DNA from: Hypomesus transpacificus
Lineage: Eukaryota; Chordata; Actinopteri; Osmeriformes; Osmeridae
NCBI RefSeq assembly: GCF_021917145.1
Contig: NC_061062.1
Coordinates: 6,043,847-6,107,846 of the forward strand
Length of the DNA: 64,000 bases
Reading direction: 5' to 3'
In this document: piece by piece, positions 1 to 64,000 of the stretch
How the letters are laid out: every line of letters begins with the position of its first letter
How positions within the stretch are numbered: position 1 is the first letter of the stretch
The notes under the pieces: generated by a model
Database searches by the model: none
What the model was told of the DNA's origin: nothing
Seen by the model: only the letters and a program-made list of their open reading frames with translations
Translations under genes and position numbers: made by a program

Positions 1-1124
1 CAGGAGCCAGCCCCGCCAGAGGAGCCCGTGGGTCCAGAGCTCCAGGGTCAGGTGATGTCCAGCCTGCGCCTGGAGAACCAGCTGCTGCGGAGCGAGGTCA
101 CCTCTCTCAACCAGGAGATGGCCTCTATCATCCAGAGAGCCAAGGACATGCAGGAGGGTACGTGCTGACGTACCAGCTGTCTAGGATGGGTACAGATCAG
201 TGGTAAAGCCTTAGATTGCTGACCAAGAGGTTGCATTCCCCCCCCCCAAAAAAAAACAACAACATGTGTGAATAAAGGAGTCTGCAAAATTATGATATTA
301 TTAAATAAATCATACTAAGCTACCCACAGAGTTGAACTTGGCTCGCCTGCGCTCGGACAAATGGAGTTCTGACCAGTCCCGTACGGACCGCACGGTGAGA
401 GAGCTTCAGTCCCACGTTGATGACCTCACTGAGGCCCTGTCTGCTAAAGATGGGCAGCTTGCGGTCCTGAAGATCAGGCTGGAGGAGGCAGATCAGTTAC
501 TAAAGTCTCGAAGCAGTGCCCTGGAAGAGGCACAGACTGAGAGGTCCAGGTATGTGTCTGAGTGAATGGGATGGAGGGAGGGAGGGTGGATAGGTGGATG
601 GTAAATTGTATTCCGTCTTGGCCCATGGTGGTCAGAATCCTCCAGGACCATACTGAGGGGAGCAGCCTGCAGTCGCAGGCCCTGCAGACCCTGCAGGAGA
701 GGCTGCGAGAGGCAGAGGGGGCCCTACGGAGAGAACAGGACAGCTACCGACAGATGCAGGCAAGCCAGCTGACTCTAGCACCATGTTACACCTTTATTAC
801 TCACTTGGGTGTTATGTGTAATATATATATATATTTGAAATGTAAAAATGGCCAAACAAATACATTTTGCTTTTCTTCAGAGTGAGTATTCAGCTCGGCT
901 GTCCAAGGTGGAGTCGGAGAGGCAGTTGCTGGCGGAGGCGGTCACTGGGGCGGAGAGGAGGGCGGCGGAGGACAAGCACAGGGCAGACGACCTCCAGCAG
1001 CAGATGAAGAGCGCCAGGGCCGCCGCTGAGACTGCCAAGCAGGAGCTGCAGGACTACAAACACAAGGCCTCACGCATCCTCCAGGTGGGGCGGACAACAA
1101 CACACATGGATTTGTTTAGCATGG

Positions 1125-1161
<37 letters not shown>

Positions 1162-3715
1162 GAGCTGTGCCCATAGATGGTGGTAGATCATCTGTCCACA
1201 GATCATCAGGAGGTTGCAGGTTTAAACCCCTGTCCCCTTTCTGTATGTTGATTTCAATATAAGCATCTGCTAAATTAATACATTGCATGTTCGAACCTAG
1301 TAGATATGTGGTAATAGATTGCATTTGTTTTTACTAGAGGGCTGATGTTTTTTTTGTTGGTGTCAACCCAGACTTCACTACACATTACCCTCTAACCAGT
1401 CTGTGTGTCTTCTGTATGACCCCTCCCCCTTCTCCTCTAGTCCAAAGAGAAGCTGATTAGCAGTCTGAAGGAGGGGTCTGGATTGGACACGCTGGACGGA
1501 GGCGGGGCCGGGATTCTGGAGCTGGAGGATCTTCGCCACGAAAAGGAGCTGCAGAGAGACGAGATCCAGAAGCTGCAGGGCCAGCTGCAGACTCTCCGCT
1601 CAGAGATACAGGTGAGGATCAGTTCCACTAGGAGGAACGACAGGGTTAGCTCCAGGCAGGTAAGGTAAGATACAGGTGGATCCTATCCCCCATCAAGGCT
1701 GTCACTGCTGGAACACCTAAAATGTGGGTTACTCTGTGTGTGTGTGAGACGTTCCTCTGGTGTGTTCTCTCTCAGGAGCTGGAGAACCAGGCCCTTGCGG
1801 AAGCAGAAGCCTGGAGGGAACAGCAGGGGGAGGTGGAGGAGCAGCAGGCCCTGCAGGCCAGAGCCAGACAGGAAGTGGAGGCGGAAGTGGAGCGCTATAA
1901 ACAGGTTAGAGGAGACCTGTGTCCTACAGCTGACATGACTTCTACATGACCTCTATTTTCAGGAATAGGTCACTTCAGTGTGTGTCTATGTGTGTGTAGG
2001 AGCTGCAGTATGTGGAGGAGGAGAACCACCGTGCCAAAACAGCCCTCCAGAGTCGTATTAAGGACAGGGAGGATGAAATCCAAAAACTCAGGAACCAAGT
2101 AAGCTACTCCTTCTAGAGTCTGGTTCAATGACAGACTTTTTTCAGTTGATGTGCATCACCATGTCAGCTGTACCTGTTGTGAGAATGTGATGTTGTGAGA
2201 TGCTGTAAGCAAAGACCATTCCTTTACCCTAACCATCAAAATATTGTCAGAACTATATACTTCTGATCCTTGATTTTTATGCTGTACTTTCAAAATGCAC
2301 TATTTGGAGGTCGCCCTGGATCTTTTTCAAAGCCTGCTAAATGAACAAAATGGAAATGTAGAGACAGCCTGGTAAACTATTCTACCTCATCCCCCTCCCC
2401 CGTGGGACCAGTTGACCACCAAGACCCTGAGCAGCAGCAGCCAGACCGAGCTGGAGAGCCGCCTGCACCAGCTAACGGAGACCCTGATCCAGAAGCAGAC
2501 CGTGCTGGAGGCCCTGGGCACGGAGAAGAGCTCCCTGGTGTTCCAGCTGGAGCGCCTGGAGCAGCAGCTGAGGAGCCAGCAGGGCGGGCCGGCCGGGGGG
2601 CCAGCCATTGACATGGCCGGCACGGAGGGCCCAGGTAGGGCCCCGCACCAGACTCCTTCACCTCGCGCTAACCACAACCCTGCTTCCCGGCGGAGAAAAA
2701 GAACGGGGATGGCTAATAGCTCAGTGGTTAGAGTAATCTACTACAGATCAATAGGCTGTCCATAAGGGGTCCAAACCCCCATGTAACTTGCTTTGGATAG
2801 AAGCCTCTGCTAAATGAATGCATTACATTCTAACATGATTGAAGTGTCAGTTGTTAGCCTGTGTGTTGTTTTCGGTGGTTGTAACCGACCAGCGGGTGTG
2901 TTTACCCTGCAGGAGCGCGGCAGAGGAACACTCCGATCCTGTTTACGGACCACGACAGCCCAGGAGTGTACGGGCAAGTTCGCAAGGCAGCCAGTACCAT
3001 TGACAGGTTCAGGTGAGATGGTCTTTATGCTCATCCTGGTGTAATCATTTGACGGGAGATCATGAGGTTGCAAGTTCAAATCCCCCCTTGGTGGTTAGGG
3101 TTAAAAGCACCTTAAAAAAATGTTTTGATCTGCTGCTCTTCACGATGCCTAGCGGCTGTAAGAAGCTGTAAACCTAAAATAATATAACCTATTATAAATA
3201 CTGTAAATCTGAACCTATATGAGCTGCTATATGTATCAACAATGTCGAATAAATTCAACAATGTTGATTTATTTATTTATTATAATTCATTGACAACCTA
3301 TGAAAAGAATAACAACTAAGCGTGTCAGAATATGTGTCTGATTATTTGGTGTTGTTGGTGTTGTTGAGTCTTCTGTTTAATTTACATTTCGTCGATGTGT
3401 TCCCTCCTCCAGCATCAGACTAGGGATCTTCCTGAGACGCTATCCTATGGCCCGGGTCTTTGTTATCCTATATATAGTGAGTGCTTCTTTGAAACAGTAG
3501 CAAATCATTGTTCTAGAATGACGTTCTTCAAAACCTCAATATAGGAAAACACACTATGACAAATGACTAAACACATAAATAAGTGTGTAATTTTTATAAA
3601 ACTGTATAAATACATAACTAAAATGTGTCTTCAGGCACTGCTGCACCTGTGGGTGATGGTGGTTCTGCTGACGTACTCTCCAGAGATGCACCACGACCAC
3701 CCTGGGGGGAGATGA
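1..3715 (+). CDS. golga5: Golgin-84 (golgin subfamily A member 5), 3' part
   Basis: Coding exons: 1-157 (entered mid-exon), 330-549, 636-759, 881-1084, 1441-1611, 1776-1904, 2000-2098, 2412-2634, 2913-3012, 3413-3476 and 3635-3715 (stop TGA 3713-3715). All phases close, giving about 523 residues in view; vertebrate golgin-84 is about 730 aa, so roughly the first 200 residues lie to the left. The product is one long coiled coil (e.g. ENQLLRSEV, SQTELESRLHQLTETLIQKQ) followed by a C-terminal membrane anchor: the basic FLRRYP segment, a hydrophobic stretch ending LLHLWVMVVLLTY, and a short His-rich tail PEMHHDHPGGR. Family knowledge: golgin-84 is a tail-anchored cis-Golgi tether that binds Rab1 and captures intra-Golgi COPI vesicles. 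The intron after 759 begins with GC, not GT. The match to the mammalian C-terminus is near identical, so identity is secure; exon ends are hand-placed. Confidence 0.96.
1126..1155 (+). repeat. Poly(G) run of 30
   Basis: Uninterrupted G30 in a golga5 intron. Similar runs elsewhere: G28 at 35636-35663, C19 at 14662-14680, C21 at 16890-16910. Exact lengths in such runs are unreliable in assemblies. Confidence 0.9.
1172..1292 (+). mobile_element. tRNA-derived SINE fragment in golga5 intron
   Basis: tRNA-like region with a B-box-like GGTTTAAACCCC followed by an AAGCATCTGCTAAATTAATA tail typical of teleost SINEs. It lies next to the G30 tract. Confidence 0.6.
2705..2832 (+). mobile_element. tRNA-derived SINE in golga5 intron
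   Basis: A-box-like TAGCTCAGTGGTTAGAG, B-box-like GGGTCCAAACCCC, and the tail CTTTGGATAGAAGCCTCTGC, TAAATGAATGCATTA. These are internal Pol III promoter elements of a tRNA-derived SINE; not a functional tRNA. Confidence 0.75.
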
Positions 3716-4110
3716 GGAGCAGCACAGCTTGGTGCTGTGCTCTGCTTGAAGACGTGTGCCCCAGGGCCCTGGAGGGCAGGGGTTTGGAGCAAGCTGCTGA
3801 AATGACACTCAATAAAGCGTACTATTCTGGGCCTGGTTCTTTGGATTTGCACAGACATATGCTAAGAGATATAGATTTATATCCTTTTAACTGTGTCCTC
3901 CTGTCTGAAGGTCTGCAGTAGGACAATAGCATGGGGTTTAATGGCAGGTATACTTTGACATGATGGGTACAGTATTGGGATGTCCTTTAATCAAACTTGA
4001 TTTCAACTATGTTCTCCTGTAACCTGGTAATTATTTGTTTATTCTTAGAGATTGTATTTAACATTGTAAAAAAAATATTTTAAATAAACGAGGACTAAGC
4101 AGAAATTGTA
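3716..4110 (+). other. golga5: golga5 3' UTR with two poly(A) signals
   Basis: Non-coding tail after the golga5 stop. AATAAA hexamers lie at 3811-3816 and 4083-4088, so either a short (about 120 nt) or a long (about 390 nt) 3' UTR could be used. The distal signal is in an AT-rich context and is followed by the trip11 upstream region. Confidence 0.7.
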
Positions 4111-4722
4111 AAGCCTTGCCGAGCTTTTGTCAACACACTGGCTCCATGCAAACTTACCGAAACACTGAGTTCCTTGAATGCAGCCTCATCATGCTGGTAG
4201 TCCTCCACTATCCCATAATGCTATGGCGCTGCAGAGTCCACGTCAAAACTCTTGACAGCCAAGCTGCAGTCGAGTTGGCAGTGTAGCCACTAGCTGTATT
4301 GTATGAACCGGCTCTGAAGTCCATGGAAAAATGAAAAACGAACCGTAATATCGACCAGTTCACAATAGTTAATATTGTACGACAGTCGGTGTTTTGCTTT
4401 TGTTTCCGATTTTAGTTAGCTCCCTTGTCAGTTAAACCATACGGTTGAGGACGACAAATTACAGCTAGCGAAAAGCTAAGCAGCTAGCTAGCTAAATTTA
4501 GCCTGCGTTAGCAAGTCCGACTAACTGTCCCGAACTTGACAGCCCTCAAGGCGAGAAAGAGTTATCGGCAATAACACGTTGTTTAAATCTACAAGTTGTT
4601 AAACGTCTTAACGTGCTTAAATGGAGTCTCTAACTGGATGAGGAAGGTTGCTAGCAAAGTAGCTAGCTACAAGGCAATAACATTATTTGGCCCGTGTTTG
4701 TTTATTTTTACGTTTCACAAAA
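4111..4722 (+). promoter_or_regulatory. trip11: golga5-trip11 spacer; trip11 promoter and 5' UTR
   Basis: About 600 bp separates the distal golga5 poly(A) signal from the trip11 start codon. It holds no exon I can recognise. It must contain the trip11 promoter and 5' leader unless an untranslated exon lies further away. I see no clear TATA box. Short GCTAGC/AGCTAG repeats occur around 4465-4500 and 4650-4670. Confidence 0.5.
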
Positions 4723-6084
4723 ATGTCTTGGCTTGGTGGAATCAGTTCTGGCCTGGGTCAGTCTTTGGGCCAGGTTGGAGGGAGCCTGCAATCTTTTACT
4801 GGACAAATATCCACATTTACCAAAGATATGCTGTTGGAGGGTGTGGAAGAGGTTGGAGGTAAGTCTAGAAGGTGGACTATACACTATATTTAGGATACCA
4901 TGTTGGCTGTAATTCATAACTGCTGCTGTAATGTAATCCTGAAGTTCGCTACAGTAACCTCCTTGCCAGTAAACTTGTTTACAGATTGCCTTGTAATTTA
5001 ATCAAAATGCCCCCCCCCTCCCCCGTTTGTTAGGGTAGTTGTTGTAAAGGCTACATAACCCAACACCCCGTATACTTGTATTTGGGTGGTACATTTTTGT
5101 GATGCCGTTCGTCATGTTGTAAGGTTATGAACAGATAACTTTAGCTAGGTTAATTACAAATCAGTGCAGTTTGAGCTAGTGACAACCATGCTGTTTGGAA
5201 GCAAACAGGCTTTGACTGAAGCTAGTGACGGAGACAGAAGAACTTTGATCTTGGACGTCCAACAGAGACATTTATGTACTGTTAGACTCACAGGTCAGGT
5301 TACTGGGTCTATTACAATACAACAATGGTCAAGCTGTCTAATCTGTAATCAGTCCAGACCAGAACATAGAAAACAATGATGCCTGTTTCATAATGTAAAC
5401 AAAATGGTTGTGGCTGTGTAATCTATAGTGATAGATAAGATTTTCTGCAAGGAAAGCTTGTCTGTGTGCTGCTTGTACAAGCTGGTTTGTCATGTGAACC
5501 TGTTTAAGCAGATCATCTGTGTATGTCACATGTAGTGTGTACACACACACACACATAGGCCAGTCCTGAGGTTGATACGGAGTTATGCAGATAGAATACC
5601 TGCTTTCAGTCTGATCATATTCAACTGCAACGGCATTGTCAAGACCAGCCGACATTGTAGTCTGACACATACCTATAGGTTGAAAAAAATAGTGCTGCCT
5701 TTTTCACGTACACTTATCTAGCCATTTCCTTTTAACAGTGACTGGTGACGCGCATTGGTTCACTGTTGTACTGCTGGGCTGTGTTTGATTGGTTTATTGT
5801 TGTAGCTGCTGGGCTGTGTTTGATTGGTTTATTGTTGTAGCTGCTGGGCTGCGTTTGATTGGTTCACTGTTGTAGCTGCTGGGCTGTTTGTGAGGTTTTC
5901 TTCTGTCTCATCACAGATGCCTCCACTGAGCTGCAGGTGTCCAATTCCAGGCTGGCGGAGGTGGAGGGTGCGTTTGCCACACAGAAGTCAGAGGTTAGTC
6001 TGGAGGCTCCCTGATCAGCGTGTCTGAAAGATTCTCTTGACCATGCCCTTGTTTGTCTAAGCTGTGCAGCTGGTGATTTACACA

Positions 6085-6136
<52 letters not shown>

Positions 6137-9100
6137 TATACCTGTGTGTCGCAGTGTGAGCGTTTAAAGAAGATCCACGCTGAGCTTGAGGAGAAGCTGG
6201 AGGCCTCGGAGATCCAGATCAAGCAGCAGTCTGCAGAGTACAGAAGCCTTCTGCAGCAGAGAGATGTACATTTACATTTATTCATTCAGCAGACGCTTTT
6301 ATCCAAAGCGACTTCCAAAAGAGAGCTTTACAAAAGTGCTTAGGTCAATGATCATAACAACGAGCCCCAAACATTGCGGGCAGCCAAAACATGACGCATA
6401 CATTGTGAAAAACCAAATAAGTGCCAAAGGGAAGAACCATAAGAGCATGTAGTTAAACAAGTTGCAATTAAACAACATGAACCTGAAAAAGTGCAAGAGT
6501 GTACCCGTAGGAAAGCAATCAACAGTAAAATATTTCACAGCGAGTACAATAATTGAGATTGAATTGAGATGAATTGAGATGAATTGAGATGAATTGAGAT
6601 GAATTGAGATGTAAGCAGGCGTGAGCCCCTCCCACAGCCACGCTCCCACACCACCAGGGGGGGTCCTGAAGCGTGCCGTCTGCTTGCCTTCGCAGGTGGA
6701 GATCAGCCACCTGAAAGCGCGCCAGAGCGGCCTGCAGGAGGAGATGCACAAGTGGCAGAGTTCCAGCCAGTCCGCCTCCTCCGGCCCCGCCGTGCTCCCC
6801 GTGGCCACCTCCACCACGTCCTCCTCCGCCTCCTTCCTGCCACAACCCCCCGGGGACCACCAGGGTTTCCACGGGGACCAGATGGACTTCAGCGACGTGC
6901 TCTGGTCCCAGCAGGAGATCAACCGCCTCTCCACGGAGGTGCTGCGGCTGGAGGCCGAGGTGGCCCACTGGAGGCGCGTGTCTCAGGTAGCCAGCCTCAC
7001 TGTGTTTATCCCTGCATTCCATAACATGGGAAACATGACTGCATTCCATAACATGGGAAACATGACTGCATTCCCTAACAGGAGAAACATGACTGCATTC
7101 CATAACATGGAAAACATGACTGCATTCCCTAACAGGAGAAACATGACTGCATTCCATAACATGGAAAACATGACTGCATTCCATAACATGAGAAACATGA
7201 CTGCATTCCATAACATGAGAAACATGACTGCATTCCATAACATGAGAAACATGACTGCATTCCATAACATGCATTACTCCCAACATAACACAACATGCAT
7301 TACTCCCAACATAACACAACATGCATTACTCCCTAAATAACATATTGTTTGATACTTTACTCCCTACATAACGTATAACGTACACGACTGATGTTTATAT
7401 CCCTACATAGCAAAACAGAACATTACTGAATGTAGATCTGTACATAACAGAAACTGACAGTGCATGACATCTATGAGTGATGTACCTGTTGTACCGTGCT
7501 CCGTACCAGGCATCAAATGCCCCAGGGAACGGCAACGGTGACCAGGGTGAGATCCTCAAGCTCCAGAGGATCATAAACGTGAGTTTCACTTTAAAAGCCA
7601 CCAGTCCAACTGTATGAACTGGTTATTCAAAAGGATTAATGTGTTGTTACTTTATCATAGTAATAGAACAACAGTTCTTTGTTTCCCACAGATTAGAAAG
7701 CGATTTATGGGGGGTCGCCTGTGGCTGAAGGGGGGAGGGGGGGGGGGGCCTGCCAGAAACCAAAGACTAAAAATGAGTTCTCGGCCGGTGTCGATTCTGT
7801 AGCGCACCGCCACAAATGATTCTATGTGTGGGGAAACACTGAACAGATGTTCACGGATGTCGGTTTCATTCTGGAAACGTACTGTGCGTTGTTTATGTAC
7901 TTGAACTTGTGAGCCTCAGCCGCTGTCTGTCTGTCTGTGTGGAGCAGGAGCTGCGAGAGGAGATGGGCAGAGAGGTGGACGAGCACCAGCACGAGCTGGC
8001 CGCCCTGCAGGACGCCCAGCGGCAGAAGCTGACCGAGGTGACGCGGCGCCACCGGGCCGAGCTGGCGGAGTACGAGGAGAGGGTGGAGGAGCTGGAGGAG
8101 CAGATCCACAATGGTGGGACGGGGTCAAGTTCCCTAACGAGTTAGTCGGGGGCTCTTCAGGGTTAAACGGTTGGAGAGGGAAAACAACAAGGAATTATTT
8201 CATAGAGGCTGTAACTTTCTGACGGGTATATGCTCGAGGGGATAAGGAGCTGTAGTTCTTGTGTTGTTTCATGCTTTCAAGCTCAGTGGTAGAGCATTTG
8301 TCTGCAGATCAAGAGTTTGCAGGTTCAAGTCCCGACCTGTATGTCGCTTTGGATAAAAGCATCTGCAAAATAATCGGCATTATTAATAATTGCCTCTAGT
8401 AATGTTTTTGGTCATTTTTCCCCCCTAATCCAGCGGGCAGCGGCCAGACCTCCCTGGACTCCTCCAGAACCCTGGACCTTCAGAACACCGTCCGGTCTCT
8501 ACAGGAAGGGGCGGAGCAACAGGACAGGAAGCTGCAGGAGCTGACTGCCAGTCTGGAGGAGGCGCAGAGGGCCGCAGCCGTCCTGCAGCAGGAGAAGGAG
8601 GAGGTGCAGGGAGAGAACGCACAGCTGCTGCAGAACTACGCCCGGCTGCAAGCGTCGGTGGTGGAGCTCCAGACCCGGGTGCAGGAGCAGGAGGGGAAGA
8701 ACCTACACAAGGCCCATCTGGATAACGAGATACAGGGGCTGAGGAAGGCTCTGGCAGGTAGAGTTACAGGCAGATAGAGGTACAGCCAGGTAGAGGTACA
8801 GGCAGGTAGAGCTACAGACAGGTAGAGCTACAGGCAGGTAGAGCTACGGGCAGGTAGAGCTACAGGCAGGTAGAGGTACAGGCAGGTAGAGGTACAGGCA
8901 GGTAGAGCTACAGGCAGGTAGAGGTACAGGCAGGTAGAGCTACAGGCAGGTAGAGGTACAGGCAGGTAGGGCTACAGGCAGGTAGAGGTACAGGCAGATA
9001 GAGGTACAGGCAGATAGAGGTACAGGCAGGTAGAGCTACAGGCAAGTAGAGCTACAGGCAGATAGAGGTACAGGCAGTTAGGTAGAGGTACAGGCAGTTA

Positions 9101-12100
9101 GGTAGAGGTACAGGCAGTTCGGTAGAGGTACAGGCAGTTAGGTAGAGGTACAGGCAGGTAGAGTCTGATCAGGTATAGAGTTTGAATGCTGAGCCAGGAG
9201 CTTAACATTTCTGTTGTGAATGTTTTAATGTATTTCATGTTTATATGTATCTTTTTTTCTTCAGATGCTGAAAAAGATATCATGAGGCTTAAGAGTCCTC
9301 CTGAGGTATGGAGTCTGACTGGACACTGAATGTTCCCAGTTTATCTTTATGCTCGGCTGATTCTTCTTCTTTTTAAATTCATTTGGCAGATGGCTTTATC
9401 CAAACTGACATCAGTTTGATAGTTGTTGATTTTGTTGTTTATAAAAGAGTGAACCAGCAGCAGAGGTGGAACATGCAGAAATCCTAGAACTGAACACACT
9501 CATCGGGGCCTTGAGACAAGAGAAGGAGATGATCGAACAGGAAAAGGTCACCTAAAACTCTCCTCAACTGCGTTGATGAATTGTGTGACTTGTGTGCCCT
9601 GTTGACTCAATGAGTAAAAGCACCTTGTCTTTACTTGTAGTGTTCAAGCGTAAAACGAAACATTGTGAAACACATTTTCCTTGTTACTTAACCACAGGGT
9701 CAATGTTTTCCTGCTTTTCAGCTGGGCCTGCTGGAGAGGCTTAGGGGTGCGGAGGAGCGGGGTGGGGCAGGAGGGGAAGGGGAGGACAGCGAGGGGCTGA
9801 GGGCGGAGCTCCAGAGGATGGAGGAGGCTCTGAAGGAGACCCGGGAGGACCGGGACACGCTCATGTCTGAGCTGGAGGAGCTGGACCGCCAGAACCAGGA
9901 AGCCACACAGGTACCCGCTCTGTTGATCAGCGTCAATAAGTAATGGAACATTAGTCACTTCTGAATATGTTACATCCATGTCAATTTTAGTACAGTAAGG
10001 AAAAGAGGTAAATGTACACATACTTACTTTCTAAATATGTAGTATATATGCAATATATGATTACATTTATGTCATTTCAGCAGAGTTAAAAAAAAAACGT
10101 TTTCTGACAATTTATATCCTTTATATTATAATTACTATTTTGTGTGTTTTTTTTCCCTCGTTTGTGTGCAGCACATGATCTCCGTGAGGGAGCAGCTCTC
10201 TGGGCAGCTGAAGGAGTCTGAAGCCGAGTTGACCAGGCTGCTGTCTGAGCTCAGTTCAGCCTCTGACCAGAGGGGGGCGCTGCAGCAAGAGCTGGAGGCC
10301 CAGAGGGAGAAACTGAGCCAGAGCGCCTTCACGCTGAATGACCTGCACATGGGCAAGCAGCAGCTGGAGAGCACAGTGAAGGAGCTGAGAGAGAAGCTGG
10401 GACACGCTACGGAGCAGGGGCGCGAGGCGCGAGGAGAGGTGTCGGAGCTCAGGAGAAGCCTACAGGAGCGGGAGGAGCAGCTGTTTGCTGCCAGGGCGGA
10501 GCTCCGTCAGGCGGGGGAGAGAGGGGCCGAGGGCGGGGGAGAGGAGCTCGCCGCGAAGGAGCGCGAGTCGGAGGAGCTCCGGAAGGAGCTGGCCGAGATG
10601 AGGAACTCCCACGAGAAAGTGATGTCAGAGGACTACGAGGGCAAGATGGAGAACAGGAGGTTGAAGACGGAGGTCGAGGAGGCCGCGGGCAGGGCGGAGG
10701 AGCTGGGCCGGCAGGTGAGGGAAGGCCAGGCGGCCCTCAGCAGGTTGGCCCTGGAGAAGGACACTCGCATCGAGGCCCTGAAGCTGGAGAAGAGCCAGCT
10801 GGAGGGCGAGCTGAGCCAGGCGGAGCTGGCGCTGGCCGAACAGACCAGGCAGTACCAGAACACCGTGGAGGAGCTGACACGGGCGCGCTCCCTGGACGCC
10901 ACCGCCTTGCAGACGGAGCACGAGAGGGCCGTGCGGCTGAACCAGGAGAAGGACCTGGAGATCGGCCAGCTCCGGAGGGACGTGGAGCAGGGGGCATCCG
11001 ACCACAGGGACACCAACGAGATGCTGGCCATGACCGTGGCCGGGCAGAAGCAGCTGACGGACCTGCTCCGGGAGAAGGACGCCCTCATGGAGACCCTGAA
11101 GCAGGGTGCGGCCGAGGCCCGGAGCGAGGCGGAGGGACGGCTTCTGGCGGCCTCCAAGGACGTCGAGGCGCTGAGGCAGGCGGCGGAAGAGAAGGACAGG
11201 CAGCTGGGAGGGATGAAGGAGGAGAACAGCCACCTGAAGGAGGAGTTCGACCGCCTGAGGGACCAACAGAGCCGGCCCCAGCCCCTGGCCGAGCCGCGGA
11301 CCCTGGACATCATCACCGAGCTCGAGACGGAGATCACCCAGCTCAAGTCCGCCAGGAGCAACCTGGAGGAGGAGGTCCTGGCCCTGAGGAGGGCCACGGA
11401 GGAGGAGCGGGCCTCGCTGCTCGCCGCCCAGCAGTCCCTCCAGGCGCAGCAGAACGAGCTGGAGCAGGCTCACTCGCGCCACGAGCAGAGCACGCTCAAC
11501 TACGACCGGCTCATCCACGCCAAGGACCAGGAGATCTCCCGCCTGCTGCAGGCGGTGGAGGGGCTCGCCGGGCGCCACAACCATCCCCCGTCCGTACCGG
11601 AAGTGGTCATCATGCAGGAGGACAAGACCCAGTCTCTCAACGGGGAGAACGGCAACGAGAAGCACGACCTGTCCAAGGGAGAGATCGAGAGGCTGGTGAA
11701 GGGCATCAAGGAGAAGGAGACCGAGATCACCCAGCTGAACGAGAAGAACCTATCCCTGGCCAAGCAGCTGGACCAGCTGGTGGTGTCGCGGGACGAGCTG
11801 GGCAAGCTGTCCCAGATGATCACGCAGAAGGACCGCGAGATCCAGGCCCTGCACGCCCGCATGTCCGGCGGCCCCTCCCAGGACGTGATGTTCCTCCACC
11901 AGCAGCTGCAGGCCTACGCGGTGGAGAGGGAGCAGGTCCTGGCCGTGCTCAACGAGAAGACCCGGGAGAACAGTCAGCTGCGCTCCGACTACCACCGCAT
12001 CATGGACATCGTGGCGGGCAAGGAGGCGGCGCTGCTGAAGATGCAGCAGGAGAACCAGCGCCTCTCCACCATGAGCGACCCGTCCGGCAGCCAGGAGATG

Positions 12101-15100
12101 TTCCGCGAGACCATCCAGAACCTGTCGCGCATCATCCGGGAGAAGGACATCGAGATCGACGCCCTGACCCAGAAGTGCCAGACCCTGGTGAGCGTCCTCC
12201 AGGCCTCGGGGGGCGAGGCCGGCACTGGCTCGGGGGGCGTGAGCAGCAACCAGTTCGAGGAGCTCCTGCACGAGAGGGACACGCTCAAGCAGCAGGTGAA
12301 GAAGATGGAGGAGTGGAAGCAGCAGGTGATCACCACGGTGAAGAACATGCAGCACGAGTCGGCCCAGCTGCAGGAGGAGCTGCTCAAGCTGCAGGGCCAG
12401 GTGTCCGCCGACAGCGACTGCAGCTCCAAGCTCTCCGTCGACTACTCCCGCCTCGTCCAGAGCTACGAGCAGAAGGAGAGGAAGCTGGGGAGCCTGAGCC
12501 AGGAGCTGGCCCAGGTCCAGCAGACCATCAGCCAGCTCAGCACCACCAAGGCCGTCCTGCTGGGGAAGCTGGACTGCGTGTCGCCGGAGCCGCCCCTCGC
12601 CGACCAGTCCCCCGGGCCTTCCCCGGCGGCCGAGCAGGGGGCGGCGGCCGCGTTCGGCGAGACCCAGCAGCGCGAGCTGCAGTCGCTGCGGGCTCTGCTG
12701 GCCGAGAGGGAGTCGATGGTCAGGACGCTGCAGGAGAACAACCACCGCCTGTCGGACTCGGCGTCGGCGTCGGAGGGCGAGCAGCGGGGCCAGGCAGAGG
12801 AGGCGAGGCAGGCGAGGGAGCGCCTGGAGGCCCTGCAGCGGTCCGTCCGGGAGAAGGACCTGCTCATCAAGTCCAAGGGGGACCACCTGAGCCAGGTGAG
12901 CGAGGCGCTGAGGAACCGCGAGAGTGACAACGAGGTGCTGAAGCAGGCGGTCACCAACCTGAAGGAGCGCGCGCTGATCCTGGAGATGGACGGCCGGAAG
13001 CTGAAGGAGGAGAACGAGGCGGTGGCGGCGCGTTCGCGCGAGAAGGAGTCCGAGTTCCGGGCGCTGCAGGAGACCAACATGCAGGTGTCGCTCATGCTGA
13101 GGGAGAAGGAGTTTGAGCGCTCCGCCATGAGTGAGAAGACCGCTGCCATGGAGAAAATGCTGAAGGACAGAGATCAGGTCAGCGCTGCTCTGGAAGTAGC
13201 TTGAATGTTTTTTTTTCTCAAATTGTTTTCCCCGAATGTATAAGTATGTATGTATTCACTCTTAAAATGAATACATTACGTACATGATACGTACATCACA
13301 TTTGTATAAACGTTCGCCTTTGTAGTGGCTAATGGTCCCTGGTTTTCATGGTAGCCACTGAAATACTGCTCGAACTGTATACTTCTGGTCCCAGATGATC
13401 TTGTGCCCTTCCTATGTGCACTATTCCTACTACTCCCCACTATCTTATGACTCCTTTACTACCTGCACTGGTCCTCCGTCCCCCTGGCTGGACATGCCTG
13501 CTGAGTGTGTGATGTGACTGTCTCTCCCAGGGGAAGAGTGTGGAGCTGAACCAGCTGCTGAATGAGCTGCGCTCCATGCAGGAGCGGGCCGTGGCCTTCC
13601 AGCAGGAGAGAGACCAGCTGATGCTGGCGCTGAAGCAGAAACAGATGGAGACCACGGCGGTGCAGGCCGAGGTAGGGCCGGCGTAGTCGTCGCGCCTTAG
13701 ACTCCTTTGGACTATTATTTGCGCTTGACTATTTCTAGTCCTTTGGACTATTATTTGTTTATTGGTTGTTTTTAATTTGATATGTTTGATGCGGAGGGCA
13801 GATAACTGTAAATAAATCAAATTTTCTGACCTTTTTATAAATAATCAGCATTGCAGTGTCACACTTGTTCACATAAGTAACCTTCCTGTCCCTCACCCCC
13901 CCCCACACACACACACACACCACACACACACACACACCACCCACACACACACCACACTCACACACACCACACACACACACACACCACACACACACCACCC
14001 ACACACACAACACACCACCCACACACACCACTCACACCACACCACACACACACACCACCCACACACACACCACACTTACACACACAACACACCACCCACG
14101 CACACACACCACACATACACGCCACTCACACACACACAACACGCCACCCATATCCACACACAAACCACCCACACACACAGTTGCAGCGCATGAAGGACAA
14201 GGAGCAGCGTCTGAACCTGGAGCTGGAGCGTCTGCGGAGCCACCTGCTGGAGACGGAGGACTCGTACACGCGCGAGGCGTTGGCGGCCGAGGACCGCGAG
14301 GCAGAGCTGCGCCGGAGGGTGACCATGCTGGACGACAGGCTGGCCACCTCGTCCAGCGCCGTGGAGAACGCCAGGTACCTCCTGGTGCTCTGAGTCTCCT
14401 GTCTGTTCTGTACCTGGTGGTGGTTAGTCTGTGGACAATGTGGTGGGGGTTTTGGGTTGCGGTTTCTGCTGTGATACACCACTCTTTTTAATGCTACTAA
14501 AATGTGTAGAGATTCAAATCTCCTTAAAAAAAAAAAAAATTAAAAAAAACGTTTTCGTACCTTTTTTCCTAAGCAACTTACAAATGCATGTCATGATGTC
14601 TGACCTGTAACTGAACTTCTATCTATACAGTCAATCAATTAAACCTCCCCCTCTCCCTCCTCCCCCCCCCCCCCCCCCCCTCCTCCTCCCCCCCTCCCCC
14701 AGCCAGCAGGCCAGCCTGCAGGTGGAGTCCCTGCAGGAGCAGCTGAGTGGGGTGGTGAAGCAGAGAGACAAGGCCCTGCTCCAGCTCCACGCCTCCCAGG
14801 AGCAGGTCAACCAGTACGCAGTCTCCCTCTCCAACCTGCAGATGGTGCTAGAGCAGTTCCAGCAAGGCACGTTCACACCCCTCGCAGACACACCAGAACA
14901 AACGGCCACATGTATACTTTACACCGGTGTGCACCGTTAGCATGTAGCTTTGAATAAAGGTGTCTGCCGAACGAATGCAAGCAGAACACAAGCCCAATGT
15001 GTTTAACTTCCACGTGGTACGCCCAGCCCCATCCTCTACCACTGAGCTATACCCATCCCCACACCTGCACCGCGCACGGCTCCAGTGGAGGACCTTCATA

Positions 15101-15551
15101 TAGGAGCGTGTGGGTTTCATCCCTGGATGTTGGTGGCTGTCTGAGTGCGGTTCCAGGGCATGTGCTGACACCAAGCCCCGGCTTGCTGTCGTGTGTGCGT
15201 CCACAGAAGAGAAGGCCATGTACTCCTCCGAGCTGGAGAAGCACAGGAGGGAGAGGGACGAGTGGAGGAGGAAAGCCCTGCTGCTGGAGGACAAAGCTGC
15301 TGCTCTGCAGGTCTGCCGCCTACACACACACACACACACATCATACACACATTACACACACACTCACCTACACATCACACACATACACACACACTCACAT
15401 CATACACACATCCCACACACACACACACACTCACACTCACACACACCCGCATCATACACACATCCCACACACACACACACTCACACACACTCACATCATA
15501 CACACACTCACCTACACATCACACACATACACACTCACATCATACACACAT

Positions 15552-15595
<44 letters not shown>

Positions 15596-18500
15596 TCATA
15601 CACACACTCACCTACACGTCACACACAATATCACACACTCACGTACACATTACACACATCACACACACACTTACCCACACGTCACACACAATATCACACA
15701 CTCACCCACACAAGCACACGCACCCACGCACACACACCTCTTTAAACCAAGACTCCAGCTGTGTCATCAATCAGCATCATTCAACTCCCCTCAGTCATGG
15801 TGACGACACCACGCCTTATGTTCAGCACGTCTTATTTCTATACGCAACAACAAAGCATCGAAACACTGATCTCAGAGCAGCACAACGTGGGTCTGATGGT
15901 GGCTCCTCTCCGGTTCCCAGGTGACCCTAGACGAGGCCAACGCCGCTCTGGACTCGGCCTCGCGCCTCACCGACCAGCTGGACCTGAAGGAGGAGCAGCT
16001 GGAGGAGCTCAGGAAGCAAGGTGAGCAGAGGGGCTACCTTCTTCAGGATTTCCTTTCCAGAAGGTGTCCTCACAAGACTGTGGGACCACACACTGCCTCG
16101 GAGTGGTTAGCTGTTAAACTGTGTGCTGCTAACCATCTTGTCTTCACTCCTGTCTCAGTTTACTGAACCGAGTCCTGTATAGTTTCTGTGTCACCAGTGG
16201 TCTTAGCTTCATATTGGATTTTAAAACCATGCAGAACTTTGTTCAGCAGAGGAAAGGGAGCTGAGCTTTAATCCATCTCAGACTGCTCCACTGTAAAGGT
16301 GTGTGGTACGACCTCAGCTTCACACAAGACAGACAAGTTACAGTACCCAGATCAGAACTTCTCCTCCAAAAGGTGTCCTCACAAGACTTTAATGAAACAT
16401 TCATAAATGTCTCCTCAATTCAGTCTTTCATCGGCTGATTGATGTCTCGGTTCAAAGACTGGCTTTCCCCCCGCTGGCTGGCCTGAAGATGTTGTGGATG
16501 GTTGGCACATTTCTGCGATGCCTCGCTGTCATTCTCCTGACAGAACGTACATTTCATAGTCTGTGCTGACTACCAGGTGCTTGGTGAACAGCAGGTCTCT
16601 CCTGTGTTCCATTCTCAGTGTGCTCAAGCTTCAGCAGAGCAGGCTCCTTTCCAGAACCTTCTGAAGGCCCCTGGCATTCCTCTCGTGTTCAACACTCTCG
16701 TTTCTCATGTTCTTATCGGAGCTTAAACAACCACAAACAGAATAAATCAGTTTAAAACACCAAACCCCAGCACCCTTGAGGGAGATTTTCCCACGTATTA
16801 GTTCAGTTCTCCATTCGTCTGCTGTCGCCCTATCAGGAGCAGACGTGGGTTATTACATCAGGTGGAATTCTTGGACACGCTGGTAGTCGCCCCCCCCCCC
16901 CCCCCCCCCCACTGCTCTCTGCCACCCCAGACATCTGTTAGCGCATGTATTTGTTTGACTTACTGTACAAGGCCAGGGTCCAGTATATTGACCTACAGGA
17001 CTGGGTCCAGTATATTAACCTACAAGACTGGAGTCCAGTATATTAACCTACAGTACTGGGTCCAGTATATTTACCTACAGGACTGGGTCCAGTGCGAAGG
17101 TGCGGGGCCCTGAGACAAGCGTGTTGTTGTTGACGTGTTGTTGTTTTGCAGTGGACGTTCGTCAGGAGATGTTGGAGGAGGCCCAGACCAAGCTGATGAG
17201 CCTGCTGAACACTACAGAGGGAAAGGTGGATAAGTAAGTGGACCACCTGCAGCGAGAGCATCTGCTGGACTTACTCTGTGCAGTATTTATGTGTCGCTTC
17301 GAATACTTTTTCAAATATGGATTCATTTAGCACCTTTATCCAAAGGCATTCAAGGGGGGATTTGAACCTGTGGGGGATTTGAATCTGCAGCCAAATGCTG
17401 TAGCACTGAGCTATGCCGAGACCCTATTGACCTGACCGGAATCTATATTGATGTAACAGTATGAACAGTTGTTGTCTCTTCAGCCAATTATTCTTTTTGG
17501 GGTCCCGTTGAGTGACCCGCCTGTTGTGCGCCGTCTCCCCAGGGTCCTGATGCGCAACCTGTTCATGGGCTACTTCCACACGCCCAAGAACAAGCGAGCA
17601 GAGGTGCTGATGCTCATGGGGAGCGTGCTGGGCCTGGACCGGGACAAGGTCATCCAGGTGACGCCACGCGCTCTTTTTATCACCTCTTAGGTCCCTCTCT
17701 CTCCCTTTCGCTCTCTGTCTCTCAACCCTTTTGTTTTATACATGTTTGTCTTCAGTTGTTTCTTTTTCATGTTTGACCTTTGGCTGGCTCTCTCAGCGGT
17801 GGCAGCAGTGATGGAGCCAGTAAGGCCTCTGTACTGCCACAGTCCAGAAACGGTTTAGTCCATGTAATGTTAAGTGCACAGCTGATACGGTTGACTCTAT
17901 CCAAGCCAAGATGATTATGTTTCTTATCCTTCATAAATTTCAACCAGGTCATGTTTTCATTGGCCGCTCCTTGGTAGCTGACTGTAAGGGGTAGTGAGCT
18001 ACACTCATTCTGTAGAGATTGAGAATGACTTCCGAGGGTAGGTAAATAATACTGTATACTGTAGTTGGGTGATTATATTATGTAGTCTTGGCAGGGGGCA
18101 GTATAAGTGAATCATCCATGTCTTCATCGCTGACGTACTATAACCTTTCAACACGTAAGTTGTGAAGTTAACAGTAACCCCAGTGTAACCTCTTTAGACG
18201 CGCGCTCCTTCAAATCCTCAACAGCTGTTCCAGAATCTGGTTGTCATTGGGGCATTTTCCCTGCTGAAGCAGGGTTACAAAATATAGTCAAATACATTTC
18301 ACACTAGGATTGTTCCGTTCTACTTGATTTGTTAAATTGCTAATATGAACAGCTATGTTCAGTAAATAGTGTTCAGTAAATAGTGTTCAGTAAATATACA
18401 GTGTTCAGTAGATAGACAATGTTCTGTCTTAATACTGTTCAGTGGATAATCTGTGTCCAGTAGACAGTCGCTCGTACCTCCAGCTGCCCTTGAATCCAGT

Positions 18501-20290
18501 CTGGGCTCCACTAGCAGAGAAAGCATTTCCTCATCCAGCAGGCTCCCCTGGGACCCCATCCAGCTATGCAGAGCGGATTACCCAACAGTCCTAAAGCAAA
18601 ACAGACTGGAGGATGAGGGCTAGATGAAGACCCAGTTGTCATCACTGTTTTTTTCCACTTCCCCCCTCTTTTCTTCTCCTCTTCTTCATGCTTTTGAATT
18701 TTTCCGCTTGAGTAGTGTTTACAACTTGTAGCGTCTCTGGAGGCAGACCACGTATTCAGAGCAGGCCTCAGTAGAAGAGCAGGGGGTCAGTAAAAGAACA
18801 GGGCTCAGTAGGAGAGCAGGCCTCAGTAGAAGAGCAGGGCCCAGTAGATGAGCAGGGCTCAGTAGAAGAGCAGGGGGTCAGTAGAAGAGCAGGGCTCAGT
18901 AGAAGAGCAGGCCTCAGTAGAAGAGCAGGCGTCAGTAGAAGAGCAGGCCTCAGCAGAAGAGCAGGGCTCAGTAGAAGAGCAGGCCTCAGTAGAAGAGCAG
19001 GGGTCGGTAGAAGAGCAGGCCTCAGTAGAAGAGCAGACCTCAGTAGAAGAGCAGGCCTCAGTAGAAGAGCAGGGCTCAGTAGAAGAGCAGGCCTCAGTAG
19101 AAGAGCAGGCGTCAGTAGAAGTGCAGGCCTCAGCAGAAGAGCAGGGCTCAGTAGAAGAGCAGGCCTCGGTAGAAGAGCAGGGGTCGGTAGAAGAGCAGGC
19201 CTCAGTAGAAGAGCAGACCTCAGTAGAAGAGCAGGGCTCGGTAGAAGAGCAGGGCTCGGTAGAAGAGCAGGCCTCAGTAGAAGAGCAGGGCTCGGTAGAA
19301 GAGCAGACCTCAGTAGAAGAGCAGGGCTCATTAAAAGAGCAAGCCTCGGTAGAAGAGCAGGGTTCTTGGTGGAGAGCTGACCCAGTCTCTGTGTCTCCAG
19401 ATGCTGGATGAGGACGGCCGTCATGGGGTAACTGGCTGGGTGTCCAGCTGGCTGGGGGGCAGGGCAGTACAGAGTGTCCCAAACACCCCCCAGAGACCCA
19501 CCCAGGGTCAGGGCTTCAACTCGGTCAGTACACACACACAAACATGCATGCACGCACACACACACTCATACGCACGCATGCAGACACAGTCACACACATC
19601 ATCTTCCTGTCAATCTACAATCAACCCTGATTGAAACACACCCTGGGCACCTTTGTGTTGCAGTCTTTCTCAGAAATGTTTGTGAAGTTCCTGGAGGTGG
19701 AGTCCACCCCAGCCCTGCCCCCAGCCAGGCTGTCAGTCCACGACATCAAGCCCCTGAACCCCACTCCTCCAGGCAGAACCAGCAACTCCACCCCTCTGGG
19801 AGGTACTGGCACACTAACTCAGTCACTCAGGAAGCCTCTTCACCACCAAACCTGGGCCTTAAGCAAACGGTGTTAAATGCTTTGGTGTTTCCTAATTTGT
19901 CTTACCTGCTGTTATAGACCACATGGTTCAGTAGCCATAGTGCAAATTGTGAAGCAAATCAAATGCATATCATATTTACGTTCTCAGATGACCTGGCCCC
20001 GGTTGGGTGCCGAGGCTTCCACACAATGACCCCTTTGTCTCCTCATCTGACCTCTGACCCGTTTGCTCTCAGGAGGAATGGCAGCCGTCAGGAGAGCCGG
20101 GGAGTCCAACCCCTTCCTGGCCCCGCGGTCTGCTGCAGTACCCCTCCTCAGCAAGGGGGGCGCCGCCTCTGGGGGAGCAGGGGGCCACCTGCTCATGAAG
20201 CCCATCTCTGATGCCCTGCCCACCTTCACACCCGTGCCCGTGTCATCCGAAGCCAGCGGTGGCAACGTGCTCAAGGACTTACTCAAGTAG
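4723..20290 (+). CDS. trip11: GMAP-210 (thyroid receptor-interacting protein 11)
   Basis: Coding exons: 4723-4858, 5917-5993, 6155-6265, 6696-6986, 7510-7578, 7948-8113, 8434-8757, 9265-9305, 9448-9546, 9722-9910, 10172-13177, 13531-13671, 14181-14374, 14703-14866, 15207-15310, 15921-16020, 17152-17233, 17543-17657, 19401-19523, 19664-19802 and 20073-20290 (stop TAG). That is 5889 nt, 1962 aa, against about 1979 in human, with the same number of exons (21). Residues 1-38 ([17 protein letters not shown] onward) are the amphipathic lipid-packing-sensor motif that binds highly curved vesicles. Residues about 45-1750 are coiled coil. Around 1762-1805 ([23 protein letters not shown]) is the GRAB domain that binds Arf1-GTP at the cis-Golgi. 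The tail ([37 protein letters not shown]) is conserved. Role by family: asymmetric cis-Golgi tether, also needed for IFT20 sorting to cilia. The start is fixed by the ALPS motif. The intron after 14866 has a GC donor. Confidence 0.97.
5755..5892 (+). repeat. About 35-bp minisatellite, four copies, trip11 intron 1
   Basis: Tandem units containing GTAGCTGCTGGGCTG and TTTGATTGGTTTATTGTT. The array ends about 25 bp upstream of exon 2 (5917). Confidence 0.85.
6088..6133 (+). repeat. (CT)n microsatellite before trip11 exon 3
   Basis: Pure CT dinucleotide tract about 45 bp long, ending about 20 bp before the acceptor of the exon at 6155. Confidence 0.95.
6264..6554. mobile_element. Teleost repeat inserted at the trip11 exon 3 splice donor
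   Basis: Right at the end of exon 3 (6265) the sequence becomes TACATTTACATTTATTCATT, CAGCAGACGCTTTTATCCAA, AGCGACTTCC, a motif shared with repeat tails elsewhere in this window (e.g. about 9380 and 27250). About 250 bp of further repeat-like sequence follows. The splice donor GTACAT appears to consist of the first bases of the element. Confidence 0.6.
7010..7335 (+). repeat. 27-bp minisatellite, trip11 intron 4
   Basis: Nine to ten tandem copies of a 27-bp unit (CATTCCATAACATGGGAAAC plus ATGACTG) starting 23 bp after the exon 4 donor, followed by three copies of a related unit with GCATTACTCCCAACATAACA. Because 27 is divisible by three, the exon 4 reading frame stays open through the array to about 7340. 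Confidence 0.95.
8278..8385 (+). mobile_element. tRNA-derived SINE in trip11 intron 6
   Basis: Head AGCTCAGTGGTAGAGCATTT, B box GGTTCAAGTCC and tail CGCTTTGGATAAAAGCATCT. Immediately precedes exon 7 at 8434. Confidence 0.8.
8751..9165 (+). repeat. 16-bp minisatellite built on the exon 7 splice donor of trip11
   Basis: About 25 units of GTAGAGSTACAGGCAG (S = C or G), later copies with extra AGTTAG. The first unit begins exactly at the exon 7 donor (GCAG|GTAGAG), so each unit carries a CAG|GTAGAG donor-like core. Confidence 0.95.
10172..13177 (+). other. trip11: Giant central coiled-coil exon of trip11
   Basis: A single 3006-nt exon encoding 1002 residues with no stop, phase 0 at both ends, acceptor AG at 10170-10171 and donor GT at 13178. 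It encodes most of the rod, including conserved blocks such as [40 protein letters not shown] and [12 protein letters not shown]. It is rich in G/C at third codon positions, unlike the AT-rich introns around it. That composition is why long false reading frames run on the opposite strand here (e.g. 11750-12886). Confidence 0.95.
13898..14180 (+). repeat. CA-rich microsatellite ending at the trip11 exon 13 acceptor
   Basis: Long (CA)n with CACC interruptions. Its last ACACACAG is the acceptor of the exon at 14181, so the usual polypyrimidine tract is replaced by CA repeats. Confidence 0.9.
15318..15722 (+). repeat. Compound CA-rich repeat, trip11 intron 15
   Basis: Mixed arrays of CACACA, ACACATCAT and ACTCACCTACAC higher-order units starting just after the exon 15 donor (15311). 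Reading frames here (His-Thr runs) are artefacts. Confidence 0.9.
16975..17095 (+). repeat. 27-bp minisatellite, trip11 intron 16
   Basis: Five diverged copies of a GGTCCAGTATATTAACCTAC-type unit plus AGGACTG, ending about 55 bp before the exon at 17152. Confidence 0.85.
17305..17428 (-). mobile_element. SINE, reverse orientation, trip11 intron 17
   Basis: Starts with the reverse tail ATTCATTTAGCACCTTTATC, passes a reverse B-box (GGGATTTGAACCTG, GGATTTGAATCTGC) and ends with the reverse A-box region GCACTGAGCTATGCCGA. Confidence 0.7.
18763..19370 (+). repeat. 18-bp minisatellite, trip11 intron 18
   Basis: Roughly 33 copies of an 18-bp unit (GTAGAAGAGCAGGCCTCA and variants GGCTCA, GGGTCG, GACCTCA), ending about 30 bp before the exon at 19401. 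The unit length keeps frames open on both strands, producing spurious Ser/Val/Glu-Gln and Ser-Thr-Glu-type peptides. Confidence 0.95.
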
Positions 20291-21335
20291 TGACGAGATA
20301 GACGGATCTGGGGGTCCTGACTTGTCCATCCAGACATCTCGCCAAAACAATGGATCCCGATAAACACACACACACACCCTCTCTGTTTGGATTAGTTAAG
20401 TCTGAAGAGATTGAACTGAAAAACTGTTCGTTCCTTTGGAAATGGCTGTTGAACGCATATGGTGTTCTCTTAAAGGGGGGGGACTGTGTAAGGGTTCAGC
20501 AAAGTGTGGTAACATTACAGGTCTTAAATAAAGAGGATCTGCTGTTTTCCTGTATGCAACAGTGCAATAACTATCATCTCCTGTGTATGTGAAGGAGGCC
20601 TCTGAGTATGCTACAGAACCAGTGGTTATTTACAACCACAGAAGATTTTCAAATGTTATTTCTTTTTGTTTGGCATTTATTCCCTTATTTTATCCCTACT
20701 GTGTGATCTGGCATCTGACACAGGGTTGCCTGGTGCTGTCTGGAACCAGCCTCGCCTGCAGATTTATGTGCCTCTGTGCATCTGGTAAAATTATAGACAT
20801 TTCTGCTAAATCTTGGATTTTCCAGACAGCTAGACGGTAGTATGCCACATAGTGGGGTGATTATAGCTGTAATTATGGGTGTGGTTTGATCAGAGGACTT
20901 GGACTATAAAACTGCAGTTTAATGGCAGGACTATTATATAGTTATATATATATATATATGTAAATGGGTGATTTTTCATATTTATGGGGGCTTAGTGCCT
21001 AACGTTTTTGCTATTTGGAATAGTGTATGATTTGGTTTGTAAATGATGAATACAAATATATATTTACAAGTTGTAAAACTGCACATTGAAAGGTTTACAG
21101 ATTATGAAAGCTAGCCAACGGTGTAACATGACAAAAGACTGCAGAATGAATGTTACAGACGCTTCTCCATGTAGACAAAAATATGAAAAGGGGTCCCGGT
21201 TGTTCAGACTCTTGTTTAGAAGTGGTTAAAACAGATCTAATCACCTTAAACTGGAGGGTATTATGTAGAGTACGAGGCACTTTTGAGTATGTTGCTTTTC
21301 TGATGAAATAAAGATATCCCCCTACAACATGTCTG
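20291..21335 (+). other. trip11: trip11 3' UTR with alternative poly(A) signals
   Basis: AATAAA occurs at 20527-20532 and again at 21307-21312, giving short (about 250 nt) or long (about 1 kb) 3' UTRs. The region is AT-rich and contains no convincing exon. A short (TA)n tract sits near 20940-20960. Confidence 0.6.
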
Positions 21336-22343
21336 TCGCTTCAATTCAACCAGTTGTGTTCTGTGGTCATTTTCCCCCCCGTAATTTGTCTAATTTAGGA
21401 TCTGTATCTTAACGTAATTATGCAAATTACATCTTTATGGTCATTGGTTTGGTGTTCAATACATGTTTGTTCTTTACTGCTGTCAATTATTTTAGAAAGT
21501 CTTACTGTGGTTGTAATGCTTCCTTAAACTGAGTATCGGACACTGTTTTTAATGTAGCCTATGCTGCTTGAACTGATCAGAATTTCTTCACGGTCTCCCA
21601 TCGTAAAGACGAATGTGTCATTCTTACACAAGAACCGGAGCTCTCACAGTCATCATGACCCCCCTCCGACTACTCTGGGGTAGCTTTACGCGCGCCTCCG
21701 TTCGAGGGGGCTGTCTTTCCGTGATTGAATCCAGCTGTTGTCAAAGTGCTCGGGGGCCCCATTAATTTGCAACGCAAAGCAATCTGTACACCCGACGGAG
21801 AACGGAAAACATAGAACAGTTCGTTTTGAAAGACATTCCTTGTACAATTGGTCAATGTACCGAAGTTGCAGGTCGACGAGACAGCGGTTAATCAGAACCT
21901 GGTGTCGACTTTCGCGTAAAGGCGCATAGTCTGAGCTTGGGGAGCGCCACATGCGCACTGGCATATCCCGTTCGCTATAGTAGCCAGAAGATCAAGGGGA
22001 GTTTACGGGTCGCGAGAGTCCCTCTTTCGGGAGTGATCAAGAGAATACATAATGCTTTTGGACGTATGCGGTGTTAGGGTCTGGACTTACTCCAGGTCAG
22101 TACAATACGTTGCTTCCATAATTAGGTTGCTTCATCACTGAAGTGATTAAAGTTGAGTTTTCTTAGGAACTACAACTATGCGAGTTTTCTTATGACTTCA
22201 GTAGCCGTCCTATTCTGAATCTTTAAGATATCTCTAAACAGTGGAATCTTTTCACTATGGAGTGGAATGTTAGCTAATTTGTTTTTAAACTTGGTCAAAT
22301 CTTCGAATAGATTTTGTACTGAAACTTTGCTCCAATTTTCAGA
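21336..22343 (+). promoter_or_regulatory. fbln5: fbln5 upstream region and probable 5' UTR exon
   Basis: Gap between the trip11 poly(A) signal and the fbln5 start codon. A good splice donor, CTCCAG|GTCAGT with GT at 22096-22097, together with an acceptor TTTTCAG ending at 22342, implies that at least one 5' untranslated exon ends near 22095 and that the coding start lies in the next exon. The transcription start is not determined. Nothing else recognisable was seen. Confidence 0.5.
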
Positions 22344-25300
22344 ATGTTGACAGCTCTGGTATTTACATTGTTATGTATCAGCAATGGGAATGGTCAGGTA
22401 AGATGACTTTATTTCAGTAAAACCTTGACACAGTCTGTGTGCATGGATTTCATTCATTCAGTGATTGGGCAGCAGTGAGTGGATATGCACCTTTTGGGTC
22501 ACGTCCACTGTAAAAGGAGCAACATTAATGTGTTCTAGGTTGTTTTTAGGGCTGTCTGTTTGCCATGACAGTTCAGTGAAATAGCCTATTGGTGTTTCTC
22601 CTTTAGACCTGCACAGAAGGCTTTGCCTACGACCGCAGAGCGAGGGTGTGTGTCGGTAAGGTCACCTCCCTCCTGTGTCCTCACAACTGTTCTGAATACA
22701 GAGTGTCTTCCTGAATATGATATCCCACAGTTATTGTAAAGTCTGTGCCCGAATACTTTTCTGAATGAAGCAGCCTGTGTGTCTCTGAATAATTAGGCCT
22801 ATGTTTTTAATCCAAACCTATTTAGCTGTAGTAGTCTATTTATAAATGTAGTCACCTAATGGGTTTCTCTATTTCTCAGATGTGGACGAGTGCCGCACGG
22901 TACCATTGCCTTGTCGAGGAGACATGCTCTGCGTCAATCAGAATGGCGGCTACCTGTGCATCCCGCGGGGCCTCTACAGCCAGCCCTACGCCAGACCCGA
23001 CCCACCAGCACTCCCGGAGCCGGCTTACCCTGACACATCGGCGGGTTTCCCCCCCGACACGTTTCGTCCACCGCCTCCAGGGCCCGTGGAACCCAGCTAC
23101 CCGATAGTCAGCCGCTCCGCGCCGTGCATCCTGGGATACTCAGTTGGAGAGGATGGCACTTGTAATGGTGAGTGCGTTGTCAACTTTGTTTTGAGTCAGG
23201 AATCCAAAGACTGTATCAACCTGAGGGGTCAAACTCATTTCCATCCTACGTTGCTCACCTTAGCTCTGGAAAAAAGTTTAATCTGCATAGTTTTCCAGCG
23301 CAGTAGATCAATAGTTGCATACCCTTTAAAATCCAAGACGATAGTAAAGGCAAATCATAAAGCTGGCGGCTTGGATGTCTGACAAAAGTCGGTCTTGCAG
23401 AAACCGCAGCAGCAATGGCGGGTTTTAAGTCAATTTCGAAGTGAATGTGTTGTCGTGAATACCGCGCATAGCATTGACCGCACGGTGGGGTGTTTATCTC
23501 ATCACACTGCAGTCTGTTATTGCGTTACTGTCCAGGCCTAGCTCTCTCGCTTTGCTCCAGTCTGAGTTGCTCTGTTCCCTATTGAGTGTCAGCTGGTAGT
23601 ACAGTAGGCCGTTGTATGTCTCCACTACCCCCCACCCCCTGGCTGGAAAGGGGTTGCTCTCTGCTCATCGATAGAGGTGGCTCAGTGGGAGGTCCAAGGC
23701 ATCAATTGTGCTTGCTTTCAACTGATGTCAACAACCCCGTAACCTCCAGCTGCTCTCCCTGCCTCCCCCCTCTTTACCCCTCTATGTCTCCTCTCCTCTT
23801 CCTGCCTCATGTCTTCTCTGCTCCCCTCTAACTCTCTGACTGTCAAGGTTTTTTTTGCCTCTGCATCTTTTTTACTCTCTTTGCCTCTTCTTTGACCTCT
23901 TTCTACCCCTCTTTGTCTTGCTACATCTCTACTGCTCTAGCTCTCTACTTCTCTGTACTACTCTACCTCTCTGTACAACTCCACCTCTCTCTACCACACT
24001 ACCAATCTACCTCGCTAAGTCTCTATACTTCTCTACCTCTCTCTTCCGCTCTACCTCTCTATTTACCTCTCTCTACCACTCTTTGTCTCTACGTCTCTCT
24101 ACCTCTCTCTACCTCTTGCTCCACTCTTGGGTCACACTGCCCTGTCTGGTTAGATAACAACAGACCACTGTAGTCTGATCTCATAGATCACAGTCACATT
24201 AGTAGTTAATCTGTAACATAAGCTTTTATAACTATTCACTTCAAATCATCTACCTAACTGCATTTTATTAATTACTAGTAATGATACATTTTAATTGATT
24301 CTTTGGTAAGCCTGTTTCGTAGCACACCCTTGAGATGTGGATTCCAATTCTGTAAAACTTATGTTTTAGCTTGTAGCGTTAGCAACCACAGACTGTGTGC
24401 TCACCTGGTGACAAGCTGCTGGTTTGAACACACACAAACATGTCAGGGTAGTATATCATCATTCTGTCTTGACCAACCTGTGTCATTGTAATTTGTGCAG
24501 ATATCATTCCTGTAAATCTAATCCCTACTCAGACTTTTAATGGGTTGGAAACACTCAGAGGATTTGCCCTAAGCCTTGTTTGGGTAAACCACAGGATTGC
24601 TTTTCAGCCATCTGCAAGGCCCATCAAGCAGGGATGAAGTCATTTGTTGCCAGATCTGAACCGCTTTGGCAGGGCACACACCAGTGTGGTGGAACTGGGG
24701 GGAGAGACTGGCCTACAAACCTGTGTATATACAGTATGTGTCTGTGAGACACAGTGTGAGAGAGAGACAGAGAGAGAAAGAGAGGGGGGGCTATTTTGTG
24801 TGTGTGTGTGTGTGGGGGCATGTGAGAGAGAGAGGTGATGTAAGAAGTCGTTGAGTGACAGAGTTGGGCTATATAGACGCCCTGCCTCTGCCTGGTACAA
24901 ACCTGGCTTTGTCTCCTAGTCTCTGGAGGGCCACTTCCAATAATATCAACAGTTCCTTTGGTCTGGCAGAGTGGCATGACATCTGTCTTCCCTTGCATCA
25001 ACTGAAACTGTTGACGCTGTGAGAACTTCCTGTTGATTCCAGTAGTTGGCCTTCATGACCATGCAGAAGAGTTATGGTACCAGGAGGGAAAAACGGTCGG
25101 CACAGTTTAAGACACCGTACTTGAAGTTTCACTCAAGAAGTGTAAATTATCCATTGGGCTATTTGGAGTCGAATTTGGATGACAGAAATCTTCCGTTTGT
25201 TTTATTTCTGTCACACGTGCTCTTTGAGTCTCTTTCTCTTACATTTAGTCATTTAGCAGAGAGCGACTTACAGTAAGTAGGGTGAAGTGCCTTGCCCAAG

Positions 25301-28300
25301 GACACAACGTCATTTCGCACGGTGGCGAATCGATCTGGCAACCTTCTGATTACTAGCCCGACTCCCTCACCACTCAGCCATCTGACTCCCGTTAAAACCC
25401 GCTACTCACTCTCTTCCCACATATGTCTTCTTCTCCAGGGTTCATCTTCCCTGCGTGGGGCCCAGTGCTGGCCAAACCAGCTGCCTTTATAAGGAGCTGA
25501 ACCGAAGCGCTCCCAGAGAGCGAGACCCAGCTGAACTCCCTGGGGTTTGGCCACACATGTGCAGCACATGCTCTCCTGCCTCAGACGGGGCTGGAGCTGC
25601 TAACCGCTAGCAGGTGCTGGCCTGTGTTGCTGTTGGCCTTCACTGGGCCCTGGTCGTGGACCAGGCTGGGGCCAGGCCAGCGGTCGCTAACACTATCAGG
25701 GCTTATCACACTCAGCTGCCTGTTCAAACAAACGCTACGACTGACTTCACAGTCCCACCAGACCCCCGGCCTCGGGTCTCTGGGAGTGGGTGACTTCACT
25801 GTCTGAGAACCATAAACAGAGCTTGGAATTCCGATGTGTGATTTCCACATAAGGAAATGTGCCTCTTGTTGAGGAGTGTGTGAACCGCTGGAGGAGAGCT
25901 GGTGGAATTCCAGCCTCGGATCTCTTATCTCTAAATATTTGAACTGGAAATAAATATGCTGAGTGTGAGATAAGGGTCTGATGATCATTCAATACTACAG
26001 GGTCAAAAAGACCACCTGGGACAGTCAGTACAAGTCTTTACAGTTTTGCAGTGTTGATGATGACCTTCCTACCTGCCCTCACCCCCCCTCCCCACCCCCC
26101 ACACACACAGACACTCACAACACCCCCTCCCACATACATGCACACACACAAAACACCTTCTCACGCACACAAAACACCCTCCTGCACACAAGCATCGTGG
26201 GTGCACGCGCACGCACGCCTCTGACGGCCGTTCCTATGTGCTGCTCCTCCAGACATCGATGAGTGTGAGGCGGAGTCGCACCAGTGTAACCCCACCCAGG
26301 TGTGCATCAACACGGCGGGGGGCTATACCTGCTCCTGCACCGAAGGCTACTGGCTGGTGGGGGGGCAGTGCCAGGGTGAGGAGTCTCGTCACTCACTATC
26401 CACGTGTGTTTTTGCATGTCACCACAAACGGCCAAATGTAATGTTTTGTATTGTGGTTGATACTATTTCCATGACTATATCATTTCATTGTGTATGACAC
26501 GCATATACTGTGGAATGAAACAGTGTTCTCTCTTTCCCCTGTCCCTAACCTGTGGGAGCAGATATTGATGAGTGTCGCTATGGATACTGCCAGCAGCTGT
26601 GTGCTAATGTAGCGGGCTCCTACTCCTGCTCCTGTAACCCTGGCTTCGTCCTCAACCCAGACGTCAGGACCTGCTCAGGTACACACACACACACACACTC
26701 CTCCTGCAACCCTGGTTTCATCTTCAAACCGGATAGCATGACCTGCTCAGGTTGCAAACATCACTAACCTCTAAGCACTTCAGAATTATGACATCACTAA
26801 GCACTGCAGGATGTGACATCACTAACCTCCAAGCACTGCGGGATGTGACATCAGTAACCTCGAAGCACTTCAGAATTATGACATCACTAAGCACTGCAGG
26901 ATGTGACATCACTAACCCGTCAGCTCTGCAGGGTGTGAACATCACTAACTCGTAAGCGCTGCAGGGTGTGACATCACTAACTCGTAAGCACTGCAGGATG
27001 TGACATCACTAACCGGTAAGTACAGAATGTGCATAGTGAGGATGATGATGACTATGATGATGGTGAGGATGACACCTCTGTGACGCCCCCAGACGTGGAT
27101 GAGTGTGAGGAAGAGCCCTGCTCGCACGGCTGCTTCAACACCTATGGATCCTACATGTGCAACTGCGACGAGGGATTCGAGCTGGCATCCGACGGCACTT
27201 CCTGTATCGGTAAGGATACTGTACCTTACATTCATTATGATGTTATTATGTAGCAGACGCTTTTATCCAAATCAACACACTGTTGAAATAGTGTACGGGT
27301 CCAGACGGTGGAAAAATCAAGGCTCAGAAGTGCACAGTTCTAACTGTATCCCTTACTGTGTCAGACATGTTTGGACATTTCCTTCGTGGGATGTAAAGCG
27401 TTGAAGCCGTTCTGTGTTCATGACGAGAGTGAAGCGCTCTGCGATGCCGGCAATGTGACCAGGGTGTCATGTGATTGGGGGGTGGGGGGTGGTAAGGCCT
27501 CGACGCCAAATCAAGAAGCCGCAGGTTCAATCACTTTTGCCCAGTCACCTTGGATAAAAGCGTCTGCTCAAGGAAAAGGAATATGTTGTGGGGTGCTAAC
27601 GGTGTTCTGCGTCGCCTGTAGACTTGGACGAGTGCAGCTTCTCTGAGTTTCTGTGTCAGTACAGATGCGTGAACACGCCCGGGTCCTTCTCCTGCATCTG
27701 CCCTCCTGGTTACTACGTCTACGAGGACGGACGCAGCTGTGAAGGTAACCACGGCAACACCACCTGACGCCTCAGCCTGAAAACTGTTGACGTGTAATAC
27801 CAGAAAGCCAAAGAGACGTTTAAGTCAGTTGGACATGTAAAGAGTCTTCCTGTGTAGGCCCCAATGTGCTTTTGGCTGTTTGGTGTGATGATCCAATGTC
27901 AGGATTCTTTCTGTTATCCGTGTTTGGGTCTTTGCTTGATGATACAATGTTTCTAGACCTCTAGTGGTCATATTTGGTAATACAGTGGCTGAAGTTGTTA
28001 ATAATGATTTAGATTTTTACCTCTAATGGAAATCATTAGTTTCATAAGCTAATGATGATATTGTTGTTGAATGATGATGATGATAACGATGATGTTGATG
28101 TTGTTTTAACGGACTTTAATTGTTGTGTGTTTGATTTTAAAGATTTCAATGAATGTGACACTGGTAACAACACCTGTACAACAGCACAAGTATGTTTCAA
28201 TTTCCAGGGAGGTTACACATGCCTGGATCCTTTAACATGTGAACAGCCTTACATTGAGCTCAGTGACAAGTGAGGAGAATTCTCTTTCAGTTTTTACATA

Positions 28301-29561
28301 CGTGTATGAGAGACTATGAAACGGCATCCATCATCTCTCGGGTCACCCTGAAATATGTCCCATAACAACCATCCTTTAGTGAAACCACTGGAGTCAAGTT
28401 AAGCTCTCACTGTGATATATATGATTGAAATTTGGGCTTACGCTCGTACGATATTGATCCAAAGTGTTAACTTCACCCCCTCCCCCCTTCCTCCCCCCCC
28501 CCCCCCCCCAGCCAGTGTATGTGTTCAGCTGAGAACCCTGCCTGCAGAGACAGGCCCTTCACCGTCCTGTACCGCCACATGGACCTGTCGTCTGGCCGCA
28601 GCGTGCCCGCAGACATCTTCCAGATGCAGGCCACCACGCGCTACCCCGGGGCCTTCTACATCTTCCAGATCAAGACGGGCAACGAGGGCCGAGAGTTTTA
28701 CATGAGGGTACGTAGGGTGAAGGCCCCTGGGTCCTGGAAGCAGGGCTGGGACGCTCTGGGAGGGTGGGATGTTTGGATGGGTGGATGGATGGATGGCTGT
28801 ACGAATGGATGGATGGGTGGATAGATGTATGTATGGATGGATGGATGGGTGAATAGATGTATGGATGTATTGACCCTTCATTCATCCTCGAGGAGAAATT
28901 GCGGAAAAGGGGGTCACTGTTTTAATGATCTGCTGTAATCCAGCCCGCACCTACATACCGACCACCTGTCCACCTGTGTAGTGTTGATTCTCGCTAGACT
29001 GCACTCTGAGGCGTCCCTCTGGTGTGTGTGTGTGAAGGCACACTAGGTGCATGGCCAGTAGGTGGGGCCATAGGAGTGTGAAGGGGAGGAGGAGGGAGGA
29101 GGTGGAGAAGCTTTCTGGAAACTGCAGTCAGAGGAAATTCTGATTGCCGTGGCATCCACAATGCCAAATTAATTTGTGACTCTTTGTTTTTTGGTGTGAA
29201 AACATTTCATGCCTCGACAGATGGGACGTGGAGTACCTAAAACTCGGTTTGCCCACGAGGCAGCTGTGTTTGATGTTGGCGTCACCATCACACCTGTCCT
29301 TCTTGGAAATCGCAGGGACGATACTTTGTATCAACACGATATGAAAGATAAACATTGTTCTTTCTCTTTCACTCTCGCTCTTCTCCTCGTGTTACGCAGC
29401 AAACCAGTAACGTCAGCGCCACGCTGGTCCTGTCCCGGCCCCTGAAGGGCCCCAAGGACATCGTCCTGGACCTGGAGATGGTCACCGTCAACAACGTCAT
29501 CAACTTCCGCGGCAGCTCCATCATACGGCTCACGATATACGTCTCCGAGCATCCTTTCTGA
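22344..29561 (+). CDS. fbln5: Fibulin-5 (elastic-fibre extracellular matrix protein)
   Basis: Coding exons: 22344-22397, 22607-22655, 22880-23167, 26253-26375, 26562-26678, 27093-27209, 27622-27744, 28143-28269, 28512-28707 and 29400-29561 (stop TGA), giving 451 aa against 448 in human. Residues 1-18 ([13 protein letters not shown]...) are a signal peptide. The first calcium-binding EGF module ([16 protein letters not shown]) keeps the RGD integrin site at about 47-49 and is followed by a proline-rich insert. Five further cbEGF modules (DIDEC, DIDEC, DVDEC, DLDEC, DFNEC) each occupy one exon with phase 1 at the start. The last two exons form the fibulin C-terminal domain, ending [11 protein letters not shown]. 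Family role: secreted; binds tropoelastin, fibrillin microfibrils, LOXL1 and integrins to organise elastic fibres. Intron 3 (23168-26252) is the largest. A diverged copy of the end of exon 6 lies in the next intron. Confidence 0.98.
23825..24130 (+). repeat. CT-rich simple sequence, fbln5 intron 3
   Basis: Imperfect TCTCTACCTCTC repeats over about 300 bp. No exon signal. Confidence 0.8.
25238..25395 (-). mobile_element. SINE copy in fbln5 intron 3, reverse orientation
   Basis: Reads ACATTTAGTCATTTAGCAGA, GAGCGACTTACAGTAAGTAG, then GTGCCTTGCCCAAGGACACA and ends with a reverse tRNA-like head. These are reverse complements of the landmarks in the 41893-42050 copy. Confidence 0.75.
26699..26750 (+). 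repeat. Diverged duplicate of the 3' end of fbln5 exon 6
   Basis: A 52-bp segment encoding [16 protein letters not shown] followed by GT (26751) mirrors the true exon end at 26627-26678, which encodes [16 protein letters not shown] followed by GT (26679). A (CA)n linker separates them. Both cysteines and the donor position are preserved, and the offset is exactly 72 bp. Confidence 0.9.
26755..27020 (+). repeat. ATGACATCACTAA-based repeats, fbln5 intron 6
   Basis: Tandem units of about 30-70 bp built from GACATCACTAACC and AAGCACTGCAGGATGTGACA, in a higher-order pattern, ending about 75 bp before the exon at 27093. Confidence 0.9.
27480..27580 (+). mobile_element. SINE in fbln5 intron 7
   Basis: Contains a B-box-like CAGGTTCAATCAC followed by the tail CACCTTGGATAAAAGCGTCT. 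A separate reverse tail fragment (GTAGCAGACGCTTTTATCCA) lies at about 27250-27270. Confidence 0.6.
28760..28870 (+). repeat. (GGAT)n microsatellite, fbln5 intron 9
   Basis: Imperfect TGGATGGATGGATGG repeats starting about 50 bp after the exon 9 donor (28708). Confidence 0.9.
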
Positions 29562-30340
29562 AGAGCCTCAAACTCCAAACTCCACCACGCACAGTATTAC
29601 CTTCTGAAGACCCTCAAACGCCATACACATACATTATCCACTGCCTGTCCCAACCTATCATACAGCATGTCTTATGGATTCTAGCATTGTCATCCTTCTC
29701 AGTACGCCCTCCACCTTTGGTCTGGGGGTATGAGACTGTCATCACCATCACTCATCTCATCAAGATTGACTGAAGTTCATCTGCTTGGAGGAAACAACTG
29801 CTGTCTGGTTCAGTCCACCTGACTATTCTACAGGACACCAAACTCTCCAGCAGCCAGACATAAATAATCACTGTTACTATGTTCCATGAAACCAGTGCTG
29901 TCTGTATGACGTCTGTCCTGCGCGCCGTTTGTCTGTTGTGTACTCGCATCACTGTCGTTTCTGTTTGGTTTTCTATGCTTGAAAGAAGCTGTGAATCGAG
30001 CTATTAACGTGTGAGTTGACATATTAGTGAAATCACGTAGCAGCGGTTTGTCTCTTGTGTTTCTTATCAACCCATCAAGGAATATCGTTTCTAAACTTTG
30101 TATCGAGCCACACCGCTCTGCTCTCATTGGTATTCAACTTTGAGAGCGTAACAGAAAGCTTAGGTGAGCATTGTTGTACACTTTGATGTAGCATATTCCT
30201 GTTATAGAGATGTCTGAAATCCACAAGCAAGTGAGGGATGACCTGGGTTATAAACCATGAATTTTAAATGATTCATGTTTAATAATATGATTTTTACAAA
30301 ATGTTTTGAATAAAGCAGGGTTAGTAATGATTTTGTGTTC
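29562..30340 (+). other. fbln5: fbln5 3' UTR
   Basis: Non-coding tail with a single clear AATAAA at 30309-30314 after a stretch without other hexamers, so the 3' UTR is about 770 nt. No exon-like signal seen. Confidence 0.65.
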
Positions 30341-30796
30341 ACATTCTGCTTCAATAAGAACTTCAAGTGAGCCTGGTCAGTAAAATAAATATATGTACTG
30401 GACCTGAAGCTGTGAGATGAGCATTATTTCTGTCCGTTTTGTTTTTGTAGATGTGAAACTAGACACTTGTGGTTGACGTGAGACAACAGGACAAATGAAA
30501 GATTATCTGTGTTTTTTTGTGTTAAAGTATTCAAGAAGGAAACATATGCGGTATTTATTCTGGAAATCACGTAGGGCTTTCGGGAATACGTGGTGATCCG
30601 TACATACCTCTGAGTAAGCAAACAGAAAGAGAGAGTGAGAGAGCGACATTAGAACACACTTCAGATATGCCTTGATACGTACGGGCACTAAGAAGGACAA
30701 CCCAGTGTTAGTAGAGGCGCGTAACTGGAATAAGCGCTTTGATATACGGTCCCTGTTTTACCTGTTTAGCTTCTTCCAAGACGGGAAAGCTCGCAG
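30341..30796 (+). promoter_or_regulatory. tc2n: fbln5-tc2n spacer and probable tc2n 5' UTR exon
   Basis: About 450 bp between the fbln5 poly(A) signal and a strong splice donor TCGCAG|GTATGT (GT at 30797-30798). The matching acceptor CCTCAG ends at 31100, one base before the ATG region. A 5' untranslated exon of tc2n therefore probably ends at 30796. A GAGA-rich patch at about 30625-30645 is the only other feature noted. Confidence 0.45.
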
Positions 30797-31101
30797 GTAT
30801 GTAAGACTTATGAGTTATTTGATGGGCCATGTAACGTTTAAATTATAACTTAAATAAATAACTTAAAGTCTATACACTTAGTGTAGCCTATTCTTATCCA
30901 CATGCACTTGACTGAACACTCAAGTTGCCGAGTCACTTGATCATATGATTTAGTCGTTTTCAAAGAATAATAATGTTATCTGAAGGACCATAGCCAGATT
31001 GTTGTTATTATTACTACAATGTTGTCATGTTTTCCTTAAATTCAACAGTTGACTGTTGAGATCGCTTTTATCTTCCAACCCTCATCTCGATATTCCTCAG
31101 C

Positions 31102-37440
<6,339 letters not shown>

Positions 37441-39021
37441 GACCCCCAGCCAGGCTCCGCCTCTGCTATGGAGTAATCCCTGCTGTCCTGTGTTAAGTCA
37501 ATCTTTGAAAAGAAGCGCACAGAGTCGTTGGGTTCAAAGAAAGTCCAATAGTTATTTATTTTTGCCAGCAAGGAGGCAAGTTTGATCGCGGTACAAAGTT
37601 GTCTGAGGTCTGGAGTCTGAAGAACTCCTTCTTATCCTAAAGGTCTTGCACGTGTGTGTGTTATATGTGTGTGTGTATGTTGTGTCTGTCTTGGAGTGGA
37701 ACTTTCCAGGGTGAAGTGCTGACCTGACCCTTCCAGGCTAACCAGATGGCATACTAAGTACAGATAACGGTCAGAGTTTATGACATCCTTAACAATGTAT
37801 GGGTCAGTGTGTTTACGTAAGTCTAGTGTGCCTAGAGTTCATTTGGAGGGTTCACACAGGGAATGCTGAACACCAGTATCTTTATATGCAGTAGAAAAGG
37901 TTACATCCTTAATTTCTCTAACACCTGACGTTAGTAGGGTCGCTACTGTTGCCCCCCGAACCTGATCCTGCACACCCAAGCACCTAGACCTCTGGCCCAG
38001 TGAGCTCTACAGCTAGCATGGAGCTAGCATGGAGCTAGCATGCTCACAGAGACTATGGGTCGTACAGTGTGACAGACACTGGACATTCTATGAATGTCTG
38101 AGAGTGAGTTCAGATTTTACAGTTTGTAGCGTATTGTAGATAAGGAGATTGAGATTGTGTTGTGTTGTGTGTGCTGTGAATGTTTGTTGTGAGTGTGTGT
38201 GTTGTGAGTGTGTGTGTTGTGTGTGTGTTGTATATATAGAGACCTGTAATGTTGAACAATAATTCAGTGGTTAGCAGTATCAAAACAAGAGTTGTTTTGA
38301 TGTTTTGAAGAGTGCTATTTACTGACTGTACCAAATGTACCTATGTCGAGTTTACTGTATTTATATCCTGTACTGCCTTCTTTCCTGTTCTACACTATAC
38401 ATAGCATTAGCCTACAATACTATGATGTCATCAGATATTGTACAAGGCCTTTCTTGTATTGTGCACAGTTGTGTATCAAAGCTTATAAAATGTGTTATAG
38501 TTTCAAATATTTATTTTCTTAAGATTATTTATCTTTAATGTATAACCTTATTGTATGCCATAAAGTAGCTTCTCATGGTGATCAGAGTGTGTGGTGTGGA
38601 CTGGTGTGTTCGGTTTAATCATGACAAGGCCCTGTCCAACATGTGAAGTAGGTCGGTTGCTATAAACACTTTTATCCATTATCCGAAGGATGATTGTTTG
38701 AACCATCTTAAGCACTTGAGAAAAAACAGCTTTGACCTAAATCCAATCCACCAGCCACTGATTGGTTAGCCTTGTTGTTTAACTATGAATTGGTTCTGCT
38801 GGAGAGGAAATCTCTGATTGATTCCCCGGTGTAAAGATTTGGTTGTTCTCTACAGACAGACAGACAGACATCAATTTAGGGAGGACACACATCAATTTAG
38901 GAAGGAAACCTAACCTTGACTCTGGCGCTCGTGTTGCCCTATTTTCATAGCTATGGGAGAACTAAAACGTTCAGTGACAAAGTGTAGTATGTTTCCTAGT
39001 TAGTTTTGGGTCAAATCCTTT

Positions 39022-39650
39022 CAACCCTGGTCCTCAGGGACCCCCTGCCCTGCATGGTTTTCATGCTTCCCTCTTCCAACACACCAGATTGAAATGAATG
39101 CGTCATCACTTGTTATCAGGCTTATGCTAAACTTCATAATGACCCATTCATTTGAATCAGGTGTATTGGAAGAGGGAAGCATGTAAAATAGGGGTGGGGG
39201 GAAAAATCAATTCACATATAAATTGCGAATCAGTCTTCTAGCGATTCACATCGATTCACAAATGTCAAAAATCGATAAAAAATTGTTTTTGTTTAAATTC
39301 GAACTAGTTATTCTATTTGTCTCAGGGCTGCCTTAATTACAAATTGTCAAATCTTGAATGGTTGCAGTCAGCTTAAATTCAATTGCATTTGTTTTATAAC
39401 AAGAGTTTATTAAACTGCAAGAAAAACAATACATTTCAAGGTTTTGATGCAGTGGTATTTTTTTTCTCAACACGTATCTGCCTATCACAGTCAAATAGAA
39501 AGAAGTAACAATAAACAGCAAACTGAAATCAAATATAAGCATATATTGATTCGAATTTTGATAACAAATTCCAATCTAATCATGAGGTACCCAAAGATTC
39601 ACACCCCTAATGTAAAACATGCAGGGCAGGGGGTCCTGAGAATGGGAATG
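39022..39650. mobile_element. Old inverted-repeat (MITE-like) element, interrupted
   Basis: The left arm (CCTGGTCCTCAGGGACCCCC, then GCCCTGCATG and TGCTTCCCTCTTCCAACACA) is mirrored on the right by TTGGAAGAGGGAAGCATG before 39181 and by CATGCAGGGCAGGGGGTCCT at about 39616-39636. The inner half-palindrome AATGAATG...CATTCATTTGAATCAGGTGT supports a foldback structure. No transposase is encoded. The element is split by the younger insertion at 39189-39609. The outer ends are approximate. Confidence 0.7.
39189..39609. mobile_element. Non-autonomous hAT-like transposon with 8-bp target duplication
   Basis: A 421-bp element bounded by the direct repeat ATGTAAAA at 39181-39188 and 39610-39617. The termini are inverted: left TAGGGGTGGGG, right CACACCCCTA (reverse complement TAGGGGTGTG). 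An 8-bp target duplication and short TIRs are typical of the hAT superfamily. The interior is AT-rich with ATCGATTCACA-type subterminal repeats and no transposase reading frame. It sits inside the right half of the older inverted-repeat element. Confidence 0.8.
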
Positions 39651-41892
39651 ACTGACAAAATAACCATTGAATAATTGGGGGCTATTGCAAGTGCAGTGTC
39701 CATTGGAAGCTGTATTCCCAGCTATATTCTTCTGTATGTTTTCTCGCAAACTGCTCATCCAAATAATTGAGCCACAGAGAGACAGACAGAGATGCTTGCC
39801 ATTATCATAGCTAGATACACTGTATATACAGTATATGTGTACAACATCTAATTCTTTTACACAATTTAGCATCACTCAACATCACACACAAATATAATAT
39901 ATTGATCTTAGAAACAGTCCAATCAGAGTGGTCACAGTGGGTACATGTGACCCACTAGGAAGGGATGCTCTGCCTACAGACTCAGGGAAAAGTCAGGCCT
40001 GAAACAGCAGTGCAGCAAAACATGCTTTGTGAGCCTGGCCACAACAAGTCCACCACATCCTGAGTGATAGGTCACTAATAACCATTTACGTAATTGATGT
40101 TTGATCTTTGTTAATGGTTAGTCAGTCCACTGGCCGTTCCCGACACACCTTTATCCAATGACTGTAATCTCATTGCACGCATGCCTAACCCAATAGCAGT
40201 AGACCTGGCATCCAACCAGGAGTGCCTCTGCAATTACCTCTTTATTACCTTTGCTTTTGTTGAAAAGTATTTATTGTACCACATTGTATCACATTGGCAA
40301 CCTAACAAACGGGTCATACATATTCCACATAAATGATGAGGTCTTCCTGTACGAACAAGTTATGGTCTACCCCATGAGATGTTTTCTAAATATTCAGGCA
40401 TGCTTATCAACTTCCTCTTTGACTGTAGTTAGTTAGTGATTTTACATCTATTTAGATTTCACAAAGTATAACAATCAAGACTTAATGGTTATTGACGCCC
40501 AAAACGTTAAGCTCACTAAAGTTCCACAGGCTGATGTGCATCCTTCTTCTCTCCTCCTTCTCTCCTCTCCTCCTTCTTCTCTCCTTCTCTCCTCTCCTCC
40601 TTCTCTCCTTTTCTCCTGTCTTCAATCAAAAAAGGATCAGTATACCCTCCTGGAGAGCACCAACTCGTCTCCAGGATCTGAATTCTACACACACTGAATA
40701 GACAAGAGTTGCTATGGGAGAGGAATTTTAGAAAAGCTCTCTCTCACAATTTATCTCCAACAAAACACACACGCAAACACATACACACACACACATTCAA
40801 ACTCACAGGCAACATGCAAGGAATATTTTTGTAATTACTAGCTGGTTGAGGCCTGTTAGGTTTCAAGCTGAAGTTACAACGTAAAGTATCAAGCTACCAT
40901 TGTACCCTGTCTTTACAAGCCTGCCTTCCCTCCTGCCTGATTGTACACAGGACATGTAACATGTGATTTTATTCTCACCCATTAGATATATGTGGTGCAG
41001 GTAGGAATGAATTAAATACAATTAACCAAATCTACTTTTTGAATACCCCAATGTCAATAGTGTTACGTAATAAGACTGGCTTCCTATTACTTCTGCAGCG
41101 TGAGTGCGCCCCCTTCGGTCTTTACATATATTTTCACTCACTGACTTTGAGATGCTATTACAGTTTTTTTTTTAACAATCGCTTCCAAACTAAAAGTGAT
41201 ACTTGAGACATACTTAAGGAAAATATGTACCTGATCTTCAGACCAAGTCTACAAAACTGCAAGCACATTGCATTAGACTCCGTTTGCAATTGTAAAACAC
41301 ACTTTTTTGCGGTAAACACAATTCTCTACATAAGACACATCATTCAACAGCTTGTGCTTCGTTTCCATTCATTTAGTGATTACCTACATCCAGTGCTCAT
41401 GTGTGAAAACATTTATTGCTAATTTCTTCACTATGTAAATCCACATTGAGCACTATAAATAGGCTTCAGATGGGCTTGCTTGGTTTGGACAACAATGGAG
41501 GACATTTTTGGAGAGGGAGTTAGAGGAATAAGAGAAAGAGGGGGACAGGGAAAAACAGAAGTAAGAAGACAAGGAGGGAAATGAGGATCAGTAGGAGACG
41601 ATGGAGGAGGAGGAAAAGAACAAAGAAGACAAGGATAAGGAGGAAGAGAAGGAGGAGGTGTGGGACAGAGTAAAGGATGAAGGAGAATAATCACTGATGA
41701 GATCCATGCTTCTTTGGTTGACTACGTTGTGAACCATTGCTTGAGTTCCAATGAAGCTGGGCAGAGGGTCCAGCCTAACTTGAGCCGTTACACTGTAGGA
41801 AGTGTTGTCTGGACGTTTCGAAATATTCACAGGTAAATTAACCTGCCCTACCATGCAAATGTATTTACAGAACTATAGCACTACATCAACCA

Positions 41893-42050
41893 TTCATTTC
41901 ATGCCAGTTCGATTCCCGGCTGTGCAAAATGATGTTGTGTCCTTGGGCAAGGCACTTAACCCTACTTGCCTCGGGGAATGTCCCTGTACTTACTGTAAGT
42001 CGCTCTGAATAAGAGCGTCTGCTAAATGACTAAATGTAATGTAAATGAAT
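41893..42050 (+). mobile_element. SINE with TAAATG tail
   Basis: Contains a tRNA-like B-box region (GTTCGATTCCCGG near 41908), the body CCTTGGGCAAGGCACTTAAC, and the tail GTCGCTCTGAATAAGAGCG, TCTGCTAAATGACTAAATG, TAATGTAAATG. The same family occurs in the opposite orientation at 25238-25395. Confidence 0.8.
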
Positions 42051-42454
42051 AGATTTTGCTTGCTTTGGCGAGAGATCTTGCATGTTGTGTTTGTGGTTTT
42101 TACGTGTAGAGTTAATAGATTTAGATATAAATATAGTTTCAACAATCATATTTCATATAAGCAATTGTCAAACACTATACAAAGGTTTACAATCGGCCAG
42201 AACCTGCACGAGCTCCATTCCCCGTTTATTAACAAACATGTCAAATTCATCACGATGTATCACGATTCAAATATGAAGATAGGCTCGTCTTTCTCTGTTG
42301 ACTAATATCTATTTCTTCGTAACCGTAGATCCCCAGCCCAGATCGTGTGTAGACTTTGTTCAGATTGCTATGGGTGTGTGTTCACACATGACGCAGGTGA
42401 GCAAATATATCCATTCTGAAGAGCCAGCACAGGTGAGAACGACTAACCGCAGCT

Positions 42455-45400
42455 ATGGACACGGACCAAAACAGCTCTGTTCTCAAAGAGGGGTTTCTGG
42501 TTAAGAGGGTGACTATTTGTTTGATTTGTATTAATTCATGTTTATTTTGGATAACATATCAAAATGTAGGTACTTGTCCGTCAATAATGGGCTTATGTGT
42601 GTGAACGTCTTTGTTCTTCAGGGACATGTTGTTCACAATTGGAAGGCTCGGTGGTTTGTCTTGATGCCAGATAAGTTGCTTTATTACAAGTACGAGGGGG
42701 GAAAAAGGGAATCGTGTCAACGGGGGAGGATAATGCTGAAAGAGTGTGTAGTTACCTGTCCGTTTCTGGAGTACGACTATCGGCCGGTGAGTAAAGAAAA
42801 CGTTATTATTATCTCATGGAAATCTAGCCTACTATAGGCTACTTAATACAGCCTACGACTTTGTTGACTAAAGCAAATAGTACAGGGATGAACATTGTAG
42901 AAATTTGATCTTTCTAAGCTTTGTAAGCTATCAATGTTCTTTTGTGATTGAAGTCTCTTTGAGAACGGGATATGTTTTACCTGGTTTACATTTCGGCTTG
43001 TGGTCCAAGGTCTGAAGGAATGTTTATGCTGATGCTTGACACTGGTGATACTGTTGTGTTTAGGCCAGTCTGGGCTTGACAGTGTAAGTAGGATGTCAAG
43101 TTTTCTGACTATCACAGCTCTGCTTAAAGTGTGATGAATTATGACACTCAGGGTGTGTCAGGGATTTTCTACTCCAATCATAACACCTAGTTTGTTAGTG
43201 ATTGAACATATTGGCCAGTTTTGAATTCAGTTGGTTACTCAAGCATTGATTATTTTGCCTGAGGCAAATGTATAAGTCATTTGGTGTCCCCTTGTTGCAA
43301 TATTTGGACATTCATCTGAATCCCCTCCCCAAACATCCACACCCTCCCTCAACACTAACCCTCGCCTCCTTCAAAACGACCCACCCACCCATCCACCTGT
43401 CCAATCTTAACCCAGTGTTCCTTTGATGTAGCTGGTGATCAGGCTGCAGACACAGAGCTGTGGGGAGCACTTCCTGGAGGCGTGTTCTCGTGAGGAACGA
43501 GATGAGTGGGCTGCTGGCATCACCGCTGCCATGGCGTCGCTCCACTACAGTGACGCTACGCCAGACAACCAATCAGAAGCAGCTGCACCCAAGTCCTTGG
43601 GGCTGCACAACATCAACCTAAGGTAAAATTGATTGGAGAACCGAGTTAACACAAGCTGTTGTGGTGTTGACTGCAAGATTGGGATGTTGAGGATAGGGTT
43701 GTAATGTTGTTCTGACGTTGTGTACATTGTTGTGACGTTGTTCTAACGTTGTGTACATGGCCGTGATGTTGTTCAGAGGTAGTGTACATTGTCGTGACAT
43801 TGACCGCAGCTGTTGTGTGTGGACACAGCCAGGTGTTGGACTCCATGTATGACATTCACAGCGGCATCAGGATGAGCAACCTGACAGAGCAGGGCAGCAC
43901 CTACAGTAACTGCTTCTCAGGTTGGTCTGACCTCTGTTTCCTAATCACCTACAGTAACTGCTTCTCAGGTTGGTCTGACCTCTGTTTCCTAATCACCTAC
44001 AGTAACTGCTTCGCAGGTTGGTCTGACCTCTGTTTCCTAATCACCTACAGTAACTGCTTCTCAGGTTGGTCTGACCTCTGTTTCCTAATCACCTACAGTA
44101 ACTGCTTCTCAGGTTGGTCTGACCTCTGTTTCCTAATCACCTACAGTAACTGCTTCTCAGGTTGGTCTGACCTCTGTTTCCTAATCACCTACAGTAACTG
44201 CTTCTCAGGTTGGTCTGACCTCTGTCTCCTAAACATCTACAGTAACTGCTTCTCAGGTTGGTCTGACCTCTGTTTCCTAATCACCTACAGTAACTGCTTC
44301 TCAGGTTGGTCTGACCTCTGTCTCCTAAACATCTACAGTAACTGCTTCTCAGGTTGGTCTGACCTCTGTCTCCTAAACATCTACAGTAACAGCTTCGCAG
44401 GTTGGTCTGACCTCTGTCTCCTAAACATCTACAGTAACTGCTTCTCAGGTTGGTCTGACCTCTGTCTCCTAAACATCTACTCTGCTCAGTTTCCCTCTCA
44501 AAAACGCACTTGAGATGAACGGACATGGGTGTCAAAGTTCCACAACTGATTTGAATAACTTAATGAACACACTTGCAGGCAAAAATGGGGATGGTGTAGC
44601 TAGTATGTAGTGTACAGTGTGAATGGTTTAGTTCAACAGTGCAAACCTACAGGTGGGCATCTCTCCAGGAGCAGGGTTGGACAGCTCTATTATACAGTAG
44701 TTTTTTGTGTTGGGCATGAAGACAGGTGTAGGCTGCGGCACTCTGGTGGCATCATTGACCCTGAGGCCTGTGCTGCTGCTCCCTTTCTGGGCAGGCTCGT
44801 CGGTGGTGGACTGGTTGGTGTTCATGCAGCTGGTCCTGACCCGTGTGGAGGCCGCCACCCTGGCCTCGGCCCTGCTGGAGGAGGGCTTCCTCCGGCCGCT
44901 GGGCTTCCGCAGCGTGGAGGCGCTGCGCAGCGCGGGTCTCAGCCAGCAGTTCCTGGACGACTCTACGGCTCTCTATGGCTTTGTGAGTGTACTGGCTACC
45001 TTGGAACGTGTTCATTTTATTTTTCTTATTTCGAGCAACGCATCTTCTCTCGAAATTAAATCGGAAACACCATTTTTATGAAATGACCCTGCAATTACAT
45101 TATATTACCCTGAAGCTTGATACTACGTTGATTCCATGTGACTCCAGTCTGACAGCTTCAAGAAGAGAGGGAGTGTGAAACCTGAGAAGACACTGTCAGC
45201 CGTCGAGCTGGCTGGGAAAGTGGTCAAGAGGGGCTTCCTACTCAAACAGGTAAACAGGCCCAACCCAGGCCTCTCCTTACTGTAGCAAGGAAGAAGAGCA
45301 TTAGGGTTTGAGGTTGCAAAATGTTTTAAACTCAACTCTCTTTATCTACACCACAGGGTCACAAAAGAAAGAACTGGAAGGTGCGTCTCTTTGTTCTTCG

Positions 45401-46097
45401 ATCACAGCCTGGCTACCTGCACTACTATGACCCCAGCAAAGTATGTACATGGTTGCTCCAACATACCAAGCACCTCTGGAATCTCTCTCTTGTGCAATTT
45501 TCCCCTGGGGATTTAAAAAGTATTACTCGACTCGATTCTATTCTACTCTCCCTCATTCTTACTCAGTTTCTGTGGCCAGACGTGTTGTTTGTGCTGTGTC
45601 TCATCCACTTCCTGTCTGGTATCACCTGTCAGGATGACATCAACCCTGCGGGCGGCTTCTCCCTGCGCGGCTGCCTGGTGTCGGCCCTGGATGACAACGG
45701 AGTACCCTCAGGTGAGTCACCTGCAGGTGTGGGAGCTGATAACAACTACTGATTACTCAGGTTGAGCGCTGACTCAGACAGAACACTCGTATTGGAGCTC
45801 ACTGACATTTTCGGTGAATTTTCTTGTCTTCTCTGAGGGTTAAGTTATTGGTGTTGATCTGTGGGGAACTATGAGGCTCTTTAGGACATTGCTTGTTATC
45901 AAAATGGGCAGGACTAATGCTATACTATCGTTTGATTTGGTTTGACTGAGTCTGTGTTTCCTCTAACAGGCGTGAAGGGAAATGTTCAGGGCAACCTGTT
46001 TAAAATCATCACTCAGTCCAACGAACACTATTTCATCCAGGCTCCCACACGCCAGGAGAAGATAGACTGGGTCGAGGCGGTGCGAGGACACAGTTAG
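42455..46097 (+). CDS. plek2: Pleckstrin-2
   Basis: Coding exons: 42455-42508, 42622-42786, 43432-43622, 43829-43920, 44795-44982, 45148-45249, 45357-45440, 45633-45711 and 45970-46097 (stop TAG), giving 360 aa against 353 in human. Exons 1-3 encode the first PH domain (VLKEGFLVKRGHVVHNWKAR, FLEACSREERDEWAAGI). Exons 4-5 encode the DEP domain (SSVVDWL, LASALLEEGFLRPLG, QQFLDDSTALYGF). Exons 6-9 encode the second PH domain (GHKRKNWKVRLFVLR, GYLHYYDPSK, GGFSLRGCLVSALDDNGVP, GNVQGNLFKI). Family role: binds PI3K phosphoinositide products and promotes membrane ruffling and actin rearrangement; in mammals it is prominent in erythroid cells. The start is fixed by MDTDQNSSVLKEGF, equivalent to the human N-terminus. 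The intron after 43920 holds a minisatellite made of the exon end itself. Confidence 0.96.
43921..44480 (+). repeat. 48-bp minisatellite duplicating the plek2 exon 4 end and splice donor
   Basis: Eleven full 48-bp units plus a partial twelfth. Each unit begins GTTGGTCTGACCTCTG, passes through CCTAATCACC or CCTAAACATC, and ends ACAGTAACTGCTTCTCAG, identical to the last bases of exon 4. Donor-like CAG|GTTGGT therefore recurs at 43921 and every 48 bp to 44449. The period is 16 codons and no stop occurs in the exon 4 frame. Confidence 0.97.
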
Positions 46098-46333
46098 TGG
46101 AGCTCTTACAGCCAAGCCGAGGTTCACCACACAGAACAGGAAATATAACAGATGGAACATTGAGTTGAACTTTTAGTATGTCTTTAGAAAACCTTCTCCC
46201 TGAGTCCATCTAGTAGCATACTAAATGTTGCAATCCGGTTCTTATTATCATCCAATATTTAAACCATCTTCCATTTTAAGTAATGTATTACACATTCTAT
46301 GAATGTACCCAAAAGTTGTAGCCAAAATGAAAT

Positions 46334-46339
46334 ATTAAA
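46334..46339 (+). terminator. plek2: Candidate plek2 poly(A) signal (ATTAAA)
   Basis: ATTAAA about 235 nt after the plek2 stop, the nearest reasonable hexamer. No AATAAA was seen between the stop and the minisatellite at 46555. Confidence 0.45.
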
Positions 46340-46549
46340 ATACTGTTGCAAATTGAAGTATCATTTTGTCTCATGTCTCTGTCTGAATGTTTTAAAACGG
46401 TGCTTTGTGACAGTAAGTCAGTGTAGTGTTTTTCCTCTGAGTAAAACCAACCAGTGCAGACCAGTGGTGCCCGAGGTGCTGTGTGAGTCATCACATCTGC
46501 TCAGGTGCCGACATGCAGCTCTCCAGGTGGAGAGCAGTCCCAGCGGGCT

Positions 46550-46968
46550 GGTGCCTGCCTCTGCTCCTGCATCCCCATGACTGGTGCCTGCCTCTGCCTC
46601 TGCATCCCCATGACTGGTGCCTGCCTCTGCCTCTGCATCCCCATGACTGGTGCCTGCCTCTGCCTCTGCATCCCCATGACTGGTGCCTGCCTCTGCCTCT
46701 GCTCCTGCATCCCCATGACTGGTGCCTGCCTCTGCTCCTGCATCCCCATGACTGGTGCCTGCCTCTGCCTCTGCATCCCCATGACTGGTGCCTGCCTCTG
46801 CCTCTGCTCCTGCATCCCCATGACTGGTGCCTGCCTCTGCTCCTGCATCCCCATGACTGGTGCCTGCCTCTGCCTCTGCATCCCCATGACTGGTGCCTGC
46901 CTCTGCCTCTGCATCCCCATGACTGGTGCCTGCCTCTGCCTCTGCATCCCCATGACTGGTGCCTGGTG
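46550..46968 (+). repeat. 33/39-bp minisatellite between plek2 and the galectin-related gene
   Basis: About 13 copies of ATGACTGGTGCCTGCCTCTG plus CCTCTGCATCCCC, with some units changed by CTGCTCCTGC inserts. All unit lengths are multiples of three, so both strands carry long false frames. It lies in the tail-to-tail interval, just beyond the minus-strand gene's poly(A) site. Confidence 0.95.
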
Positions 46969-47024
46969 TGAGATCACTAGAGCCAGTGACCTAGACAGGG
47001 ACTCTGATATGTGTTCAAACAAAT

Positions 47025-47030
47025 TTTATT
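47025..47030 (-). terminator. Poly(A) signal of the galectin-related gene
   Basis: TTTATT on the + strand is AATAAA on the - strand, about 800 nt beyond the stop codon at 47834-47836. The 47031-47833 segment is then the 3' UTR; it is AT-rich with no other coding signal. Confidence 0.6.
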
Positions 47031-47833
47031 GCATTTTCACAATTCATTCCAAAGTAAATGTTTCTCCACAGTACATTTGGGTTAAAAAAAAAAGTATTGA
47101 CTTGTGAAGTGTTAACCTTCATTGTCTGCAGCAAAGAGATCCAACGAGAATCTCGTAATGCTCCAAGATCTAATATTGAGTGGTTACATGTTGATACAGT
47201 ACTACAATGATCTACAAAAACATTGGCATGCACTATTGTACAGTACTTTTGTTTAATTTAAATGACACCATTATTGAGCCGGCCATACAAATGTAAGACA
47301 TTATTTTTATGATTCAGTATAAAGAAACCAATGAAATTCAGTTGCCAATTTTTACACAGGATTGTTTTAGAAAGATCGAAGAGGACAGCAGAATTTTAAA
47401 CACATTCACATTAGAGGGCTGTGTGCTTCACTCCTGTCTTACCTTACTGTACCTTGTTGAATGCAGCATGTTTCATTAACCATACATGGTTGTATAAAAA
47501 ATAACATTCAAGAGGATCATAGGCTAAAGACAAATACCTATGTTTCCTTATTGGGTTCTACGATCAATATACATCAATATAGATATATTCAACCTAGACT
47601 GGGTTCCTCTTAGTTCATCAGGCTTACAGCCACTACATTCAGGCTAGCGTCAAATTCTTCAAGTCACTAAAGCAAACAGGTCACTAAGTCATCTAGTAAA
47701 GGCACTTGTCTTAACAAATGACCGAAAACCAGGTGTTCATCCAGAATCAATTAGAAGTCACAATTCATTCATCGCTGCAGCAGTGTGTCCCTCCATTGCT
47801 GTCGTCTCGTCTTTGGGGCTCCAGGCCCCCGGA

Positions 47834-49893
47834 TCAGGCCACCTTGGTGAGCTGCAGGTCTCCCAGCACCCTCAGGGCGGTGAGTGAAGCGAGTTGAGGT
47901 AGCCGGTGAGTGAAGCCACACAGTGGCTGGCCGTCCACCAGGATGCGGAACTGCTGGTGCTCACACACTATCTCCATCTGACCGAACGAGAGTGAGGAAG
48001 AAGGAGGAGAGAGGGGAGACGGAGAGATAGGAGAGAGAGAGGAGAGAGAGACAGTGGAAAGGAAAGCACGGGAGGGTGAGGAAGAAGAGGGAGTGTTTTT
48101 GGTTTAACTAATATGTGATCCTTTCTAGACTCAGGTGTATCTAGGTGAAGGTGTAGGCAGTAACCTCCTCAGACCCAGCAATTAAATTATGTTCACTATA
48201 GTATTTTTGGGGCTATTAACTTTTTCAACCATTCTGCTCTGTTTTTGTCTTAAGTCCATTTGAGAAGACATCCTAAGTCACAAATGTGAATGACTTAAGG
48301 AATAGCAGTGTAATTCCAGCAATACCTATTGTCAATAACGAAGTTATAGGTAGCCTAACAAATAAAAAAACTATGTTGTGAAATATTTATTGTCTTTAAA
48401 TTTGCTTTTTTAACCAAAAGATATTTATGTTCTGCAAAACCTAAACCTTTTAAACATATTTTCAGGAGGGTCTCAAGAGCTTGTGCACAGTTGGATGTGT
48501 GTACCTTGAATGGCTCCCCGGCAGCAAAGGGGAAGTAGGACAGAGTGTTTTCAGAGGGACCCCACTTTCCTGCCAGACGAGCGTTCCGCATCACGGCCTT
48601 GTCCATGAAGCTGACCTTGACCTGCAACCCCACGTCGCCCTCTGCGTCCTCTTCCGGGGGGTCGCTGGACAGGGTCACCTCTATGCTTCATAACATGGAC
48701 AGAATGGATCCATGTCAGATGTAAGGCCATCCAACACCAAGGATAGGACTCAGTCATTGCCAAGGCCAGGATACATGGTTGTATCAATTGTTGTCACCCC
48801 ACATGCTAAGAGTGTGCTTGCTCTATCTCAAATGATTGGTGGCGATGTGTGAATAATGTCTTGACATTGGCAGGGCTATGTCCCTCCTGTCTGTTCCGAA
48901 ATTAACCCTTATTTCAGGATATGAACTCCATGGTGCATAGGCCAACAATACTTATAATGGCTTTTCTTTGACCAAATAAACTAGCTCTAACATAGGCATA
49001 GTCCTCACTGATCTTGTATTTAACCATGTAAACACAGTCCTCACTGAAAATGTTCTGATATGCAACATGTTCATGGGCTACTGTTTGTGTAAATATTTTT
49101 CATTTGCTCTATTAATTGTGACAATCATCTGGCACACAACAGCCAAATAAGGGCATGTGATCTTATCTCTTAATCGGACTTTGTGGGATTTGCAGTTTCC
49201 CAGGCGCACACCATTAGTAGATTCAAAGGCTCAGTTAAAGACGTGTTTCACCAAAGGAGTTGTTAGACGTCTTTCCAGATTCAAGCCTCGCAAAACAAAT
49301 AAGCAGATAACGAATACAAAAAATTGCTTAGCTCATTTATAAATGTTAAATAAATAAAACATGCCGACATTGTCTTAGAAAACAGGTGTGTCTACCAACC
49401 TCCTGGGTCTTTTGTTAACAATACCCATGACAATGAGCTTCATCGAAGGCCGCATACCCCCCTTTATCTCCCCGATATAATCCTCCTGCGAAATATTAGC
49501 AGATTAAACGAGTAAGGTCTGAAGCAAAATCATTAACGCAAAACATTTGGCAACATTTATAATTGTAATATCTTTGTCTCATTCTTGGTCCATATGAACA
49601 TGCTAGAAACTTTGATTGACGATTAAATAATAACCTGAACAATGCTTAAACCGTCTCGATCATAATTTCGCTGAGATATCGATATAAATCTATAAATAAA
49701 TAAATAAATATAGAGTACGCTGAACAGAACAGAACAGACAGCTTTGAAACAATGAAATATTGCAAAAATAAAATTCCAATTGTTGCTTTCTTCTGGAGCC
49801 AATAGCATATTATAGCACGCACACACATGTAGTTCAGACAAAGCATTGAAAACGTGCAATATTTACGTTTGTATTGATGTCTTTCTCTGCCAT
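47834..49893 (-). CDS. lgalsl: Galectin-related protein (lgalsl-type)
   Basis: Coding exons on the minus strand: 49893-49867, 49485-49400, 48685-48505 and 47977-47834 (stop TGA), giving 145 aa. Phases close: the junction between exons 2 and 3 is rebuilt as NKRPRSIEVTLSSD. Matches to the vertebrate galectin-related protein include GEIKGGMRPSMKLIVMGIV, the FPFAAGEPFKMEIVCEH segment and LRVLGDLQLTKVA at the C-terminus. It is a single galectin-like beta-sandwich. The canonical sugar-binding H-x-N-P-R pattern is absent, though a WG with a nearby Glu (KWGPSE) remains; the mammalian homologue likewise lacks normal lactose binding. Function is not well established. The N-terminus is shorter than in human (172 aa), and exon 1 (MAEKDINTN) is the least certain part. 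Teleosts have more than one lgalsl-like gene, so the exact paralogue is unresolved. Confidence 0.85.
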
Positions 49894-50466
49894 TCCTCTT
49901 TCTTGTAGCGAGGAGGTAATTCTCCTACAGGGATGCCAACTGAGAACGATGGATTCGCACGGAGCCTCCAGCTGGCAGACCCCGCCTGTACGTTGTCATA
50001 GAGACAAGATCCTGCCAAATTTGGCAGTGTCTGGTACAAAGAGTGATAGACAGAGAAAAATAAAGTTAAAAAAAAATGGTTTCAATTTGTATGTTATTTA
50101 TGTCTAATAGGCCTATCATGTGTACGTTGAAAGGGGTAAAACCTTGACAGCAGGAAACCATACCTTTTTTTAATAATCTTTTGGTAATTTCCAAAGGACT
50201 TCATGAGATTTAACCTGAATTATCTTTTTTTTTTACAATGCATTTGGCTTTGCTAATTTTAATTTAAAGTTTCAGCCATTCCGCTTTGCCCTATAATTGG
50301 AACGCGCACGCCCACGAGCAGAGCTGTCAACCTTTGAACCAACCAGCGGTTGAATCAGCTGAGCTCGTCATATGACCATCCTTGGCATGTCTTAAGCGCC
50401 GAACTGAACAGTTCGATATAGACTAATGAAGGGACAAGAACAACGATAGATGCACTTTGACAAAGA
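49894..50466. promoter_or_regulatory. Divergent promoter region, galectin-related gene (-) and zfyve26 (+)
   Basis: About 570 bp lies between the minus-strand start codon and the end of the probable zfyve26 5' UTR exon, whose donor AAAGAG|TAAGT or AAAGA|GTAAGT lies at 50466-50468. It contains ATTGG (inverted CCAAT) near 50297 and the palindrome GTCATATGAC at 50367-50376. A shared bidirectional promoter is an inference from spacing. Confidence 0.45.
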
Positions 50467-51101
50467 GTAAGTACGTGTATTATATTAGTGTTCTTATTGT
50501 AACTGGCGAAGTATGTATTTGGCGCATTTTGCATCAACTGTCAGCATGGAAATTGGTTTTGTACTGCCTGTCCCTGATACTAGTAATTATCTCACTACTG
50601 TAGCCAGAGCAGCTAGCTACGCTAGCTAGTTGCTGTTGTTCCTGGAGTTACTTGTATACTTCTTGGCCATTGCTGGTTGTCAGCTACTGTAGTTGGCGAC
50701 TTTAAATTAATTGTTTCCCGCATGCTATCGTATTTTACATTTCTATTATTAAGTTACTGTAGTTGCAGAATTAGATACGCGCCTTTTGTTGACATCTTGA
50801 AACCTAGTCAGTCTGACTACTAGTAGCAGTAGCACGTATGAATCGCTATGTTTACCAACACTAACAACTCCTTGAATGAGCTAGACATGCTCATTCAATC
50901 TTTATCTATCCTCGTCCGACCGTTGCTCTTTGGGTAGCGTGTTTGTTATCTGTGGAACTGTGTTCTGTCAACAATTTCAAAGTAACAATCAAAATGTCGA
51001 TATTTCTGGACGTTGTATTGTTATTGGAGGCGTACGGTTATATTCACACCGTTAGAAACATGTCAAGTATTGTATATTCTTCTGTTTTGTACATGTTTTA
51101 G

Positions 51102-51128
51102 ATGACGCAAGATCAAGACTGTCCGTGA
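51102..51128 (+). other. zfyve26: Upstream open reading frame in the zfyve26 leader
   Basis: If the acceptor TTTTAG ending at 51101 is used, the second leader exon begins directly with ATG. It encodes MTQDQDCP then TGA, closing 71 nt before the main ATG at 51200. It may dampen translation; the sequence alone does not show whether it is used. Confidence 0.4.
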
Positions 51129-51199
51129 CAAAGCATTGTTTTGGAGAAGGCTTGATACCTGCTGTGTGCAGTGAGTGAGTGACTCCCCAGACCGCAGTC

Positions 51200-54100
51200 A
51201 TGCATCCCTGGGGCCGAGAGGCAGAGAGCTCCCTCCAGGACCTGCTGGGTTACTTCACCCGCTGCCTTCATCATGGGGAGTGGGAGCTGGCTGCGGCCTG
51301 TGTTCCCCAGCTGGCTGCCTCCTCTGGAGGGCTCTCTTCTTCTCCTTCTGGAGAACTCTCTTCTTCTTCATCTTCCGGAGGACTCTCAGAACAGCTGCGG
51401 GATATAGTCAAGGCCATCGTCTGCCATCCCTACCTCCTGGCGTGAGTTACTGATGTCTGTTTACAAACCCATACAAAAGCTGTGTAGCCGTGCAAAACCG
51501 TGCTGTGAGAGAATACGCGTTATTTTGTATTTACATTCATTCCTCCCTGCAGGCTCGTCTCCCACATAAGCCAGCAGTGACGACAGTTGTTTGGTGTTTG
51601 ACACGATAAGACAATGTTATTGTCCGCCCTTGCGTCTGCTATCCTCTGCGCGTCACTGTTTTGAGTGGTGTGCTAGACAAGTGAGGGGATGCCGATGATG
51701 ACGTGAGATCTTGGCAGCCGCCCTCTCACAGAGTATTTGCTTTGCCTCTAGATGGGAGACAATGGGCAGTCCTCACCGGCTGGCTTGGCTTTGGCTCCAG
51801 GTTTTGGAGACATGGACAAAAGATCAGGTATGGTGTGAGGGGGTGGGGAGGTGAGGGAGGGTGGGGGGGGGTGAGAGGGGAGGGGGCTGAGAGGGGAGGG
51901 AGTAAGGAGTGAGGGAGGTGTGAGGGGTAGTTTTTATTTTTGACCTTTGAACACTATGGAAACCTTGCTGTAGTAACAACCACAGTGGCCCTCCTCCTCC
52001 ATGGTTGCGTGCAGGTTCCAGTGAAGATCAGGGCAGAGCTGGAGTTCCTGCTGCTGCTGGAGGAGCTGGTAGACGACGTTCCAGACGCCACTCTCAAGGT
52101 GCTCCCTTTTCCTTCAATAAACACAGACCAACAACAGGATACTCTGGATAATAGGAGTTTATAAGACTATGGAGTGAGCCATGTGCTATTTCCAACTTGT
52201 CACAACCAGAAGCCTTTTGAAATCATCTTCCTCTTCCCCCCCCCCCCCTCTTTCTCTCTCATCTTTCAGGAATTGCACGCAGCGTTCTTAGACAGCCAGT
52301 CGGAGAGAAAGGGACCCGAGGCGTCAGGGACAGGGTGTGGTCTGGGCGCTGGGGTGGTATCATGCCTGGAGGCCTTACTGGAGAGGAAGAGGCCCAGACT
52401 GGCCCGGGCCCTCGCCCTGGCCCTCCAGGGGCCTCTGGGAGAGGCCCGGGTCCACGGGGACCCCTCCTTGCAGCACACCTTCATCCACTACGTGACAGCC
52501 AGAGTTGGGAAGCCCGAGACGAGAGAGGGCTGGGCGGAAGAGGTCTGCTCCCTGCTGGCTCTGATGCCGACCCCCTCGGAGCAGGGAGGCGGGGCCCAGA
52601 TGGAGGCGCTGTGCGAGGCCCTCTGGGCGGCCAGGCACGGACCCCTGCGCGAGGAGCGGGTCCTCAGCTCGCTGTTCAGGCCGCACAGCCACAGCGCCCT
52701 CTCCCTCTACTGCTCCACTGCCCTCCGGCTGCAGCGAGACCGCCTGCTCCGCGACGCGCCCGCCACACACGGTGAGACCCCGGGCTCGCGCAGGACCCAT
52801 GGTTAACTCATATGCTGACTGCAGGGCTTGAGCCCTCGTGGTGTCACGCAGCTGTGGTGAATGAGGAAGTGGGTTTTGATGGTGTGTGTTGATGTCAGCG
52901 CTTTCTGTCACACTTATGCTCCTGTGGTTGGGACGGCTTTGCTAGTTGTTGATTATTATAAGACGATTAAACTTCTGTTACCTCCCTACTCCTTTTAACA
53001 CTGAGACTAAGATAACGCTCTGAAATCTTCCGACATCATCTTTCCATCCCATCGTTTCCCTCCACACCTCAGAGGACCTTCCTGAAGCAGAGAAGCTCCT
53101 CCTCAGCTTATGTTGCCACGGTGATCGTCCATCAGCATGGAAAACGATTTATTTTGAGTGTCTAAGCAGCGGCAAGCACTTCCTGGAGCAAGTGTTGGTA
53201 AGTTCCTGTCTGTCTGTTAAGTACGCAGGGATATAGGAACAGCAGAGTTTTACACCGAGGGACCAGATAAGGCCCCATTTATATCTGTTATGAGTTTCAA
53301 GTTTCAGATTTAAAGTCTTATTACCAGTTGGAACAAAGACAGGTACATTGGGATTCTTTTCACGTGTCCAAACTTTTGACTGGTACTGTAAATAATATAA
53401 ATATAATCCTAAATATGTGATCTAACCTTCCTATAAACATTATAAAATACAATGAACAAGAAATAAAATATATGATACCAAATATAACAAGCTGTGAATA
53501 ATGACTATCATGGATTATAATGGATAAAGCGTGTACATAAAAGACTCCTGTAAAGCCAGTGGTCCCCTGCTCCAGGTCACAGCTCTGGACTTGGTCCGAC
53601 GAGAGGACTTCCCCAGGCTGCAGGACCTGCTGAGGGGGGAGTTCCAGCCCCTGTCCCGCCTACTACTGCTGCTGGCCTGGACACAGTGCCAGAGTCTGGA
53701 CTCAGCTCACACCTTGCTCTCCATCCTCCACCACAACCAGGTGGGGCCAGACCCTTGTCCAAAGTCCCCAAGCCCCATTCCCCAGGCCCCTTGCCTGCCT
53801 GAGTCAATTTCCCAATGTCCCCATGCTGCTTTACCCTTGTGGTCAGACCACTTCCCCATGTCCATGTCTTATACCTTGGCTGGGATGTCTGTTCTCAGGC
53901 CCTGGCCAGCGACTCTGTCCTGAGGGAGTTTGCAGACGTGCTGTCCTCCCAGCTCAGGGTCCTCCAGTGGTGTGTCCTGAACAACCCGTGAGTCCATGCC
54001 CCCCTGTCTTTTGAAGGGATTTCCAAAACAATGATGTTCTGGAGTTGTTCAGTGTTATCGTAAATGCTACAAATCCTGTTCCTCTTCCCTGTGTGACATC

Positions 54101-57100
54101 AGAGCGATCCTAGTTGTTTCTGGTGTTAATGCAGCTCATCCTCAGCCTCTTTCTCTCCCGTGTGCGTCTTGTGTGGGAGCAGAGGGATCTCCCACGACGC
54201 CGTGCTCTCCCAGCTGCACTCGCTGGACACCCGCTCCGCCCTGCACGTCCTCCTGTCCCTGACCCCCCTGGCCCGCTACGAGGAGCGCAGGGTCCTGGAG
54301 CTGCTGCAGCCCGCGCCCTCGGGAGCAGGTCCGCTCTCCTCGCCCCCCCACCTGCCGTCTCCTCTCGTCCTCTGACGTCTCTAGAAACTCTCTCACATCT
54401 CTAGAAATCCTCCCAAATCTCTGTTGATTTTGAATAGATTTCTGTTGATTCTCTGACGATTGGTGGTTCTAGTATGTCTCGGGCGGTTCTCCTTGGTGAC
54501 CGGTTCTTTCCTTCTCCCCTTCCAGAGGAAACGGACACCTTGGTTGCCCCCAGACTGGCCGCCCAGAGGAACGTCGTTCTGTTCCAGGGGTTCTGCGCCA
54601 TGAAGTACGCCCTGTATGCCCTCTGTGTGAACGCTCACAGGCCCAGCACCTGTTTGGATTGCAAGGGCTCGTCTCAGTTCCCCGAGTCAACCGAGGGCCA
54701 ACGCCAGCCCTCAGCTCCCTCAGAAGGTACCGCCAAGCCTTGAACCAATCCCACGTGGGGTTCATTTCAGTCCCTGCACCTGTTTGTCTTGTTGTGGTTA
54801 GGCTATTTATTTGAGTTTGTCTTTCACTTCCCTGTCCAGGCTGTTTGGCACAGTTCCAGCACTTTTTGTCTGAGTGCCAGCTTTACCTGGAGGCCCTGCC
54901 TGCCATGTTCCGCCTGGAGGTCCTGGAGAACATCTTCTCCCTCCTCTTCCTCTCCAGCACCGACTTCACTCCCCAGAACCAGAAGGAGACGCCTACAGGG
55001 CCTGGCGTGCCAGCAGAAGGTTTGCAAGCTCTGGGGAGCAAGGAAGTGGGGAAACATGGCACTGGAGGAACCAAAACCAAAATGGCCGCCGAGGAGGGAG
55101 ACTCCAGGGAAAGGTGGGAGCCAGACTTCCCGTCTGCGGCCCAGCACGGCTGCCTGGACCTGGGCCACTTGACCCGGGGTTGCGCAGGCTTCCTGGTCGA
55201 CGTGCCAGCGATGGAGGGTTTCCTGAAGCTGCTGCGGGAGGGGCTGGAGGGTGTATGTGTTTTGGACCAGCGGGCGGGCCAGGAGCAGGCCGAGGTGGCG
55301 GAGGGCCTGGGCTGCTCGGTGACGGCCGACACGTTCGCAGCCCGTCTGCAGAGACTCTCCAAGCACACGGCCGAGGCCCAGTGGAGGCTACAGATCATCA
55401 CCAGCAACCAGACCGCTGGCAGGGGTGAGTCTCTGGAGAGTGGAGACTGGTGGGGATTGACAGCAGACTGAGAGACTGACGGTAGTGAGTGACACCAGAC
55501 TGGGAGATAGTCGGAGCGTGGTGTCTGTGGACAGGGTTCGAGCTGGGTTTGGTATGTGACGTGTGAAACGACGCGGTTAGTAGGTGTGAATGTCAGTCTG
55601 TACACAGGATGCGAGTGTGTTCACAGTGTATGAATGTGTGTCCAGTGTGTGTGTCTGTGTTCAAAGTGTGTGAACGTCAATGCGTACACAGGTCATGAAG
55701 GTGCGTGTGTGTGTGACGAGGCCCTGTTGTCGTCCCCAGCCCCAGACAGGCCCCCCCATGCCAAGGCTGGCCCGCGGCCTGCCCCCCTTGTGAGGCAGGG
55801 CAGCAGCAGCTCCTCCCTGAGGAGGCGAAGGGGGCCCGGGAGGCCCCCGTCCTCCACACAGCACCTCAACGGGGAGCTGAGCCCCAGCACCTCAGGTACC
55901 TCAAACACCACGGGCTCTGTCACGGCCAAACCAGCCAAACCAGCGTCACTAACACGGCTGAAATGTCAACACACCCAACTGTGTTTAAAAAAAAAATATA
56001 TATATATATATATAATTTTTTACGTGTCAGTGTGTTGTTCTCCATCGCTGTTCTCCATATGATCAAATGTTGTCATGTTAATACCGTCAATTATAACAGT
56101 ATGTTTTTAAATGTCATTTGATGTGTCGTGTTATATTCATGTCGTGTTCATTTATGATGATGTGGTATTTTAGATAAATGTGAGATGAAATTGTTGGTCA
56201 TGAAATTGAATAATAATCATTGTCAATGGAAGAACAAGAACTGAACGTGACTGTTCTGTCAGACGGCTGTGTGGCCGGGCCGGGGGGCGTGGAGAAGGAG
56301 GAGCGGGTGTGTAGTGGCGCCCACAGCTGGCTGGTCCCTGCCATGCTGTCCCCCCCTGAGTCTCTGCTCGTCTCCTGCATCCGCCGTGGAAACTTCATGG
56401 AGGCCCATGAGGTTAGCACAACTGGGAGAATTAGCACCAGGCTAGCAGGACTGATAATTTTAGCACCAGGCTAGCAGGACTGGTAATGTTAGCACCAGGC
56501 TAGCAGGACTGGTAATGTTAGAACCAGGCTAGCAGGACTGGTAATGTTAGCACCAGGCTAGCAGGACTGGTAATGTTAGCACCAGGCTAGCAGGACTGGT
56601 AATGTTAGCAGGACTGGTAGGGTTGACCGATAGCGTTTGCACCAGTTTAGCAGAACTGGTAGTGTTGTTGGCATGAACAGTTGTGACATTTTTAGGGAGA
56701 ATATGGTAGAATATCTGCTGCTGAAAAAAAAAAAGTGAACAAAGCGATGGCATACCTCTAATAGCCCCTCCTCTCTCCCTGTGAAGGTGGCCACCATGTT
56801 CGCCCTGGAGGGGTCGTCCTGCTGCGGTGAGCTGGTCTTCATGGAGCGCTACAGGGAGGTGCTGGTGGAGCTGGGCCGCGTGGAGCAGAAGATCGAGACC
56901 CAGTCGCTGTCGTCCTCGTCCTCCTCGTCGGAGGGGCTGGGAGTGGTGGGGGCCGCAGGAAGTGGGAGGAGCCGCCTGGGGAGCAGTGGGCGCTCCACCT
57001 TGCAGGCCATCGGCAGCGCGGCTGCAGCCGGTAGGTACCGTGCCACAACCCTGTCAGGGGGAAGGGAACCATGCAGGGGAAAGACACTCATGATAGGTGG

Positions 57101-57921
57101 TGTTGAAGCTGCCTTTGTGTGTTTTTGTGTGCGTCTCGTGTGTGTGTGTGTGTGTGTGCGCCTCTGTCTCTACAGGCATGGCCTTCTACTCCATCTCAGA
57201 CGTGGGTGAGCGTCTGCTCAGCACCACGGCCCACCCAGTCCCCTGCCTGGAGGAGGGCTACTGGCTGGGCCTGCCCCCGGGGCCCTGCCCCCGCCTGCTG
57301 CCCCTGCTGGAGGAGCTCAGCCCCCCAGCCATGGCTGCCTTCGACCTGGCCTGCTGCCACTGCCAGCTCTGGAAAACCTCCCGCCAGCTGCTGGACACGG
57401 CTGAGAGGAGGCTGGGCTTCAGCCTAGAGGCCCGAGGTTAGGTCAATTTTCTCTCCCTTTTTATAATATCGAATCGGGGATTGACTACTGCAATTTCCCC
57501 ATCTGACCCTGACCTCTGACCTCTGCCCTCGGCCCTCCTCAGGGCTGAGAGTGGATCCCAGAGTGCCTCACCCTGAGGGCGTCCGGGGCTTCCCCATGGT
57601 CCTGCAGCAGTTCAGCAAGATCCTGAATCACGCAGCCAGCAACAAGGGCCCAGCTTTGACAGGTCAAACAAACACTTCACTCGTAGCGTGTTGAACTGTG
57701 ACACTTTACATTAAGGCTACATTAATGATCATGCAACTACACAGCAATACCGAAGGCAACAGCTTTGGTTGTTATTTGTAACCTTGATGTAAAGTGTTGT
57801 CAAGTGGACAGTGCCTAACTAGCATTGTCTCTCCTCCTTGTTTGGGTCTAAACTGTAGGATATATATATACTGGTCCTCATGTTTGTTTCATACGGTTTG
57901 ATGTAGTCACTGGGTTGTGTG

Positions 57922-57953
<32 letters not shown>

Positions 57954-60900
57954 GGGGGGGGGGGGCATGGTAGGGGTCAAGATCATACATCCTACTTGAG
58001 TATTGTTGGAAAAGAGATACCAGAGTCAGTCTCTCCTCCATGCGTAGAATATTATGGACAGACTAGAGTGTCTAACCAGTCTCTCCTCCATGTGTAGAAG
58101 GTTCCGGAGAGACCAGAGTGTCTAACCTGTCTCTCCTCCATGTGTAGAAGGTTCCGGAGAGACCAGAGTGTCTAACCAGTCTCTCCTCCATGTGTAGAAG
58201 GTTCCGGAGAGACTAGAGTGTCTAACCAGTCTCTCCTCCATGTGTAGAAGGTTCCGGAGAAGAGCAGGTGGTGGCGGGGCCGTTCGGCTGCTCCATCCAG
58301 GAGGCTCTGCTGAGCTGCCACCCGGTCCTGAGTGAGGAGGGCATGGCGGCCTGGCTCGGCCTCTCCCAGCGCCTGGAGCTCACCCTGCCTCCCCTTGCCT
58401 CGGCCACCGACGCCCCAGGTCAGCCCTGAACCCTCCAGAACCCTCCAGAACCCTCCAGAACCCTCCAGAACCCTCCAGAACCCTCCATCCTTAGGGAAGG
58501 ATCCCTGCATGTCTAGTCACAGGGCTCATCTTCAGCCGTAGTGATATTAATATGAATTCATTTAACATTTCATATTATTATTTTTTTACGAATAAGTATA
58601 GGTGTGTAACTGTATAGAATAATGTGTTTTCTGTCTAACTATAAATTACAATATATGATGTGTTCTCTGTCCAATGTTATAGTATTGTATAATGATTGCC
58701 TGATTAGCTGTGTAGAAGTATACAGTGGTTGCATGTCTGGTGGTATGCTAACACCAGGTGTCTCTCCCCTCCGATGTGTCCGTAGCGGAGGCCCGTGTGG
58801 GCGGGGCCGTGCTGGCGGCGCTGGTGGAGCAGGCCGGCCTGAAGCCCTTGGAGCTGGACGCCCACCCGGTCCGCACCGCCATGAAGCAGCTGCTCCGCTC
58901 CCTGGACCAGCTCTGCCCCTTCGAGCCCGACGGCGTGCCTGCCAGGCCCGACTACATGCGCAGCTTCCTGGACTACGTCAACGTGCTGACGTCCGTGCTG
59001 GTGCGCAGCCTGGGCTCCGAGGGTGAGTGGTCCGTCCCGGAGGAATGCCCTCCTGTAGGTTTACACTTCAACCCTGCTATGATATCTATAGGAATGTTAG
59101 TCTTCCTGGCACACAGGGTTGGAAAGCCTTGGTCTAGACAGGAGGCTGAATCTCTCTCCCTCTCTCTCCTCTCCTCTCTTCTCCTCCTCCCTTTCTCCTT
59201 TCCCCTTTCCTCCTCTCTCTCCTCTCTCCTTTCCCCTTTCCTCCTCTCCCTCTCCTCTCTCCTCTCTCCTCCTCCTCTCCTCTCTTCTCCCCTCTCCTCC
59301 CTCTCTCCTTTCCCCTTTCCTCCTCTCTTCTCTTCTCCCCCCCTCTCCTCTCCTCCTCTCCCCCTCTCAGACCAGAGCGTGGAGGTGAAGCTGGGGAACC
59401 CCCTCCTGGTTCTCCTGCAGGCTCCCTCCCAGCTGCTGTCTCACCTGCTGTTTGAGAGGCAGGTCTCCCCTGACAGGTAGGAGCCACAAATCAGGCCTTC
59501 GTGGGATAGCCCTTTCTACAAGAAAAGTCACTATCAGCACCAATAACCCACCTAAAACCCCAGAGAACCAAATGGAAAAGCTCCCCAAAAAGCGAGAGAA
59601 GAAATGGAAGAAACATCGATAGGGTTAAGTCAATGAGAGAGTCCCTTCTCCAGAAACGAAACAACACCCTGTTAAGCCCGTCATACTTTAGTCATTAGTA
59701 TTGACCTCTAACACAGATCAGGGAATTGAATAGAAATTTTGAGTGATTAACTCTTTACCACAGCAGGCCTGGGGGCAGAGACGGGACAGTCATGAGTTCA
59801 TAGTTCATCATGTGTTTCTGTGGTTGCCTAATTCTCGTCATTTCTGTTGGAGTCTCTGAGGGTTTAGGTGGAATGTTGTGTGCTGGTCTGTGGACAGCTG
59901 CCCTGAGTAACACTGCTTGCAAAAATGAGTACAATATGAGTACAACTTGATTTTATATGTGTATCTTACCGTTTTTGTGTGTGTGTCTGACCTTCTGTGT
60001 GTCTGTGATTGTGTGTGTGTGTGTCTTACCCTATGTGTGTCTGTGATTGTGTGTGTGTGTGTGTCTTACCCTATGTGTGTCTGTGATTGCGTGTGTGTGT
60101 GTCTGACCCTCTGTGTGTCTGTGATTGTGTGTGTGTCTGACCCTCTGTGTGTCTGTGATTGTGTGTGTGTGTGTGTCTGACCCTCTGTGTGTCTGCGATT
60201 GTGTGTGTGTGTCTGACCCTCTGTGTGTCTGCGATTGTGTGTGTGTGTGTGTCTCCAGGCTGCTGTCTCTGCTGCAGCAGGAGGGCCTTCGTCTGAGCGT
60301 CCAGCAGGTGGTGCTGGAGCGCTGCTGTGAGGCCCTGCCCGTCTGGTCTTGGGGCCCCGGGGCCGGAGGGGAGACTGGGGAGGGCGGCCAGGGCGACAGG
60401 GCCGTGTTCGGGACGGCCAGCCTGGAGGAGCTCCTCCAGCAGCACGCCCAGGAGCACCTGACCACGCTGGGCCTGGCTGAGGCCCCGTCAGACGCCAGCT
60501 CTGGGTCGGAGTCCTCGCCAGAGGAGATCACAGCCTCCCCTACCAGCCTGTCCTCCTCCCCACCCCTCTCCTCCACTCCAGCCCCCTCCTCCTCCTCGTT
60601 CCTCCTCACGCCGTCCTCCCTGTCCTTCCTGAAGTCCCGCTCCCCTCTCCTGGCTGCGCTGGCGTGCCTGAGCGCCAGCCGGGGCCGTGGGACGGCCCGG
60701 GCACCGCCGACAGGCTGGTCCGGCTTCTCCTCCTACTTCAGCGGGCGCAAAGAGGTGGGGCTGGATGCCGAGCAGATCTCCCGGGAAGCGGACAGCCTGC
60801 TGAGAGAGTTCCCCATCCTGCGGGCCTACCTCCAGACCATGGCCCAGCCTGTGCTGGGGGAGCTGGCCGTGGGGGAGGAGGCGGGGCTGGGAGCCACCCT

Positions 60901-63900
60901 CTGTGGGAAGCCCCTGGCGGGCCTGCTGCTGTCGGGGCTCCAGCCGGGCGCGGCGCAGGCGGTGGCGGCCCAGGCCTTCCAGCAGGCTCTGTCTTCGGGG
61001 GAGCTGGGCCGGGCCCTCAGCCTGCTGGAGCTGTACAGGCTGGACGTCCAGGAGGGGGCGCTGAGGGACCGCCTGCTGGCCTGTGCCGCACTGGAGGGTG
61101 AGAGGACCTGTCATCACCGCGGCAACAAGGCGGGACAGTATTGAATATGGGATTGAAGTAACGGGTTGGGGTGGACAGAGAAAATAATAAGCCCTATTAA
61201 AATTAGTGTATTTCTTTCCATTTGAAACAATCAAATATTTCCATATCTCCTTCTCTATGTCTCTCTCCCTCCATATCTCCATCTCTATGTCTCTCTCCCT
61301 CCATGTCTCTCTCCCTCCATCTGCGTGTGTGTGTCCAGACGGGGCTGGTGGCGTGGTGCAGCTGCTCCGTGTGCAGGACCCTGGTCTGAGGGGCCGTGTG
61401 GCCCTGCAGGGCCTCCAGCTGTGGCCCCTGGACGGCTGCCTGGACCTGCTGGAGTTCTGCCTGAACGAGCCCCACCTGCCCCCGGCCCTGAGGAAAGACC
61501 TGGAGCTCCGCAAGAGCGAGCTGGACGTCTATCATTTGGTATGTACACACGTCTATGTACCTTTTATGTTACTTTGGATAAAAGCATCTGTTATATTAAG
61601 AAAATATATAGTATATTAAATGTAGTATGTTATCTCTAAGAACATAAACATATGTAGACTATCTGGAAACTGACTTTGAATGTGACCTGTTACGTGTTAT
61701 GTTAACCTCTTCTATTGTTGCCTCCCGTCAGATGTTGAACCTGCAGCCCCCATTGCCATGGGCAACGTGGCAGCAAGTGAGGTCATCATCGAAACAGGAC
61801 CCTGAATCTGTGCTGGCTATGATGCTGGCAGCCAGGGTGGGTGTCAATGCTCTGTTACCCCCTTCTCTGATACATCTGTGTGTGTTTGTGTTTATCTGAC
61901 GTGTTTGTGTGTATCTGACGTGTGTGTGTGTGTGTATGTGTGTCCTGCAGGAGTTCTCCCTGTGTGACCGCTGGCTGCAGATGTACTCGGGGTCGGAGCA
62001 GCTGACCCTGCAGCTAAGGACAGAACACCTGCTGCACCTGCTGGAGCAGGGCCACCCACAGCAGGCCTGCCAGGTGAGAGGAGAGCACAGCTGGGGAGAG
62101 ATGGCGGAAGGGCCATTGTCTGGTTCATATGGCTGTGTAGACTGCCCTTATGACCAATCAGAGCACAGCTTTTTCTAAAAACCTGCCCGGCAGCCAATCA
62201 GTATGTGCCGTGAGAGCGTATTGTAAGAGACCGTGCTCCTGTGTCCAGCTCCTCGAGGGCCTGTCCGACACCCTGGGCCTGGAGGTGTGTGAGAGAGCCC
62301 TGGACCGACGCCCCGGATTGGCTGCTGGTCACTTCCTGTCCGACTACCTGACGCTACACTTCCAGAGCCAAGTGTCCCCGGCCCGCCAGCGCCACATTCA
62401 CGCCCTGCACCTGGGCTCCAAGGTCAGTCCTACGCTAACTCGGCACTACTGTAGTGCGTATTTTCAAAATATCGCGTCTTTCTCCGTCCGTAATCCGGAC
62501 TCAAAAGTGAAGACAAATTCAAGTTTGTACATCTCTCGCCCTCCTCCATCTCCCCTTCCCCCTCCCCCATCTCTCACCCGATCTCTCTCTTTCCCCCCCC
62601 CTCACCATCTTCCGCTTACCCTTCCATGTTCCCCATCTCTCTTCTTCCACCCTCCCTCACCATCTCTCCCCCCCTCACCCCCCCTCCAGGTGCTGCTGAC
62701 CATGCCCCAGTCGGCCAGGCAGGACTACTTCCACCTGCTGGCGGAGCCCCTGCTCATGCTGGAGCAGCTGCTGATGAACCTGAAGGTGGACTGGGTCCAG
62801 CTGGCGCTCCGCACCCTCCGCCCCCCTCTGCTGGGCCAGGAGGCGGGCCTGGGCCCCGCGGACGTGGACCGGCTCCTGGACCAGTACGCCTGCAAGGCTC
62901 TGGACTTCCCCTACGCCCCCCGAGAGAGGTCACGCTCAGGTGAGGCCTGGCTAGGACCCTCCGTCTGTCATAGGACTAACACCAGGCTGAGAGAAGTCAC
63001 GCTCAGGCCTAGTACACTCTACCTGTTAATCTAGTACACTCTGCCTGTTAATCTAGTATACTCTGCCTGTTAGTCTACTGCACTAGATTATATTCTAGAT
63101 TAACAGATTAGCACTGTGATCTGTTAATCTAACTCGGTCATACAGGTGGATACAGGTGCAGTGTAAGCTACCGGTGCTATGATGATCCCCCTTCTCTGCC
63201 TTCTCTCAGACTCAGTCATCAGCCTGCAGGAGGCCATGTCCCAGTGTCCTGCCCTGGACAGCTGCCCCCCCTCCCCCCGGAGAGAGTCCCCCACCTCCTC
63301 CACAGGTGACATAGCACCACATACTGCTATCCACACAGCTTCTGTAGTTCCAACTCAGTACCTGAACATTTTGATACTATTTTATAACATTTGAAGATGA
63401 ATTTGTACATTGAGCATGTTCGTCCATTTTAATTGTATTTTAAACGTCTAAATATTGTGTACCATGTCGAATATCGGAAGATGGAAGATGTATTTTAGTA
63501 TTGTTTGTTTTGTACAATTTTGTACCATGGTATAGTATTTGAAATGTTTTAATAGGATTTCCACATGTTCTAGTATGTTCTGAAGTGTTACACAGTGCTG
63601 TGTTGCTCCGGGTGGGTTTCAGGCAGCACACCCATACACACGCCCTCCTCCTCCGACCGAGTCAAGGAGCAGGGCTCCGCCGGCAGGAGGCAGCGCTCCC
63701 CAGCCCAGTTCCAGCCCCCCGACAAGCCTCCCGCCCGCCGAGACTGGGTCCCCGACCCCCAGCAGCACGTCTGCATGGTGTGCCAGCGTGAGAGGTTCAC
63801 CATGGTGAGTCACCCGGGAGACGATGCCAGCCCCAAAACCAGAAAACCCCTGAGATCCAAGTGAATGGAGTTAACGTTGGAGTGTTCTTCCTTTCTTTCT

Positions 63901-64000
63901 CCCATTTCCCCTCCTATCTCTCCTCCCTCTCGTATTCCTCTTCCCTCTCCCCCTCCCTCCCTTCCTCCTCGTCAGTTTAACCGGCGGCACCATTGTCGCA
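51200..64000 (+). CDS. zfyve26: Spastizin (FYVE-domain protein 26), 5' part
   Basis: Coding exons: 51200-51441, 51752-51827, 52015-52098, 52270-52771, 53073-53197, 53576-53740, 53899-53987, 54183-54328, 54526-54726, 54840-55424, 55740-55895, 56263-56411, 56787-57030, 57176-57436, 57543-57662, 58248-58418, 58786-59022, 59371-59476, 60259-61097, 61339-61538, 61732-61836, 61951-62073, 62249-62422, 62690-62939, 63210-63305, 63623-63804 and 63976-64000 (runs off). About 1884 residues are visible; human is about 2539. Landmarks: MHPWGREAESSLQDLLGYF at the N-terminus, FQGFCAMKYALYALCVN, RSTLQAIGSAAAAGMAFYSI, PPAMAAFDLACCHCQLWKT, LLFERQVSPDR, LMLEQLLMNLKVDW. The FYVE zinc finger opens with CMVCQRERFTM (about 1866-1876) and FNRRHHCR (1877-1884), the RRHHCR signature for PI3P, where the window ends. 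Family role: partner of spatacsin and AP-5 in autophagic lysosome reformation, and recruited to the midbody; human loss causes SPG15 spastic paraplegia. Confidence 0.97.
53338..53392. mobile_element. Tc1-like transposon end (relic)
   Basis: Short stretch CACGTGTCCAAACTTTTGAC then TGGTACTGTA, which resembles a terminal repeat common to Tc1/mariner elements of fish. No matching second end or transposase was seen nearby, so only a fragment is claimed. Confidence 0.45.
56411..56645 (+). repeat. About 29-bp minisatellite starting at the zfyve26 exon 12 donor
   Basis: Units of TTAGCACCAGGCTAGCAGGA plus CTGGTAATG, about six copies. The first diverged unit starts in the donor itself (GAG|GTTAGCAC). 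Confidence 0.9.
58010..58262 (+). repeat. 50-bp minisatellite duplicating the zfyve26 exon 16 acceptor
   Basis: Five units, the first degenerate, of CAGTCTCTCCTCCATGTGTA then GAAGGTTCCGGAGAGACCAG and AGTGTCTAAC. The last unit contains the real acceptor (TGTGTAG ending 58247) and the first bases of exon 16, so each earlier unit carries a copy of the acceptor plus the exon start. Confidence 0.93.
58428..58492 (+). repeat. 10-bp repeat just after the zfyve26 exon 16 donor
   Basis: Six tandem copies of GAACCCTCCA beginning about 10 bp after the donor at 58419. Confidence 0.9.
59160..59368 (+). repeat. CT-rich tract before zfyve26 exon 18
   Basis: About 200 bp of imperfect CTCTCCTTTCCCCTTTCCTC repeats forming an extended polypyrimidine tract up to the acceptor CTCTCAG at 59370. 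Confidence 0.9.
59955..60256 (+). repeat. TG-rich 34-42 bp minisatellite before zfyve26 exon 19
   Basis: Six to seven units of a TG run followed by CTGACCCTCTGTGTGTCTGT and GATTG, running into the acceptor CTCCAG of the large exon at 60259. Confidence 0.92.

Follow-up and report, generated by a model that had tools for sequence, protein, structure and literature searches.

A 48-bp minisatellite on the exon 4/intron 4 boundary of a predicted plek2 gene carries twelve in-frame splice donors, of which the first is expected to be mainly used

By analogy, the closest design to the array described here appears to be the 31-bp VNTR of human CBS, which lies at exon 13/intron 13 (PMC1395315, PMC5188458), is written c.1444_1467+7 and occurs in 16-21 copies with single-base variants (PMC2630376). 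According to a review, activity is lower with more units (PMC5188458). If the notation is taken to mean the final 24 bases of the exon and 7 of the intron, each CBS unit would carry the donor, as the plek2 units do. However, retained CBS units would shift the frame, 31 not being divisible by three, whereas the 48-bp period of plek2 keeps it, and the added plek2 units each hold an acceptor-like stretch as well. The original report of the CBS VNTR (Lievers 2001) is said to have described alternative splicing. A second relative is the 25-bp VNTR in intron 18 of human ABCA7, whose first two bases are the exon 18 donor and whose smallest allele has ~12 units (PMC5954066). There, splicing from the donor of the second unit leaves one 25-bp unit in the mRNA, with a shift of frame, in 2 +/- 1%, independent of VNTR length, a figure for which the order of two values follows a "respectively" in the paper, and skipping of the exon after the VNTR increases with VNTR length (PMC5954066). 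A donor at the repeat start and a further donor in the next unit are the likeness to the plek2 array; by contrast, the ABCA7 repeat starts at GT without exon bases, its 25 bp shift the frame, and it comes with RNA and population data.

Human CBS also provides, in 844_845ins68, a tandem duplicated intron/exon junction comparable with that of plek2; the extra CBS copy is spliced out, leaving normal mRNA (PMC2630376). Furthermore, tandem duplications of AGGT segments (the Rogers model, the 24-nt repeats of fission yeast, ATP2A1) create removable introns (PMC4974935, PMC3629103), the proto-site being AGGC in the original yeast paper. Reminiscent of these, copies with AG/GT can supply both donor and acceptor, so that whole units can be silently spliced out, but there the new intron arises inside an exon, whereas the plek2 array sits on an existing boundary, where a new intron is unneeded. 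Juxtaposed acceptors and donors also recall the ratchet points of recursive splicing, although those described in the abstracts listed lie in long introns, whereas plek2 intron 4 has 874 nt and holds a putative motif of this kind. The titles listed for exon/intron-boundary arrays in the open-licence literature included neither a plek2 nor a fish example, although this does not prove that none exists.

The window, that is, the whole 64-kb stretch of DNA analysed (49.3% G+C, no N), holds on its + strand a complete predicted plek2 coding region, apparently of a fish, with nine exons, 360 residues and a single terminal stop. For the exon 1/2 junction six variants were tried, two of which stay open, and the model uses an exon 2 start at 42622. 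The product contains PF00169 (two PH stretches) and PF00610 (DEP), above the Pfam cut-offs. In the PDB it is matched best by two chains of pleckstrin 2, 1x1g and 1v3f, the latter a solved DEP domain, presumably from mouse. Given the PH-DEP-PH order and the best match to pleckstrin 2, the predicted gene appears to be PLEK2. Spliced from the first donor of the array (k=0), its product aligns with 1v3f gap-free across the exon 4/5 junction (query 135-242, E 2.1e-32). The nine-exon model, Pfam domains and PDB matches thus bear out the gene, junction and frame of the original prediction. The features referred to below are as follows, a slash marking a splice boundary.

42455-42508, 42622-42786, 43432-43622, + strand: plek2 exons 1-3 (nine-exon model)
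43829..43920, + strand: plek2 exon 4, 92 nt, entered in phase 2 and left in phase 1 (nine-exon model; gap-free 1v3f alignment)
43898..44480, + strand: 48-bp x 12.1 tandem array across the exon 4/intron 4 boundary (TRF; base-by-base unit listing; core search)
43914..43926, + strand: TTCTCAG/GTTGGT, AG/GT junction found in every unit (TTCGCAG in two; unit listing)
43918..43926, + strand: most likely ancestral donor CAG/GTTGGT, first intron base 43921 (unit listing, scores)
43931..43954, + strand: first of 11 acceptor-like stretches, pyrimidine-rich, ending CTACAG/ (approximate matrix)
44474..44480, + strand: 3'-terminal CATCTAC of the array, a near-repeat of the 5'-terminal CACCTAC (43898-43904); likely slippage endpoints
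44795..44982, + strand: plek2 exon 5, starting within the G codon of GSSVVDWL (DEP; model, Pfam, PDB alignment)
45148-45249, 45357-45440, 45633-45711, 45970-46097, + strand: plek2 exons 6-9 (nine-exon model)

Over the whole window, TRF reports the array at 43898-44480 (+) with a period of 48 bp, 12.1 copies, 97% matches and 0% indels. Each unit consists of the last 23 bases of plek2 exon 4 (CACCTACAGTAACTGCTTCTCAG in unit 1, where they are the exon's own end) and the donor CAG/GTTGGT, which opens 25 intron bases (GTTGGTCTGACCTCTGTTTCCTAAT) copying the start of intron 4. The array is more than chance: a search with a 34-base core, three mismatches being allowed, gave 12 matches with 0 to 2 mismatches versus 0 in 100 shuffles, and the + strand of the window contains CAGGTTGGT 12 times, always inside the array. 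A 29-base piece of the core had no exact match in genome_contigs or viral_contigs, which by description hold prokaryotes and viruses, so that this says little. Five of the 48 unit columns vary and 43 are invariant, the mean pairwise difference between units is 4.2%, and five of units 1-6 are identical to one another. Such head-to-tail units of high identity, 48 bp within a range of roughly 10-100 bp, have the structure of a minisatellite. The copying of the exon 4 end and its donor about 12 times in a long and highly uniform array had been predicted correctly, as had the array end at 44480; the predicted start, 43829, is instead the first base of exon 4, the array beginning at 43898. Absent from the original prediction were the acceptor-like stretch of each added unit, the near-repeats CACCTAC and CATCTAC at the two array ends, and the frequency with which repeated 48-mers stay open by chance.

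Several other repeats and frames occur in the window. A 31-bp x 3.1 array (43706-43802) lies in intron 3 just before exon 4, which consequently has repeats on both sides, and a 33-bp x 12.3 array (46548-46965), open in five of six frames, lies ~450 bp past the plek2 stop. Elsewhere, within 6696-7271, an exon that we presume to be TRIP11-like, naming it from a nearby coiled-coil ORF, ends at the donor CTCAG/GTAGCC (6987), and a 27-bp x 9.6 array starts 25 bases further on; this array is open in the frame of the preceding exon, and its consensus unit lacks GT. At 10061-13204 (+) there is a 1047-aa open frame of coiled-coil type, presumably resembling TRIP11/GMAP-210.

With regard to the origin of the array, the first copy may have been produced by slippage between two sequences, or their precursors, 48 bp apart, CACCTAC in exon 4 and CATCTAC in intron 4, and multi-unit exchanges may then have expanded it, carrying the exon 4 donor along in each unit. 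The 3' units keep the CATC junction found in the 3' flank, whereas those at the 5' end have CACC and hardly differ from one another. From unit 6 to unit 8 the two types alternate, and units 2 and 10 have a T-to-G variant in common, which suggests an exchange of blocks. The near-identical 5' units and the grouped junction types are consistent with local expansion, although the grouping of the two types along the array is matched by 7.6% of shuffles and is weak on its own. That the expansion was recent, as had been proposed from the uniformity of the array, is a fair inference.

All 12 units carry the identical donor CAG/GTTGGT, just as the twelve potential donors had been predicted: for donor k (k=0-11), listed base by base, the last exon base is 43920+48k and the first intron base, a G, 43921+48k. 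The boundary repeat thus starts 23 bases before the exon end and has a donor in every unit, 11 identical copies following 43921 every 48 bp up to the last GT at 44449. These donors are weak by matrix and middling by U1 energy: on an approximate matrix they score 2.04, second lowest of the eight plek2 donors (the other seven range from 1.14 to 8.51), and 4.6% of the + strand GTs in the window score at least as high, while their U1 pairing energy of -7.5 is the fourth best of the eight. Since the k=0 product is gap-free to the pleckstrin 2 DEP across the junction, 43921 is most likely the ancestral donor.

Which of the twelve would be chosen can be approached through human data. Where near-equal donors are combined with a short upstream and a long downstream intron, the upstream donor is favoured, and in minigenes with two identical strong donors the upstream one is used exclusively, while with two identical weak donors it is preferred in smaller exons and larger exons are skipped (PMC9225289). 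Before strength was equalised, however, most events favoured the downstream donor, whichever of the four intron classes they belonged to (PMC9225289). These minigenes, which do not come from fish, contain two donors between flanking introns of 365 nt each, whereas plek2 has 12 donors and a short upstream intron. With 206 nt for intron 3 and 874 nt for intron 4, plek2 exon 4 falls into the short-long class favouring the upstream donor. Counting against such a preference, the identical sequence of all 12 donors leaves the downstream ones without a handicap of sequence. On balance, we expect mainly donor k=0 to be in use.

Two further candidates were set aside. A donor-like CAG/GTGGGC at 44653 in intron 4 scores 4.67 with a U1 energy of -10.3, both better than the array donors, but lies beyond an in-frame stop (44511-44513), so that its use would give an early stop. 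RNA structure hiding donors found no support either, since 20 of 20 shuffles of exon 4 plus the array were at least as stable as the actual transcript (z +1.99).

Splicing from donor k would lengthen exon 4 by 16k codons. As had been claimed, each of the 12 resulting products rejoins GSSVVDWL and stays open; the normal stop is the only one in each. This behaviour, that of an open protein tandem repeat, is nevertheless weak evidence of coding, because tandem repetition leaves a given frame open for 53.3% of the 48-mers sampled from the window, and one or more of the three frames for 85.8% (20,000 draws; the ~1% touching the array were skipped yet kept in the denominator, so that the true values are slightly higher). 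Minisatellites are also abundant in this window by TRF: 18 arrays, hand-picked from 84 TRF rows with simple-sequence and many short low-copy rows left out, and including the 48-bp array itself and two neighbours that overlap by 6 bases, total 4133 bases or 6.5% of the window. Random placement would match ~0.5 of the eight plek2 donors, and we therefore dropped the position of the array as a surprise in itself.

At the protein level, the residues just ahead of GSSVVDWL would stay nearly unchanged whatever k, since the units end in TYSNCFS or the near variants IYSNCFS, IYSNSFA and TYSNCFA. The junction codon encodes residue 168, about 19 residues into the DEP domain that Pfam places at 149-230 of the k=0 product; the proposed insertion at the very start of the DEP domain was therefore nearly right. 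Three of the 12 products were scanned for DEP, giving 55.5 bits (k=0), 60.4 (k=1) and 64.2 (k=11), and replacing exon 4 by a 14-nt exon gives a product with 45.4. In-frame retention need not do harm, as the frame is kept in all 12 products and the DEP score is not lower for k=1 and 11. In these two, profile positions before 10-11 are left out of the DEP match, and the original upstream DEP segment is thus displaced. All five variable columns, which are few, change the residue (S/A, C/S, F/L, I/N, T/I). A leucine-rich-repeat character of the k=11 product was considered and taken as chance, the Pfam match being below threshold (20 bits, cut-off 27).

The same units contain acceptor-like sites, whose first exon bases lie at 43955+48j (j=0-10), 14 nt ahead of the next donor, with CTGAC just upstream of each stretch as a possible branch site. 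On an approximate matrix they score 3.78 (7 copies) or 2.16 (4 copies), compared with -2.39 for the annotated acceptor of exon 4, which has a poor pyrimidine tract, and 4.67 for that of exon 5. Formally, the AG/GT junction could also be regarded as a juxtaposed acceptor and donor; as an acceptor it scores 2.35 in 11 of the 12 units and below the limit of 1 in unit 10. From each donor to the next acceptor-like site there are 34 nt, presumably too short for a vertebrate intron, and a donor/acceptor pairing would thus have to skip a unit. Exon 4 was followed in five arrangements by such extra exons, either a single one (14, 62 or 110 nt) or a series of two or three 14-nt exons, and all five ran into an early stop, as did exon 4 skipping and intron 4 retention, while a 14-nt exon replacing exon 4 kept the frame. 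A sequence able to extend the protein could therefore also spoil the message.

We consider it likely that the array is a recent slippage minisatellite on the exon-intron boundary, with its upstream donor mostly used and with rare retention or mis-splicing; most likely, there is nothing unusual about it as a minisatellite, human genes offering examples of the same kind, and it is presumably neutral. The spliceosome would mainly use 43921, and the rest of the array would leave with intron 4. Some transcripts, a minor fraction, may retain one unit or a few, each adding 16 residues in frame; as an alternative minor fate, mis-splicing through the acceptor-like stretches may lead to nonsense-mediated decay. 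Between the two readings offered by the original prediction, the evidence favours the minisatellite whose period keeps it open, because about half of the 48-mers are open and minisatellites abound in the window, and the splice-selectable protein repeat finds no specific support. For the latter, donors k=1-11 would have to be meaningfully used, placing 16k residues (GWSDLCFLITYSNCFS) before GSSVVDWL and yielding a length-variable PLEK2. We regard this as unlikely: although twelve identical donors, open products throughout, unit ends that largely rebuild the residues before GSSVVDWL and undiminished DEP scores all speak for it, such openness is common by chance, the variable columns, few as they are, give no sign of amino-acid constraint, and the k=0 junction is already gap-free, with the upstream DEP segment displaced for k=1 and 11. 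Moreover, exon 4 would exceed 250 nt from k=4 on, whereas the human data prefer smaller exons, and when identical donors compete under exon definition, the upstream one has the advantage (PMC9225289). The acceptor-like signals, with their early stops in every arrangement tested after exon 4, argue against it as well.

Those same signals lead to the idea of a splicing burden, in which acceptor-like stretches pair with exon 4 or upstream donors, or neighbouring exons are skipped, and functional mRNA is reduced according to array length. Its appeal lies in 11 acceptor-like sites that outscore the exon 4 acceptor, in the early stops from exon 4 skipping, intron 4 retention and added exons, and in the findings on ABCA7, where next-exon skipping rose strongly with VNTR length (PMC5954066), and on CBS, where more 31-bp units went with lower activity (PMC5188458). 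Yet the matrix behind the acceptor scores is approximate, one outcome, with exon 4 replaced by a 14-nt exon, keeps the frame, and the folding of the array gives no support, so that we hold such a burden to be improbable. An assembly artefact with a wrong or inflated copy number we judge extremely unlikely; highly uniform arrays are generally hard to assemble, but simple stutter would not produce ordered variants at five columns. More daring, and in our estimate very unlikely, would be to view the array, with its 12 donors and 11 acceptors, as head-to-tail splice modules, each made up of an acceptor, a 14-nt exon, a donor and a spacer of 34 nt, whose period and phase match the frame and would thereby offer in-frame PLEK2 isoforms, tunable by allele length, that rebuild the DEP entry motif and from which whole units could be removed at AG/GT without trace.

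Returning to the preferred reading of a minisatellite with a dominant first donor, the plek2 array is a natural experiment in splice-site choice, as it sets twelve identical donors in competition at a fixed spacing of 48 nt, all in frame. Each choice of donor could show as a distinct protein-coding mRNA, in contrast to the CBS and ABCA7 arrays, which shift the frame and expose their products to decay. If only the first donor is used, the array would illustrate the cross-exon proximity rule cleanly, while being in all other respects an ordinary minisatellite.
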